From: an uncultured Chloroflexota bacterium
GTDB taxonomy: Bacteria > Chloroflexota > Anaerolineae > Aggregatilineales > Phototrophicaceae
DNA length: 53,483 nucleotides
Direction: 5' to 3'
Assembly (NCBI GenBank): GCA_903864435.1
Contig: CAIPFY010000190.1
Span: 1 to 53,483, forward strand
This document shows positions 1-53,483 of the stretch, piece by piece (the stretch's first letter is position 1; every line of letters starts with the position of its first letter). Under the pieces are notes generated by a model. That model searched no databases, was not told the origin of the DNA, and saw nothing but the letters and a program-made list of their open reading frames with translations. The position numbers were made by a program, and so were the translations under genes.

Positions 1-82
1 CGACGGGCGCCGATACGGCTTGCAAGGTTTCAGTTGCCACGCTGTTGGGGGTCTCCTGCTGAATTAGGGTAGCTTTTGTCAC
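1..82 (-). CDS. Possible N-terminus of a CDS running off the left window edge (GTG start at 82)
   Basis: Minus strand from 82 is open: VTKATLIQQETPNSVATETLQAVSAPV..., no stop before the window edge. Confidence 0.3.
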   Translation of the reverse strand, partial: MTKATLIQQETPNSVATETLQAVSAPV

Positions 83-144
83 CCGTAGGGACAAGACATC
101 CAGTATAGCGCAGATACAGCTTGACGGTAATGGTGTACCCGCCG

Positions 145-1137
145 CTATCCCCACGTTTCGAGCGCCCATGCCAGTTCGTCCGGCGTGGGCGCATAGTTGC
201 CCACCCGCCGCACCACTAGCCCGCTGGCATAATTCGCCAGCACCGTCGCCGCCTGCAAATCCGCGCCCGCCGCCACCGCCAGCGTCAGCACGGCAATCGT
301 GGTATCGCCCGCGCCCACCGTGTCGAACACATCGGTCACGGCGGGCGCGGCACAGTGCGCCACCGTCGCATCGGCAGCCGCCACTGTCGCCCCTTCCCCG
401 CCGCGTGTGATGACCATGCCACCCGTCAGCCGCAGCCGATCGCACAGTTCCCGCGCCGCCGCCGCGAAATCCGCATCCCCCCGCAGATCGCGCCGCAGAT
501 AGTCCCGCGCCTCGTCCGCGTTGCATTTGACCACCGCGAATCCTTCGTATTTATCGAACTGCCCCTGCGCGTCCGCCGTGAGCAGTTTGCCCGCCGCCCG
601 TTCGCGCACCGCCGCCACCAGCGACGGGGTGAGCAATCCGGTCTGATAATCCGAAAACAGGAGCGCATCGGCAGTCCCTAACCGGCTCTCGATCGCGCCC
701 AAAACCTGCGCCTCGACTGCCGCGCTGATCGCCTGCCGCGAGAGCGTATCCAACCGCGCCAACTGCTGCGGGAAGCGCAAGCCCATGTGCGCCATCAGCC
801 GCATTTTAACGGTGGTCGGGCGCTGTGGATCGGTCACTAAGCCGGAGGTGTCAATCCCGCGTGTGGACAACACACCGCGCAGGGTATCCGCCGCCGCGTC
901 CGCGCCAATCACGCCGATCTGCGCCGCCGCCCCACCCAATCCCACAATGTTCGCCGCCGGATTGCCTGCACCGCCCGGAATATGCTGCCGCGACTCGAAC
1001 TCCAGCACCGGTACCGGCGCTTCGCGGCTGAGACGCGCCGCCCGTCCGGTGAGGTATTCATCGAGGAACACATCCCCGACCACCAGCACCCGTTTACCCG
1101 CCAGCCGCGCAATCCAAACCTTCAGCGACTCAACCAT
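145..1137 (-). CDS. PfkB-family carbohydrate kinase, RfaE domain I-like (D-glycero-beta-D-manno-heptose-7-phosphate kinase-like)
   Basis: VLVVGDVFLDEYLTGRAARLSREAPVPVLEF, PGGAGNPAANI and DTVGAGDTTIAVL motifs typical of RfaE/HldE kinase domains. Confidence 0.85.
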   Translation of the reverse strand: MVESLKVWIARLAGKRVLVVGDVFLDEYLTGRAARLSREAPVPVLEFESRQHIPGGAGNPAANIVGLGGAAAQIGVIGADAAADTLRGVLSTRGIDTSGLVTDPQRPTTVKMRLMAHMGLRFPQQLARLDTLSRQAISAAVEAQVLGAIESRLGTADALLFSDYQTGLLTPSLVAAVRERAAGKLLTADAQGQFDKYEGFAVVKCNADEARDYLRRDLRGDADFAAAARELCDRLRLTGGMVITRGGEGATVAAADATVAHCAAPAVTDVFDTVGAGDTTIAVLTLAVAAGADLQAATVLANYASGLVVRRVGNYAPTPDELAWALETWG

Positions 1138-2935
1138 GCTGCCCTCGCGTTAAAACTGCCCACACAAAGCGCGGCAACCGCAGCATCCGGCGGGCGCGCC
1201 ACGGTTGCAAGTACAGCCGGTACAGCCATTCCAGCCCCGCCTGCCGCATCCACAGTGGCGCACGCGGGATGATGCCCGCCACAAAATCGAACGAGCCGCC
1301 CACGCCCATCGCCATCTTCACGCGCAAACGCGGCAAATTACGGGCGATCCATTTGTCCTGCACCGGTGCGCCGTAGGCTACGAACAGAATATCCGCGCCG
1401 CTGGCATTCACCCGTTCCATAAGCGCGTCTTCGTCGGAGGGCGCAGGGCTGCCAGCATACACGCCCACGATCTGCACGCCGGGGTAACGCGCCCGCAGCA
1501 CGTCCGCCGCTTTCTGCGCGATTCCGGGCGCCGCGCCCAGCATGAACAAGCGCCAGCCTTCCCACGCCGCCCGTTCCGCGATGATCGGCAGGCCGTCCTA
1601 GCCGGTCACGCGCTCCGGCAAGGACGTACCCAAGCGCCGCCCCGCCCACAACAGCCCCACGCCATCCGGCACGCACAAATCCGCCCGTAACAGAATGTTC
1701 TTGAACAGCACATCATCCTGCGCGATCATGGCAAATTCCGGGTTGATGGTGCAGACATGCCGCGCCGTATCGCCCTTCACCCACGCGCCGATCATTTCCA
1801 GCCATTCGGCATAGGTGATCGCGTCCACCGGCAGGCCGAGTATACGCGCCCGTTTCGTCCCGACAGGCACTTTCGGTAGGGGTTCGGGGGGCGCGTCCAC
1901 GCCATCCAGCAGCCGCAGCGCCGCCGCCGTCACCTGCTCCGGCGTGACCATGCGCATACACGTCCGCGCCGCACAGCCTTCACGCAGGCCAATCGCGTGT
2001 CCTACATAGCTACACGGGCTGCACTCCGGCGCACTGCGAACGATCTCCGAACGCCCCTGCGGAGTCCATGCGCCCCATGCAGCCGCGTTGCTCGGCCCGA
2101 ACACCGCCACCACAGGCGCACCCGCCGCCGCCGCGAGGTGCATCACGCCGCTATCCGCGCCAATGAACACATCCGCGCTACGTAGCACGCCCACCAGTTG
2201 CGGGAGCGTGGTCTTGCCGCTGATGTCCAGCGCGGGGGCGCTCAACTGCGCCTGCACCGCCGCCGTATCATCGCCAGCGCCGCCCACCAGCACGATCTCC
2301 GCGCCGCGCTCATGCCGCAACCGTTCCGCCACCGCCGCGAACTTCGCCGCATCCCAGCGCCGCGCCAGACTGTAGCCGCCGCTGCCAGCATGAATCACCA
2401 CACGCGGGACGGTTTTGGGCGGCAACGGCGGCGGTGCGCTGGCAACCTGCGCCGGACGCACCGCGCTGGACGCGCCCAACAGCGCCACCAAGCGCAGCCA
2501 GTATTCGGCCTGATGGTACGCGCCGAAACCCTGATCCGGCAGGCGTTCGGTCAGGAACCAGCCGTTGCCGTTCTCCAGCCCGATGCGCCGCCGCGCCCCG
2601 CTGCCAAACGCGATCAACGCGAATTTGAGCGTCCCGGCCTTGAGCGTGAAATGATGCAGGAACAGCACGGTGTCATAGCGCCCGCCGCGCAGCGCCCACA
2701 CCCGCCGCAACAGCGCGGGCGAGAGCAACGAACGGGGACGGCTGAACGCCTCACGCTCGAACACGATGAGCGCGTCCACCAGCCCCGTGCCTTCGATGAG
2801 GGCGGCGCTGTGGGCGTGTGCCAGCAGCGTGAGGTGTGCATCGGGGCGTGCTTCGCGCAGGGCAGCCAGCGCCGGAGTCGCCAGCACCAGATCGCCAATA
2901 TCGGCTAACTGCACGATCAAAATACGTTCGTTCAT
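1130..2935 (-). pseudogene. GT9 (heptosyltransferase-like) fused to WecG/TagA/CpsF glycosyltransferase, interrupted by an in-frame TAG at 1598-1600
   Basis: ORF 1598..2935 has a GT9 domain then the WecG N-half ending ...LGTSLPERVTG*. The same frame continues DGLPIIAERAAWEGWRLFMLGAAPGIAQ... to 1130, which is the WecG C-half. Confidence 0.8.
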
Positions 2936-2938
2936 AGT

Positions 2939-4024
2939 TCAACCATTCGCGGCGGATTCCAGCGCGGCTAACGCTTGCCGTCCTGCCTCCGCCCACGAGA
3001 AGCGCCGCGCTTGCGCCCGTCCACGCTCAATCAACGACTCGCGCAGTCCGGCCTCGTCGGTCAGGCGGCTCAGTGCCGCCGTGATGCTCTCCACCGCCAG
3101 CGGGTCAACCAGCAAGCCGGCCTCACCCACCAGTTCCGGCAAGCTGGAGGTGCGGCTGGCGATAACAGGCGCACCGCACCACATGGCCTCGATGACCGGA
3201 AAGCCGAAGCCCTCGTACAGGCTAGGGAAAACCAGCGCCAGCGCCCCGCTGAGGAGCGCCCCTTTGTCCTGTTCATCTATATAGCCGATGAGATGCACCC
3301 CCAGCTGCCCTTCTGCCCATGCCGGATCGTACAGCCAGCCCTTGCCGCCGACCAACACCAGCGCCGTCTCGTCGGCGGGATGAGCTGCCCGCCACTGTTG
3401 ATAGGCGGCGACCAGACGGGCGATATTCTTGCGCGGTTGCAGCGTGCCGATGAACAGGAAGTAGCGCGGCGGCAAGCGGTACTTGTCCGCGACGGCCTGC
3501 CTATCGCCCATCACAGGCGCATCCACGCCGGGGTAAACCGTGCGAATCTTGGCGGGGGCTGTACCATAAAAACGCGAGAGATCGGCAGCGGTAGCCTGCG
3601 AATCGGCAAGGATGACGGCAGCGCGGGCGGCGCTGAAACGGGTGGTCAGGTCGAGATAGGCACGCTGACGGGCGGGATGCGCTTGCGGGAACATTTTGAA
3701 GCCCAGATCATGCACCGTGACGACCGCCCGCCCCGGAAACACAAACGGGAGCGTGTGCGCGGGGACGAACGTCACATCCGGGCGATCCTGCCACAGCGCC
3801 GCCGCAAAGCGCACATGCGTCCACGCCCGCGCCAGCGGAATCACTTGCTGCCGCACACGCGGCATAGAGGGAAACAAATCCGGCGCGGGGGCATCACGGA
3901 AATACAGGGTGATGTCGTGGGCGGTGTTGGCTTGCAGCAAGGCGCGAATCAACTGAATCGCATACTGTTCCGTACCCGTCACTCGCCGCACCGTGCAGCG
4001 ACTGGCATCAATGGCAATCCGCAC
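2939..4024 (-). CDS. Glycosyltransferase family 4 (group 1)
   Basis: IDASRCTVRRVTGTEQYAIQLIRAL, FIGTLQPRKNIARLVAAY, PSLYEGFGFPVIEAMWCGAPVIAS motifs; GTG start at 4024 overlaps the upstream gene's stop. Confidence 0.88.
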   Translation of the reverse strand: MRIAIDASRCTVRRVTGTEQYAIQLIRALLQANTAHDITLYFRDAPAPDLFPSMPRVRQQVIPLARAWTHVRFAAALWQDRPDVTFVPAHTLPFVFPGRAVVTVHDLGFKMFPQAHPARQRAYLDLTTRFSAARAAVILADSQATAADLSRFYGTAPAKIRTVYPGVDAPVMGDRQAVADKYRLPPRYFLFIGTLQPRKNIARLVAAYQQWRAAHPADETALVLVGGKGWLYDPAWAEGQLGVHLIGYIDEQDKGALLSGALALVFPSLYEGFGFPVIEAMWCGAPVIASRTSSLPELVGEAGLLVDPLAVESITAALSRLTDEAGLRESLIERGRAQARRFSWAEAGRQALAALESAANG

Positions 4025-4914
4025 TAGCGCCGCTGCCTGTTGAAACGGGGAAGGATGAGCAGCACGACCACGACGACCAGCGGCAACGGCCACCATGCCG
4101 CCAGTGCGGTCATCAGTTCAGCCGGAGCCGCACCGAGCATGACCAGCAGGCCGACCAACCCCGCCACCACCAGCGCCAATCCGGGGAAAAACAGGCGACG
4201 ATCCGCAGGGCGCGACAGCAGCCCTGCCAGCATGATCGCCACGCCGGGGGCGACCACCAGTAAAGGCCAACCGTCCGCAAGGCCATCCGGCAGCGCAGGC
4301 GCAGCGAGGAACACGCCCCCCGCCAGCAGCAGCGTGAGCGCCAAGAACAGCGCCCCCCGCGCCCACCGTCCCGAAGACAGCCAGCGCGATAGGAAAATGA
4401 GCGCCAAGCCGCCCATCAGCGCCGCCGCCAGCGCATCGCCCGAAGGCGCGTTGGCGGTGGTGTAGCTGAACGTCAGCCACACGCCCAGCGCGATCAGCAC
4501 CAGACCGGGCACGACCGAGGCCAGCCCCCCGCGTTTGAGCAGCAAGCGCGGCGGCACGGGGAAATAGCGTTCGGGGTGGCGCACGCGGTCAATGGCCTCG
4601 GCTTTGGCCTGCGCCTCGGCTTCGGCATGGGCAATCCGCGCCTGCTCCGCCGCTTCGCGCTCGGCAACCATGTCGCTCAGGCCAGAAACCGCCGCCAATG
4701 CCGCCTCAATATCGAGGCTGCCGCTATCCGACATCTCGAAGGACTCGGCTGGAGACTCCGGTTCTAGCGCGAACGGACGCAAATCCGGCGGCGCATAACG
4801 CAGGTCATCATCCGGCAAGTCGCCCGCCCGCAGCGGCACATCACGCGAATCATCTTCTACAGACGATTCGCCCGGTTCAAGGTCAGGGGTGAGGTCGTGT
4901 TCATCGTTAGTCAT
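4024..4914 (-). CDS. Hypothetical multi-pass membrane protein
   Basis: Acidic N-terminus, then several hydrophobic segments; start MTNDEHDLTP at 4914. Confidence 0.65.
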   Translation of the reverse strand: MTNDEHDLTPDLEPGESSVEDDSRDVPLRAGDLPDDDLRYAPPDLRPFALEPESPAESFEMSDSGSLDIEAALAAVSGLSDMVAEREAAEQARIAHAEAEAQAKAEAIDRVRHPERYFPVPPRLLLKRGGLASVVPGLVLIALGVWLTFSYTTANAPSGDALAAALMGGLALIFLSRWLSSGRWARGALFLALTLLLAGGVFLAAPALPDGLADGWPLLVVAPGVAIMLAGLLSRPADRRLFFPGLALVVAGLVGLLVMLGAAPAELMTALAAWWPLPLVVVVVLLILPRFNRQRR

Positions 4915-5013
4915 GGCAAATATTGTGTCTGTTTTCAGGCCGCCGCGCAAGCCTATTCCGCGCCAAATGAACCTTGCGATGACATTCTGAAGCCGCTATA
5001 ATGCCTTCTATTC

Positions 5014-5085
5014 GGCGACGTGGCCAAGTGGTAAGGCAAGGCTCTGCAAAAGCCTGATGCGCCGGTTCAAATCCGGCCGTCGCCT
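5014..5085 (+). tRNA. tRNA-Cys (anticodon GCA)
   Basis: Acceptor GGCGACG/CGTCGCC, anticodon stem AGGCT/AGCCT with loop CTGCAAA, T-arm CCGGTTCAAATCCGG, U discriminator. Confidence 0.93.
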
Positions 5086-5118
5086 CAAAAAAGGTGAGTT
5101 CACACTCACCTTTTTGAG
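5084..5118. terminator. Near-symmetric (bidirectional) intrinsic terminator after tRNA-Cys
   Basis: CTCAAAAAAGGTGAG-TTCACA-CTCACCTTTTTGAG. Confidence 0.85.
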
Positions 5119-5179
5119 TCCATGCAGACCAATTTTGCAGTCCCGCAAGATTGGGGACTTTACAAAGTTATAAAACGGC

Positions 5180-5220
5180 GTATGATCGTTTTTGTGGGGT
5201 GCAAAGACCCCACACGTTTT
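5180..5220 (+). terminator. Terminator/attenuator-like hairpin upstream of the structured leader
   Basis: TGTGGGGT-gcaaag-ACCCCACA followed by CGTTTTG. Confidence 0.45.
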
Positions 5221-5258
5221 GTATAGATAAGGCAAAGAAAGAGATCATGACCGAGGGT

Positions 5259-5464
5259 GGCAGTATTCACAAGGAACAGCCGCACTTAGCTGGCGGCGAT
5301 AACGCACCCCGGAGCTAACCTCCTCCCGCAAAAATGCGCCACGAGGTAACGCTCCCCGCGTTACCGCCGCCTCAAGTGGTGTTGTTCCACACGCAGAGAC
5401 AACTGAATAACGACTTTTCCGGTTGATTCGTGTGGGCATTTCCGATACATCGGTGATGTCTGCC
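5259..5464 (+). ncRNA. Candidate structured 5' leader / cis-regulatory RNA upstream of DUF1003 gene (unassigned class)
   Basis: Nested pairing: GGCAG(5259-5263)/CTGCC(5460-5464), TCAC(5267-5270)/GTGA(5453-5456), GGAA(5273-5276)/TTCC(5440-5443), GCCGC/GCGGC, GGAG/CTCC, CGCA-AAAA-TGCG(5327-5338), GGTAACGC/GCGTTACC(5345-5365), CCACACG(5387-5393)/CGTGTGG(5429-5435). RBS and ATG at 5480-5492. Confidence 0.5.
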
Positions 5465-5489
5465 CCTAGCAAATGCTATGGAGGACAGA

Positions 5490-6128
5490 ATGTACAACGA
5501 TCTGCTGCTGAACCGTATTGTGGCTGCGGCACCTATTGACGACGCTGATGAGCGCGTTCAGGAACTCATTGACGAAATCGAAGAACTCAAGAGTCTTCTC
5601 AGCCCGGAAGCGCAGGCGCTGATTAGCGATCTGCGTCCGCGCATCGTCACCGACGATGTGTACGAGGAGATGGACGAACGCTCATCGCTGGGCGAACGGA
5701 TGGCGGACAAGCTTTCCACGTTGGCCGGTAGCTGGCGCTTCATCATCTTTTTCTGTATTTTGATGGCGGTGTGGATCAGCATTAACGCCTACATGGGCGC
5801 GGAAGCCTTCGACCCGTTCCCGTTCATTCTGCTCAACCTCGCGCTTAGTACGCTGGCCGCGCTGCAAGCGCCGGTCATTTTGATGTCGCAAAACCGTCAG
5901 GCGGCGAAAGATCGGGCGGTCGCGCAGAATGATTATCAAGTCAACCTGAAAAACGAAGTGGAAATCGCTGACCTGCACCGCAAGATTGACACGCTCACCG
6001 ACGCGCTGACCATGCAGACCCGGCTGGTGAACGCGCTGGTGGAAGCCCGCCGCAAAGAACTGAGCGCCACTGTGCGGGCGATGGAAAGCACCCGCATTCA
6101 TAATGGCAACGGCCTGACCGTCGAATAG
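5490..6128 (+). CDS. DUF1003 family membrane protein
   Basis: LAGSWRFIIFFCILMAVWISINAYMG...FDPFPFILLNLALSTLAALQAPVILMSQNRQAAKDR is the DUF1003 signature; RBS GGAGGA before ATG 5490. Confidence 0.9.
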   Translation: MYNDLLLNRIVAAAPIDDADERVQELIDEIEELKSLLSPEAQALISDLRPRIVTDDVYEEMDERSSLGERMADKLSTLAGSWRFIIFFCILMAVWISINAYMGAEAFDPFPFILLNLALSTLAALQAPVILMSQNRQAAKDRAVAQNDYQVNLKNEVEIADLHRKIDTLTDALTMQTRLVNALVEARRKELSATVRAMESTRIHNGNGLTVE

Positions 6129-6150
6129 CCCCGCGCCGCCTGACCCACCC

Positions 6151-6188
6151 GCCCCGCGCTGTTCCCGAACGGACGCGGGGCGTTTTTT
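6151..6188 (+). terminator. Intrinsic terminator after DUF1003 gene
   Basis: GCCCCGCG...CGCGGGGC followed by GTTTTTT. Confidence 0.8.
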
Positions 6189-6289
6189 GTCTTGAAGCCG
6201 CCACAATGGTCTATCGTGGCGCTAGAAAGAGTGGACTGAAACAGGAAAGATGATAGGGCGATCACAATTGTCAGGGGGATGGGGGAATC

Positions 6290-6859
6290 ATGAGCCGCGA
6301 TTATGCCAATCAAGCGCCTGCCGAAGTGCGCCGCAGCGACCGCGCCGTAGAGGATACCGCATGGATCGAGGACTTCCTGCGGCGAGCGCCCGTCGGGATG
6401 CTGGCAACCGTCCACGAAGGGCAACCGTTCATCAACAGCAACCTGTTCGTGTACGATGCCGCCGCCCATGCGATTTACATGCACACGGCACGGGTGGGGC
6501 GCACCCGCGCCAATGTGGAACTCGAAGAACGGGTATGCTTCAGCATCAGCGACATGGGGCGACTGTTGCCGGCCCCGGAAGCGTTAGAATTCAGTGTGGA
6601 ATATTCGGGCGTGGTGGTGTTCGGGCGGGCGCGGGTGATCGAAGACACGGTGGAAGCCAAACATGCCTTACAACTGCTGCTGGATAAATACTTCCCGCAT
6701 CTGAAGCCGGATGTGGACTACCGTTCGACCACCGACGATGAACTGGCGCGCACCGCCGTCTACAAGATCGAAATTGACGAGTGGAGTGGCAAGCGCAAGA
6801 AGGTGGATGGGGACTTCCCCGGCGCATTCTACTACGGGGAGCAGCCGGTCAGTGAGTGA
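6290..6859 (+). CDS. Pyridoxamine 5'-phosphate oxidase-like (split-barrel flavin-binding) protein
   Basis: [49 protein letters not shown]. Confidence 0.8.
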
Positions 6860-7586
6860 AATACCCACCCGTAAAAGCGAATTTATAACCGGCGTTCGGG
6901 ATACGCTGCCGCTGGTGCTAGGAGCCATTCCCTTCGGGATTATCTTCGGTGCACTGGCGGTCAACAGCGGCCTGTCGCTTCTAGGCGGCATGGGATTGTC
7001 GTTGTTCGTGTTCGCCGGATCGTCGCAGTTCATCGCTTCCGGGCTGGTAACGCAGGGTGTGGGGCTGGGGCTGATTATCCTGACCACGTTCATTGTGAAC
7101 CTGCGCCACGCGCTGTACAGCGCCACCCTCGCGCCGCATGTGAAGGGGCTGCCGCAAAAATGGCTGCTCCCGCTGGGCTTCTGGCTGACCGATGAGACCT
7201 TCGCTGTGGTGATTGGTCGCTACAGCCGCACCGACGATTCGCCCTACAAGCACTGGTACTATCTGGGTTCCGCCGTCATCATGTACACCAACTGGCAGTT
7301 GTGTACGCTGATCGGTCTGGTGGCAGGACAGGCTATTCCCGATATGCGAAGTTGGGGGCTGGATTTCGCCATGACGGTCACGTTTATCGGCATCGTTGTG
7401 GTGCAGTTACGGAACCGCCCGATGGTCGTGGCGGCAATCGTAGCCGGAGCCTGCGCGGTGGCCTTCAACGGTATGCCGAACAAAATGGGCTTGTTCCTAT
7501 CGGCGTTGGTGGGCGTGATCGCCGGCATGGTCGCAGAATCGCTTCTGCCGGATGTGCCGCCTGTACGGGAGGCCAAGCATGAATGA
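6852..7586 (+). CDS. azlC: AzlC family branched-chain amino acid permease
   Basis: [27 protein letters not shown]...FAGSSQFIA...[13 protein letters not shown]; likely GTG start at 6852, overlapping the upstream stop. Confidence 0.87.
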
Positions 7587-7902
7587 AGTCGCCCTCATCA
7601 TCGGCATGATGCTGGTGACGTTCCTGCCGCGCTACGGCGTGATGGCGCTGCTAGGGCGCGTGGAAATGCCCAAGCCGGTGTTTCGGGCGTTGCGCTTTGT
7701 GCCGCCGGCTGTCCTGTCGGCGATCATCGTGCCGACGATGGTCTTCAACCGTCAGGGCGAGTTTGACCTCAGCCTTCAAAATAGCGCCCTGATCGCTGGC
7801 CTCATCTCGATCTTTGTCGCATGGCGCACCCGCAACGTGCTGCTCACCATCCTGATCGGCATGACGGCGCTGTGGCTGTGGCGGGCGCTGGTGGGGGGAT
7901 AA
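7579..7902 (+). CDS. azlD: AzlD domain protein
   Basis: Small hydrophobic protein immediately after azl[28 protein letters not shown]...[16 protein letters not shown]. Confidence 0.85.
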
Positions 7903-7966
7903 TGCACCAGCCCTCTCTCCGCACAGGAGAAAGGGCCGGAAAAAGACGATAGGACAGCACGAAGGC

Positions 7967-9502
7967 TTATCCGCCCCCGCCGCTGAGGACAGCCACCACC
8001 ACACGCGGCGTGATGAACGCCTCGATGAACGCGGCCAGCAGCAGGCCGGGAATCACGATGCCGAGGGCGATCCGCACCGTCTGCCCCACCGCCAGCGTCC
8101 ACCCCTGCCCGACGGTCATGCCTTTGGGCGGGCGGGTGATAATCGCGCCCAAGCGGAAGGAAGCCGCCGCCGCCAGCACGATCACCGGAATTTCGATCAC
8201 GCCATGCGTGAGCAGCCCCGCGTAGAGGAACGTCGGGTTATACCCTGCGATATACACCTGACTGAACAGATAGCCGATCACCGCGTACACCGTTGGTGTG
8301 AGGATGACAGCGGCAATGCCGAAGGTGAAGATGGCGAGGACGAGCGCCGCCAACAGGATGCGCCCGTTCTGCCACACAATGAACAGCAGCGTGCCGGTCG
8401 AAGTGGGGATGGAAGTATAGCGCCCTAGCATGGTGGCGGCCTGATTCATCGAAGCATCCTTCGGCAAATTCAGCTGCCATTCAGGGGCTTGCCCGATGGC
8501 CCAACCCGCCACAAATGCCACCACAAACACCCCCGCCGTAATCCAGATGGCCGGGCCGAGCGCCTTCACCGCCCCGAACACCCCGCCGTACCATTCGCGC
8601 AGGTTGCGGGCAGGCGTGCCACGATTATCCACCGCACGGGTCATGCGCCAGATGTTGCGAAGCACGCTGCGCAGGTTTAACTGGTCAATGGTGCGCCCCA
8701 GCAGTTCTTCGCGGTTGAAGATGCTGTTGCCCAAGCGCAGTAGCAATATCACCGCCACCACCATCCCCACAATGATCGCCCACAGCGCGGTGATTCCGCG
8801 TGGCGAATCCGTATCCGGCGCGAGGAACATCACAATGCTTTCCACCTGAATCAGCAGCGTCATCGGGATAACGATGAAACTGGCAAGCAGGTTCGCGGCG
8901 CGGGTGCTGGTCGTCTGGCTGGACACCACCACCGCGCCCGTCACCATCACCAGCGCCTGCACGATGGTCAGCATGACGATCTGCACCACCAGCGCCGGTT
9001 GGGGCCGCCATGCCACCTCGCCCGCCACCAGACTGATGAGATAGACCGCCATCCCGCCAAGGCTGGAGAGCAGCGGCGGAATCATGGCCGCCAGCGTTTT
9101 GCCGATGTACAACTCGGTGTTGGAAAGCGGCGTACTGAGCAGCGGTTCGAGGCTTCGGCGCTCTTTTTCGCCCACAAAGGTTTCGAGCGCGATCACCAGC
9201 GAGATTGAGATGGGGAAGAAGCCGACGATCATAAGCAGGAAGGGGATGGTACGTTCGCCCACCACTTCCGCGCCATAACCGGCCACAAATTCAGCGAAAC
9301 GTCCGGCGACGAACTGCGCGAGAAACGGGAACAGAAAAGTGAGGATGACAATTGGAGCGATAATACGCCAATCGCGGAAACTGTCGCGCACTTCGCGGCG
9401 GGTGATGATGAGCGCATTCCCCATCGTGTGATGTAAACGGGCATGCCAACCGGCATCCGGTGGCAAATTCAGGGTGTCAAGCGGATTAACGCTGATCGTC
9501 AT
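7967..9502 (-). CDS. ABC-2 type transporter permease with SpoIIM-like C-terminal domain
   Basis: NatB-like N-half (ITRREVRDSFRDWRIIAPIVILTFLFPF...GEKERRSLEPLLSTPLSNTELYIGK); C-half with YLFSQVYIAGYNPTFLYAGLLTHGVIEIPVIVLAAAASFRLG. Confidence 0.8.
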   Translation of the reverse strand: MTISVNPLDTLNLPPDAGWHARLHHTMGNALIITRREVRDSFRDWRIIAPIVILTFLFPFLAQFVAGRFAEFVAGYGAEVVGERTIPFLLMIVGFFPISISLVIALETFVGEKERRSLEPLLSTPLSNTELYIGKTLAAMIPPLLSSLGGMAVYLISLVAGEVAWRPQPALVVQIVMLTIVQALVMVTGAVVVSSQTTSTRAANLLASFIVIPMTLLIQVESIVMFLAPDTDSPRGITALWAIIVGMVVAVILLLRLGNSIFNREELLGRTIDQLNLRSVLRNIWRMTRAVDNRGTPARNLREWYGGVFGAVKALGPAIWITAGVFVVAFVAGWAIGQAPEWQLNLPKDASMNQAATMLGRYTSIPTSTGTLLFIVWQNGRILLAALVLAIFTFGIAAVILTPTVYAVIGYLFSQVYIAGYNPTFLYAGLLTHGVIEIPVIVLAAAASFRLGAIITRPPKGMTVGQGWTLAVGQTVRIALGIVIPGLLLAAFIEAFITPRVVVAVLSGGGG

Positions 9503-10427
9503 TGCCGTAGCCCTCATCTTCCTTCACCACTTGCAAATACACATCTTCCAGCGTGCGCGAAACCGGCGCTAACGTCACCACTTCCACGCCCAATTCGGCA
9601 GCGCGGCGCAGCAGCACGGGGTTGGACTGTTCCGGTTCAGCCACGCGGTAGCGCAGCCAGTTCTCGCCGCTTTCGACCACTGTCACCAGATCGGTCACTT
9701 CGCTCACGAAACCATTCATCGGACGATTGGCACGCAGTTCCATGATCGGATCGCCCACGAATTGGCGGGCAAGCTGCTCGAAAGTGCCATCCGCCACAAT
9801 GCGCCCGGAACGGATGATAGCGATTTTGCTGGCAATCTGCTGTGCTTCGGTCAGGTTGTGGGTGGTGATGAGAAACGTGCGGTCGCCGCGCTGCAATTCC
9901 AGAATCGCGTCGCGCACCTGCTTGGCGCTCAACGGATCCATCGCGGAAGTCGGCTCGTCCAGCAACAGCACCGGCGGGTCGTGCAGCATGGCGCGTACCA
10001 GCGCCAGCTTTTGCTTCATGCCTTTCGAGTAGTCGCCCAACCGCTTATCGAGGGCGAAGGTCAGGCCAAAACGTTCCATCAGTTCCAGCGAACGGCGTTT
10101 GCGATTCGCCGCGCTCATCCGGTACACCCGCCCGAAAAAATCCAGATACTCGATGGCCTTCATACGCTCATACAGGCCGTGCTGTTCGGTCAACACGCCC
10201 ACGCTGGCACGCACATGCTCAGGCTGATCCACCACGCTGTAACCCGCCACCTTCGCCCATCCCGAAGTGGGCGCGAGAATCGAGGTGAGCATACGCACAG
10301 TGGTGGTTTTGCCCGCGCCGTTCGGCCCCAGCAGCGCCACGACGCTGCCCCTCGGCACATTCAACGAAACGCAGTCTACCGCACGAAAATCATCAAACAC
10401 TTTGGTCAGTTCATAGGCTTCAATCAT
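9486..10427 (-). CDS. ABC transporter ATP-binding protein (NatA-like)
   Basis: Walker A GPNGAGKTT, signature YSKGMKQKLALVRAML, Walker B VLLLDEPTSAMDP. Confidence 0.92.
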   Translation of the reverse strand: MIEAYELTKVFDDFRAVDCVSLNVPRGSVVALLGPNGAGKTTTVRMLTSILAPTSGWAKVAGYSVVDQPEHVRASVGVLTEQHGLYERMKAIEYLDFFGRVYRMSAANRKRRSLELMERFGLTFALDKRLGDYSKGMKQKLALVRAMLHDPPVLLLDEPTSAMDPLSAKQVRDAILELQRGDRTFLITTHNLTEAQQIASKIAIIRSGRIVADGTFEQLARQFVGDPIMELRANRPMNGFVSEVTDLVTVVESGENWLRYRVAEPEQSNPVLLRRAAELGVEVVTLAPVSRTLEDVYLQVVKEDEGYGNDDQR

Positions 10428-10596
10428 GCACCGCCTCCTATCTGGCTCACTAGCCTGAGCAAAACGGTTGTTTCATTATGGCACGTCTTTTTGGAACGCG
10501 GCGCTTAAGATTCGATGAAGGCCGACCGATAGGCGTGAATCAAACGGGCGCGGTTGTCATTACCGCGCCCGTAAGGATACAAAGAGCAGAAAACGC

Positions 10597-11496
10597 TTAC
10601 TGCGGTGCAGCGGCCTGCGCTTCTTCGGAAGGCTGCGGAACGGGTGCGCCTGCACGATGCCGGTATAGGAAGTACAGCAGCGAAGCCACAAAAGCCAACG
10701 CGCACACCACCTGCGAGAAGTTCACGCCGGCCACCTGCGTCACATCTACGCGCAGGAATTCGAGTACGAAACGAATGGCGCTGTACTGCATCACATAGAA
10801 CAGAAACACATCGCCGGACAGCAAACTGCTGCGATAGCGCTGGTAAATGTTGAGCAGCACGATGAAGGCCAGCAAGCTCCATAGCGATTCGTACAGGAAC
10901 AGCGGGTGGAACAGGGTGACATCCACCGGGTAATCAATCGTGCTGGTGTACGGCGCGACGCGGCTGGCAGACTGAATGGTGATGCCCCACGGGAGCGAAG
11001 TCACGCTGCCATACAGTTCCTGATTGATGTAGTTCGCCCAACGACCAATCGCCTGCCCCATCGGCAGCGCAATCCCCGCGATATCCAGCCACGGCAGCAT
11101 TTGCAACTTGTTGCGGCGCATGTAGATATACGCGCCGAGGAAACCGCCGATGATCGCACCGAAAATGCTCAGGCCGCCCGACCAGATGGCAATCGCGCCA
11201 CTCTGAAGGTCAAAGAAGTTCGACAGAAACCAGCCCGTATCGCGGCAAATATCAGTGGCGGCAGCGGTCGCGCAGCCCGCCGTGAGCGAAACGGGCGGGA
11301 AGAACACGAACCACAGACGAGCGAGAATGATGCCCGGAATGATCGCCCACGTCAACGCGCCCCAGATGTGTTCCGGGTCTTTCCCATCGCGCTTGGCAAG
11401 CCGCGACGCGACTCCCGCCGCGATGAGCATGGCAAGCACGATAATGATGCCGTAAAAACGAATTTGAAATGATCCTAACGTAATGCCCGGTTCCAT
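10597..11496 (-). CDS. lgt: Prolipoprotein diacylglyceryl transferase
   Basis: GRWANYINQELYG...HPLFLYESLW...FVLEFLRVD. Confidence 0.92.
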   Translation of the reverse strand: MEPGITLGSFQIRFYGIIIVLAMLIAAGVASRLAKRDGKDPEHIWGALTWAIIPGIILARLWFVFFPPVSLTAGCATAAATDICRDTGWFLSNFFDLQSGAIAIWSGGLSIFGAIIGGFLGAYIYMRRNKLQMLPWLDIAGIALPMGQAIGRWANYINQELYGSVTSLPWGITIQSASRVAPYTSTIDYPVDVTLFHPLFLYESLWSLLAFIVLLNIYQRYRSSLLSGDVFLFYVMQYSAIRFVLEFLRVDVTQVAGVNFSQVVCALAFVASLLYFLYRHRAGAPVPQPSEEAQAAAPQ

Positions 11497-11511
11497 ATTG
11501 AACAGACCTCT

Positions 11512-12111
11512 CTAGTATTCAGTATTGCGGTACACATACCACATGCGTTGTAAAGCGGTGAAATTCGTGCCAACCGCCAGCACCCACAGCCCCAGCGGCA
11601 TAAGCAGCGGAAGCAGCAGTACGGTGAGAATGATAATCACTCTCGCAAAACGGTCAAGCAGACCAACTTTCACCGACAGTCCAGCTTCCCCGGCGCGAGC
11701 GCGGACATAACTGACCGCGAAACCGCCCGTAAGTGCCGCCAGACACAACAGCATGTAGCCAAACTCATTCTGAATGGCAAAATGATAACTCAATCCTCCA
11801 AAAATTAAAGCGTCTGCATAGCGATCTAAGGTGGAATCCAGAATACCGCCAAATTTGCCTGTGCGCCCCATCGCCCGCGCCACCGCGCCATCCACCGCAT
11901 CCAGCGGCAGGCCGAGCAGCAAAATGATGCCCCCCAGTTGGTACTGCCCCTGCGCGATCACGAAGGCGGCCACCGCCACCACGACGAAGCCGGCGACCGT
12001 GACCATATCCGGGTGAACGCCCAGCCGCCACAAGGTGCTGCCAATGACCGCCATATAATCGCGGAATTGTATGCGTACCCATTCGGTAAAAATAAATTGC
12101 TGATTGGACAT
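11512..12111 (-). CDS. CDP-alcohol phosphatidyltransferase family protein
   Basis: LPLDAVDGAVARAMGRTGKFGGILDSTLDRYADALIF matches the D-G-A-R-G-D-D motif. Confidence 0.88.
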   Translation of the reverse strand: MSNQQFIFTEWVRIQFRDYMAVIGSTLWRLGVHPDMVTVAGFVVVAVAAFVIAQGQYQLGGIILLLGLPLDAVDGAVARAMGRTGKFGGILDSTLDRYADALIFGGLSYHFAIQNEFGYMLLCLAALTGGFAVSYVRARAGEAGLSVKVGLLDRFARVIIILTVLLLPLLMPLGLWVLAVGTNFTALQRMWYVYRNTEY

Positions 12112-12221
12112 GACTTACCTCATTCAGCGATTGACCGGAAAGCGTTTGCCTACGGAGTTTTCCGAATTGTATAACCCCGCACTTGCTATTAGGAGGCTTT
12201 TCTTGTATATTTCCCAATGTC

Positions 12222-12295
<74 letters not shown>

Positions 12296-12308
12296 CAAGC
12301 AGTTTGCC

Positions 12309-12335
12309 CGCCGTACCCGACGGCGGGTTTTTATT
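12309..12335 (+). terminator. Intrinsic terminator after tRNA-Pro
   Basis: CCCGCCGT-acccg-ACGGCGGG followed by TTTTTAT. Confidence 0.8.
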
Positions 12336-12369
12336 TCCCCCAACATCCCCGGCGCACACTACCGATGCG

Positions 12370-12732
12370 CTAGAGCGCCTGTACCATCTCGGCTACTTTG
12401 TCATAATCCGCAGGCTTGCGAATATAGGTGATGCCCAGACTGTGCAGTTGGTCGGGATCAGGGTTTTCGCCCGCAGTCAGCAGGAAAAACGGGCGCATAT
12501 CCCCCTGCGAACGCAAATGTTGCGCCAGATCAATCCCGTTCACATCCGCCAACCACAAATCGAGAAATACAGCCTTCGCGGCGCGGTAATCCGGTGTATC
12601 TAACAGCGCGAGCGTTTGTGAACGCGCATCGCCGATGGGAAGCACATCAATACCACGAGAAGAAAGTCCGAGGTTAAACAGGAAAGTTTCGGTTTCGTCG
12701 TCTTCGACGTAGATGACCGTAAATGCGCCCAT
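12370..12732 (-). CDS. Single-domain response regulator (CheY-like)
   Basis: VIYVEDDETETFLFNLGL...AVFLDLWLADVNGIDLAQHLR...FLLTAG...YIRKPADYDK. Confidence 0.85.
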   Translation of the reverse strand: MGAFTVIYVEDDETETFLFNLGLSSRGIDVLPIGDARSQTLALLDTPDYRAAKAVFLDLWLADVNGIDLAQHLRSQGDMRPFFLLTAGENPDPDQLHSLGITYIRKPADYDKVAEMVQAL

Positions 12733-12912
12733 AATTCCATATCAGCGATTAATTGAGTATGTTACAGTTTATACAACATTCACAACATTCGGCCTATAGG
12801 CAAGTGTGAAAAGTTAGAGAATAAATACCGAAACACCCCTTCTGTTTAAAATATAAAATTCTGTCGGAACTCATTCGCTCGAAAAGCAGTCCATCCGGTT
12901 GCGTTGACATGA

Positions 12913-12936
12913 ACAGAGGGCGCTGCCGCCCTCTGT
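12913..12936 (-). terminator. Terminator-like hairpin downstream of etfA
   Basis: CAGAGGGC-gctgcc-GCCCTCTG; no clear T-tract. Confidence 0.5.
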
Positions 12937-12957
12937 GGTAGTGAACGCTGGAACAGC

Positions 12958-13998
12958 CTATTTACCCAACCGCTTCTTGAGTTCGGCGGTCAGCGCGGGG
13001 ACAATCTTGTACAGGTCGCCCACCAGCCCGTAACGCGCCAGTTTGAAAATGGGCGCTTCCGCATCCTTGTTGATCGCCACGATCACTTTGCTCGTCCGCA
13101 TACCGGCCTGATGCTGGATCGCGCCGGAAATCCCGCAGGCGATATACAGATCAGGTGCGACGGTCTTGCCGGTCTGTCCGACCTGATGCGCGTAAGGAAT
13201 ATAGCCCGCGTCCACCGCAGCACGGCTGGCACCGATGGCCGCGCCGAGCGTATCAGCTAACGGCTGGAGCGTGTTCTGGAAGCCGTCCTGCGCTTTCCAG
13301 ACGGCGGCATCCGCCACGCCAGCCGGCGCATCGGCGGGATTGTTCGCCATCGCACGACCGCCGCTAACGATGATCGCCGCGTCCGTCAGGTTCACCGTCC
13401 CCACTTCTTCCTCGAAGCGTTCGATCTTGGTGGCAATGTCGGCTTCCGCCAGCACAGGCGGCACGCTGACCACTTCGGCCTGCGCCGCCGCGTCCGGTTG
13501 CTGCGCCTTGAACGCACGTCCGCGCAGCGCCACAAACTGCACCGCGCCCGCCGTCCCCACCGCTTCGCTCAACACCTTGCCCGAATACACCGGGCGCACA
13601 GCCTTCAACGCGCCGTCCGGTTGCGCTTCTAGCGACGAGACTTCGGTCAGCAAGCCGGCATTGGTATCGGCTGCGGCTGCGGCCAACAGTTCACGGGCGC
13701 GTGCCGTACCGATGGCCAGCACAGCCTTCGGCGCGTGTTCTTGCACCAGTTTGGAAACGAGCGCGGCATACGGTTCCAGCCGGAAACCGGCCAGCGTCGC
13801 ATCCTCGCACACGATCACCTTGTCCGCGCCATAAGCCGCCGCTTCGGAAGCCAGCGCGGAGGCGTGTTCGCCGAAAACCAGCGCCGTAACCGGAACGCTC
13901 CATGCAGCGGCGAGTTCTTTCGCCGCACCGAGCGCCTCCCAACTACTGCTGATGGCTTTTCCGTTAAAGGTTTCGATCCAGACAAAGACCGCGCTCAT
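12958..13998 (-). CDS. etfA: Electron transfer flavoprotein alpha subunit
   Basis: FAD-binding C-terminus: GYIPYAHQVGQTGKTVAPDLYIACGISGAIQHQAGMRTSKVIVAINKDAEAPIFKLARYGLVGD. Confidence 0.95.
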   Translation of the reverse strand: MSAVFVWIETFNGKAISSSWEALGAAKELAAAWSVPVTALVFGEHASALASEAAAYGADKVIVCEDATLAGFRLEPYAALVSKLVQEHAPKAVLAIGTARARELLAAAAADTNAGLLTEVSSLEAQPDGALKAVRPVYSGKVLSEAVGTAGAVQFVALRGRAFKAQQPDAAAQAEVVSVPPVLAEADIATKIERFEEEVGTVNLTDAAIIVSGGRAMANNPADAPAGVADAAVWKAQDGFQNTLQPLADTLGAAIGASRAAVDAGYIPYAHQVGQTGKTVAPDLYIACGISGAIQHQAGMRTSKVIVAINKDAEAPIFKLARYGLVGDLYKIVPALTAELKKRLGK

Positions 13999-14774
13999 AG
14001 TACCTTCTCCTCCAGCAGCCGATCCACCAGCTTGACGGCCATTTCTTCCGGCGATCCTTCGATCATCTCCACCTTGCCCTCACGCGGGGGCAGGTTCATG
14101 AAACGGGCGACGCGGGTCTGCGCGGCAGGCAGCGCCACGCCCAGATCAGCCAGTGACCACACCGGAATCACGGCCTTCGATGCTTTACGGATGCCAATGA
14201 ACGACGGATAACGCGGCTCGTTAATGTCCTTCATCACACTGATGACAGCGGGCAACTGGCTGGTGACAATTTGCTTGCCCTCCTCCAGCAACCGTTCCAC
14301 CTTGATCGTTTTGGCGGCATAGTCCACCGCGAGGATTTTGGACACGTAGCTCAACATCGTCCAACCCAGTTTGCGGGCGGTCTGATAGATGTGCTGATCG
14401 GTGCCGACATCCACGCTCTCTTTGCCAAAGATGACCAGATCAACCGCGCCCACCTTCTGCACAGCGGCAGCGGCGGCGGTGGCATAGGCGAGGCTGTCGC
14501 TGTTTTCCAGCGCCCCGTCCCACACGCGAACGGCTTCATCCAGCCCCATCGCCAGACTGTGCTTGAGCGACTCGTTGTGCATTTCCGCGCCAATGCTGAT
14601 GACGGTGGTTTTGCCGCCCGCGTTCTTGGCCTGCACAATGGCTTCTTCCAGCGCGTACTCATCCCACGGATTGACAACCGTCGCCGCGTCACCCCATGTG
14701 ACGGCTCCGGCAGCCGAGACTTCGACCTTCGCAGTCGTGTCCGGCGTGCTGCGTGTAAAGACTACAACATGCAC
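13995..14774 (-). CDS. etfB: Electron transfer flavoprotein beta subunit
   Basis: VNPWDEYALEEAIVQAKNAGGKTTVISIG...DLVIFGKESVDVGTDQ; GTG start, overlaps etfA by 4 nt. Confidence 0.94.
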   Translation of the reverse strand: MHVVVFTRSTPDTTAKVEVSAAGAVTWGDAATVVNPWDEYALEEAIVQAKNAGGKTTVISIGAEMHNESLKHSLAMGLDEAVRVWDGALENSDSLAYATAAAAAVQKVGAVDLVIFGKESVDVGTDQHIYQTARKLGWTMLSYVSKILAVDYAAKTIKVERLLEEGKQIVTSQLPAVISVMKDINEPRYPSFIGIRKASKAVIPVWSLADLGVALPAAQTRVARFMNLPPREGKVEMIEGSPEEMAVKLVDRLLEEKVL

Positions 14775-14840
14775 GATAATAACCTCCTCGTTTCGGGCAA
14801 AACACCGTTTTTGCAGAAAGGCTGATTCTCATTCTACAGA

Positions 14841-14917
14841 AAATCGAACTAAAAATCGAATCTGTATTCGATTAATTGTGTCTGTATCCTCTATTTAGCA
14901 TTTCGATTCAATCAAGC
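14841..14917. promoter_or_regulatory. Cluster of direct/inverted AATCGAA boxes upstream of etfBA
   Basis: AAATCGAACTAAAAATCGAATCTGTATTCGATTAATTG...CATTTCGATTCAATC: two AATCGAA and two TTCGATT within ~75 nt. Confidence 0.4.
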
Positions 14918-15028
14918 ATATAAAAATTTGTTCACAAAGCATGATATTAAAGGCCAGTGCTATATCGTTAGTTATGTTATTTTCTTACACTGGATACATC
15001 GTTTTTCATTCGTTCAAAAAGGATCAAG

Positions 15029-15676
15029 ATGATGAATAAGCGATTACGGCTATTACTCTTTGTAGGCATGCTGGTCGGGCTGGCGATGCTGGTCATACCA
15101 GCCAATGCCCAACGTTGTGAGGATTATGGAACCTGCACACCTGTCCCGCCGCCACAGATCATTGAAGTCCCGTCTGGGCCGATCTTCGGTGATGACGGAC
15201 GCTTGAACCCCGAACCTGCCGAATACTATACGGTCTACTGCCAGAACAACGTGGTGGAAATCATCCGTGCGGTGCCGCAGCCCAGTGCGCTCGTCGCCAG
15301 CATCGCCATTCAGCAATTGGTTTCGCTAGGTGAAGGAGGCCACGTCACGGTAAGCGGCGTCACGGCAACCAAGTATGGCGACACCATCTCGCTGAATGGC
15401 GGCGGCGGCAACGCGGGAAGCTCCGGGCCGAAGAACTTCAGCCTGTCGCAGTGCATCGCACGCAATGGCCCGCTGCCCCCGCCGCCGCCGCCCCCCCAAC
15501 CGCCCCCGCCCACCGCCACGCTGGAGCCGATGCCTGAAGGCGGCTTGTCCCAGCAAGCGATGGCGCTGATGAGGACGGCTTCGGGCGGGTGCTGCTGGTT
15601 TGGGATGGTGTTGCCTGCTGGAACCATCGGCCTCGCCTTCCGGCGCTGGCGGCGGCGGTTGCGCGGGCAGCGTTAA
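15029..15676 (+). CDS. Secreted, probably C-terminally anchored hypothetical protein
   Basis: Signal peptide MMNKRLRLLLFVGMLVGLAMLVIPANAQ, proline-rich linker, C-terminal CCWFGMVLPAGTIGLAFRRWRRRLRGQR. Confidence 0.65.
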   Translation: MMNKRLRLLLFVGMLVGLAMLVIPANAQRCEDYGTCTPVPPPQIIEVPSGPIFGDDGRLNPEPAEYYTVYCQNNVVEIIRAVPQPSALVASIAIQQLVSLGEGGHVTVSGVTATKYGDTISLNGGGGNAGSSGPKNFSLSQCIARNGPLPPPPPPPQPPPPTATLEPMPEGGLSQQAMALMRTASGGCCWFGMVLPAGTIGLAFRRWRRRLRGQR

Positions 15677-15682
15677 ACCGCA

Positions 15683-16102
15683 CTACTTTTGGCGGCGCTT
15701 CGGCTTTTCCAGCGGAGCGCCGTCATCGTCCACCACTTCTGCCATTTCGCCATCTGCCAACCGGATATAGCGGGCATCCCGTTTGGGCTTCTCTAGCACG
15801 TCCTCATCATCAATCTGCGTGTCTGCATCCGGCACTTGCACCCCGCGCACCGTTTCGGCAGACTGCACATTGGGAATCTGCACGAAACGCCGATCGCCCA
15901 CCGAGAAAGCGCGAACATCAGATGCCGACGGCAGAGGCGGTTTGCCCAACAGCACAATCAACAGCGCCACGATCATGCCCGGAAACCATCCCATCAGAGT
16001 CAGTACCCCGACCAGCAGCATTGTCCCACAGCCGTGATCCGCTACCGCGAAAGGCGGAAACAGCACCGCCAACACGACTCTCCAGAGTTGACCAGCCGAC
16101 AT
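15683..16102 (-). CDS. Pmp3/YqaE-like small membrane protein with charged C-terminal tail
   Basis: VVLAVLFPPFAVADHGCGTMLLVGVLTLMGWFPGMIVALLIVLL resembles Pmp3/YqaE proteolipids; tail contains EKPKR twice. Confidence 0.7.
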   Translation of the reverse strand: MSAGQLWRVVLAVLFPPFAVADHGCGTMLLVGVLTLMGWFPGMIVALLIVLLGKPPLPSASDVRAFSVGDRRFVQIPNVQSAETVRGVQVPDADTQIDDEDVLEKPKRDARYIRLADGEMAEVVDDDGAPLEKPKRRQK

Positions 16103-16114
16103 ATCTACCCCCTC

Positions 16115-16699
16115 TCAATCCACAAACTGCGGATGCTGCGGATCGGTGAAGCGGTTTAGGTCGCCCTGCGGCGACCAGCATTCCCCGTCCGGCAGTACCG
16201 TGCGTTCGTCAAAGCGCGTTTCAAACAGCAGCACGCCCGCCAACCGCGTCCGGTGCAGGTTCGCGCCGCGCAAATCGGCCTGCCACAGGTTCGCGCCGCG
16301 CAAGTCCGCGTCGGTCAGATGCGCCTCCGCCAGCTGTGCCACCGCCAGATAAGCACGCTGTAAATCGGCCTCCCGCAAATCCGCGCCGGTCAGAATCACC
16401 TCGCGCATATTGGCGTCCGTCAGGATGGCGCGGTGCAGGTTCGCGCCGCGCAAGTTGGTTTGCCCCAGATACGCCCGCGCCAGATGCGCCCGCACCAGAT
16501 GTGCGCCTTCCAGATCGGCCTTTGCCAGCGCCACACCGCGCAAATCTGCGCCTTCCAACCGGATACCGCGCAGCGACCCATCGCGGAACCAGCCTTTTGA
16601 TCGGAGCTTTTCAACCGCCTTCAGCGCACGGCGGTTCTCGCTACTTCCCATCTGCTCAATGAGTGCCGTTTTTGACGCACCAAATAGATTCTTGAACAT
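16115..16699 (-). CDS. Pentapeptide repeat protein
   Basis: Tandem A(D/N)LXX units: LEGADLRGVALAKADLEGAHLVRAHLARAYLGQTNLRGANLHRAILTDANMREVILTGADL. Confidence 0.9.
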   Translation of the reverse strand: MFKNLFGASKTALIEQMGSSENRRALKAVEKLRSKGWFRDGSLRGIRLEGADLRGVALAKADLEGAHLVRAHLARAYLGQTNLRGANLHRAILTDANMREVILTGADLREADLQRAYLAVAQLAEAHLTDADLRGANLWQADLRGANLHRTRLAGVLLFETRFDERTVLPDGECWSPQGDLNRFTDPQHPQFVD

Positions 16700-16740
16700 T
16701 CCCTGTGCCTTATACATGGAGATTGATGAGAGTGGTCACG

Positions 16741-17472
16741 TTAGACATCGCTGCTGTGAACCGTGCGAAATGCAGGTGAGGTGGAATGGTGCGACCGCCA
16801 GAATTCGGCATGGTTGACATCCGTAAAACGGTGCAAGTCCGTCCCCGGCGACCAGAAGGTGAGATCGGGCAGCACGGTTTGTCCATCCAGCAGGGTTTCG
16901 GCGGTCAGCCGCGCCCCCTGCAAATTGGCATCATTCAGGTTCGTGCCGCGCAAATTCGCGCCCGCCAGCATACCGTTTTCAAGATTAGCGCCCTGCAAAT
17001 TCGCGCCGCGCAAATCGCTGTCGTTCAGCAACGTGTGGCGCAGGTTCGCCATGCCCAACCGCGCCCCCTGCAAGTTCACGCGGTGCAAATCGGCGTTCTC
17101 CAGATTGGCGTGGCTGAGATGTGCGCCCGCCAGCCCACCATTGTGCAGCCACCCCTGCGCGGACAATAGCCGCACCGCTTCGATAGCAAAGCCGTTGTCC
17201 GGGCTGCCCATCTGCAAGACAAGGCGCTCATGCTCCCGTTGGTCGTCGTGGTGCTGGTGCATCCGGTCAATGATGAGGATGGTGACGGCGATACTAGCAA
17301 GTTCGGTGCTGAGGTTGGCATAGAAATCGTTAAGCAGCGCCCGCGCAAAGCTGAACACATCCAACCCCGGATGCGCACTGAGAGCGCCCGCCACCGTTGC
17401 CAGCAAAGCCAGCGTGAGCAAGAACATCCCCAGCCGTTCAACCGGCTGCATCCGCCGAAAACGTGCTACCAT
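16741..17472 (-). CDS. Membrane-anchored pentapeptide repeat protein
   Basis: N-terminal hydrophobic segment, then AHLSHANLENADLHRVNLQGARLGMANLRHTLLNDSDLRGANLQGANLENGMLAGANL. Confidence 0.88.
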   Translation of the reverse strand: MVARFRRMQPVERLGMFLLTLALLATVAGALSAHPGLDVFSFARALLNDFYANLSTELASIAVTILIIDRMHQHHDDQREHERLVLQMGSPDNGFAIEAVRLLSAQGWLHNGGLAGAHLSHANLENADLHRVNLQGARLGMANLRHTLLNDSDLRGANLQGANLENGMLAGANLRGTNLNDANLQGARLTAETLLDGQTVLPDLTFWSPGTDLHRFTDVNHAEFWRSHHSTSPAFRTVHSSDV

Positions 17473-17619
17473 GCGGCCACCCTTTCCGATGGGTATCCCC
17501 TGTACAACTCCTCCACAATAGCACGATTTGGAATGAAAGTTATAGTCATCTCATCCCGCCACATGCGTTATACTGTGGACTTCACCGTTCATCGTTCATG
17601 ACCATCAGGAATCGACCCT

Positions 17620-19029
17620 ATGCCTCCCGTGTTCCAATCCGTCACCCCCGAAATCATCACGCGCCTGACTGCGATCTTCGGCGCAGAGAATATCAGCACC
17701 ACGCAGGCCGATATTGACCTGCACGCCCGCGACCAGTCGTTTCACCATGCCGCCCCCGCCGAAGTGGTGGTGTGGCCGGACAGCGCCGAACAGGTGGCCG
17801 TCGCGCTCAAACTCGCCAACGAAGCGCGGATTCCAGTCACGGCATGGGGCGTTGGCACCGGCTTGGAAGGCAACTCAATCCCGATCTTCGGCGGCGTGCT
17901 GATGTCGTTTGAGCGCATGACCCGGATTGTCGAAGTCCATGCCGATGATTTTCAGGTGACTGTGCAACCCGGAATCGGGCATAAGGATTTGAACGCACAG
18001 TTGGCGCGTTACGGCCTGTTCTTCCCGCCTGACCCCGGCGCGAATGCCACCATTGGCGGGATGCTGGCGAACAACGCAGCCGGCATCCGCACCGTGAAAT
18101 ACGGCGCAAGCAAGGATAACGTCTTACGAATGCAAGTGGCGCTGGCAGATGGGCGCTTGATTACCGTCGGTTCGCGCTCGGTCAAGCAAGCGGCGGGCTA
18201 TGACTTGCTGCACCTGTTTGTGGGCAGCGAAGGCACACTGGGGATCATCACCGAAGCCACGCTCAAACTCGTTCCCGTCCCCGCCCTGATGAGCGCGGCG
18301 CTGGCGACCTTCGACTCGGTGCAAGCGGCTGTGGAGACAGTGGTGGCGGTGCGCGGCAGCGGACTAGACCCCGCCGCGCTGGAATTTATTGATGCCGCAC
18401 ACTGCAAAATGTTGAGTACATCGGATGGCGTTGACCTCGAAGAACGCCCCACCCTGTTCATGGAATTCCACGCCGCACAACCGGAGGCGCTGAAAGCCGG
18501 CCTGACGATGGTCAAGCAAATTTGCGAGGAAATGGGCGCGTTGTCGTTCCGTTCGACCACCGACAACGCCGAACGCAAACAGTTGTGGACAGCGCGTCAT
18601 CATTCGCTGGAGATCATGAAGCGGTTGCACCCGGACAAGAAGTTCTTCGTCAACGATGTGGCTGTGCCGATCAGCGCCTACCCCGAACTAATCGGCTTCG
18701 TGGAAGACCTGCGGACGGCGGACGGCGTGAAAACCTACATGATCGGTCACGCCGGAGATGGCAACATCCATGTCGAGTTTCCCTTCAGCGACGAGGCCGA
18801 ATACCAGAAGGTGATGGCGACCAACGGCAAAATCGTGATGAAAGCGATTGAACTGGGCGGCACCGCCACCGGCGAACATGGCGTGGGCATCGGCAAGATG
18901 AAATATATGCCCGCCGAACATGGCCCCGCGTTGGATGTGATGCGCACGATCAAGCAGTCGCTCGACCCCAACGGTATCTTGAATCCGGGCAAAGTGCTGC
19001 CGGAAACCCTTGAATCTACACAAGCCTAA
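17620..19029 (+). CDS. FAD-binding oxidase (GlcD / D-lactate dehydrogenase-like)
   Basis: PVTAWGVGTGLEGNSIPIFGG, GIRTVKYGASKDNV, YDLLHLFVGSEGTLGIITEATLKL, GTATGEHGVGIGK. Confidence 0.92.
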   Translation: MPPVFQSVTPEIITRLTAIFGAENISTTQADIDLHARDQSFHHAAPAEVVVWPDSAEQVAVALKLANEARIPVTAWGVGTGLEGNSIPIFGGVLMSFERMTRIVEVHADDFQVTVQPGIGHKDLNAQLARYGLFFPPDPGANATIGGMLANNAAGIRTVKYGASKDNVLRMQVALADGRLITVGSRSVKQAAGYDLLHLFVGSEGTLGIITEATLKLVPVPALMSAALATFDSVQAAVETVVAVRGSGLDPAALEFIDAAHCKMLSTSDGVDLEERPTLFMEFHAAQPEALKAGLTMVKQICEEMGALSFRSTTDNAERKQLWTARHHSLEIMKRLHPDKKFFVNDVAVPISAYPELIGFVEDLRTADGVKTYMIGHAGDGNIHVEFPFSDEAEYQKVMATNGKIVMKAIELGGTATGEHGVGIGKMKYMPAEHGPALDVMRTIKQSLDPNGILNPGKVLPETLESTQA

Positions 19030-19050
19030 ATCACCGAGGAGCAACGCCCG

Positions 19051-21090
19051 ATGTCCACTTACACCTATCCCCCTGCCCGCCGCGACGACACCGTTGACCA
19101 GTTTCACGGCACACCTGTCCCCGACCCGTACCGCTGGATGGAAGCCCCCGACTCCGGCGAACTGCGGACGTGGCTGGAGGCGCAGGCCGCGCTGACCGAA
19201 TCGCACCTGCACGAGCAGGCGGGGCGGGCTGAAACCATCGAACGGCTGAAGGCGCTGTGGCACTTCACCCGCTATACCGTTCCGGTGCGGCGCGGGACGC
19301 GCTACTTCTTCACGCGCAACGACGGCCTGCAAAATCAGGCGGTGCTGTACGTGCAAGAAGGGCTGAACGGCGAAGCGCGGGTGCTGATTGACCCGAACAC
19401 GCTCAGCGACGACGGCACAGTGGCGATGGTCAATTACGTCCTGAGCGAAGATGGGCGACTGGTGGCCTATGCTTGTGCCAGCGGCGGCAGCGATTTGCAG
19501 GAAATCCGCGTGCGCGAGGTGGACAGCGGACTCGATCTGCCGGAAGTGCTGCGCTGGTGCCGCTTCTCGGCAATCGCGTGGAAGCACGACAGCAGCGGCT
19601 TCTACTACAACCGCTACCCGCAACCGGGAACCGTGCCGGATAGCGACCTGTACTACAACAACAAAGTGTATTTCCACCGCGTCGGCAGCGATCAGGCGGC
19701 GGACGCGCTGGTGTATGAACGCCCCGATGCGCCCGACTTCGGCTTCGGCCCGGCAGTCTCGGAAGATGGCGCGTACCTGTGGCTGGTGGTGTGGAACGCA
19801 GCCAGCAACAAGAACCGCCTGTACTACCGCGCCGAATCCGGCGGGGACTTCGTGCGCCTGCTGGACGATGCGGGTATCTGCCAGCAGCCCATCGGCAGCG
19901 TGGGCAGCACCGTCTACCTGCTGACTGACCGCGACGCGGAACGCAGCCAGATTGTGGCGCTCGACCTGAACAACCCCGCCGAACGGCGCATCATCGTGCC
20001 GGAAAACGCGGACGCGCTGGAAGCGGCGGCGCTGGTGGGCGGGCATATCGCGGCGCTGTACGCACATGACGGCGCGCACCGCATCGCGCTATATACGCTG
20101 GTGGGCGGCTATGTGCGCGATCTGCCGTTGCCCGCCATCGGCTCGATCATGGGCTGGTCGGGGCGACAGGACGATGCCGAGATGTTCGTGCGCTTCGAGT
20201 CCTTCCTGTACCCACCGACTATTTTGCGCTACGACTTCGCCAGCGGGCAGACCAGCACCTTCCGCGAGGCGGGGCTAACCTTCGATCCGGCGCAGTACGA
20301 AACGCGCCAGATTTTCGCCACCTCCAAAGACGGAACCCGCGTGCCGGTGTTCGTCACCCACCGCAAAGGGCTGGCGCTGGATGGTAGCCATCCCACCATT
20401 CTGACGGGCTACGGCGGCTACGGCGTGAACAATACGCCCAGCTTCGGCGTGGGCGCGTTCGAGTGGGTGGAACAGGGCGGCGTGTGGGCGCTGGCGATCC
20501 TGCGCGGCGGCGCGGAATACGGCGAAAAATGGCATGAACAGGGGATGCTAGGCAACAAGCAGAACGTGTTCGATGATTTCATCGCGGCGGCGGAAACGCT
20601 CATCAATGATGGCTACACCCAACCGCGCCAACTCGCCATCTTCGGCGGCAGCAACGGCGGCTTGCTGGTGGCGGCCTGTATGCTCCAGCGTCCCGATCTG
20701 TACGGCGCGGTGCTGTGCGCCGTCCCGGTGACGGATATGCTGCGCTTCAAGCTGTACACGGCGGGGCGCTTCTGGGTGGACGAGTACGGTGATGCCGATC
20801 TGCCCGATCATTTCCGCTTCCTGTACGCCTATTCACCGCTGCACAACGTCCCCGAAGGCATAAAGCACCCGCCCATCCTGATTACTACCGCCGATGGGGA
20901 TGACCGCGTGGTGCCAATGCACAGCCAGAAGTTCACCGCCGAACTGCAACACAAGGGCGGCGGGCAGAATGTGGTGCTGCTGCGCTACGAATTCAAAGCC
21001 GGACACGGCTTCGGCAAGCCGACGAGCAAGCAAATCGAGGAAATTGCCGATCTGTTCACGTTCGCACGACAGGCCATGCAAACCTCGTAA
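19051..21090 (+). CDS. Prolyl oligopeptidase family serine peptidase (S9A)
   Basis: PDPYRWMEAPDS, LTGYGGYGVNNTPSF, LAIFGGSNGGLLVAACMLQRPDLYGAVLCAVPVTDMLRF, HGFGKPTSK. Confidence 0.93.
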   Translation: MSTYTYPPARRDDTVDQFHGTPVPDPYRWMEAPDSGELRTWLEAQAALTESHLHEQAGRAETIERLKALWHFTRYTVPVRRGTRYFFTRNDGLQNQAVLYVQEGLNGEARVLIDPNTLSDDGTVAMVNYVLSEDGRLVAYACASGGSDLQEIRVREVDSGLDLPEVLRWCRFSAIAWKHDSSGFYYNRYPQPGTVPDSDLYYNNKVYFHRVGSDQAADALVYERPDAPDFGFGPAVSEDGAYLWLVVWNAASNKNRLYYRAESGGDFVRLLDDAGICQQPIGSVGSTVYLLTDRDAERSQIVALDLNNPAERRIIVPENADALEAAALVGGHIAALYAHDGAHRIALYTLVGGYVRDLPLPAIGSIMGWSGRQDDAEMFVRFESFLYPPTILRYDFASGQTSTFREAGLTFDPAQYETRQIFATSKDGTRVPVFVTHRKGLALDGSHPTILTGYGGYGVNNTPSFGVGAFEWVEQGGVWALAILRGGAEYGEKWHEQGMLGNKQNVFDDFIAAAETLINDGYTQPRQLAIFGGSNGGLLVAACMLQRPDLYGAVLCAVPVTDMLRFKLYTAGRFWVDEYGDADLPDHFRFLYAYSPLHNVPEGIKHPPILITTADGDDRVVPMHSQKFTAELQHKGGGQNVVLLRYEFKAGHGFGKPTSKQIEEIADLFTFARQAMQTS

Positions 21091-21120
21091 CGATTGACGA
21101 TCAGCGGAAGGACGTACACC

Positions 21121-22017
21121 ATGCGGGCAGCAGTGACAGTGGCGGTGATTCAGGTGGCGTGGACAGGCAGCGTGGAGAGTATGCAGGCGCAGTATGTGGA
21201 ACTGGTCGAACGCGCTGCCGGACGCGGCGCGGGGCTGGTGTGCCTGCCGGAATTTTCGCTCATCCCGTACTTTCCCGGCACGCGCAACCCCGATGGATTC
21301 CAGTGGGCGGAACCGCTGTCCGGCGGCTATTCCGAGACGTTCTTCAGCGCCCTCGCCAACCAATACGGGGTGACGCTGGTGGGCAGTCTGTACGAACGGG
21401 CTGACGATGGCAACTGCTACGACACCGCCACGTTGCACGCGCCGGATGGAACGCTGGTGGGCGTCACCCGCAAGATGCACATCCCCTCCGGCACGGGCTA
21501 CCACGAAACCGACTTTTTCATCGGCGGCGATAGCTATCCGGTGTGGGACGCGGGGGCGCTGACGATTGCCACGCCCACCTGCTACGATCAGTGGTTCCCG
21601 GAACTGGCGCGTATCTACAGCCTGAACGGGGCGGAGTTCATCTTCTACCCGACCGCCATCGGTGAAGAGCCGCACGACCCGCTGATGGACACCGCCGACT
21701 CGTGGCAGACGGTCATGCGCGGTCATGCCATCGCCAACGGGGTGTATGTGGGGGCAGCAAACCGCGTGGGCAGCGAGAACGGCATCGCCTTCTACGGCAG
21801 CAGTTTCATCTGCGACCCGTCGGGCAGGGTGCTGGCGCAGGCCGGACGCGACACCACCGAGGTCATCATGGCGGAACTGAAACCGGAGGTGCTGGCGCAC
21901 TGGCGCGACCACTTCCCGTTGCTGCACCAGCGCCGTCCGCGCACCTACACCCGCCTGACGGAAGGCTATACCCTCGCGCCACCGCCGGATTGGGTGGTAC
22001 GGTCTAACGAGGATTGA
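21121..22017 (+). CDS. Carbon-nitrogen hydrolase (nitrilase superfamily; N-carbamoylputrescine amidase-like)
   Basis: E/K/C-type motifs: VCLPEFSL, VTRKMHIPSGTGYHETDFF, TPTCYDQWFPELARIYSLNGAEFIFYPTAIG. Confidence 0.88.
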   Translation: MRAAVTVAVIQVAWTGSVESMQAQYVELVERAAGRGAGLVCLPEFSLIPYFPGTRNPDGFQWAEPLSGGYSETFFSALANQYGVTLVGSLYERADDGNCYDTATLHAPDGTLVGVTRKMHIPSGTGYHETDFFIGGDSYPVWDAGALTIATPTCYDQWFPELARIYSLNGAEFIFYPTAIGEEPHDPLMDTADSWQTVMRGHAIANGVYVGAANRVGSENGIAFYGSSFICDPSGRVLAQAGRDTTEVIMAELKPEVLAHWRDHFPLLHQRRPRTYTRLTEGYTLAPPPDWVVRSNED

Positions 22018-22026
22018 GTGCGAAAA

Positions 22027-22068
22027 GAAAAACGGGCAACCACACCTGAACGCGGTTGCCCGTTTTTT
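22027..22068. terminator. Bidirectional terminator between convergent genes
   Basis: AAAAACGGGCAACC...GGTTGCCCGTTTTTT. Confidence 0.88.
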
Positions 22069-22071
22069 CGA

Positions 22072-23007
22072 TTAGCGATAAGCCAGAATGCCCGTCTCGA
22101 TGATGTTCCAGAACTTGGCGACATCAATATCCACTGCGACGTGGCTGTTGGGAGTCTTCTTGAAGATATTGAAAATATCGCAGTTGGTTCTGCCGTAGCT
22201 CTGTTCGCTGCGGATGTCAATCTGCGTGAAGCAGGTTTTGGTGGTCAGCACCGTCGGGTCAATCAGATAGGCGATGGTGACGGGATCGTGCAGCGGGCCG
22301 CCCGCCCACCCGAACACTTCCTTCTGCGTCATGTTGAAGAAGCGCATCAAATCCACAAACAGCTTGCCCGCGCTGTTCTGGTGCTTCTCCATGCGCTCCA
22401 TGACCGAAGGCAAGCACAGCACCTTGCGGGTGACATCTAGGCCGACCATCGTGAGCATCCGCCCGGAGGTGAAGGCCACATGCGCCGCGTCCGCATCCAC
22501 CAGAATATTGAACTCGGCTGCCGGGGTCATATTGCCCAGTTGATACGAGCCGCCCATCAAGACGATTTCCTTGATCTTGGGAACGATGTCCGGGCAAAGG
22601 CGCATCGCCATCGCCAGATTGGTCATCGGCCCCGTCGTCACCACCGTGATGTCACCGTCGGAGGCCAGCAGCGTATCCACCATATACAGCACGGCATGTT
22701 TGGACTCCATCTGTTTGGTCAGCGGAGCAAACACCGGCCCATCGAGGCCGCTTTCGCCGTGAATATCCGCCGCGATCAACTGGTTCTCGCGGATCATCGG
22801 CTGCCCGCAACCTTTGTAGACCGGAACATCGAGGCCGAGGTACTGGCAGACATTCAGCGCGTTGACCGTCGTTTTCTCAAGCGTCTGGTTGCCTGCCACA
22901 ACGGTGATGCCTAGCAAATCAATCGCGGGGTTTTTGGCGGCTAACATGATGGCAATCGCGTCATCATGCCCCGGATCGCAGTCTAAAATGATCTTGGTCT
23001 TGTTCAT
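22072..23007 (-). CDS. Nucleoside hydrolase (inosine-uridine preferring type)
   Basis: KIILDCDPGHDDAIAIMLAAKNPAIDLLGITVVAGNQTLEKTTVNAL; VLMGGSYQLGNMTPAAEFNILVDADAA. Confidence 0.92.
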   Translation of the reverse strand: MNKTKIILDCDPGHDDAIAIMLAAKNPAIDLLGITVVAGNQTLEKTTVNALNVCQYLGLDVPVYKGCGQPMIRENQLIAADIHGESGLDGPVFAPLTKQMESKHAVLYMVDTLLASDGDITVVTTGPMTNLAMAMRLCPDIVPKIKEIVLMGGSYQLGNMTPAAEFNILVDADAAHVAFTSGRMLTMVGLDVTRKVLCLPSVMERMEKHQNSAGKLFVDLMRFFNMTQKEVFGWAGGPLHDPVTIAYLIDPTVLTTKTCFTQIDIRSEQSYGRTNCDIFNIFKKTPNSHVAVDIDVAKFWNIIETGILAYR

Positions 23008-23270
23008 TTCTTTTCCCCTTGCTGGTAAGTGCTTCAAGATGAGGCCAGTATAACCTGACTGACCGCAAATGCTTTAAGCAAGCGATTCGTCATACACCCA
23101 CCAGCGCCCTTCCCGAAAGAAGCGCCCAATAATAGTGAGGAATGATGGAAAAGACTTTAGATTTCCTTAACAGAGTGACCAACTGCTTTTAATAATTGGA
23201 GGTTCGTGCTTTAATCATGGCAGGGCATATTTACGCCTGACGAATAGTCTCTATTTAGGAGGATTTAGGA

Positions 23271-24713
23271 ATGTTGAACCGTAAGGCTATGGCGCTGGTT
23301 ATGGCGCTGGTCATGGTTCTGCTGATGGCCGTCCCGGCCTTCGCGCAGGAACCCGCCCAGATCGCCGTTTGGGTTGCTTTCGGCACAGCCCGTTTGGACT
23401 GGACGACCCAGAAAGCAGCTCAGTTTAATGCGGCCTTCCCGCAGTACAATGTGGTGGTTGAAGGCGGCCTGACCTACGAAGGTCTGGATCAGAAGATCAA
23501 GCTGGCCGCCGAACAGGGCACGCTGCCCGGTATCGTGCAGTACAACGAAGTTTCGACCACGCTGGCTCGCGACAGCGGCAACTTCAAGTCCATCGCCGAT
23601 GCGCTGGGTGATCGCACCGAAGTCAATGGCATTCCCGCCAACTTCGATGACTTCGTTGCCCCGGTCAAGAATTACTACACGCTGGATGGCAAGTTCACCT
23701 CCATGCCCTGGAACGCTTCGTCGGCGGTCATGTTCTCGAACATGAACATGCTCAAGGCTGCCGGAATCGAAACCATCCCCGCCACATGGGCCGAGATGGA
23801 AGCCGCTTGCGAAACGATCATGGGGCAGGATGGACACCCGACCTACTGCTTCACGTGGCCGAATCACGGTTGGTTCTTTGAACAGTGGTTGGCGCAGCAG
23901 AACGCCAGCATGGCGAACAACGACAATGGTCGTTCGGCGCGTGCGAACGAAGTGGCCTTCAACAGCGATGCGGGCTATGCCACGCTCAGCTGGCTGAAGT
24001 CCATGTATGACAAGGGCTACCTGTACTACGGTGGCAAGAAAGACGGCGATTCGTGGGACTATGTGGATCAGTCGTTCCTCCCCGGCACGGAAGTAGCGAT
24101 GGCGATCTACAGCAGCTCGGACACCGCCTACTACACCAACACCGGCAAGACCAACGGCTTCGATGTGGCCGCCTCGCGCCTGCCCTATAATCAGGACGCC
24201 GCTGGCGGCTGGACGGGCAACATCATCGGCGGCGGCAGCCTGTGGCTGGTCAATGGCCTAACGCAGGAACAGGAAGACGGCGCGCTGACCTTCTTGATGT
24301 GGCTGACCAACACCGAAAATGCTGCCGAATGGCACCAGATCACCGGCTACTTCCCCGTTCGCCAGAGTTCGATTGACCTGCTCAGCACCGATGGCTGGTA
24401 CGACGTTCTGGATGCGGCGGGAACCAGTCAGGTCTGGAAAGACGACGCCGCTGTTCAGGCCGGCAAGGGCACCAGCTGGTTCGGCGCGAACCCGAACTTC
24501 ATCGTGGCCGCCCAGCAGGTTGCCGACAGCCAATCCACCCCCGCCACTCAGGGCGCGGTGATGGGCGCGTTCCCGGACATCCGCAGTATCGTGACCGCCG
24601 CGACGGATACCGTCCTGCTCACGCCGGATGCCGACGTGAAGGCCATCCTGGATCAGGCTGTCGCTGATGCGACCAAGCTGCTTCAGGAATACGAAACGCT
24701 GAACGCTCCCTAA
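23271..24713 (+). CDS. ABC transporter extracellular sugar-binding protein (UgpB-like)
   Basis: Signal peptide; AAQFNAAFPQYNVVVEGGLTYEGLDQKIKLAAEQGTLPGIVQYNE; first gene of a binding-protein/permease/permease set. Confidence 0.88.
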   Translation: MLNRKAMALVMALVMVLLMAVPAFAQEPAQIAVWVAFGTARLDWTTQKAAQFNAAFPQYNVVVEGGLTYEGLDQKIKLAAEQGTLPGIVQYNEVSTTLARDSGNFKSIADALGDRTEVNGIPANFDDFVAPVKNYYTLDGKFTSMPWNASSAVMFSNMNMLKAAGIETIPATWAEMEAACETIMGQDGHPTYCFTWPNHGWFFEQWLAQQNASMANNDNGRSARANEVAFNSDAGYATLSWLKSMYDKGYLYYGGKKDGDSWDYVDQSFLPGTEVAMAIYSSSDTAYYTNTGKTNGFDVAASRLPYNQDAAGGWTGNIIGGGSLWLVNGLTQEQEDGALTFLMWLTNTENAAEWHQITGYFPVRQSSIDLLSTDGWYDVLDAAGTSQVWKDDAAVQAGKGTSWFGANPNFIVAAQQVADSQSTPATQGAVMGAFPDIRSIVTAATDTVLLTPDADVKAILDQAVADATKLLQEYETLNAP

Positions 24714-24748
24714 CCCGGACGCGATCGTTTTCCCCATCTGATTTTCAT

Positions 24749-24774
24749 AGGGGCTTGTCAATGACAAGCCCCTA
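24749..24774 (+). terminator. Hairpin between solute-binding protein and permease genes
   Basis: AGGGGCTTGTCA-AT-GACAAGCCCCT followed by ATCTAATTT; may lower downstream expression. Confidence 0.6.
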
Positions 24775-24801
24775 TCTAATTTACGACCCGGAGGGTGGCT
24801 T

Positions 24802-25986
24802 ATGTCGCTGAGCACTCCTATCCTGATTATGCTGGCAGGGGCGCTGGCCGGCGCTGGATTATTTTATGGATTGAACCGCCGATCACGCACGGCGCTCGTG
24901 ATGGGCGCACTGGGAGGTATCGCCGGTTCGCTCCTGTTTATGGTTCCCTTGAACTTTTGCATGTTCGAGACGGAACGCACCACACTCGACATTATCCTTG
25001 GCCTGATTCTGATCGTGGTCGGCGTGCTGCTGGTGGTCATCCCGCTGCAATGGCTGTTCGGGCGGTTTGTGGAACGTCGGATCGCTTTTACGGGATCGCA
25101 GGCAGGGACGTTCAAAGGCACATTCACCCCTTTCCTGCTCCTCGCGCCTACAATTGTGATTCTGGCGCTGTTCCTGTACTACCCCTCGCTGGATACCTTC
25201 CGCCTGTCCACCCTGCTTTACCGCCTCGGCGCGAAGCGTTCGGCTTTCGTCTGTCTGGACAACTTCACCGCGCTGGTAGACCCTGACTATTTGCGGAGCG
25301 TGTTCATCACCCTCGGCCTATCGCTGGCGATTGTGGTGTTGGGGCTGTCGTTGGGGCTGTTAATCGCTACTGCGGCCTATCAACCCGTGAAGGGCGCACG
25401 CATCTACCGCACCCTGCTCATCTGGCCGTATGCAGTTTCGCCCGTCGTGGCCGGCGTGGTGTTCGCGCTGCTGTTTAATCCGGCAGGCGGCATTATCAAT
25501 TACGTACTCAAAAATCTATTCGGGATCACTATTCCTTGGTTGAACGACCCCACCTATGCGCCCTGGGCGGTCATCATCGCCAGCGTGTGGAAGTCGTTGG
25601 GCTTCAATATTCTGTTTTACATCGCGGGGCTGCAAAATATCCCGAAGGATTTGACCGAAGCCGCCGCGATTGATGGCGCGAACGCCATCCAACGCTTCAT
25701 CCGTGTGACGTTCCCGCTGCTGTCGCCCATCACCTTTTTCTTGATTATCACCAACATGACCTATGCCTTCTTCGATACGGTGGGCACGGTGGTCTATATG
25801 ACGGGCGGTGCAGGGCCGCTAGGTTCCACCAACACCCTGATCTTCCGCATCTATCAGTTGGGCGTGCAAAACAACGATCTGGGCAAAGCCGCCGCGCAGT
25901 CCATCGTCCTGTTCCTGATGGTCATCGGCCTGACGGTGATCCAGTTCCGCACCACCGGCGAACGTGTGAACTACGGAGGAGCGTAA
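24802..25986 (+). CDS. Sugar ABC transporter permease (UgpA/MalF-like) with N-terminal hydrophobic extension
   Basis: EAAAIDGANAIQRFIRVTFPLLSPITFFLIITNM EAA loop; about 110 extra hydrophobic residues before the usual start. Confidence 0.9.
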   Translation: MSLSTPILIMLAGALAGAGLFYGLNRRSRTALVMGALGGIAGSLLFMVPLNFCMFETERTTLDIILGLILIVVGVLLVVIPLQWLFGRFVERRIAFTGSQAGTFKGTFTPFLLLAPTIVILALFLYYPSLDTFRLSTLLYRLGAKRSAFVCLDNFTALVDPDYLRSVFITLGLSLAIVVLGLSLGLLIATAAYQPVKGARIYRTLLIWPYAVSPVVAGVVFALLFNPAGGIINYVLKNLFGITIPWLNDPTYAPWAVIIASVWKSLGFNILFYIAGLQNIPKDLTEAAAIDGANAIQRFIRVTFPLLSPITFFLIITNMTYAFFDTVGTVVYMTGGAGPLGSTNTLIFRIYQLGVQNNDLGKAAAQSIVLFLMVIGLTVIQFRTTGERVNYGGA

Positions 25987-25989
25987 ACC

Positions 25990-26862
25990 ATGACCACCCT
26001 GACCGAAACCCAACTACAAGCGCCCGCCGCCAGCGCCGGCCTTATGAAACGCCTGCTGCCCAAGCGTCTTGGCGTTCACATCTTCCTCATCATCAGTTGC
26101 ATCGTCATCGGCTTCCCACTGTTCTACGCCATGATCGTCAGCACGCAGGAAAACGCGGATGTCTACCGCTACCAGTTCACCCCCGGCAACAAGTTCGAGG
26201 CCAACTGGGATATTGTTGTCAACAAGCGCAACATCCCCGGCTACATGCTCAACACCGTGATTGTGGCGGTGGCGGTAACGGTGGGCAAAACCGTCCTCTC
26301 GCTACTGGCGGGGCTGGCCTTCGTATACTTCCGCTTCCCCGGCAAATGGCTGGTGTTCGGCTTCGTGCTGATTACGCTGATGATGCCCACCGAAATCTTG
26401 ATTATCGCGTTATTCAGGTTCGTGAACGCGCTCGGATGGGGCAGCACCTATCTGGCGCTGATCGTCCCCTTCCTCGCCAGCGCCACCGGTACATTCCTGT
26501 TCCGCCAGCACTTCTCGAACATTCCGGTTGAACTCTGCGAAGCAGCACAGCTAGACGGCGCAACGCCGCTGCAATTCCTCATCAAAGTGCTGGTTCCAAT
26601 TAGCTGGAACACCATCGGCGCACTGGCGGTCATCCAGTTCATCTACGTGTGGAATATGTACCTGTGGCCGGTCATCATCATTCAAGATCAAGTGCATCAG
26701 GTGGTGCAGGTCGGCCTGCAACAGTTGCAGGGGAACGATCAGGCCAGCAGCTTCGGCCCGATGATGCTAGGCGCGGTGCTGGCAAGCATCCCGCCGATTC
26801 TGGTGTTCGTGCTGCTGCAAAAGCAGTTCATGAGTGGCTTCCAGCTTTCCACCGACAAGTAA
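25990..26862 (+). CDS. Sugar ABC transporter permease (UgpE/MalG-like)
   Basis: ELCEAAQLDGATPLQFLIKVLVPISWNTIGALAVIQFIYVWNMYLWP. Confidence 0.92.
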   Translation: MTTLTETQLQAPAASAGLMKRLLPKRLGVHIFLIISCIVIGFPLFYAMIVSTQENADVYRYQFTPGNKFEANWDIVVNKRNIPGYMLNTVIVAVAVTVGKTVLSLLAGLAFVYFRFPGKWLVFGFVLITLMMPTEILIIALFRFVNALGWGSTYLALIVPFLASATGTFLFRQHFSNIPVELCEAAQLDGATPLQFLIKVLVPISWNTIGALAVIQFIYVWNMYLWPVIIIQDQVHQVVQVGLQQLQGNDQASSFGPMMLGAVLASIPPILVFVLLQKQFMSGFQLSTDK

Positions 26863-26872
26863 GCGCCGCGCC

Positions 26873-26904
26873 GCGTGCAGGCCTGTGAAAACAGGCTTGC
26901 ACGC
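26873..26904 (+). terminator. 14-bp hairpin with GAAA tetraloop after the permease gene
   Basis: GCGTGCAGGCCTGT-GAAA-ACAGGCTTGCACGC; no T-tract directly after. Confidence 0.6.
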
Positions 26905-26994
26905 TATCGGTTAATTTTCATAAATCTTCACGAACATCCGGGGTGGCGCGTGTTAGAATGAGTCAACTTTATCATCCTGCACGGGTCATTCCAA

Positions 26995-28533
26995 TTGTCC
27001 ACTCCGCACATCGCAGCCAGCATCCCGCCCCTTAACCGGACATCTCACAACCGACGCCTGTACCTGTGGCACTGCATCCTCATCGCGCTCGTCTGCCTAC
27101 CGGTGTTACTGCTGCGGCTGGAAACCTATCCGGCGCTGTGGTTCGATGAAGGCTACAAACTCAACGCCGTCCGCACACTGGTCGAACGCGGATTCTACGG
27201 CACACACACGGCGGGGGGCGATGTGCCGTTCGACCCCGGCACATCCGCTGGCCCGCTGGATACCGGCGCGAACGCCTTCAGCGCCAGCCTGTTCGGGGTG
27301 GGCATCAGTCAAGCGCGACTCGTCAGCGTGGGTTTTACCCTGATCGCCGTCTACAGCCTGTATGCCATCGCGGTGTATCTGTGGGGGACACAGGCCGGCC
27401 TAGTCAGCCTGTTGTTCCTGCTGGCTTTCCCGACCCTCAGTGATACCGGATTCCTGCTGATCGGGCGGCAAATCCTGAGCGAACCCGTACAGTTGGGCAG
27501 CATGGCGCTGGGGCTGGCGCTGTATTTCCACGCCATCGAGCGCCGTTCCATACCCGAAAATCTGCTGGCGGGATTCATCATCGGCCTCGGCCTGCTCTCC
27601 AAGCTGCAAGTGGCAATCGGGCTTGTTCCGGCGCTGTTCCTGATCGCGGTCATCCGGGCGTGGTGGGAACGCGGCGGCTGGCGCGGATGGGCGCTGCACC
27701 TCGCGCCGGTGACGATGGCGCTGGCGGTCATCGTCGGCTGGAACCTCATCGGCACACTCGCCACGCCGCCGGATATTCGCCAGCAAAATAGCGCCTTGCT
27801 GATGGATGCCATCCGCAGCAACCTGATTACCGACCTGTTCGGGCGGGCGCTGACGCAGGCTTCTGCCCTTGTGGATACCTTCATGCTGCTCGGCGTGGGT
27901 GGCGCGGTCTACCGGCTATATCGCGCTCATCGTCCATCCACCGCGCTCGGCAATCGCCAATGGGCAGAACTCACGCTGGTGCTGTTCGTGTTGCTGACGG
28001 CACTGTGGCATGCGGGGCTGTCGGTGGGCTGGCCGCGCTACGCCTACGCGGGGCTGGTGATCGGCGTGCTGCTGATCGGGCGCACGGTCTGGGGGGCGTA
28101 TCAGCGATTCGCGTTCTGGGAGCGCGGCTACCGTTGGGCACTGGCGGGGCTGGTCATACTGGGAATGGGCAGCAATCTACTGCCGCTGTTCCGCACCCCC
28201 CTCAGCACTGATGCACAGGACACCGCCGCCTATATTACCGCGAACATCCCGCCGGACGCGCTGATCGAGACATGGGAATGGGAAGTGGATGCGCTCAGCG
28301 GTCACTGGCAAACGCACCACCCGCCGCAGCAAAATCTATTCAAGGCCATCCGGCAATTCGCGCTCGATCAACCCTTCGCACTGGAGTACGATGCACTCCA
28401 GTATGACCCGGATTACCTGATCGCCGGACGCATGAGCGACTGGACAGGCATCTACACGCCTGTGCTGGGTGGAGGAACGTTCCGCGAGGTCGCGGCCTTC
28501 GGCATTTACCGCGTGTACGAACGGCAGCGGTAG
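26995..28533 (+). CDS. Multi-pass membrane glycosyltransferase-like protein (GT39/PMT-like)
   Basis: LRLETYPALWFDEGYKLNAVRTLVERGFYGTH early loop plus many TM segments; apparent TTG start. Confidence 0.72.
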   Translation: MSTPHIAASIPPLNRTSHNRRLYLWHCILIALVCLPVLLLRLETYPALWFDEGYKLNAVRTLVERGFYGTHTAGGDVPFDPGTSAGPLDTGANAFSASLFGVGISQARLVSVGFTLIAVYSLYAIAVYLWGTQAGLVSLLFLLAFPTLSDTGFLLIGRQILSEPVQLGSMALGLALYFHAIERRSIPENLLAGFIIGLGLLSKLQVAIGLVPALFLIAVIRAWWERGGWRGWALHLAPVTMALAVIVGWNLIGTLATPPDIRQQNSALLMDAIRSNLITDLFGRALTQASALVDTFMLLGVGGAVYRLYRAHRPSTALGNRQWAELTLVLFVLLTALWHAGLSVGWPRYAYAGLVIGVLLIGRTVWGAYQRFAFWERGYRWALAGLVILGMGSNLLPLFRTPLSTDAQDTAAYITANIPPDALIETWEWEVDALSGHWQTHHPPQQNLFKAIRQFALDQPFALEYDALQYDPDYLIAGRMSDWTGIYTPVLGGGTFREVAAFGIYRVYERQR

Positions 28534-28534
28534 C

Positions 28535-29371
28535 TCAGGGGAGCGCCGCCAGCCAATCGCGCATGTGCTGTGCCGTGCTATCGGGCGTGGTGTGCGGGAA
28601 CAAATGCCCGTGATCGGGAATTTCGATGAGCGTGGCTTCCGGTAGCGCCTGACGGAACAGTTCCGCCCCCGGCGCGACGAAGGTATCGCTGGTCTGTCCG
28701 CGCAGCGCCAGCACCGGCAACCGTCCGCGCAACCCCGCCAGAGCTTCCCAGCAACGCGAATAGCCCGTCATGAAGTAGTAGGCTTCCCATTCGGGCGACC
28801 ACACCAACTCCACGCCGCCCTCCGCCGCAGGACGCAACCCGCATTCGGTATACAGGCGCAGCGCCGAGTCCGACCACTGAGCGAATAACGGCTTGGGACG
28901 GAAGTAATCGTAGGCGGCTTGCACACTGTCGAAGCGGCGGCGGCGGCGCAGCGCCCCGGCTGCCAGCGGGAAATCGCCAATCGTACCATCTGCCAGCATC
29001 CCATCCAGCACCGTCCACCATTCCGGCAGCAGCAGCGTGGGGTCAAGCAGTATCAAGGCGCGAAAACGTTCCGGTTGGCGCAGCGCCGCGAGGATGGACG
29101 CAATCCCGCCGAACGAATGCCCGACGGCGATCACCTGCTGATAGCCGTGCTGCTCCAACCCCGCCAGCAAATCGTCCGCCACCGCGTCCCACAGGTGCAG
29201 CGCAGCAGGCGGCTTTTCATCTGACCAGAGCGCACGCGGCGGCAGGGAGAAAGCGTGATAGTCGTTCAGCAAAGGGGTGAGCAGCGGCGCGTAAGTGAGG
29301 GGCGGAAATCCATTGGCGACTGCCAGATGTAAATCCGCCCCGCGTCCGCCGAAATCGTAGATAGGCTGCAT
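28535..29371 (-). CDS. Alpha/beta hydrolase
   Basis: VIAVGHSFGGIASILAALRQPERFRALILLDPTLL; C-terminal PDHGHLFPHTTPD. Confidence 0.88.
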   Translation of the reverse strand: MQPIYDFGGRGADLHLAVANGFPPLTYAPLLTPLLNDYHAFSLPPRALWSDEKPPAALHLWDAVADDLLAGLEQHGYQQVIAVGHSFGGIASILAALRQPERFRALILLDPTLLLPEWWTVLDGMLADGTIGDFPLAAGALRRRRRFDSVQAAYDYFRPKPLFAQWSDSALRLYTECGLRPAAEGGVELVWSPEWEAYYFMTGYSRCWEALAGLRGRLPVLALRGQTSDTFVAPGAELFRQALPEATLIEIPDHGHLFPHTTPDSTAQHMRDWLAALP

Positions 29372-29439
29372 CATCGTCCCCCGTCTCTGTGCTGCGATTC
29401 AATCCTTACCAACCCTTGAGACGGGGAAACGATGCGGGA

Positions 29440-29952
29440 TTAGCCGACTCGCAGGCGCATTTCGTTGGTGGGGTCGAAACCCAACCCTTCGTAGACCGAA
29501 CGCCCCTGTTCGCTGGCGTGCAGGCTGACGGTGTGAATGCCGTGCGTAGTACACCAGTCCAGCGCAGTCTGTACCAGTTGCCGCGCCAGCCCGCAACCGC
29601 GATACAGCGGGTGCGTGTACACATTCATGATATAGCCGCGATAGGGCGAGTAGTCCATCATCTGCGGCGGCCACTCGACCAGCCACAGCCCTGCGCCGGC
29701 AGCCACGCGGCCATCGGCATCATTCACCAGCCAGTTGTGGTAGCGCCCATCTTCCAGACGGTCATGCAACCAGAGCGCGAAAGCGTCTTCCAGTCCATCC
29801 ATACGGGTATCTACGGGATAACCCATATCGGTGTACATGTCACGGCGTTGGGCGATAATCGTTGGAATATCGTTGAGGGTGGCCTCGCGGATCATCAGGC
29901 GGTGCGCCGATCCGGAGGCCGTAAGCGGCCAGATTTCTTCGTTCACGTTCAT
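29440..29952 (-). CDS. GNAT family N-acetyltransferase
   Basis: YIMNVYTHPLYRGCGLARQLVQTALDWCTTHGIHTVSLHASEQGRSVYEGLGFDPTNEMRL. Confidence 0.9.
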   Translation of the reverse strand: MNVNEEIWPLTASGSAHRLMIREATLNDIPTIIAQRRDMYTDMGYPVDTRMDGLEDAFALWLHDRLEDGRYHNWLVNDADGRVAAGAGLWLVEWPPQMMDYSPYRGYIMNVYTHPLYRGCGLARQLVQTALDWCTTHGIHTVSLHASEQGRSVYEGLGFDPTNEMRLRVG

Positions 29953-30218
29953 GTGCGGCAAACCTCCCATAGCGAAACAAGAGGCCGAATAGAGGGGACA
30001 TAATAGCACCCCTGCGCGAGGGCGCAATCCCGAATTCTGTGAATTTTTCGTTGTGTTTTTGGCCTGCCGTTTAACCCATCTTCATGAGGGAAACTGAGCA
30101 AAACGGCGAACACATCTGGCGCTGTTTCCCTACGGAAACACGGCAAAATGTCGTCCCGCTTTCGTGATCCGCGCTAGACTAGAATAGAAGTGGCGATTGT
30201 GCCAACCCCAACGAAGGA

Positions 30219-30854
30219 GTGACCATGCCACGCACGAATGCCGACATTCAGATCACCCACCACCTGCCCTCAGACGACCACCTGCGCCAAGCGGTCAACG
30301 TGTACTATCTGGCCTTCGCGCAGAAGATGCACCATCTGGAATTTTTCCCCCGTTCGGTAGAACAGGCGCAGCGCGTTCTGGGGCAGGTCTTTCTACCCGA
30401 ATCGGGCTTTTTCGCGCTATATCAGGGCGAAGTGGTGGGCGTGGTGGGGATGCGGCGGCGGCATCACGGGCGCTTCCTCAACTTCACATGGCCGATTCTA
30501 CGCGCTGAATTCGGGCTGTGGGGCGGCGCGTGGCGGTCTGCATGGCAGAGCATCACCCACTTCCGGCGACCCGCCCATGATGACGAAATTCGCATCGAAG
30601 GCGTGGCAGTAGCCGAACGCCTGCGCGGGCAAGGCGTGGGTTCGCTGCTGATGAACGCCGTTTGCGACCATGCCCGTTCGCACGGTTGCCGGACGATTGT
30701 GCTGGAAGTGGTGAACACCAACCCCCGCGCTCAAGAGCTGTATGAACGGCTGGGCTTCGTCATCACCAAAAGCGAATGGTACGGGCCGATCACCGCCCGC
30801 GCAGGCTTCACCGGCGCAACCTATATGCGGAAAACGCTCGAACCATCACGATAA
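30219..30854 (+). CDS. GNAT family N-acetyltransferase
   Basis: IEGVAVAERLRGQGVGSLLMNAVCDHARSHGCRTIVLEVVNTNPRAQELYERLGFV. Confidence 0.9.
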   Translation: MTMPRTNADIQITHHLPSDDHLRQAVNVYYLAFAQKMHHLEFFPRSVEQAQRVLGQVFLPESGFFALYQGEVVGVVGMRRRHHGRFLNFTWPILRAEFGLWGGAWRSAWQSITHFRRPAHDDEIRIEGVAVAERLRGQGVGSLLMNAVCDHARSHGCRTIVLEVVNTNPRAQELYERLGFVITKSEWYGPITARAGFTGATYMRKTLEPSR

Positions 30855-31316
30855 GCGCAGGCGCATTTCGTTGGTCGGCAGGAAGCCCAGATGGGTGTAG
30901 ATCGGGCGGCCTTTCTCGCTGGCGTGCAAGTCCACCGTGCGAATCTGGCGCTCCTTGCACCACGCCAGCACTGTCCGCATCAACTGTTCTGCCAGCCCCT
31001 TGCGCCGCCATTCCGGTTCAACGAACACATTCATCACGTAGGCCATCGGCCCGCCCAAGTGCATCGGCCCCGCCGGCCAGTCTATCAACCACACCCCTGC
31101 CCCCGCCACCACCTGCCCATCGTCGGTACAAGTCAGCCAACCGGTGTATAAGCCGTTCGTCAGGCGTTCGTTCAGCCAGTCGCGGAACGGCGGCACGGTA
31201 TCCGCGATCACTTGCGGCGCGGCGATAGCCATATCCTCGAACATTCGGCGGCGGTGGGATACAATCGTCTCTAAATCGGCGAGTGTGGCATAGCGAATCG
31301 GTAGCGCATTGGTCAT
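30846..31316 (-). CDS. GNAT family N-acetyltransferase, paralogue of 29440-29952
   Basis: YVMNVFVEPEWRRKGLAEQLMRTVLAWCKERQIRTVDLHASEKGRPIYTHLGFLPTNEMRLRLS. Confidence 0.9.
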   Translation of the reverse strand: MTNALPIRYATLADLETIVSHRRRMFEDMAIAAPQVIADTVPPFRDWLNERLTNGLYTGWLTCTDDGQVVAGAGVWLIDWPAGPMHLGGPMAYVMNVFVEPEWRRKGLAEQLMRTVLAWCKERQIRTVDLHASEKGRPIYTHLGFLPTNEMRLRLS

Positions 31317-31410
31317 AGTGGACTCTCCGGTTGAGTGTACAGTATTAGTATTGCGTATCACACTTTATACGAAACCCTGCCCGTAAAAACGATAAGGCCA
31401 AAAGACCATC

Positions 31411-32196
31411 ATGAGCCACGATCTACGTCCTTCTCCCCGTTACAAGCCGGTTTCGCTGTTCATCACCTGCATCGCCGACATGATTTACCCGCAAACGGGC
31501 GTCTCGGTGGTCGAGATTCTGGAACGGCTCGGCGTGGAAGTCCGCTTCCCGATGGCGCAAACCTGCTGCGGACAACCGGCGTTCAACTCCGGCTTCCGCG
31601 ACGAATCGCGGGAAGTCGCCAAGCAATTCCTGACGGCCTTCGCTGGAGCGCAGGTCATCGTATGTCCGTCCGGCAGTTGCGCCTCGATGGTGCGCGATTA
31701 CTACCCGGAACTGTTCAAGGACGATCCTGAATGGCGTGACCGCGCCAACTGGGCAGCTAACATCACATGGGAGTTCACCGAATTTCTGGTGGATGGGCTG
31801 GGCGTGAGCGATCTGGGCGGCAAGGTCGAACCGACCAAAGTGGCCTTCCACGATGCCTGTCACGGGCTGCGAATGCTGAACCTGTACGATCAGGCGCGGG
31901 CGCTGGTGGGCGCGGTGGACGGCGTGACGCTGACCGAACTCAAAGGCTGCGACCAGTGCTGTGGCTTCGGCGGCACGTTCGCCGTGAAGATGCCCGAAAT
32001 CAGCAGCGCGATGCTGGCTGACAAGGTGAAGGCCATCGCCAGCAGCGAAGCCGATGTCATCCTGACGGGCGATGCCAGTTGCATGACGCAGATAAACGGC
32101 GGTTTGAGCCGCGCAGGAGACAAGCACCACGTCCAACATGTGGCAGATTTCCTCGCGGGGGCGCTGCACGGGCAAGCCCAACCGGAAGAAAAATAG
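31411..32196 (+). CDS. (Fe-S)-binding cysteine-rich CCG-domain protein, LutA-like
   Basis: SLFITCIADMIYPQTGVSVVEILERLGVEVRFPMAQTCCGQPAFNSG; CHGLRMLN; CDQCCGFGGTFAVKMPEIS. Confidence 0.9.
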   Translation: MSHDLRPSPRYKPVSLFITCIADMIYPQTGVSVVEILERLGVEVRFPMAQTCCGQPAFNSGFRDESREVAKQFLTAFAGAQVIVCPSGSCASMVRDYYPELFKDDPEWRDRANWAANITWEFTEFLVDGLGVSDLGGKVEPTKVAFHDACHGLRMLNLYDQARALVGAVDGVTLTELKGCDQCCGFGGTFAVKMPEISSAMLADKVKAIASSEADVILTGDASCMTQINGGLSRAGDKHHVQHVADFLAGALHGQAQPEEK

Positions 32197-32202
32197 CCGC
32201 TG

Positions 32203-33750
32203 TCACACGCGGGCGAGACGGAAACCCCGGTTGTTAAACCCGTCATGGGGGACGGATCGTCCGCGATGATCGCAGCGGAACAAGATCGAGGTTTTGAAGT
32301 ACCACGACCCGCCACGCAGCGTGCGGACATCGGTGCCGTTCACATCGGTACTGCCGGTGTCGTAAGCGGTCAAACACCACTCCCACACGTTGCCCGACAT
32401 ATCCACCACGCCATAAGGACTATCGCCGCGCCCTTCGTATTTGCGAACGGGCGTGGTGCGTCCGGTGCCGCGCCCCTCAAAATTATGGTTCATGCGGCTG
32501 GTATCCCACTTATTACCCCAAGGATAATCGCGGGGGGTATCGCCCTGCGCCGCCCGCTGCCACTGCTGCTCGGTGGGCAGTTGGATGCGTTCGCCCGTTG
32601 TTTCGCTTAACCACGCACAGAAGGCCACCGCCTCGTACCACGATATGCCCGTCACAGGCTGTTCGCGCCCGTTGAACATCGTTTCGTTCCAGCAGCGCGG
32701 TTCCGCCCAGTTCTCTTTCTCGCGCTGCGCCCAGCCCGCCGCCGTCCACCAGCGCGGTTGCCCGTAGCCGCCCGCCGTGATGAACGAGTCGTACTGCGCG
32801 TTCGTCACCGGATACTTGCCGATCTCGAACGCGCCCACCGCAAAACTATCGGCTTGATCGAGATAGCCGCCCGATTCGACAGTGACTCGTCCGGCGGGAA
32901 TGGGCATCCATGCGAACGGCTGCGGAAGCAACTCCAGCGAACTCTGGCGCGTTCCGGCGCTGATCGCCGAAGGAACGGGCGCTGTTACTACAGACGCAGC
33001 AGGTTGCGCCACCACCAACGGCGCGGCGGACGATAGGCGCGGCAGCACCAGCAGCGGGTCAAACGAGGCGGCCTCCGGGTCTGCCGTCCGCAGATCATCC
33101 CATTTGCGGCGGGCGCGGGTTAGCGTGGCTTTGTGGTCGGCTAATTCCGCGATTTCGGCATACCGATTCAGCCGTTCCATCCACCGCTGGCATTCCTCGC
33201 CCCATTCAGCATAGTCGAGGCTGGCGACATTCTGGAAGGCGGCGCTAGATTCAGCGAAACGGCCTTCTTCAGCCAGCCCCACCGCCTGCTGGAATTGTTT
33301 GGTCAGGCTGCTATTTCCGCTGTTCGGCTCTGGCGGGCGCGGCGAATGGCGATCCCGATACTGCTCCCAGATGATCTGGTCACAGTCCTGCACGATCTGG
33401 CGGAGCATGGCGGCGGCATCATCATGGTAAACGAACCACTGCCGCCGCCCGAACTCCGGCGGGATGGTATAGCGCGTGTGGTCATCCATGATGAAGGGCA
33501 GCACCGGACGGTTGCGGGCAATGGCATAGCGCAGTTCCGCCATGCAATAGGGCGACTGCACCGCTTTCTCGGACACCATGAAAATCACCACCTGCGCCTG
33601 TTCGAGGTGATGCAGGATGGTCGCCCACCAGTCGGCGCTGGCGGGAATGTCGCCATCCCACCACACCTCATGTCCGGCAGCACGCAGCAGATCAATCACC
33701 GCGCCGGTCTGCGCTTTCACGCTGCGCGAATAGCTGATGAAGAATTTCAT
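32203..33750 (-). CDS. TIR domain protein with C-terminal FGE-sulfatase (formylglycine-generating enzyme/C-type-lectin fold) domain
   Basis: N-term MKFFISYSRSVKAQTGAVIDLLRAAGHEVWWDGDIPASADWWATILHHLEQAQVVIFMVSEKAVQSPYCMAEL (TIR); C-term QPVTGISWYEAVAFCAWLSETTGERIQLPTEQQWQRAAQG...SPYGVVDMSGNVWEWC...LRGGSW...GFRLARV. Confidence 0.9.
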   Translation of the reverse strand: MKFFISYSRSVKAQTGAVIDLLRAAGHEVWWDGDIPASADWWATILHHLEQAQVVIFMVSEKAVQSPYCMAELRYAIARNRPVLPFIMDDHTRYTIPPEFGRRQWFVYHDDAAAMLRQIVQDCDQIIWEQYRDRHSPRPPEPNSGNSSLTKQFQQAVGLAEEGRFAESSAAFQNVASLDYAEWGEECQRWMERLNRYAEIAELADHKATLTRARRKWDDLRTADPEAASFDPLLVLPRLSSAAPLVVAQPAASVVTAPVPSAISAGTRQSSLELLPQPFAWMPIPAGRVTVESGGYLDQADSFAVGAFEIGKYPVTNAQYDSFITAGGYGQPRWWTAAGWAQREKENWAEPRCWNETMFNGREQPVTGISWYEAVAFCAWLSETTGERIQLPTEQQWQRAAQGDTPRDYPWGNKWDTSRMNHNFEGRGTGRTTPVRKYEGRGDSPYGVVDMSGNVWEWCLTAYDTGSTDVNGTDVRTLRGGSWYFKTSILFRCDHRGRSVPHDGFNNRGFRLARV

Positions 33751-33871
33751 GGCACACACCCACTCTAACCCTGAATGTGTGCTGATTATGCCGTGCCAGC
33801 GGAGGCAGGACAAGCGGTGAACGCCCGTCCGATACGGCATGTGTTTATTGTGATGGGACGAAAACAAAGAC

Positions 33872-33897
33872 GGGCTGGCACGCCGGCCAGCCCCTAC
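33872..33897. repeat. Intergenic palindrome ending in CCCTAC (copy 1)
   Basis: GGGCTGGC-acgccg-GCCAGCCC-CTAC. Confidence 0.5.
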
Positions 33898-33979
33898 GAA
33901 AGCAAAGATTCGGGGGTGTAGGGGACGATAGTCCCGATTTGATACGCAAAAATCTACCCCTGAAAGGGGTCACGCAGGC

Positions 33980-35152
33980 TTAACGGAACAGTTCGCGCAC
34001 TATGATGTTGCGCTGAATCTCGCTCGTGCCTTCGTAAATCTGGAAGATTTTCACATCACGCAGCAGCTTCTCTACCGGATATTCCTTCATGAAGCCATAG
34101 CCGCCCAAGACCTGCACCGCTTCCACCGCCGCCCATGTGGCTTTGTCCGCCGCGAACGCTTTGGCGTAGGCCGGCACTTTGGGGTTCACGATGCCCGCGT
34201 CCACCTGCCACGCCGCCTGCCACGTCAGCAAGCGCGAGGCTTCGTAGTTGATAGCAATATCGGCAATCTTGTGACCGATGGCCTGATGCTGGTAAATGGG
34301 CACGCCGAAGGCTTCGCGCTCTTTGGCATATTTCACGCACTCGTCCAGCGCACGGCGCTGCAAACCAACCGCTGCCGCCGCCACACCGGGGCGACTGTGG
34401 TCGAACACGCTCATGGCGAGATAAAAGCCCTGCCCCTCTTTGCCGATCAGGTTTTCGGCAGGGATTTCCACATTCTCGAACACGATTTCGGCGGTATCGC
34501 TGGCACGCTGTCCCAGCTTGTCGAACTTCTTGCCCACGCGCACACCGGGGGCATTGCGGTCAATCACGAAGCACGACATCCCCTTATGCCCCGCGCCCGG
34601 ATCGGTCTTGGCGAACACCGTGAAAAAATTGGCGTGGCTGGCGTTGGTGATGAAAATCTTCGAGCCGTTGATAAGGTAGCCGCCGCCGGACTTTTCGGCG
34701 CGAGTCTGCATCCCCACCACGTTCGATCCCGCGCCGGCCTCGGTCACGCAGTACGACACGAACTCGCCGTTCTCGGCTAAACGTTCGCCCAACCAGTGCT
34801 GCTTCTGCTGTTCGTTGCCCGCCAGAATGATCGGCAGCGAACCGAGGTTGTTGGTGCTGATGCTGGTGCTGATGCCGGTGCAACCGTAGGCCAGTTCTTC
34901 CGCCACGAGGCATTCCTCAAACACAGACGCGCCCACCCCGCCGTATTCCGCAGGGATATTGACATTCACCAGCCCCAATTCACGCGCCATCTGGAAAATA
35001 CTTTCCGGGAACTTGGCCTGTTCATCGTATTCAGCCGCAACAGGTGTGATGTTCTTGGCGGTGAAATCCCGCGCCATTTTCTGGAGCATCTTCTGCTCGT
35101 CGGTCAATTCAAACGAAACGCCGCTTTTTATGTCCGCCATCGTCAACTCCAA
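33980..35152 (-). CDS. Acyl-CoA dehydrogenase
   Basis: YCVTEAGAGSNVVGMQTRAE, ITNASHANFFTVFAKTDP, QVLGGYGFMKEYPVEKLLRDVKIFQIYEGTSEIQRNIIVREL. Confidence 0.95.
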   Translation of the reverse strand: MELTMADIKSGVSFELTDEQKMLQKMARDFTAKNITPVAAEYDEQAKFPESIFQMARELGLVNVNIPAEYGGVGASVFEECLVAEELAYGCTGISTSISTNNLGSLPIILAGNEQQKQHWLGERLAENGEFVSYCVTEAGAGSNVVGMQTRAEKSGGGYLINGSKIFITNASHANFFTVFAKTDPGAGHKGMSCFVIDRNAPGVRVGKKFDKLGQRASDTAEIVFENVEIPAENLIGKEGQGFYLAMSVFDHSRPGVAAAAVGLQRRALDECVKYAKEREAFGVPIYQHQAIGHKIADIAINYEASRLLTWQAAWQVDAGIVNPKVPAYAKAFAADKATWAAVEAVQVLGGYGFMKEYPVEKLLRDVKIFQIYEGTSEIQRNIIVRELFR

Positions 35153-35155
35153 AAA

Positions 35156-35177
35156 TAATCTAATCTGCGTTAGATTA
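35156..35177. promoter_or_regulatory. Perfect palindromic operator candidate upstream of acyl-CoA dehydrogenase
   Basis: TAATCTAA-TCTGCG-TTAGATTA, starting 4 nt before the ATG. Confidence 0.6.
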
Positions 35178-35231
35178 AATTATAGCGGATTTTACACGGT
35201 GTCAACTAATGGAAAAAACGTGGTATAAAAA

Positions 35232-35276
35232 ACGGGACAGCACGCAGGCCGTCCCGTACAAAATACGGGATTGTAG
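35232..35276. repeat. Intergenic palindrome (copy 2) with nearby GTAGGGG
   Basis: ACGGGAC-agcacgcaggcc-GTCCCGT then ...TTGTAGGGG. Confidence 0.5.
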
Positions 35277-35347
35277 GGGCAACAGCCTGTGTGCGGCGGA
35301 CATGGGTAGGCCATGTCCACCACTTCGGGGGATGAGGGGTATTTGCC

Positions 35348-37639
35348 TCAGCCGTCTACGGGCAGGGTGCAGAGCTGCGCGGGTTGCAAAACGGCCTGCC
35401 CCGCCGGATGATGCAGCGGAACAGAACCCGATTCAGCGGTGAGCGTGATGGCGCTGCGGGTGACGGTCAGCCGGACGAGATGCCCATGCCAGCGGAACGA
35501 AAGCTGTAGGCGTTCCCAACCCGCAGGCAGGCGCGGCCAGTCCAGCAGATGCACCCCATCGTCGCGCAGATCGAGGTGACAGAACCCGTGCGCAACCACC
35601 AGCCACGCCCCGCCCATCGCGGCGGTATGGATGCCTAAATTCCAGTGCGGGCCGGAACCGTCCAAATCCATCAAGGCGGTGCGCAGGAAATAACGATACG
35701 CCCAATCGAGGCGATTCAGGCCAGCCGCCACCAGCGCATAGGCCATCGGACTCAGGCTGGAATCGTGCGAGGTGCGCGGTTCGTAGTAGTCCCAGTTGGC
35801 GGCGCGCACCCCGGCGGGGTAGCGTTCGCGCAGCAGATAGGTCAGCAGCACGGTATCGGCCTGCTTGATGGATTGCGTGGTCTGGTAGGGGCCAAGCGGC
35901 CCGCCGGGGTGCAGATCGGGATGAGCGAGGCGCGGGCGCACAGCATCCGGCAGCGCGTCTTCCAGATCGAAATAACCGTCGAACTGCGAGATCAGACCAG
36001 TGGCGGCATCCGGCGCGGGGACGTAAAAATGGGCGGCCACCTCGCGCCAACGGGCGATTTCATCAGCCGTCACGTTCAACACTGCCAGCGCATGTTCGGC
36101 TCCTGCCGGGTCAAAAGCACGCACCCGTTCCAACGCCGCCAGCGTTGTATCCAGACTGTACTGCGCGAGGGCGTTGGTATAGGCGTTGTTGTCCACGCGC
36201 TCGTGATATTCGTCAGGGCCGAGAACCGTCCGCAGTTCATAACGCCCGGCCTCCGCGTTGAACGCCGCCCGCGACACGAAAAATCGCGTCACTTCGCAGG
36301 CAATCGCAAGGCCGTAGTCGCGCAGGAACGCCTCGTCGCCCGTTGCGCGAACGTACTGCCACAGGGCGTACACCACATCCGCCGAGATGTGTATCTGCTC
36401 ATCCGCAAAGTAACTGCGGATTTTCTCGCCCGTGAACGGGTTGTCGAACACGTATAAAGCGCAGGTTTCGTCGCCCGTCTCCTGACTCTGCCATGCGTAA
36501 TACGCGCCCTGATAGCCCATCCCCACCGCCTTGCGCTTCGCCCCCGCCAGCGTGTGATAGCGGTAGATCAGACTGCGACGGGCGAATTCCGGCTGGGTGG
36601 ATGTGAAGAACGGCAACACATAGATGTCGCAGTCCCAGAAGATCGAACCCCAGTAATCCTGCCCTTGCAAGCCCCGCGCCGAAATGCTCACCCGTTCCGA
36701 ATGTGGCGCGTTCGCCAGCAGGTGAAACAGGCAGAAGCGCATGGCAATCTGCGCCACTTCGTCGCCTTCGATGACCACATCGGACTCATTCCACCGCGCC
36801 GCCCATGCCGCCTCGTGTTCGCGGCGGAGCGCGTCATAACCAGCGGCCTGTGCCGCGTCCAGTTCTGCCTGTGCCAGCGCGTCTAGATCGCCGGACGAGA
36901 AACGGTTATCGTACACCGCCGCCAGCTTGTGCAGCGTCACCGTCTGTCCAGCCTGCAACGTCACCTCGCAGGCGGCACACAGGGCGCGGTCAGTGCTGCA
37001 ATCGCGCCACGCAACCGGCAGGGATGCCGCATGACGAACGGCAACCTGCACCAGATAGTCCTGCTCGATGGTGGCGATTCCCACGCTGCCCGCGCCCGAA
37101 CGCACCTGCACGCTGGCAAAATGGGTATCCGCCCAGCGGTTGTTGACATCCGCATCCACCAACGAGCGCACCGTCACCGTGCAGGGCGAATCAGACAAGA
37201 GCGACCACTGAATCAGGCCGAGATGCAAACGGGCAAGGCTCACAAATCGCTCCGATGCCAGCGTGATTTCGACGCCGCTGCGGGTGCGCCAGCGCATCGT
37301 TTGCAAAAGCAGGCCGCGCCGCATCTCCAGCGAACGCACATAGTCGGAAGCGTTCTCGACGGTCAGGGTTTCGCCTTCCGCCTCGAGAACGAACGATGTC
37401 CACGCAGGTAGCGCGATCATCTCCCGATCCAGAATGCCGCCGGTGGGCGAGTCGTACAGGCCGTTGATGTGACAGCCCACCACGCCTTTCAGACGCGGAG
37501 ACACGCTTTCGGAAGCACCGCGCACCCCCATATAACCGTTGGCGAGCGCGAACACGGTCGCCTTGCTCACTTCGTCGTCGGGTTGGTAGGCGGCGCGGTC
37601 ATGAATAATCCAGCCGTCTTGATAGTCATAAGTGAACAT
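35348..37639 (-). CDS. Glycoside hydrolase family 65 (kojibiose/trehalose/maltose phosphorylase-like)
   Basis: FALANGYMGVRG; WDCDIYVLPFF; VLGPDEYHERVDNNAYTNALAQYSL; STAAMGG-like HTAAMGGAWL. Confidence 0.9.
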   Translation of the reverse strand: MFTYDYQDGWIIHDRAAYQPDDEVSKATVFALANGYMGVRGASESVSPRLKGVVGCHINGLYDSPTGGILDREMIALPAWTSFVLEAEGETLTVENASDYVRSLEMRRGLLLQTMRWRTRSGVEITLASERFVSLARLHLGLIQWSLLSDSPCTVTVRSLVDADVNNRWADTHFASVQVRSGAGSVGIATIEQDYLVQVAVRHAASLPVAWRDCSTDRALCAACEVTLQAGQTVTLHKLAAVYDNRFSSGDLDALAQAELDAAQAAGYDALRREHEAAWAARWNESDVVIEGDEVAQIAMRFCLFHLLANAPHSERVSISARGLQGQDYWGSIFWDCDIYVLPFFTSTQPEFARRSLIYRYHTLAGAKRKAVGMGYQGAYYAWQSQETGDETCALYVFDNPFTGEKIRSYFADEQIHISADVVYALWQYVRATGDEAFLRDYGLAIACEVTRFFVSRAAFNAEAGRYELRTVLGPDEYHERVDNNAYTNALAQYSLDTTLAALERVRAFDPAGAEHALAVLNVTADEIARWREVAAHFYVPAPDAATGLISQFDGYFDLEDALPDAVRPRLAHPDLHPGGPLGPYQTTQSIKQADTVLLTYLLRERYPAGVRAANWDYYEPRTSHDSSLSPMAYALVAAGLNRLDWAYRYFLRTALMDLDGSGPHWNLGIHTAAMGGAWLVVAHGFCHLDLRDDGVHLLDWPRLPAGWERLQLSFRWHGHLVRLTVTRSAITLTAESGSVPLHHPAGQAVLQPAQLCTLPVDG

Positions 37640-37750
37640 GGCGCGCAAATACCTCCAGATGGTCGGGACAAACGGGGCAGCGTAGCGTAAAACGGGATTA
37701 TAGCGCGGGGCAATCGCTTGCCCCAGTATCGGGGCGAAAACACAGCAAAA

Positions 37751-37777
37751 GGACACCGCAAGGCAGTGTCCCCCTAC
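37751..37777. repeat. Intergenic palindrome ending in CCCTAC (copy 3)
   Basis: GGACAC-cgcaaggca-GTGTCC-CCCTAC. Confidence 0.5.
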
Positions 37778-37781
37778 AGGT

Positions 37782-38264
37782 CTATTGAGCAGCCTCCGGT
37801 TCAAGCACTTCCGATTGAACTTGCGCGGCGACCTGCTGAACAGCAGCAGCCACCGCTTCCGAAAGCGAACTCTGAAAATCGAAGCGCGTGCCTTCGATCC
37901 CAAAGACGATCAACTGTGATGGCAGGCATTCCAGCACCCGCGCCAGTTCCACCGCCTGCGCAATCCCTAGAAGATGCGTCGAACCGCCGGATAAACCCGC
38001 CGGGAGCGGCTGAAGATGAGCCGCAAAACGCTTAATCGTCCCTGAAGGCGCACCGGATACCAGCGCGTCAATCATATAGACGACGCAGGCGGGAGTCGTC
38101 TGCCACAACTCGATCAGACCAGCGGCCTCGCCGGAATGCTCCATCACACGCACGCCGGGGATCGCAGCGGCAGCCAGCAACCGCGCCGCTGCAATCCCCG
38201 CACCATCATCGCCCCGATCAGGATTGCCAATCCCGATCACCAACCGTGTCTCAGTGTCGTCCAT
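37782..38264 (-). CDS. [NiFe] hydrogenase maturation protease (HyaD/HoxW-like)
   Basis: LVIGIGNPDRGDDGAGIAAARLL...MIDALVSGAPSGTIKRF...GGSTHLLGIAQAVELA. Confidence 0.88.
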   Translation of the reverse strand: MDDTETRLVIGIGNPDRGDDGAGIAAARLLAAAAIPGVRVMEHSGEAAGLIELWQTTPACVVYMIDALVSGAPSGTIKRFAAHLQPLPAGLSGGSTHLLGIAQAVELARVLECLPSQLIVFGIEGTRFDFQSSLSEAVAAAVQQVAAQVQSEVLEPEAAQ

Positions 38265-38290
38265 CACACACCCGTTTCTACCTTTTCGGC

Positions 38291-39604
38291 CTACAGACGT
38301 TCCCGGTCGAGCTTGAGGAAATGAGTGGCGCACGAGATACACGGGTCATAGTTACGGATGACCTGTTCGCATTGCAGGGTTAAATCGGCGTCATTCAGTT
38401 CCAGATGGCTCTGCACAAACCGCCGCAGGTCGTCCTCGATAATCTTCTGATTCTGCGAGGTGGGCGGCACAATCCGCGCATCCTGAATCATGCCCGCGCT
38501 GTCGAGGCGGTAGCGATGGTACAGGATGCCACGCGGCGCTTCGGAGCAGCCGTATCCAGTTCCAGCGCGGGGCTGAACCGCCACCATTGCCTCTCGCGGT
38601 TGCTGGTAGTTCTCGATAATCTGAATGGCATGATCGCAGGCGTAGACCGTCTCCACCATGCGCACGATGATGCTTTTGAACGGGTTGGCGCAGAACGCTC
38701 CCAGTCCGCCAGCCTTCGCCGCCTGCTTCGCCAGCGGGGAAAGCTGCTCATAGTTCAGGTTGTAACGCGCCAGCGGGCCGACGAAATACTTGCCACCCTG
38801 CCGCATAGTGGAATGCAGCGCGTTGGAATGCGCCACATGCTCCTCATGGAAGATTTGCTCGTAGTCCGCGATGGCAATATCCAGCCCCTTATTCGACACC
38901 AACCGCCCCTCGCACAGCGGGTACTCGTCCGGGTGGTGCAGCGCCACAAATTCGTAGTCATACTCAAATGAGGGGAAAGGCAGCGTGCCGACCCATTCAG
39001 TCGTTTCCATCGCTGCATCCCGCGCCCATTTAAGCCGTTCTAGCAGCGGTTCAAATTCGCGGCGGGTGGGAACGCGGTAGAACCCGCCCACGCGCACATT
39101 GATCGGGTGAATCTCGCGTCCGCCCAGCAGATTCACGATGTCGTTGCCCACTTTTTTGAGCGCCAGCCCGCGTTTCACCGCGTCGGGATAATCCCGTGCA
39201 AGCTGTATCGCGTCGGGATAGCCGAGGAAGCCCGGCGTGTGCAGCATGTAGGCGTGTAACACATGGCTCTCGATCCATTCACCGCAGTACAGCAACCGCC
39301 GCAGCGTGCGAATCGCACCATCTACCTTCACGCCAAAGGCATTCTCAATCGCGTGGACGGCGCTCATCTGATAGGCCACCGGGCAGATTCCGCAGATACG
39401 GGCGGTGATGTCCGGCGCTTCGCCGTAAGCGCGTCCCCGTAGGAAGGCTTCAAACAAGCGCGGCGGCTCGAAGATGCGGAATTTGACATCGGTCACGGTA
39501 TCGCCCTTCACCTTGACCTGCAAAGCACCTTCCCCTTCCACCCGCGCCAGCAGATCCACTTTCAGGGTTCTCGGTTTGGTTTGAACGGCGCTGTTACCCT
39601 TCAT
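38291..39604 (-). CDS. Group 3b [NiFe] hydrogenase large (alpha) subunit
   Basis: L1 [24 protein letters not shown]2 near C-term [19 protein letters not shown]. Confidence 0.94.
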
Positions 39605-40373
39605 GAACATCACTCTCCTTTCGGAAAGCATCGGCATAAGCATTGAAGGTGCGGAAAACCTGCACCAATTCCTGCGGGGTTTTGCCCATCGCCTTCCACT
39701 GTTCGCTGATGGCGCGGGTATTTGGCGATTCGGAGGGGCCAAAACAGCCGTAGCACCCGCGTTGATAAGCCGGACAGAGCGCACCGCATCCGGCCTGAGT
39801 CACCGGCCCCAGACAGGGTGTTCCGGCGGCGACCATCACGCACGGCGTACCCCGCCGTTTGCATTCCATACACACGCTGTAGTGCGGCGTGTTGGGCTTG
39901 CGCCCGTCCAGATAGGCGATAATCACTTCCACCAACTGCGCTTTGTTGATCGGACAGCCGCGCAGTTCAAAATCCACAAAGACGTGATCGGCGATGGGCG
40001 TGGATTTGCTCAGGGTTTCGATGTACTTGGGCGTGGCGTAAACCAGCGAGGTCAGCGTTTTGACATCCTTGAAGTTGCGCAGAGCTTGAATGCCCCCGGC
40101 TGTGGCACACGCGCCGATTGTCACCAGCACCTTTGAAGCCCGCCGCACCCGATGGATGCGTTCGGCGTCGTGCTGAGTGGTGATTGAGCCTTCGACCAAC
40201 GAGAGGTCATAAGGGCCTTTGACCACCGTCCGCGTCGCCTCCGGGAAATAAGCGATTTCAACCGCATCCGCCACCGCCAGCAGAGCATCCTCGCAATCCA
40301 ACAGACTCAGCTGGCAGCCATCGCACGAAGCGAACTTCCATATCGCAAGTTTTGGCCTGCTTTTGCGCTGCAT
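39594..40373 (-). CDS. Group 3b [NiFe] hydrogenase small (delta) subunit
   Basis: [51 protein letters not shown]. Confidence 0.93.
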
Positions 40374-40383
40374 TCTAGCCTCC

Positions 40384-41268
40384 CTAAATCTCCCATTTGG
40401 TCAGAAGCGGTTCCACACGGCTGTGGCGAAACACGGGGCCATCCTTACAGACGAACAACGACCCGACCTGACAATGCCCGCACAACCCAATGGCACACTT
40501 CATATTCCGTTCGAGAGACACATAGATGTGATCGCCGCTGATCCCGCGCTTCTTCAGTTCCATTGTGGTGAAGCGCATCATCACTTCGGGGCCGCAAACC
40601 ATCGCCATCGCGTTCATCGGGTCGAACGGCGCTCGCCCGATCAACTGCGTGACCAGCCCCACGCTGCCGCGCCAGTTGCCTGTCGCTCTGTCCACCGTCA
40701 CGAACACATCCAGATCGAACTGTGACCGCCACTGTTCCAGTTCCTTGCGGTACAGCACATCGGCAGGGGTGCGTGCGCCATACAGCAGCACCACGCGCCC
40801 GTAGTCCTCGCGGTGGGCGAGAATGCGGTACATGGCAGGACGCAGCGGCGCTAACCCGATGCCCCCCGCCACAATAATCATGTCTTTGCCGCGTCCGGTT
40901 TCCACCGGCCACGCCGAACCGAACGGGCCGCGCACACCTAGCAGATCGTCCACTTTGAGCTTGCTCATCACCCGCGTCACCGTGCCGACTGCGCGGGTGG
41001 TATGAATGAGGGTGTCGCGGCGGGCAGGGTCGCCGCTGATGGAAATGGGAATCTCGCCCACGCCGTAGATGTAAACCATGTTGAACTGCCCGGCTTCAAA
41101 CTGCGGAATATCGGCACTCTGTTCCGGTGTGAGTTCCAGCGAAAATGTATCGCCCGTATCCCAGCGGGTACGCAGCACCCGGTATAGATGGGGAACCATC
41201 GGATCGGGATGGCTGAACGTTACGGACGCCGCTTCTGGCAGACGTGTCGCCATGCGAACCTCCTTCAC
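40384..41268 (-). CDS. FAD/NAD(P)-binding hydrogenase gamma subunit
   Basis: [47 protein letters not shown]-terminal [23 protein letters not shown] 2Fe-2S motif. Confidence 0.93.
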
Positions 41269-41726
41269 CCGCGTGTCTGATACATATCAATCAACTGCAA
41301 GCGTGTGGCCTGAATCCGTTCCATCATGATGCGCGAGAAGCGTTTCATGAACTCATAGCCAAAGCCGGAATCCGCCTCGCACTTCTGAAGCAAGCAGCGT
41401 GCATCAAAAGCCAGCACGCGCAGTTCAGTCGCCGCCCGTCCGGTGAAGTGCCAGCGGTAGGGCGGGAACATCCATGACCAGCCGACAATCTCGCCCTCAT
41501 GGATGGTCTGAAACACGATTTCGCCCTGCCCCGGAACCAGCACCCCCAGTTTGAGTATGCCGGTGCGGATGGTAAAAAACTGCGTGGCCTCCTCCCCTTC
41601 GCGGAACAGGAGTTCCCCCGGTTTGATGACCACATTCGACGCGCAGCCCGTAATTAAGGTCAGGTAGGGTTGTGCGAGGCCGTTGAAAAAAGGATGCTGC
41701 GCCACAATCGATTCCAATGTTTTCAT
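41265..41726 (-). CDS. Cyclic nucleotide-binding domain protein embedded in the 3b hydrogenase operon
   Basis: [77 protein letters not shown]; no HTH seen. Confidence 0.88.
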
Positions 41727-42904
41727 GAGGTCTTCTTCCTCCGTGTTCCCGTATCCTGCTTGGCTTCATTCTGTGCGCGAATCGTTTGCGCTTCCTCGGT
41801 GATGTCAATGCCAACCGGACACCACGTAATACAGCGCCCGCAGCCCACGCAACCGGATGTCCCGAATTGATCCTTCCACGTAGCCAATTTGTGCATCATC
41901 CACTGGCGATAACGCGCCCGCGCCGAAGCGCGAACATGACCGCCCACAATGTAGGAAAAGTCCATCGTGAAGCACGAGTCCCAGCGCCGGACGCGGCTGC
42001 CCGTTTCCCCTGTCAGATCGGTGTAGTCCTCAACGGTGGTACAGAAGCAAGTCGGGCAAACGAGGGTGCAGTTGCCACAGGTCAAGCAGCGTGCCGCCAC
42101 CTCGTCCCATACCGGCGACTCGGTGCTGGCGTACAGCATCTCCTGAAGCCGGTGCGTATCCAGCGAACGCCCCATCTGGCCGGCGGTCTGCTCGATGATC
42201 GCGTTCGCCTTCTGAAGATCGGCCTCCAGCGCGGGACTGGTGGGGACGGCGCTCAACACGTCCGCGCCGACCTTGCTACCGCTTTCGACCACAAAGTAAT
42301 GGCGGTCGCGTTCCAGAACCTCGGTCAACGCCAGATCGAACCCCGTGCTGGCACGCGGCCCGCTGTTCATGGAGGCACAGAAACAGGTCTTTCCCGCCCG
42401 CCCGCAGTTCACCGCCACAACCAGCACCTGTTCGCGCTGCGCTTGATAAGCGCGGTCTACATACGCGCCGCCCAGCAGCACCTTATCCAGCACTGCCAAT
42501 GCTTGAATCTCGCAGGCGCGCATCCCGATCAGCGCGAGGCGTTCGGGCGCATGGGGTTCAGGAACAATCGTCATGTTGCCGTTCTGCCGCTGCGCCTGCC
42601 ACAACCGCAGTTCGGGGGGATACAGGTATTTCTTCCACGAATGCGGCCCCAATCCACAGCCAAACAACCGTTCCGGGTCGCCGGCTTTCAAGCGATACGT
42701 GCCGCGTTCCTGCTCATCGGTCAGCCCTACTGGAAGGTCGGCCACCGCCGCAATCTCATCGTAGACCAGTGCGCCATCCCGCGCCCTCGGCCCGATGAGC
42801 CGGTACCCTTTCGCCATCAGGGCATCCAGCAAAAGCTGGAAGTCCCGCCGTTCAATCACCTGCTGCGATCTGGATTTCTCTGTCGAAGCTCTGGTCATTC
42901 GCAT
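41723..42904 (-). CDS. 4Fe-4S dicluster hydrogenase beta subunit (sulfhydrogenase HydB-like)
   Basis: [47 protein letters not shown]. Confidence 0.92.
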
Positions 42905-42910
42905 ACCCTT

Positions 42911-43444
42911 TCACCTGCCCGACATACCATCCGTTCCCAACCCGATTCGCTCCCCACAAACGCCTAGCACCTGCGCCAACCCCCGCGCCACCTGCACTGC
43001 CGCCCGCCTGATGACGGGCGATGACCGCTGACCGAAGCGAGTGTCGCCTGCCTGAATGCCCACCAGCGTCAGCGCACAGCCGGTTTCCATGACGAGATAC
43101 TCGCCCAGTAAGTGAATCGGCAGCGCGTGGGTGGAGGCGCTCATCTCATCCACCAGCCGCCAATCCAGTACCCGAATCTCCCCCGGCTGATCGCCCATAT
43201 AGGCCGCGTCCACCAGAATTACCTGTTCAGCCGCCATGCGGCACACCTGCCCGACGAAATTCTCCGGCGCAAGCCCCGCCTCCACGATCAACCAGCGATC
43301 CCCCACACCCACCAAACGCCGCAGATGACGCGCCGCCAGCACACCCGCCGCGTCGTCGCCGCACAACACCTGCCCGATACCGAGGACAGCCACCCTACAA
43401 CCGGGGGGGATCATCTGTTGAAGCTGGCTTTTCCACGAGCGCAT
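42911..43444 (-). CDS. [NiFe] hydrogenase maturation protease (HycI-like)
   Basis: VAVLGIGQVLCGDDAAGVLAARHL...VDAAYMGDQPGEIRVLD...THALPIHLLGEYL. Confidence 0.88.
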   Translation of the reverse strand: MRSWKSQLQQMIPPGCRVAVLGIGQVLCGDDAAGVLAARHLRRLVGVGDRWLIVEAGLAPENFVGQVCRMAAEQVILVDAAYMGDQPGEIRVLDWRLVDEMSASTHALPIHLLGEYLVMETGCALTLVGIQAGDTRFGQRSSPVIRRAAVQVARGLAQVLGVCGERIGLGTDGMSGR

Positions 43445-43814
43445 GGATGTCCTCATCCCTTCCGTAATCCACCGTGAACGCCTGTTTGTCCAGCGCGGCC
43501 AGTTCCCACGCCTCATTCGACAGGCTCAAACATTTGAAGCGACAGCTTTGCACACACTGGCTGCAAAAAATGCAGCGGTCAGTGTGGTAGCGCAGCACGA
43601 ACCGCTTGGCGGCTTTGTCCACCTCTAGCAGTTCAATCGCCACTGCCGGACAATCTTTGACGCACACCGCGCAGCCCGTACACTTCTCTGGATTCCAGCG
43701 CAACTGACCGCGCAATCGCTCCGGCGAAGGCGTCCGTTCCTGCGGATAACTGCGCGTGGCGGGTACGCGGAACAGGGATTGCAGCGCCATGCCCAGAATG
43801 GTGCTGATTCTCAT
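43395..43814 (-). CDS. Group 4 hydrogenase 4Fe-4S subunit (NuoI/HycF-like)
   Basis: KCTGCAVCVKDCPAVAIEL and RCIFCSQCVQSCRFKCLSL. Confidence 0.9.
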   Translation of the reverse strand: MRISTILGMALQSLFRVPATRSYPQERTPSPERLRGQLRWNPEKCTGCAVCVKDCPAVAIELLEVDKAAKRFVLRYHTDRCIFCSQCVQSCRFKCLSLSNEAWELAALDKQAFTVDYGRDEDIHALVEKPASTDDPPRL

Positions 43815-44725
43815 GCTGCCCCCTTTCCGATCAGGATTAAGAACCACTGTCCCAACGCCAGCAGAACGCCGTAGTGCCACCACAAGCCGATGGTCTGGTC
43901 AATGCGCAGCCGCGCAAACAACGCTTGCACCGTCGTGATGACGAGCAGCAGCGCCAGCGTCTTAACGGCAAAGGCCAGCGGGTCACTCACGCCGCCCAGA
44001 TACAGCGCCGCCACCAACGTCAGGCCGACGACAAGCGCCACATTCCGGCTCAGGCGGAACAGCGCCAGCCCGCGCCCGCTGTATTCGGTCAGCGATCCAG
44101 CCACGATTTCGGTATGCGCTTCCGGCGCATCGAAGGGCGAAAGTTCCAGCTTGCCCATCAAGCCGATCACCGCCACGACAAACCCGACGGGCTGCGTGAA
44201 CAGCATCCACACATTCGATCCGGCATGGGCGGTAATGCGAGTGATTTGCCAGCTTTCGGCGGCTACGGCTGGCCCCAGCAGCGCCAGCAAAAACGGCGCT
44301 TCATACGAGAACAACTGGGAGAGTACCCGCAAGCCGCCCATCGCCGCATAACGGTCGTCGGTAATCAGTCCGGCGAGGCTGGTACACAGCGTCAGCAGAC
44401 TGAGCAGATACACCGTGACGATCAGATCACCGGCGTAACTGGTCGCAGGAACCACGCCGAACAGCGGCACCGCGAGCGCCGCCGTCAGCACTGCCGCGAG
44501 GCTTAACACGGGCAAAAACTCGAACAGGACGCGGTGTACCCCTTCGGGAATGACTTCCTCTTTCGCCAGCAGTTTGACCGTATCCGCCAGCGGCTGAAAC
44601 CAGCGCGGCCCCACCCGATTTTGCAGGCGAGCGAGCAGTTTGCGGCTGATCCACTCGGCAAGCAGGGCGACCAGCAGCAGCGCCAGCCCGCCCGGAAACA
44701 GGAGCAGCGTTCCCAAAGCGTTCAT
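43811..44725 (-). CDS. Group 4 hydrogenase membrane subunit (NuoH/HycD-like)
   Basis: RLQNRVGPRWFQPLADTVKLLAKEEVIPEGVHRVLF; LSPFDAPEAHTEIVAGSLTEYSGRGLALF. Confidence 0.92.
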   Translation of the reverse strand: MNALGTLLLFPGGLALLLVALLAEWISRKLLARLQNRVGPRWFQPLADTVKLLAKEEVIPEGVHRVLFEFLPVLSLAAVLTAALAVPLFGVVPATSYAGDLIVTVYLLSLLTLCTSLAGLITDDRYAAMGGLRVLSQLFSYEAPFLLALLGPAVAAESWQITRITAHAGSNVWMLFTQPVGFVVAVIGLMGKLELSPFDAPEAHTEIVAGSLTEYSGRGLALFRLSRNVALVVGLTLVAALYLGGVSDPLAFAVKTLALLLVITTVQALFARLRIDQTIGLWWHYGVLLALGQWFLILIGKGAA

Positions 44726-45915
44726 CGCAGCGCCTCATTTCCATAGCGCCGGAATTGTTCCCATGTCCACTTCTCGCGGTTGCCGGCCTGATGAATGACC
44801 ACAGCGCGATCATTACACGAGAAGCACGGGTCGGTGCCGATCAACAGCATGGGAATGTCGGCCAACTGACGACCGATGCACAGCGCCAGCACAGAACCGA
44901 GGTTGCACAGAGTCGGCGTCCGCAGTTTGATTCGTTCGGGCATATCCGCGCCGTTGCTCTTGATGAAGTAGAACAACTCGCCACGCGGCGCTTCCACCCG
45001 CGCAATCGTTTCGCCTTCGGGGATGCGGCGCGGCATACGGGCTTGCAAATCCCCTTCAGGAAGATGGTCGAGCAACACGCGAATAATGCGGCAGCTTTCA
45101 AACATTTCGCGGATGCGCACGATAAAACGGGCTTGAAGATCGCCATCCGTTTCCAGCATCACCACCACCGGAATAGCGGTGTAGGCCGCGTAAGGCGCTT
45201 CCACACGCAAATCGCGCCCCACGCCGGACGCACGCGCTGTAGGCCCCACAACACCCATACGGTGAGCCTCCGCCGCGCTCATCGTCCCGATACCGCGTAT
45301 ACGCTGCCCCAACATGGGGTCATTCCGCACCAGATCGAGGTAATAACGCGCCCGTTCCTCCATCAATTCGACGGCCTTCAGAACCGATACAATCTGTTCG
45401 GCAGTCAGGTCGAACTTCACGCCGCCCAGTGTGTTGATCGAGTGGTTCACGCGGTTGCCGCTGATTTGCTCAAACAGATCGAGGATGGTTTCGCGGTCAC
45501 GCCACGAGTACATGAACAGGGTTTCAAAACCGGCATCATGCGCAGCCACGCCCAACCACAACAAATGGCTGTGCATCCGTTCCAGTTCAGCAATTAGCAC
45601 CCGGATGGCCTGCGCACGCGGCGGCGGGGTCACACCGGCCAGTTTTTCCACGCCCAGACAATAGGCCAGCGAATGAATGTGAGAACAGATGCCGCAGACC
45701 CGTTCCAGCAGATACAAGTTTTGCACCCATGTGCGGCTGACCACCGCTTTCTCGATGCCGCGATGCGCGTATCCCAAGCGCAGCGTGGCGCCGATCACCG
45801 TTTCGCCTTCGACCGTGAACTCGAAGAAACCGGGTTCTTTCAGCGCCGGATGCTGCGGGCCAATCGGTATCGTAAAGCGTTTGGGGGTTGCGGCACTGTC
45901 GGGCTGGGTTGTCAT
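44722..45915 (-). CDS. Group 4 [NiFe] hydrogenase large subunit (NuoD/HycE-C-like) with intact NiFe cysteines
   Basis: L1 RVCGICSHIHSLAYC and L2 TDPCFSCNDRAVV retained; RIRGIGTMSAAEAHRMGVVGPTARASG. Confidence 0.93.
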   Translation of the reverse strand: MTTQPDSAATPKRFTIPIGPQHPALKEPGFFEFTVEGETVIGATLRLGYAHRGIEKAVVSRTWVQNLYLLERVCGICSHIHSLAYCLGVEKLAGVTPPPRAQAIRVLIAELERMHSHLLWLGVAAHDAGFETLFMYSWRDRETILDLFEQISGNRVNHSINTLGGVKFDLTAEQIVSVLKAVELMEERARYYLDLVRNDPMLGQRIRGIGTMSAAEAHRMGVVGPTARASGVGRDLRVEAPYAAYTAIPVVVMLETDGDLQARFIVRIREMFESCRIIRVLLDHLPEGDLQARMPRRIPEGETIARVEAPRGELFYFIKSNGADMPERIKLRTPTLCNLGSVLALCIGRQLADIPMLLIGTDPCFSCNDRAVVIHQAGNREKWTWEQFRRYGNEALR

Positions 45916-45919
45916 GATC

Positions 45920-46381
45920 TTATGCCTCCCCTGCTGCCGCTGGAGACTCTTTCAACAGCGGATACACGCCTTCCGGCCACTCATCGGGCAGAAACAACCG
46001 CCGGGTATCCGGCGAACCGCTAAAGGTCACGCCGAACATTTCGCTAATTTCACGCTCAAACACGCTGGCGGCAGGGATGAGCGCACACAAACTGGCGAGT
46101 TCCCCGCCTACCCGCGCCAACCGGATGCGCAGCGTTAGCACCGCCGCCCCCGCGCAGAAGTGAACCAGCACTTCCAGCACGCCTTCGGATTCACCATGAT
46201 CGAGTCCGGTGATGGCGGTCAGGTAGCCCCAACCGGAGTCCAGCAGCAGGCGCGCCCCTTCGAGCAAATCACCCGCGTTGATCGTCACATCACGCCGCCC
46301 GTCTTCAGGCGTTGTCACCTGCCCGTTCAAAGGCGCGAGATGCTCAAGCGCCGTCTGGAGCGCCGTTTCGACAGCGTTCAT
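45920..46381 (-). CDS. NuoC-like (30 kDa) hydrogenase subunit
   Basis: GWGYLTAITGLDHGE...IPAASVFEREISEMFGVTFSGSPDTRRLFLPDEWPEGVYPLLK. Confidence 0.9.
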   Translation of the reverse strand: MNAVETALQTALEHLAPLNGQVTTPEDGRRDVTINAGDLLEGARLLLDSGWGYLTAITGLDHGESEGVLEVLVHFCAGAAVLTLRIRLARVGGELASLCALIPAASVFEREISEMFGVTFSGSPDTRRLFLPDEWPEGVYPLLKESPAAAGEA

Positions 46382-46869
46382 GCGCTGCCCCCTTCTAGAA
46401 TCACATCCACTGGATGCAGTTTTTTGAGCAGTTCGATCACCCCATAGATAATCGCTTCGGGGCGGGGTGGGCATCCGGGGACATACACATCCACCGGTAT
46501 GAACCGATCCAGCGGGCCGACCACGTTGTAACAGTCGTGGAACACGCCGCACGACAGCGCACACGATCCCAGCGCGATCACAAAACGCGGTTCGGGCATT
46601 TGCTCGTAGATGCGCAGCAACCGGTCACGCGCCTGCCGGGTGACGGGGCCGGTGCAAATCAGGATGTCGGCCTGCCGGGGGCTGGCTTGCAGTTTCACGC
46701 CCAACCGTTCCGCGTCATAGCGCGGGGTGAGCGCCGCCAGCAGTTCGATGTCGCAACCGTTGCACGAGCCGGTGTTGAAATGCAGCACCCAGGGCGAATT
46801 GGTACGCGCCCATAATGCGACTCCGGCGAGCGCGTTGTTCCAAGCCTGCTCAATCTTCATAGCGGTCAT
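46378..46869 (-). CDS. Group 4 hydrogenase small subunit (NuoB/HycG-like)
   Basis: NTGSCNGCDIELLAALTPRYDAERLGV; GSCALSCGVF; VPGCPPRPEAIIYG. Confidence 0.93.
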   Translation of the reverse strand: MTAMKIEQAWNNALAGVALWARTNSPWVLHFNTGSCNGCDIELLAALTPRYDAERLGVKLQASPRQADILICTGPVTRQARDRLLRIYEQMPEPRFVIALGSCALSCGVFHDCYNVVGPLDRFIPVDVYVPGCPPRPEAIIYGVIELLKKLHPVDVILEGGSA

Positions 46870-46881
46870 CGTCGTCTTCTT

Positions 46882-47199
46882 TCACCCCAGAATGAATGCG
46901 GTGAGCGAAATGAACAATCCGATCAAATAAATCGCAACCAGTGGTGATCCCCCGCCGCTGCCCACCATCAACACGCCGACATGCAAAAGGCAAAAGAACA
47001 GCGCGATCACAAACGAACCGGAATAGTCCGGCAGAGCGCCATCCTTCGAGGCGCGTTCGCCGCCCGTGTAAATACTGGATTGCAGCGGGTTCTGGCGGTG
47101 TTTGCCGGTCAGCGCACGTCCCAGTAACGACAGCAGCGCGGATAGTCCCAAATACACTGCGAAAGCCGCAATCGGGGTGAGCAGGAGGTTCTCGATCAT
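46882..47199 (-). CDS. NuoA-like small membrane subunit
   Basis: Three hydrophobic segments; SSIYTGGERASKDGALPDYSGSFVIALFFCLLHVGVLMV; position in hydrogenase operon. Confidence 0.65.
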   Translation of the reverse strand: MIENLLLTPIAAFAVYLGLSALLSLLGRALTGKHRQNPLQSSIYTGGERASKDGALPDYSGSFVIALFFCLLHVGVLMVGSGGGSPLVAIYLIGLFISLTAFILG

Positions 47200-47384
47200 G
47201 GTGTCCCTCCCGGCAGCAGCGCCGCCGCCGCCAGTTTCGTCAGCCCGCGCAGACTGTCCGGCCACAAACCAATCCACAGAATCAGCGCACACAGGACGAT
47301 CAACGGCAAGCGCATCGCCATCGGAAGCGCCTGCCGGATACGGTCGGATGGCAGCGCGGAAGCATCCAGCAGGTTCATCAGCAC
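47196..47384 (-). CDS. C-terminal fragment or split subunit continuing the NuoN/MrpD-like protein in another frame
   Basis: LMNLLDASALPSDRIRQALPMAMRLPLIVLCALILWIGLWPDSLRGL reads as the missing C-terminal TM segment of 47378-48679. Confidence 0.65.
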   Translation of the reverse strand: MLMNLLDASALPSDRIRQALPMAMRLPLIVLCALILWIGLWPDSLRGLTKLAAAALLPGGTP

Positions 47385-48679
47385 GGCAGGTAATAACCAA
47401 TCGCCAGCAGAATATTGAGCGCCGCGAAAATAACGGCTCCGCGCACCAGCGGGTCAGGGCTGGCAAAACCAGCCGCCAACACCTGCCATTTGGCGATAAA
47501 CCCCGCCAGCGGCGGCAGTCCGGCGAGGCTGAGGATCGCCAGCACCAGCGCGAAACCGGGCAGCGGATAGCGGTAGGCGAAGCCGCGCACCGTAGTGACC
47601 GTAAGCGGCTGTCCTCCGCTGGCGAACAACAGCGCCCCCACCGCCAGAAAAGCCAGCGTTTCCATCACGCTCAACGCCAGAACCGTGAACAGACCGGCCT
47701 GTGTCGCCGCCGGCAGTCCCGCATATAGACCGGCCCCCACCCCTAGCAGCACCGTTCCGATGTGGCTGATGCTGGAATAGGCCAGCATCCGCTTGAGTTC
47801 GGTCTGACGGAAGGCCAGCAGATTCCCCACCAGCGTATTCACCATGCCGGACAGCAGCAGCAGCACCCCCCACACAACCGCGCCGTCCATCAGGGACGAC
47901 AGCGCCCGCACCAGCACGATTAACCCGCTGATTGTCACCGCGCCGGACAAAAACGCGCTGACGCCGGTGGGCGCGGCGGCGTACACATCCGGCAACCATG
48001 TATGCAGCGGCACGAGCGCACATTTGATGCCAAACCCGACCAGCAGAAGCGCCCCGGCGACCAGCAGGCCAGTCGGAAGGGTGCCGGACAGGGAGACATC
48101 CAGCGCCAGCGTCCCTCGCGCCGCCAGAATCAGCGCGATAGCCAGCACGATCAGCAGCGACCCCACCGCGCTCTGCGCCAGATACTTGATGCTGGCATCC
48201 AGCACCGCCAGTTGATGCGCGTGGAACGACACCAGCAAAAACGAGGACAGCACCATCGCCTCGAACCAGACCCACAGGTTAAACAAGTCACGAGCGCAGC
48301 CCATACCGATCATCGCGCCGGTAGTCGCCAGCAGCATCGCGTAAAACTTCTCGTCCCCCACCCGCGCCGGATCACCTGCGCTGGAGTAAACCAGCACCAG
48401 CGTATAGACGGTCAACGCCAGCAGCGCCAGCAGCAAGCTCAGGCCGTCCATTTCCAGCGCCAGCACACCAATGCGGACGGGCATGAGCGCCCCGGCCTGC
48501 GCCGCCAGCCCCACCTGCGCCAGCAGCAGCCACATCAGCGCGGCAATCGCCATGCTCATCCACCAGCAAACCCGTTCCGGTACGCGAATCCGGTTCGCGC
48601 CCTGCGGAAAATGCCCTGCCAGATAGACCAGCGGCGACGCGACCAGCGGGAATGCGATTAGCCATGCTGTCCAGTTCAT
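47378..48679 (-). CDS. NuoN/MrpD-like proton-translocating antiporter subunit (C-terminally truncated by frame break)
   Basis: LFNLWVWFEAMVLSSFLLVSF, GIKCALVPLHTWLPDVYAAAPTGVSAFLSG, ELKRMLAYSSISHIGTVLLG; ends NILLAIGYYLPC*. Confidence 0.9.
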   Translation of the reverse strand: MNWTAWLIAFPLVASPLVYLAGHFPQGANRIRVPERVCWWMSMAIAALMWLLLAQVGLAAQAGALMPVRIGVLALEMDGLSLLLALLALTVYTLVLVYSSAGDPARVGDEKFYAMLLATTGAMIGMGCARDLFNLWVWFEAMVLSSFLLVSFHAHQLAVLDASIKYLAQSAVGSLLIVLAIALILAARGTLALDVSLSGTLPTGLLVAGALLLVGFGIKCALVPLHTWLPDVYAAAPTGVSAFLSGAVTISGLIVLVRALSSLMDGAVVWGVLLLLSGMVNTLVGNLLAFRQTELKRMLAYSSISHIGTVLLGVGAGLYAGLPAATQAGLFTVLALSVMETLAFLAVGALLFASGGQPLTVTTVRGFAYRYPLPGFALVLAILSLAGLPPLAGFIAKWQVLAAGFASPDPLVRGAVIFAALNILLAIGYYLPC

Positions 48680-48680
48680 A

Positions 48681-50573
48681 TCAGCGCCCTCCCATCCAGA
48701 GGGTGACGATCAATACCAGCGCCAACCCGCCGAGGATGGCGACCACGTTCCAGTTGAACTGGTGTGTCTCCATCGGTGCCACCCAACCGCCAACCCGCCG
48801 CACACCCGCCACGATGCGAACATCCAACCCGCGAAACACGCGCTCGTCCGCCCGCGCCAAACCGCCGCCAATGCGATCAAACCCGCGCACCAGCACCCGC
48901 TGATAGAAGTCATTCAAGCCCCAACCGCGCCCCATCAGCCCGAACCAACCGCCCAAGCGGACAGCCAGCGGGTCAGGCGATCCAGCTTCTAACGGATGCC
49001 GTCCGTAAACCGCATAGGCCAGCAGCAGCCCGCACAGGCTCAACGCCAGCGATAGGCCAGCGGCGGCAGGCTGGAAAGCAACCGTTTCAGATTCGGCGAT
49101 GGTGTGATGCAACCACGCGCCGAAACTTTCGCTCCCCGGCAGGTTGATCGCGCCGCCGATGGTGGACAGCAGCGCCAGCACAATCAGCGGCAGCACCAGT
49201 ATGCGAGGGCTTTCAACCGCCGCCGCCGCCGGTTCACTCCGGGCGGTGCCGAAGAACACCAGCATAATCTGCCGTCCGATGTAGAAGGCCGTCAGAAAAG
49301 CGGCGCTGCTCAATAGGAGGAATACGGCGGGACGGAACACCCACGCATGGCTGAGAATTTCATCTTTGGAGAAAAATCCGGCTAGGGGCGGCAACCCTGC
49401 CAGTGACAGCGCACCGATCACAAACGTCGCATACGTGAACGGTAGCCGCGTCCGCAACCCGCCCATCGTCCGCATATCGCCGCCATGCCCCAGCGCATGA
49501 ACGACTGACCCCGCGCCGAGAAACAGCAGCGCCTTGAAAAATGCGTGGGTGAGCAGATGAAAGAGCGCCGCGCCATACGCGCCCATACCGGCGGCGACCA
49601 TCATGAACCCCAGTTGGCTGATGGTCGAATAGGCGAGGACGCGCTTGATGTCGAACTGAGCGACTGCCGCGCCTGCCGCCAGCAGCGCCGTGAGCGCCCC
49701 CATCATGACGATGACATCCTGCGTGAACGGCGCGAGGGCGAACAACACCTGCGAACGCGCCACCAGATAAATGCCTGCCGTGACCATCGTGGCGGCGTGA
49801 ATGAGCGCCGAAACGGGCGTCGGGCCGGCCATCGCCTCCGGTAGCCAGACGAATAGCGGGATTTGTGCGCTCTTGGCAGCCGCGCCCATCGTCAACAGCA
49901 GAGTCAGCAGCACCACCATTGGGCTTCCAACGGACAAGCGCAGGGGAGCCTGTTCAAATACCGTATCGAAGGAGAACGAGCCGAACAGCGTCCCGATCAT
50001 CAACAGCGCCAGTATAAAACCGGCATCGCCCACCCTGTTGACCAAAAACGCCTTACGCGCCGCGCTGCTGTTGCGCCAACCTTCGCCATCGGGCTTGTCG
50101 AACCAGAAGCCGATGAGCAGGAAGGAACACAACCCCACGCCTTCCCAGCCGGCGAACAACATCACAAAATTATCGGCGGCCACCAGCGTGAGCATCGCGA
50201 CCAAAAACAGGTTTAGATAGACAAAGAAGGCTGTATAACGGGGGTCGCCGCGCATATATCCGGCGGCGTAGATGTGAATGATCGTCCCGACGCCGGTCAC
50301 GAGCAACATCATCGTCACCGAGAGGGTATCCACCCGCAGCGCCCACGCGATCTGCACAGGCGCGACCTGTATCCAGCGTCCGAGTTCGATGACGAGGCCA
50401 TCCGGTTGATCGAGCAGCGCAGCAAACAGCGCCACCGCCACCGCGAACGACAGGACGGAAGCTACACAGGCGACGATCCCCACACCGCGTTCACGCATCC
50501 ATTGACCACAGGTGAGGTTGAGAACCGCGCCCAGTGCCGGAAACAGGATGATGAACGGAACCAGTCCGAACAT
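48681..50573 (-). CDS. NuoL-like proton-translocating subunit
   Basis: FVMLFAGWEGVGLCSFLLIGFW, AKSAQIPLFVWLPEAMAGPTPVSALIHAATMVTAGIYLVAR, DIKRVLAYSTISQLGFM. Confidence 0.94.
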   Translation of the reverse strand: MFGLVPFIILFPALGAVLNLTCGQWMRERGVGIVACVASVLSFAVAVALFAALLDQPDGLVIELGRWIQVAPVQIAWALRVDTLSVTMMLLVTGVGTIIHIYAAGYMRGDPRYTAFFVYLNLFLVAMLTLVAADNFVMLFAGWEGVGLCSFLLIGFWFDKPDGEGWRNSSAARKAFLVNRVGDAGFILALLMIGTLFGSFSFDTVFEQAPLRLSVGSPMVVLLTLLLTMGAAAKSAQIPLFVWLPEAMAGPTPVSALIHAATMVTAGIYLVARSQVLFALAPFTQDVIVMMGALTALLAAGAAVAQFDIKRVLAYSTISQLGFMMVAAGMGAYGAALFHLLTHAFFKALLFLGAGSVVHALGHGGDMRTMGGLRTRLPFTYATFVIGALSLAGLPPLAGFFSKDEILSHAWVFRPAVFLLLSSAAFLTAFYIGRQIMLVFFGTARSEPAAAAVESPRILVLPLIVLALLSTIGGAINLPGSESFGAWLHHTIAESETVAFQPAAAGLSLALSLCGLLLAYAVYGRHPLEAGSPDPLAVRLGGWFGLMGRGWGLNDFYQRVLVRGFDRIGGGLARADERVFRGLDVRIVAGVRRVGGWVAPMETHQFNWNVVAILGGLALVLIVTLWMGGR

Positions 50574-50582
50574 GGCAGTACG

Positions 50583-50915
50583 CTATCCGGGCCGCTCCAG
50601 AGGTTGTTCACGCCGGCTGACCAGCATTTTGAGATCAATGGTTCCATAGGTGCGATGCAGCTGTACAGCCAACGCCAACCCGATCACAGCCACTAAGGTA
50701 TCCACCAGTATGACAGTGGCAGCGAGACTCTGTGCCAGATTCAATTGATTGCTGGCAATCCCAGCCAAGATGAGCGCCAGCACCGCCCCTTTAGCGGCGA
50801 TTTGTAGCGCGATAATCATTTTGACAAGGTTGCGCAGCACCATCAGCCCGTAAAGGCCGATACCGATCAGCGCCACAACCGCGACAATTCCGAGGTCAAA
50901 CGGTGTCAGAGTCAT
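50583..50915 (-). CDS. NuoK/MnhC-like subunit
   Basis: GIGLYGLMVLRNLVKMIIALQIAAKGAVLALILAG...QSLAATVILVDTLVAVIGLALAVQLHRTYGTID. Confidence 0.85.
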   Translation of the reverse strand: MTLTPFDLGIVAVVALIGIGLYGLMVLRNLVKMIIALQIAAKGAVLALILAGIASNQLNLAQSLAATVILVDTLVAVIGLALAVQLHRTYGTIDLKMLVSRREQPLERPG

Positions 50916-51454
50916 ACCGCCTCCCGCTGGAATTCGCGCTGATCGTCCCCGACAGCAGATGTGTCCTCCCGTGTCCGAACGACTGCCGGACGGCGGGAAG
51001 CCGATAAAAGGTTGAGGATACTGATAACCCCGGCGAAAATCAGAACGATCTGAAGCAACATCTCCAGACCGCGATCTTCCCACAGGACGTGGCTAAAAGA
51101 ACCGATTGTGAACGCAGGTGGTGAAGTGGAAACGAGCGAAGGAACGCTGAACAGAATCAACAACGCACAGATACCCACCAAGCTGTAGGCCAGTGGACGC
51201 GAAACGCTGGTGGTCGGCACGGACGACAGGTGGCCCATCATGCTGACAGCAAACACGAATAGCACAGGCACCAACCCGGTTCCCACGCTCAATTCGATGA
51301 CAGCGATTTCGTGCGCCCCTAGCGCATAGAGGAAAGCCGCGACAGCCGCGTTGCTGGTTGCCAGCCAAAGTGCCGCAAAAAGGAGATGTTTTGTCCTGAT
51401 AGATAGCAGAGTGCAGACCACAATGGTCAGGACAAGGCTGATGACGAACATCAT
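50912..51454 (-). CDS. NuoJ-like / hydrogenase-4-type membrane subunit
   Basis: SIRTKHLLFAALWLATSNAAVAAFLYALGAHEIAVIELSVGTGLVPVLFVFAVSMMG; overlaps the NuoK-like start. Confidence 0.82.
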   Translation of the reverse strand: MMFVISLVLTIVVCTLLSIRTKHLLFAALWLATSNAAVAAFLYALGAHEIAVIELSVGTGLVPVLFVFAVSMMGHLSSVPTTSVSRPLAYSLVGICALLILFSVPSLVSTSPPAFTIGSFSHVLWEDRGLEMLLQIVLIFAGVISILNLLSASRRPAVVRTREDTSAVGDDQREFQREAV

Positions 51455-51633
51455 TGTGCCTTTAGATAATCCTGTACACTTTTATTGTAGTACCGACAAC
51501 CCGCAGGCAGTAGTGCTGAACGTCATGTTATAGACCTGCATACCTTGACCACTGCCCGAATCCCCCGCGCAGTTGCAACTTTCCACGCCACCCCGCGTAT
51601 AATAAAAATACGCATCTTAAGGAAATACACCCC

Positions 51634-51984
51634 ATGCACAACGCACCCAAATTCTTTGTGACGGTCATGATTTGGAGCTGCATCACGGGCATCAGCATCA
51701 CGGCGCTCATCAGTATGGGGCAAGAGGAGCCGCAGGTTTCGCTGATTATCTGTGCGATTGCACTGGTGACTGCCGCCATCACCACCACACAAATCTGGAA
51801 TGTGAACGCAGAATCCACCTCTGAAGCCGAGAAAATCAAGCGGCAGAGCCGGGTTGACCGCCTGCTCAAGCAGATGGATGACCGCGACCTCGAAGAACTG
51901 CGGACGCGCCTGAGCGAAGGGGACGGCGAAACCGCCTCGCTCGAGGACTTGCTGGCACAGCGCGACCAGTCGTTTCGCCGCTAG
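51634..51984 (+). CDS. Small hypothetical membrane protein with charged helical C-terminus
   Basis: Two hydrophobic segments, then EAEKIKRQSRVDRLLKQMDDRDLEELRTRLSEGDGETASLEDLL. Confidence 0.65.
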   Translation: MHNAPKFFVTVMIWSCITGISITALISMGQEEPQVSLIICAIALVTAAITTTQIWNVNAESTSEAEKIKRQSRVDRLLKQMDDRDLEELRTRLSEGDGETASLEDLLAQRDQSFRR

Positions 51985-52125
51985 AACCCTATCCCCATCT
52001 GACGGGTAAATACTGCTGCAAAACCGAGCCGAATCGTGTAAATTTGCTCATGCGGGTGAGACTATTTACCCCGTGACGGCATCTTTGTTATATACTCTGT
52101 GTAGGAATAAACAACAAGGAATTGA

Positions 52126-53483
52126 TTGTCGGTGACTCAGTCATTGCTTAATCGCAGCGAATTCAACAAAAAAGCAACCGATCAGGTGGCGGAAGCCGAA
52201 GGATTCGTGAAGGCGGCGCTGGATGCACTCAGCGCCCACATCGCCATCCTTGATGACACCGGTCGTATTGTGCATGTCAACCGCGCATGGAAGCGTTTCG
52301 GCGAAGAAAACGGTTCGACCGACCCGAATCATAGCATTGGCACGAACTACTACGATGTGTGCATGAAAGCCGCCGCCTATACCGAAGATGCCGCACTGGT
52401 CGCAAAGGGTATCCGCAGCGTGAAACTGCGCGAAACCGAAGAATTTCACATGGAATACCCGTGCCACAGCCCTTCGCAGCGGCGCTGGTATGTCGTGCGG
52501 GTGTCGCGTTTTTCGTGGTACGGCGTGACGCGCCTGATTGTGGCGCACCAGAACGTGACCGATGTCAAAAGGGTGCAGATCGAACTCGAAGACAGCAAAC
52601 GCTGGTTGGAAGCCGTTCTGAACAGCCTTGTGGACGGGGTTATCACCTTCGATGAGCGCGGGAACGTGCGGTCACTGAATCCGGCTGGCTCATATATTTT
52701 CGGTTATGAACCAGCCGACATCATCGGTAGGAACGTGCGGCTACTGCTGCCCACGCTCAACCCCGATTCGGGTGATGCCACGTTAGGCGCGTTCATCGAG
52801 AATATTGGCGGGCTGGGCGACGAAGTGGAAGGTCAGCGGCGGGATGGCACCATCTTCCCGATGTATTTCGCCGTCAGTCAGGTCATTATGGATGGTCAAC
52901 GGCTGTTCACTGCCATCGTGCAGGATTTTACCGAGCGTAAATTCCTCGAATCGCAGTTGTGGGACAAAGAACGGTTGAATCTGGCGCTGGAAAAAGAACG
53001 CGAACTGCGCGACCTCAAAAACCGCTTCATCTCGATGATGTCCCACGATCTGCGCACCCCGCTGGCGACGATTCAGCTGGCGAACAGTATGCTCCAGCAG
53101 TACGGCGACCGTTCAACCGAGGAAGAAAAACAGGAATCCTACGAAACGATCAACCAGCAGGTGGAATACCTGAACGAGATGATCGCCGATGTGCTGACCA
53201 TCAGCCGTACCGATTTCACTGGCACCGAGCTTGATTTGGAAGTGGTTGACCTCGAAACCTACTGCCGCGACATTCTGGAAGGCTTGGAGATGGTCTACCG
53301 CAATCAACGCCATCTGATTTTCAATGGCACTGACCGGCGTGTGGAAGTCCGCATGGATCGCAAACTAATGCGCCGCGCCGTCACCAATCTGCTCACGAAT
53401 GCCATCAAATACTCACCGGACAACAAACCGGTCATGCTGGAAGTCACCTGTGGCGATGGAACCGCCGTCATCCGCGTGAAAGA
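52126..53483 (+). CDS. PAS-domain sensor histidine kinase, truncated by window end
   Basis: Absent from the ORF track (runs off the end). From TTG 52126 or GTG 52132: VTQSLLNRSEFNKKATDQVAEAEGFVKAALDALSAHIAILDDTGRIVHVNRAWKRFGEENG...; later PAS and HisKA FISMMSHDLRTPLATIQLANSMLQ; N-box AVTNLLTNAIKYSP. Confidence 0.9.
   Translation, partial: MSVTQSLLNRSEFNKKATDQVAEAEGFVKAALDALSAHIAILDDTGRIVHVNRAWKRFGEENGSTDPNHSIGTNYYDVCMKAAAYTEDAALVAKGIRSVKLRETEEFHMEYPCHSPSQRRWYVVRVSRFSWYGVTRLIVAHQNVTDVKRVQIELEDSKRWLEAVLNSLVDGVITFDERGNVRSLNPAGSYIFGYEPADIIGRNVRLLLPTLNPDSGDATLGAFIENIGGLGDEVEGQRRDGTIFPMYFAVSQVIMDGQRLFTAIVQDFTERKFLESQLWDKERLNLALEKERELRDLKNRFISMMSHDLRTPLATIQLANSMLQQYGDRSTEEEKQESYETINQQVEYLNEMIADVLTISRTDFTGTELDLEVVDLETYCRDILEGLEMVYRNQRHLIFNGTDRRVEVRMDRKLMRRAVTNLLTNAIKYSPDNKPVMLEVTCGDGTAVIRVK

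Follow-up and report, generated by a model that had tools for sequence, protein, structure and literature searches.

The window analysed here, a 53,483-nt stretch of DNA, comes from the genome of an Aggregatilineales bacterium (Chloroflexota), in which a leader RNA is positioned 5′ of a DUF1003 membrane-protein gene (5490–6128; PF06210, E = 1.2e-38), the candidate regulated gene. This gene, its Shine-Dalgarno (SD) sequence GGAGGA at 5480–5485 and all leader features described below lie on the + strand, downstream of a tRNA-Cys at 5014–5086. Directly 3′ of the tRNA, the sequence AAAAAAGGTGAGTTCACACTCACCTTTTTT (5088–5117) is terminator-like and would separate the tRNA from the leader transcript. 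To our knowledge, DUF1003 is a widespread membrane family without a proven function. An AlphaFold model of the protein was of moderate confidence (pLDDT 71, pTM 0.34), and its comparison with the PDB gave no match below E = 0.001. A second DUF1003 protein of the genome is fused to a cyclic-nucleotide-binding domain (G000:C123:7564-7848; L159:978-1865:-).

The first-pass annotation had described the region before DUF1003 as a structured, multi-helix leader, and the folding energies place this structure well beyond chance: the fold of 5250–5490 has an energy of −97.2 kcal/mol compared with −73.1 ± 4.9 kcal/mol for 200 dinucleotide shuffles (z −4.9), and the fold of 5170–5480 reaches a z value of −6.5. 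That the leader was uncatalogued, as also proposed, agrees with an Rfam 15 scan at the gathering threshold, which assigned it no family and returned only tRNAs and chance matches, and with a cmscan of 5086–5500 at E up to 5, which gave chance matches only. The M-box model (RF00380) was unmatched in 5086–5500 (to E = 5) and in 18 mgtE loci of the family, and the leader showed no match to the Rfam model of the mgtA Mg sensor, an enterobacterial leader. A suspected resemblance to c-di-AMP (ydaO) riboswitches was not borne out, the ydaO model giving no match in the leader, and plasmid records gave no similar DNA. As far as found, the leader is a conserved RNA uncatalogued in Rfam and lacking a published name, a novelty bounded by the fact that published candidates absent from Rfam could include the motif.

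Scanning upstream of the leader revealed a sigma-70-like promoter, TTTACA-N16-TATGAT, at 5159–5186. A TTTACA-N16/17-TATNAT-like promoter recurs in nearly all of 47 related leaders, 52–67 nt before the ATG of a short upstream open reading frame (uORF), so the transcript should carry the whole leader. In most of these 47 leaders a hairpin, P0, whose sequence changes between leaders, is predicted directly 3′ of the −10 box; in the window it is TGTGGGGTGCAAAGACCCCACA (5193–5214), located where the transcript is predicted to begin. Judging by these sequence features, transcription very probably starts near 5193.

In the main fold, the closing helix P1 pairs GGAACAGC (5273–5280) with GTTGTTCC (5381–5388), the latter strand, referred to as P1′, being a candidate anti-SD sequence; the GGAA/TTCC helix described earlier is the core of P1. 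P2 is formed by CACTT (5283–5287) and AAGTG (5374–5378); it covaries in alignment A4, and its 5′ strand is of the UUACC type in other genera. P3 joins segment 1, GGCGGCGATAACGC (5292–5305), to segment 3, GCGTTACCGCCGCC (5358–5371). The P3b region (5318–5347; ACCTC at 5318–5322 with GAGGT at 5343–5347), which covaries in relatives, encloses the small CGCA/TGCG hairpin (5327–5338, with 5327–5330 pairing 5335–5338), while P5, the hairpin CCACACG/CGTGTGG (5387–5435, with 5387–5393 pairing 5429–5435), stands between P1′ and the SD and has similar counterparts in several relatives. Both hairpins had been recognised in the first-pass annotation. Its outermost closing helices, GGCAG/CTGCC and TCAC/GTGA, are absent from the minimum free energy structure of 5250–5490 and fall outside the covarying core, and its view that all helices were mutually compatible has to be given up: P5 and P1 share two bases, and the proposed 8-bp stem of GGTAACGC (5345–5352) with GCGTTACC (5358–5365), although present, uses bases that also lie within the P3 3′ strand, which makes it an alternative conformer in competition with P3.

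Covariation in homologous leaders had been proposed as the check on these helices, and it is present. The homologs were collected via DUF1003 protein searches, which yielded the 47 distinct leaders, all from Chloroflexota; nearly all of their records are named Anaerolineae, Aggregatilineales or Chloroflexi, and a few MAG titles differ. A sequence-only MAFFT alignment of 15 leaders, with the window excluded (A2), supports P1, P2, P3, P3b and P4, with 81.6% of cells paired versus 31–45% when partners are slid, 17 pairs in which both sides changed, and a covariation score that was reached by 0 of 500 shuffles. In a 40-leader alignment, which leans towards a covariance model, 31 of 39 pairs changed on both sides (174 cells versus 55.5 ± 8.6 when shuffled). 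The strongest covariation is seen in P3 and P4; for P3, helix 5 of the 40-leader alignment, changes on both sides affect 8 of 11 pairs and 94.7% of cells are paired. P1 varies less, with clear compensated cases such as GAACAG/CTGTTC versus GAACATAAGC/GCTTATGTTC, GCAGAAAC/GTTTCTGC and ACAGAAT/ATTCTGT. The covariance model R1, built from A2 without the window's sequence, matches the window with 46.1 bits (E = 1.3e-7, covariance-model E-values being rough), and over the 5.4-Mb genome this site was its sole match apart from its own antisense. The leader fold is therefore conserved and covarying on comparative evidence, drawn mostly from MAGs. Within a class-wide sample of 299 genomes, searched with R1 under strict filters, the RNA was present solely in families f1 and f8.

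A complete conserved junction was not found in every member. P4 is lacking in the window and, by alignment, in L008, L013, L015 and L016, which indicates that the three-way junction is dispensable. The window's member is a reduced version of the leader, having no P4, a weak SD for its uORF and a DUF1003 SD that is partly occluded by a local hairpin.

The uORF, overlooked in the earlier description together with the competing pairings and the mgtE/corA association, runs from ATG to TAA at 5247–5318 and encodes MTEGGSIHKEQPHLAGGDNAPRS in 23 codons. It forms the 5′ half of the structure, its second half providing the 5′ strands of P1, P2 and P3, the last of these in its final codons. An in-frame equivalent of about 18–30 codons occurs in all 47 leaders, with an ATG mostly accompanied by a Shine-Dalgarno-like GAAGG or similar, so that a short uORF overlapping the structure and keeping its frame, as expected for mgtL/corL-type working, is found throughout. 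The distance from ATG to the first Pro codon takes six values from 24 to 39 nt, all multiples of 3. Six distinct lengths imply at least five changes as a minimum, and on the DUF1003 protein tree at least 17 are required, a count that is approximate because support for the tree is weak and in-frame motifs partly guided the choice of ORFs. On the same tree, the promoter-to-ATG spacing underwent at least 30 changes, with residues modulo 3 distributed 14/16/13, i.e., in free drift.

Substitution rates at codon positions 1, 2 and 3 of the first part of the uORF are flat (0.335/0.346/0.346). Equal rates of this kind mean that the peptide is not visibly selected, and peptide-level selection was ruled out on this ground; what is conserved in the uORF is the frame and the RNA. 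Codon choice is also unusual, AGT accounting for 80 of 162 Ser codons (downstream genes, 59 of 411) and TTA for 29 of 65 Leu codons (downstream genes, 48 of 1173), which points to a constraint at the RNA level. The wobble A of a uORF Leu codon is kept though the residue varies, and this, along with the AGT-rich Ser codons, argues that nucleotides rather than residues are conserved. The first Pro codon is retained in all 42 non-redundant uORFs, 28 of which contain Pro-Pro, and Ser-Ser is common. At uORF codons 4–8 most relatives carry AGTAGT, conserved at the nucleotide level and with no pairing partner found; the window has a diverged GGTGGCAGT at this place (5256–5264). A GCCGCC/GGCGGC hairpin inside the uORF is 91.5% paired, with covariation little beyond chance.

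Just 5′ of the P3 3′ strand lies segment 2, GGTAACGC (5345–5352), a near-copy of the uORF segment, which enables segment 3 to pair either with the uORF or with the copy, the latter giving the anti-P3 hairpin. Across 40 leaders, this 2:3 hairpin scored 13.4 versus 2.9 ± 0.9 with the copy region shuffled, a value reached in 0 of 200 shuffles; individually, it was significant in 20 of the 40. Two candidate anti-SD sequences were identified. Duplexes of P1′ with the SD are more stable for matched than for mismatched species (−11.3 versus −10.0 kcal/mol; permutation p = 0.0006, relatedness not controlled). The second candidate, CCTCCTCC (5319–5326), directly follows the uORF stop, where CCTCC (CCUCC in the RNA) is found in 15 of 40 leaders versus 2.6 expected, and CCUCC-SD duplexes reach −11.9 versus −9.4 ± 0.4 kcal/mol when shuffled (0 of 200 shuffles). 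When the window is folded without the uORF (5319–5492), CCUCCUCC pairs with the GGAGGA SD. Modelled SD accessibility differs modestly between the two states (mean 0.37 versus 0.27), in a model that covers 11 nt beyond the uORF stop and thus hides CCUCC in some leaders. With competing pairings above chance and a small mean change in modelled accessibility, switching of the leader between two exclusive folds is plausible rather than proven.

Further insight comes from the genes behind the RNA. A second model, R2, applied to 98 genomes from the family and 154 from the order, typically found one copy per genome, almost always before a long DUF1003 gene. However, the RNA also precedes established types of Mg2+ transporter genes. 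In G024 (E = 3.5e-13) it stands, with the uORF MNASLNSSEQGPPLPGGNSAS, before mgtE, as it does in G357, where the contig begins inside the element and the uORF start falls outside the visible sequence; both mgtE genes encode a Mg2+ transporter with N, CBS and TM domains. In three genomes from three genera (G363, G364 and G036), RNA, DUF1003 and mgtE follow in series on one strand, mgtE coming directly after DUF1003 as an operon. The RNA with the uORF MNEDSSLNEQLPASPRGNIAPRR was found before corA in G057 (E 3e-4) and, more weakly, with the uORF MNEDSSSNEQAPPLPGGQDTQR in G052 (E 0.004 in a small search). A Mg2+ transporter gene downstream, as in mgtL/corL-type leaders, thus occurs in these genomes. 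Weak R2 matches in other genomes (E above 0.01) were taken as chance, the new loci checked being in or near unrelated coding regions. The window genome gave no MgtE match, its two CorA genes had no credible match to the leader RNA, and in the loci examined outside Chloroflexota no MgtE was found within 1.5 kb of DUF1003. As three Mg2+-related gene families stand behind one leader, Mg2+ status is the most likely signal, and DUF1003 may itself have a part in Mg2+ transport.

The covarying fold, the kept frame, the promoter, the above-chance alternative pairings and the association with three gene families, all observed computationally, are best accommodated by a translation-coupled leader for Mg2+-transport genes (DUF1003, mgtE and corA) in Aggregatilineales and neighbouring families of the order, a reading to which we give somewhat better than an even chance. 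Briefly, a transcript beginning near 5193 with its 5′ hairpin would be loaded with ribosomes at the uORF. When ribosomes fail to complete the uORF, P1–P3 would form and tie up P1′ and CCUCC, leaving the DUF1003 SD free for translation (ON). Reading through the uORF would open P1–P3, whereupon segment 3 would exchange the uORF for segment 2 and the freed P1′ and CCUCC could pair with the SD and lower translation (OFF). At low Mg2+, ribosomes may stall on the uORF or leave it early, at its acidic codon 3 or its E-Q and Pro-Pro codons, resulting in more transporter; an ON state upon non-reading would have the right sign for importers. The more specific proposal, that this is a lineage-specific, independently evolved class of Mg2+ leaders, in which a peptide-independent uORF acts as ribosome-transit sensor and a repeated-segment switch hides the SD of DUF1003, mgtE or corA, is held tentatively, at slightly less than an even chance. 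Against the translation-coupled reading stand the flat codon rates of the uORF, unlike those of a classical arrest peptide, the modest shift in SD accessibility, the limitation of individually significant anti-P3 hairpins to half of the leaders, the weak uORF SD and partly occluded DUF1003 SD of the window, the lack of a proven DUF1003 function, and the window genome itself, with neither an MgtE match nor a CorA gene credibly matched to the RNA.

The earlier suggestion of a new ion- or osmolyte-sensing leader is strongly encouraged in its ion part, since the same RNA precedes mgtE and corA; its implied ligand aptamer is unsupported, given the missing P4, and the uORF and competing pairings make a translation-coupled switch the likelier mechanism, in place of an aptamer for a metabolite or ion. 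A true riboswitch for Mg2+ or another ligand, in which a P1–P4 aptamer controls P1′ and the SD directly and the uORF is incidental or secondary, would nevertheless explain the compact covarying multi-helix junction closed by P1, the riboswitch-like sharing of P1′ with the anti-SD pairing and the Mg2+-transport genes downstream. We regard it as unlikely: besides the absence of P4 from several members, formation of P1 would correspond to ON, so that stabilisation of the fold by Mg2+ would increase an importer just when Mg2+ is plentiful, which is the wrong sign. Together these two points make a direct Mg2+ aptamer less likely, and a neutral uORF would hardly have held its frame over at least 17 length changes.

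The remaining alternatives keep a regulated leader with another output or cue. Instead of SD sequestration, uORF translation might govern Rho-dependent transcription termination, the arrangement known from Salmonella mgtA/corA. This would follow the nearest mechanistic precedents (PMC11552253; the mycobacterial M-box, PMC12810186), and many leaders have a C-rich stretch after the uORF stop. This richness gives no support for a rut site, the C-over-G excess (9.0) being no larger than in shuffled leaders (8.7 ± 1.9); what exceeds chance is the anti-SD complementarity, and the Rho reading appears quite improbable. Still lower stands attenuation by an amino acid such as Pro or Ser, or nascent-peptide arrest sensing a cue other than Mg2+, which we consider very unlikely: the invariant first Pro and the frequent Pro-Pro and Ser-Ser are what it would predict, but there is no single-residue run, codon-level purifying selection was not detected, the biased Ser codons and kept Leu wobble A mark nucleotides as the conserved entity, and the regulated genes are Mg2+ transporters rather than amino-acid genes. 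That a protein acting in trans (a translation factor, for instance, or DUF1003 itself) binds the leader and chooses between folds would give the unpaired, conserved AGUAGU near the uORF start a role; with no candidate protein and this motif missing or altered in the window, the idea is highly improbable.

Among known systems, the mgtL/corL leaders of Salmonella and E. coli come closest to the translation-coupled leader proposed here. In these, efficient uORF translation at high Mg2+ represses mgtA/corA (PMC11552253), and at low Mg2+ ribosomes drop off on acidic and Pro codons (PMC11282234). Both systems have a uORF with Pro and acidic codons that overlaps 5′ strands and a Mg2+ transporter downstream, and the two exclusive folds of mgtL/corL have a putative counterpart in the competing pairings described here, whereas the Chloroflexota leader shows no match to the Rfam mgtA sensor, folds as P1–P3 with a repeated segment, stands before DUF1003 and mgtE genes and has a candidate anti-SD output rather than Rho. 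By analogy, the best reading is that the leader works like mgtL/corL though unrelated in sequence.

Other leader classes share some aspects. Like the Chloroflexota leader, the M-box (ykoK leader) precedes Mg2+ transport genes including mgtE, but it was not matched here, and we know of no uORF embedded in its aptamer. The mgtE motif SRC-65-1, likewise an unvalidated structured RNA before mgtE, is reported solely in Thioalkalivibrio, where a large P4 stem holds SD and AUG at its base; the part of the source describing it mentions no uORF, and it is set apart from the present leader by this description rather than by alignment (PMC11109978). The mycobacterial pe20 M-box likewise combines a Mg2+ leader, a conserved uORF (rv1805A) and a translational platform, but there the uORF lies 3′ of a canonical aptamer as its target, whereas the Chloroflexota uORF is a structural part (PMC12810186). 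In trp/his-type attenuators, too, segment 3 pairs either with segment 1, in the leader ORF, or with segment 2; the Chloroflexota leader differs in having no visible intrinsic terminator between fold and gene and no run of one codon. As the literature consulted describes leader uORFs with exclusive folds for Mg2+ control mainly in enterobacteria, a sequence-unrelated Chloroflexota leader of this kind would, if true, represent convergent evolution of ribosome-based Mg2+ sensing. It offers the first functional handle found for the DUF1003 family, which the transit-sensor reading, if true, would also mark as Mg2+-homeostasis proteins, and a clean test case of a uORF that has kept its frame but not its peptide.

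Aside from the leader itself, two kinds of ORF were noted near the same genes. Genus g13 (L169, L170, L171) carries similar uORFs, e.g., MSPDSSTNTDESTPRLASGGLGA, before mgtE with a marginal RNA match, and the further similar uORFs MDVDSSHPKLLADVPVLPR and MDADSQPPLALPALLRLIP occur among L169–L171 and L174 and L175, the latter two before a second mgtE type; with little or no RNA match at these loci, the uORF may predate or have outspread the fold. In at least 14 genomes (L018, L047, L051, L058, L131, L132, L134, L138, L139, L140, L145, L146, L147, L152), the RNA leader is preceded on its own strand by a hyper-acidic ORF of 70–125 aa, and such an ORF also lies upstream of mgtE in L157 and L163–L165; such ORFs mostly contain 50–67% Asp+Glu, with 43–47% in L163–L165. 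In genus g19, where the RNA was not matched, it stands directly before mgtE. Poly-acidic chains destabilise ribosomes, so the hyper-acidic ORF may serve to buffer cations or as a related Mg2+ device.
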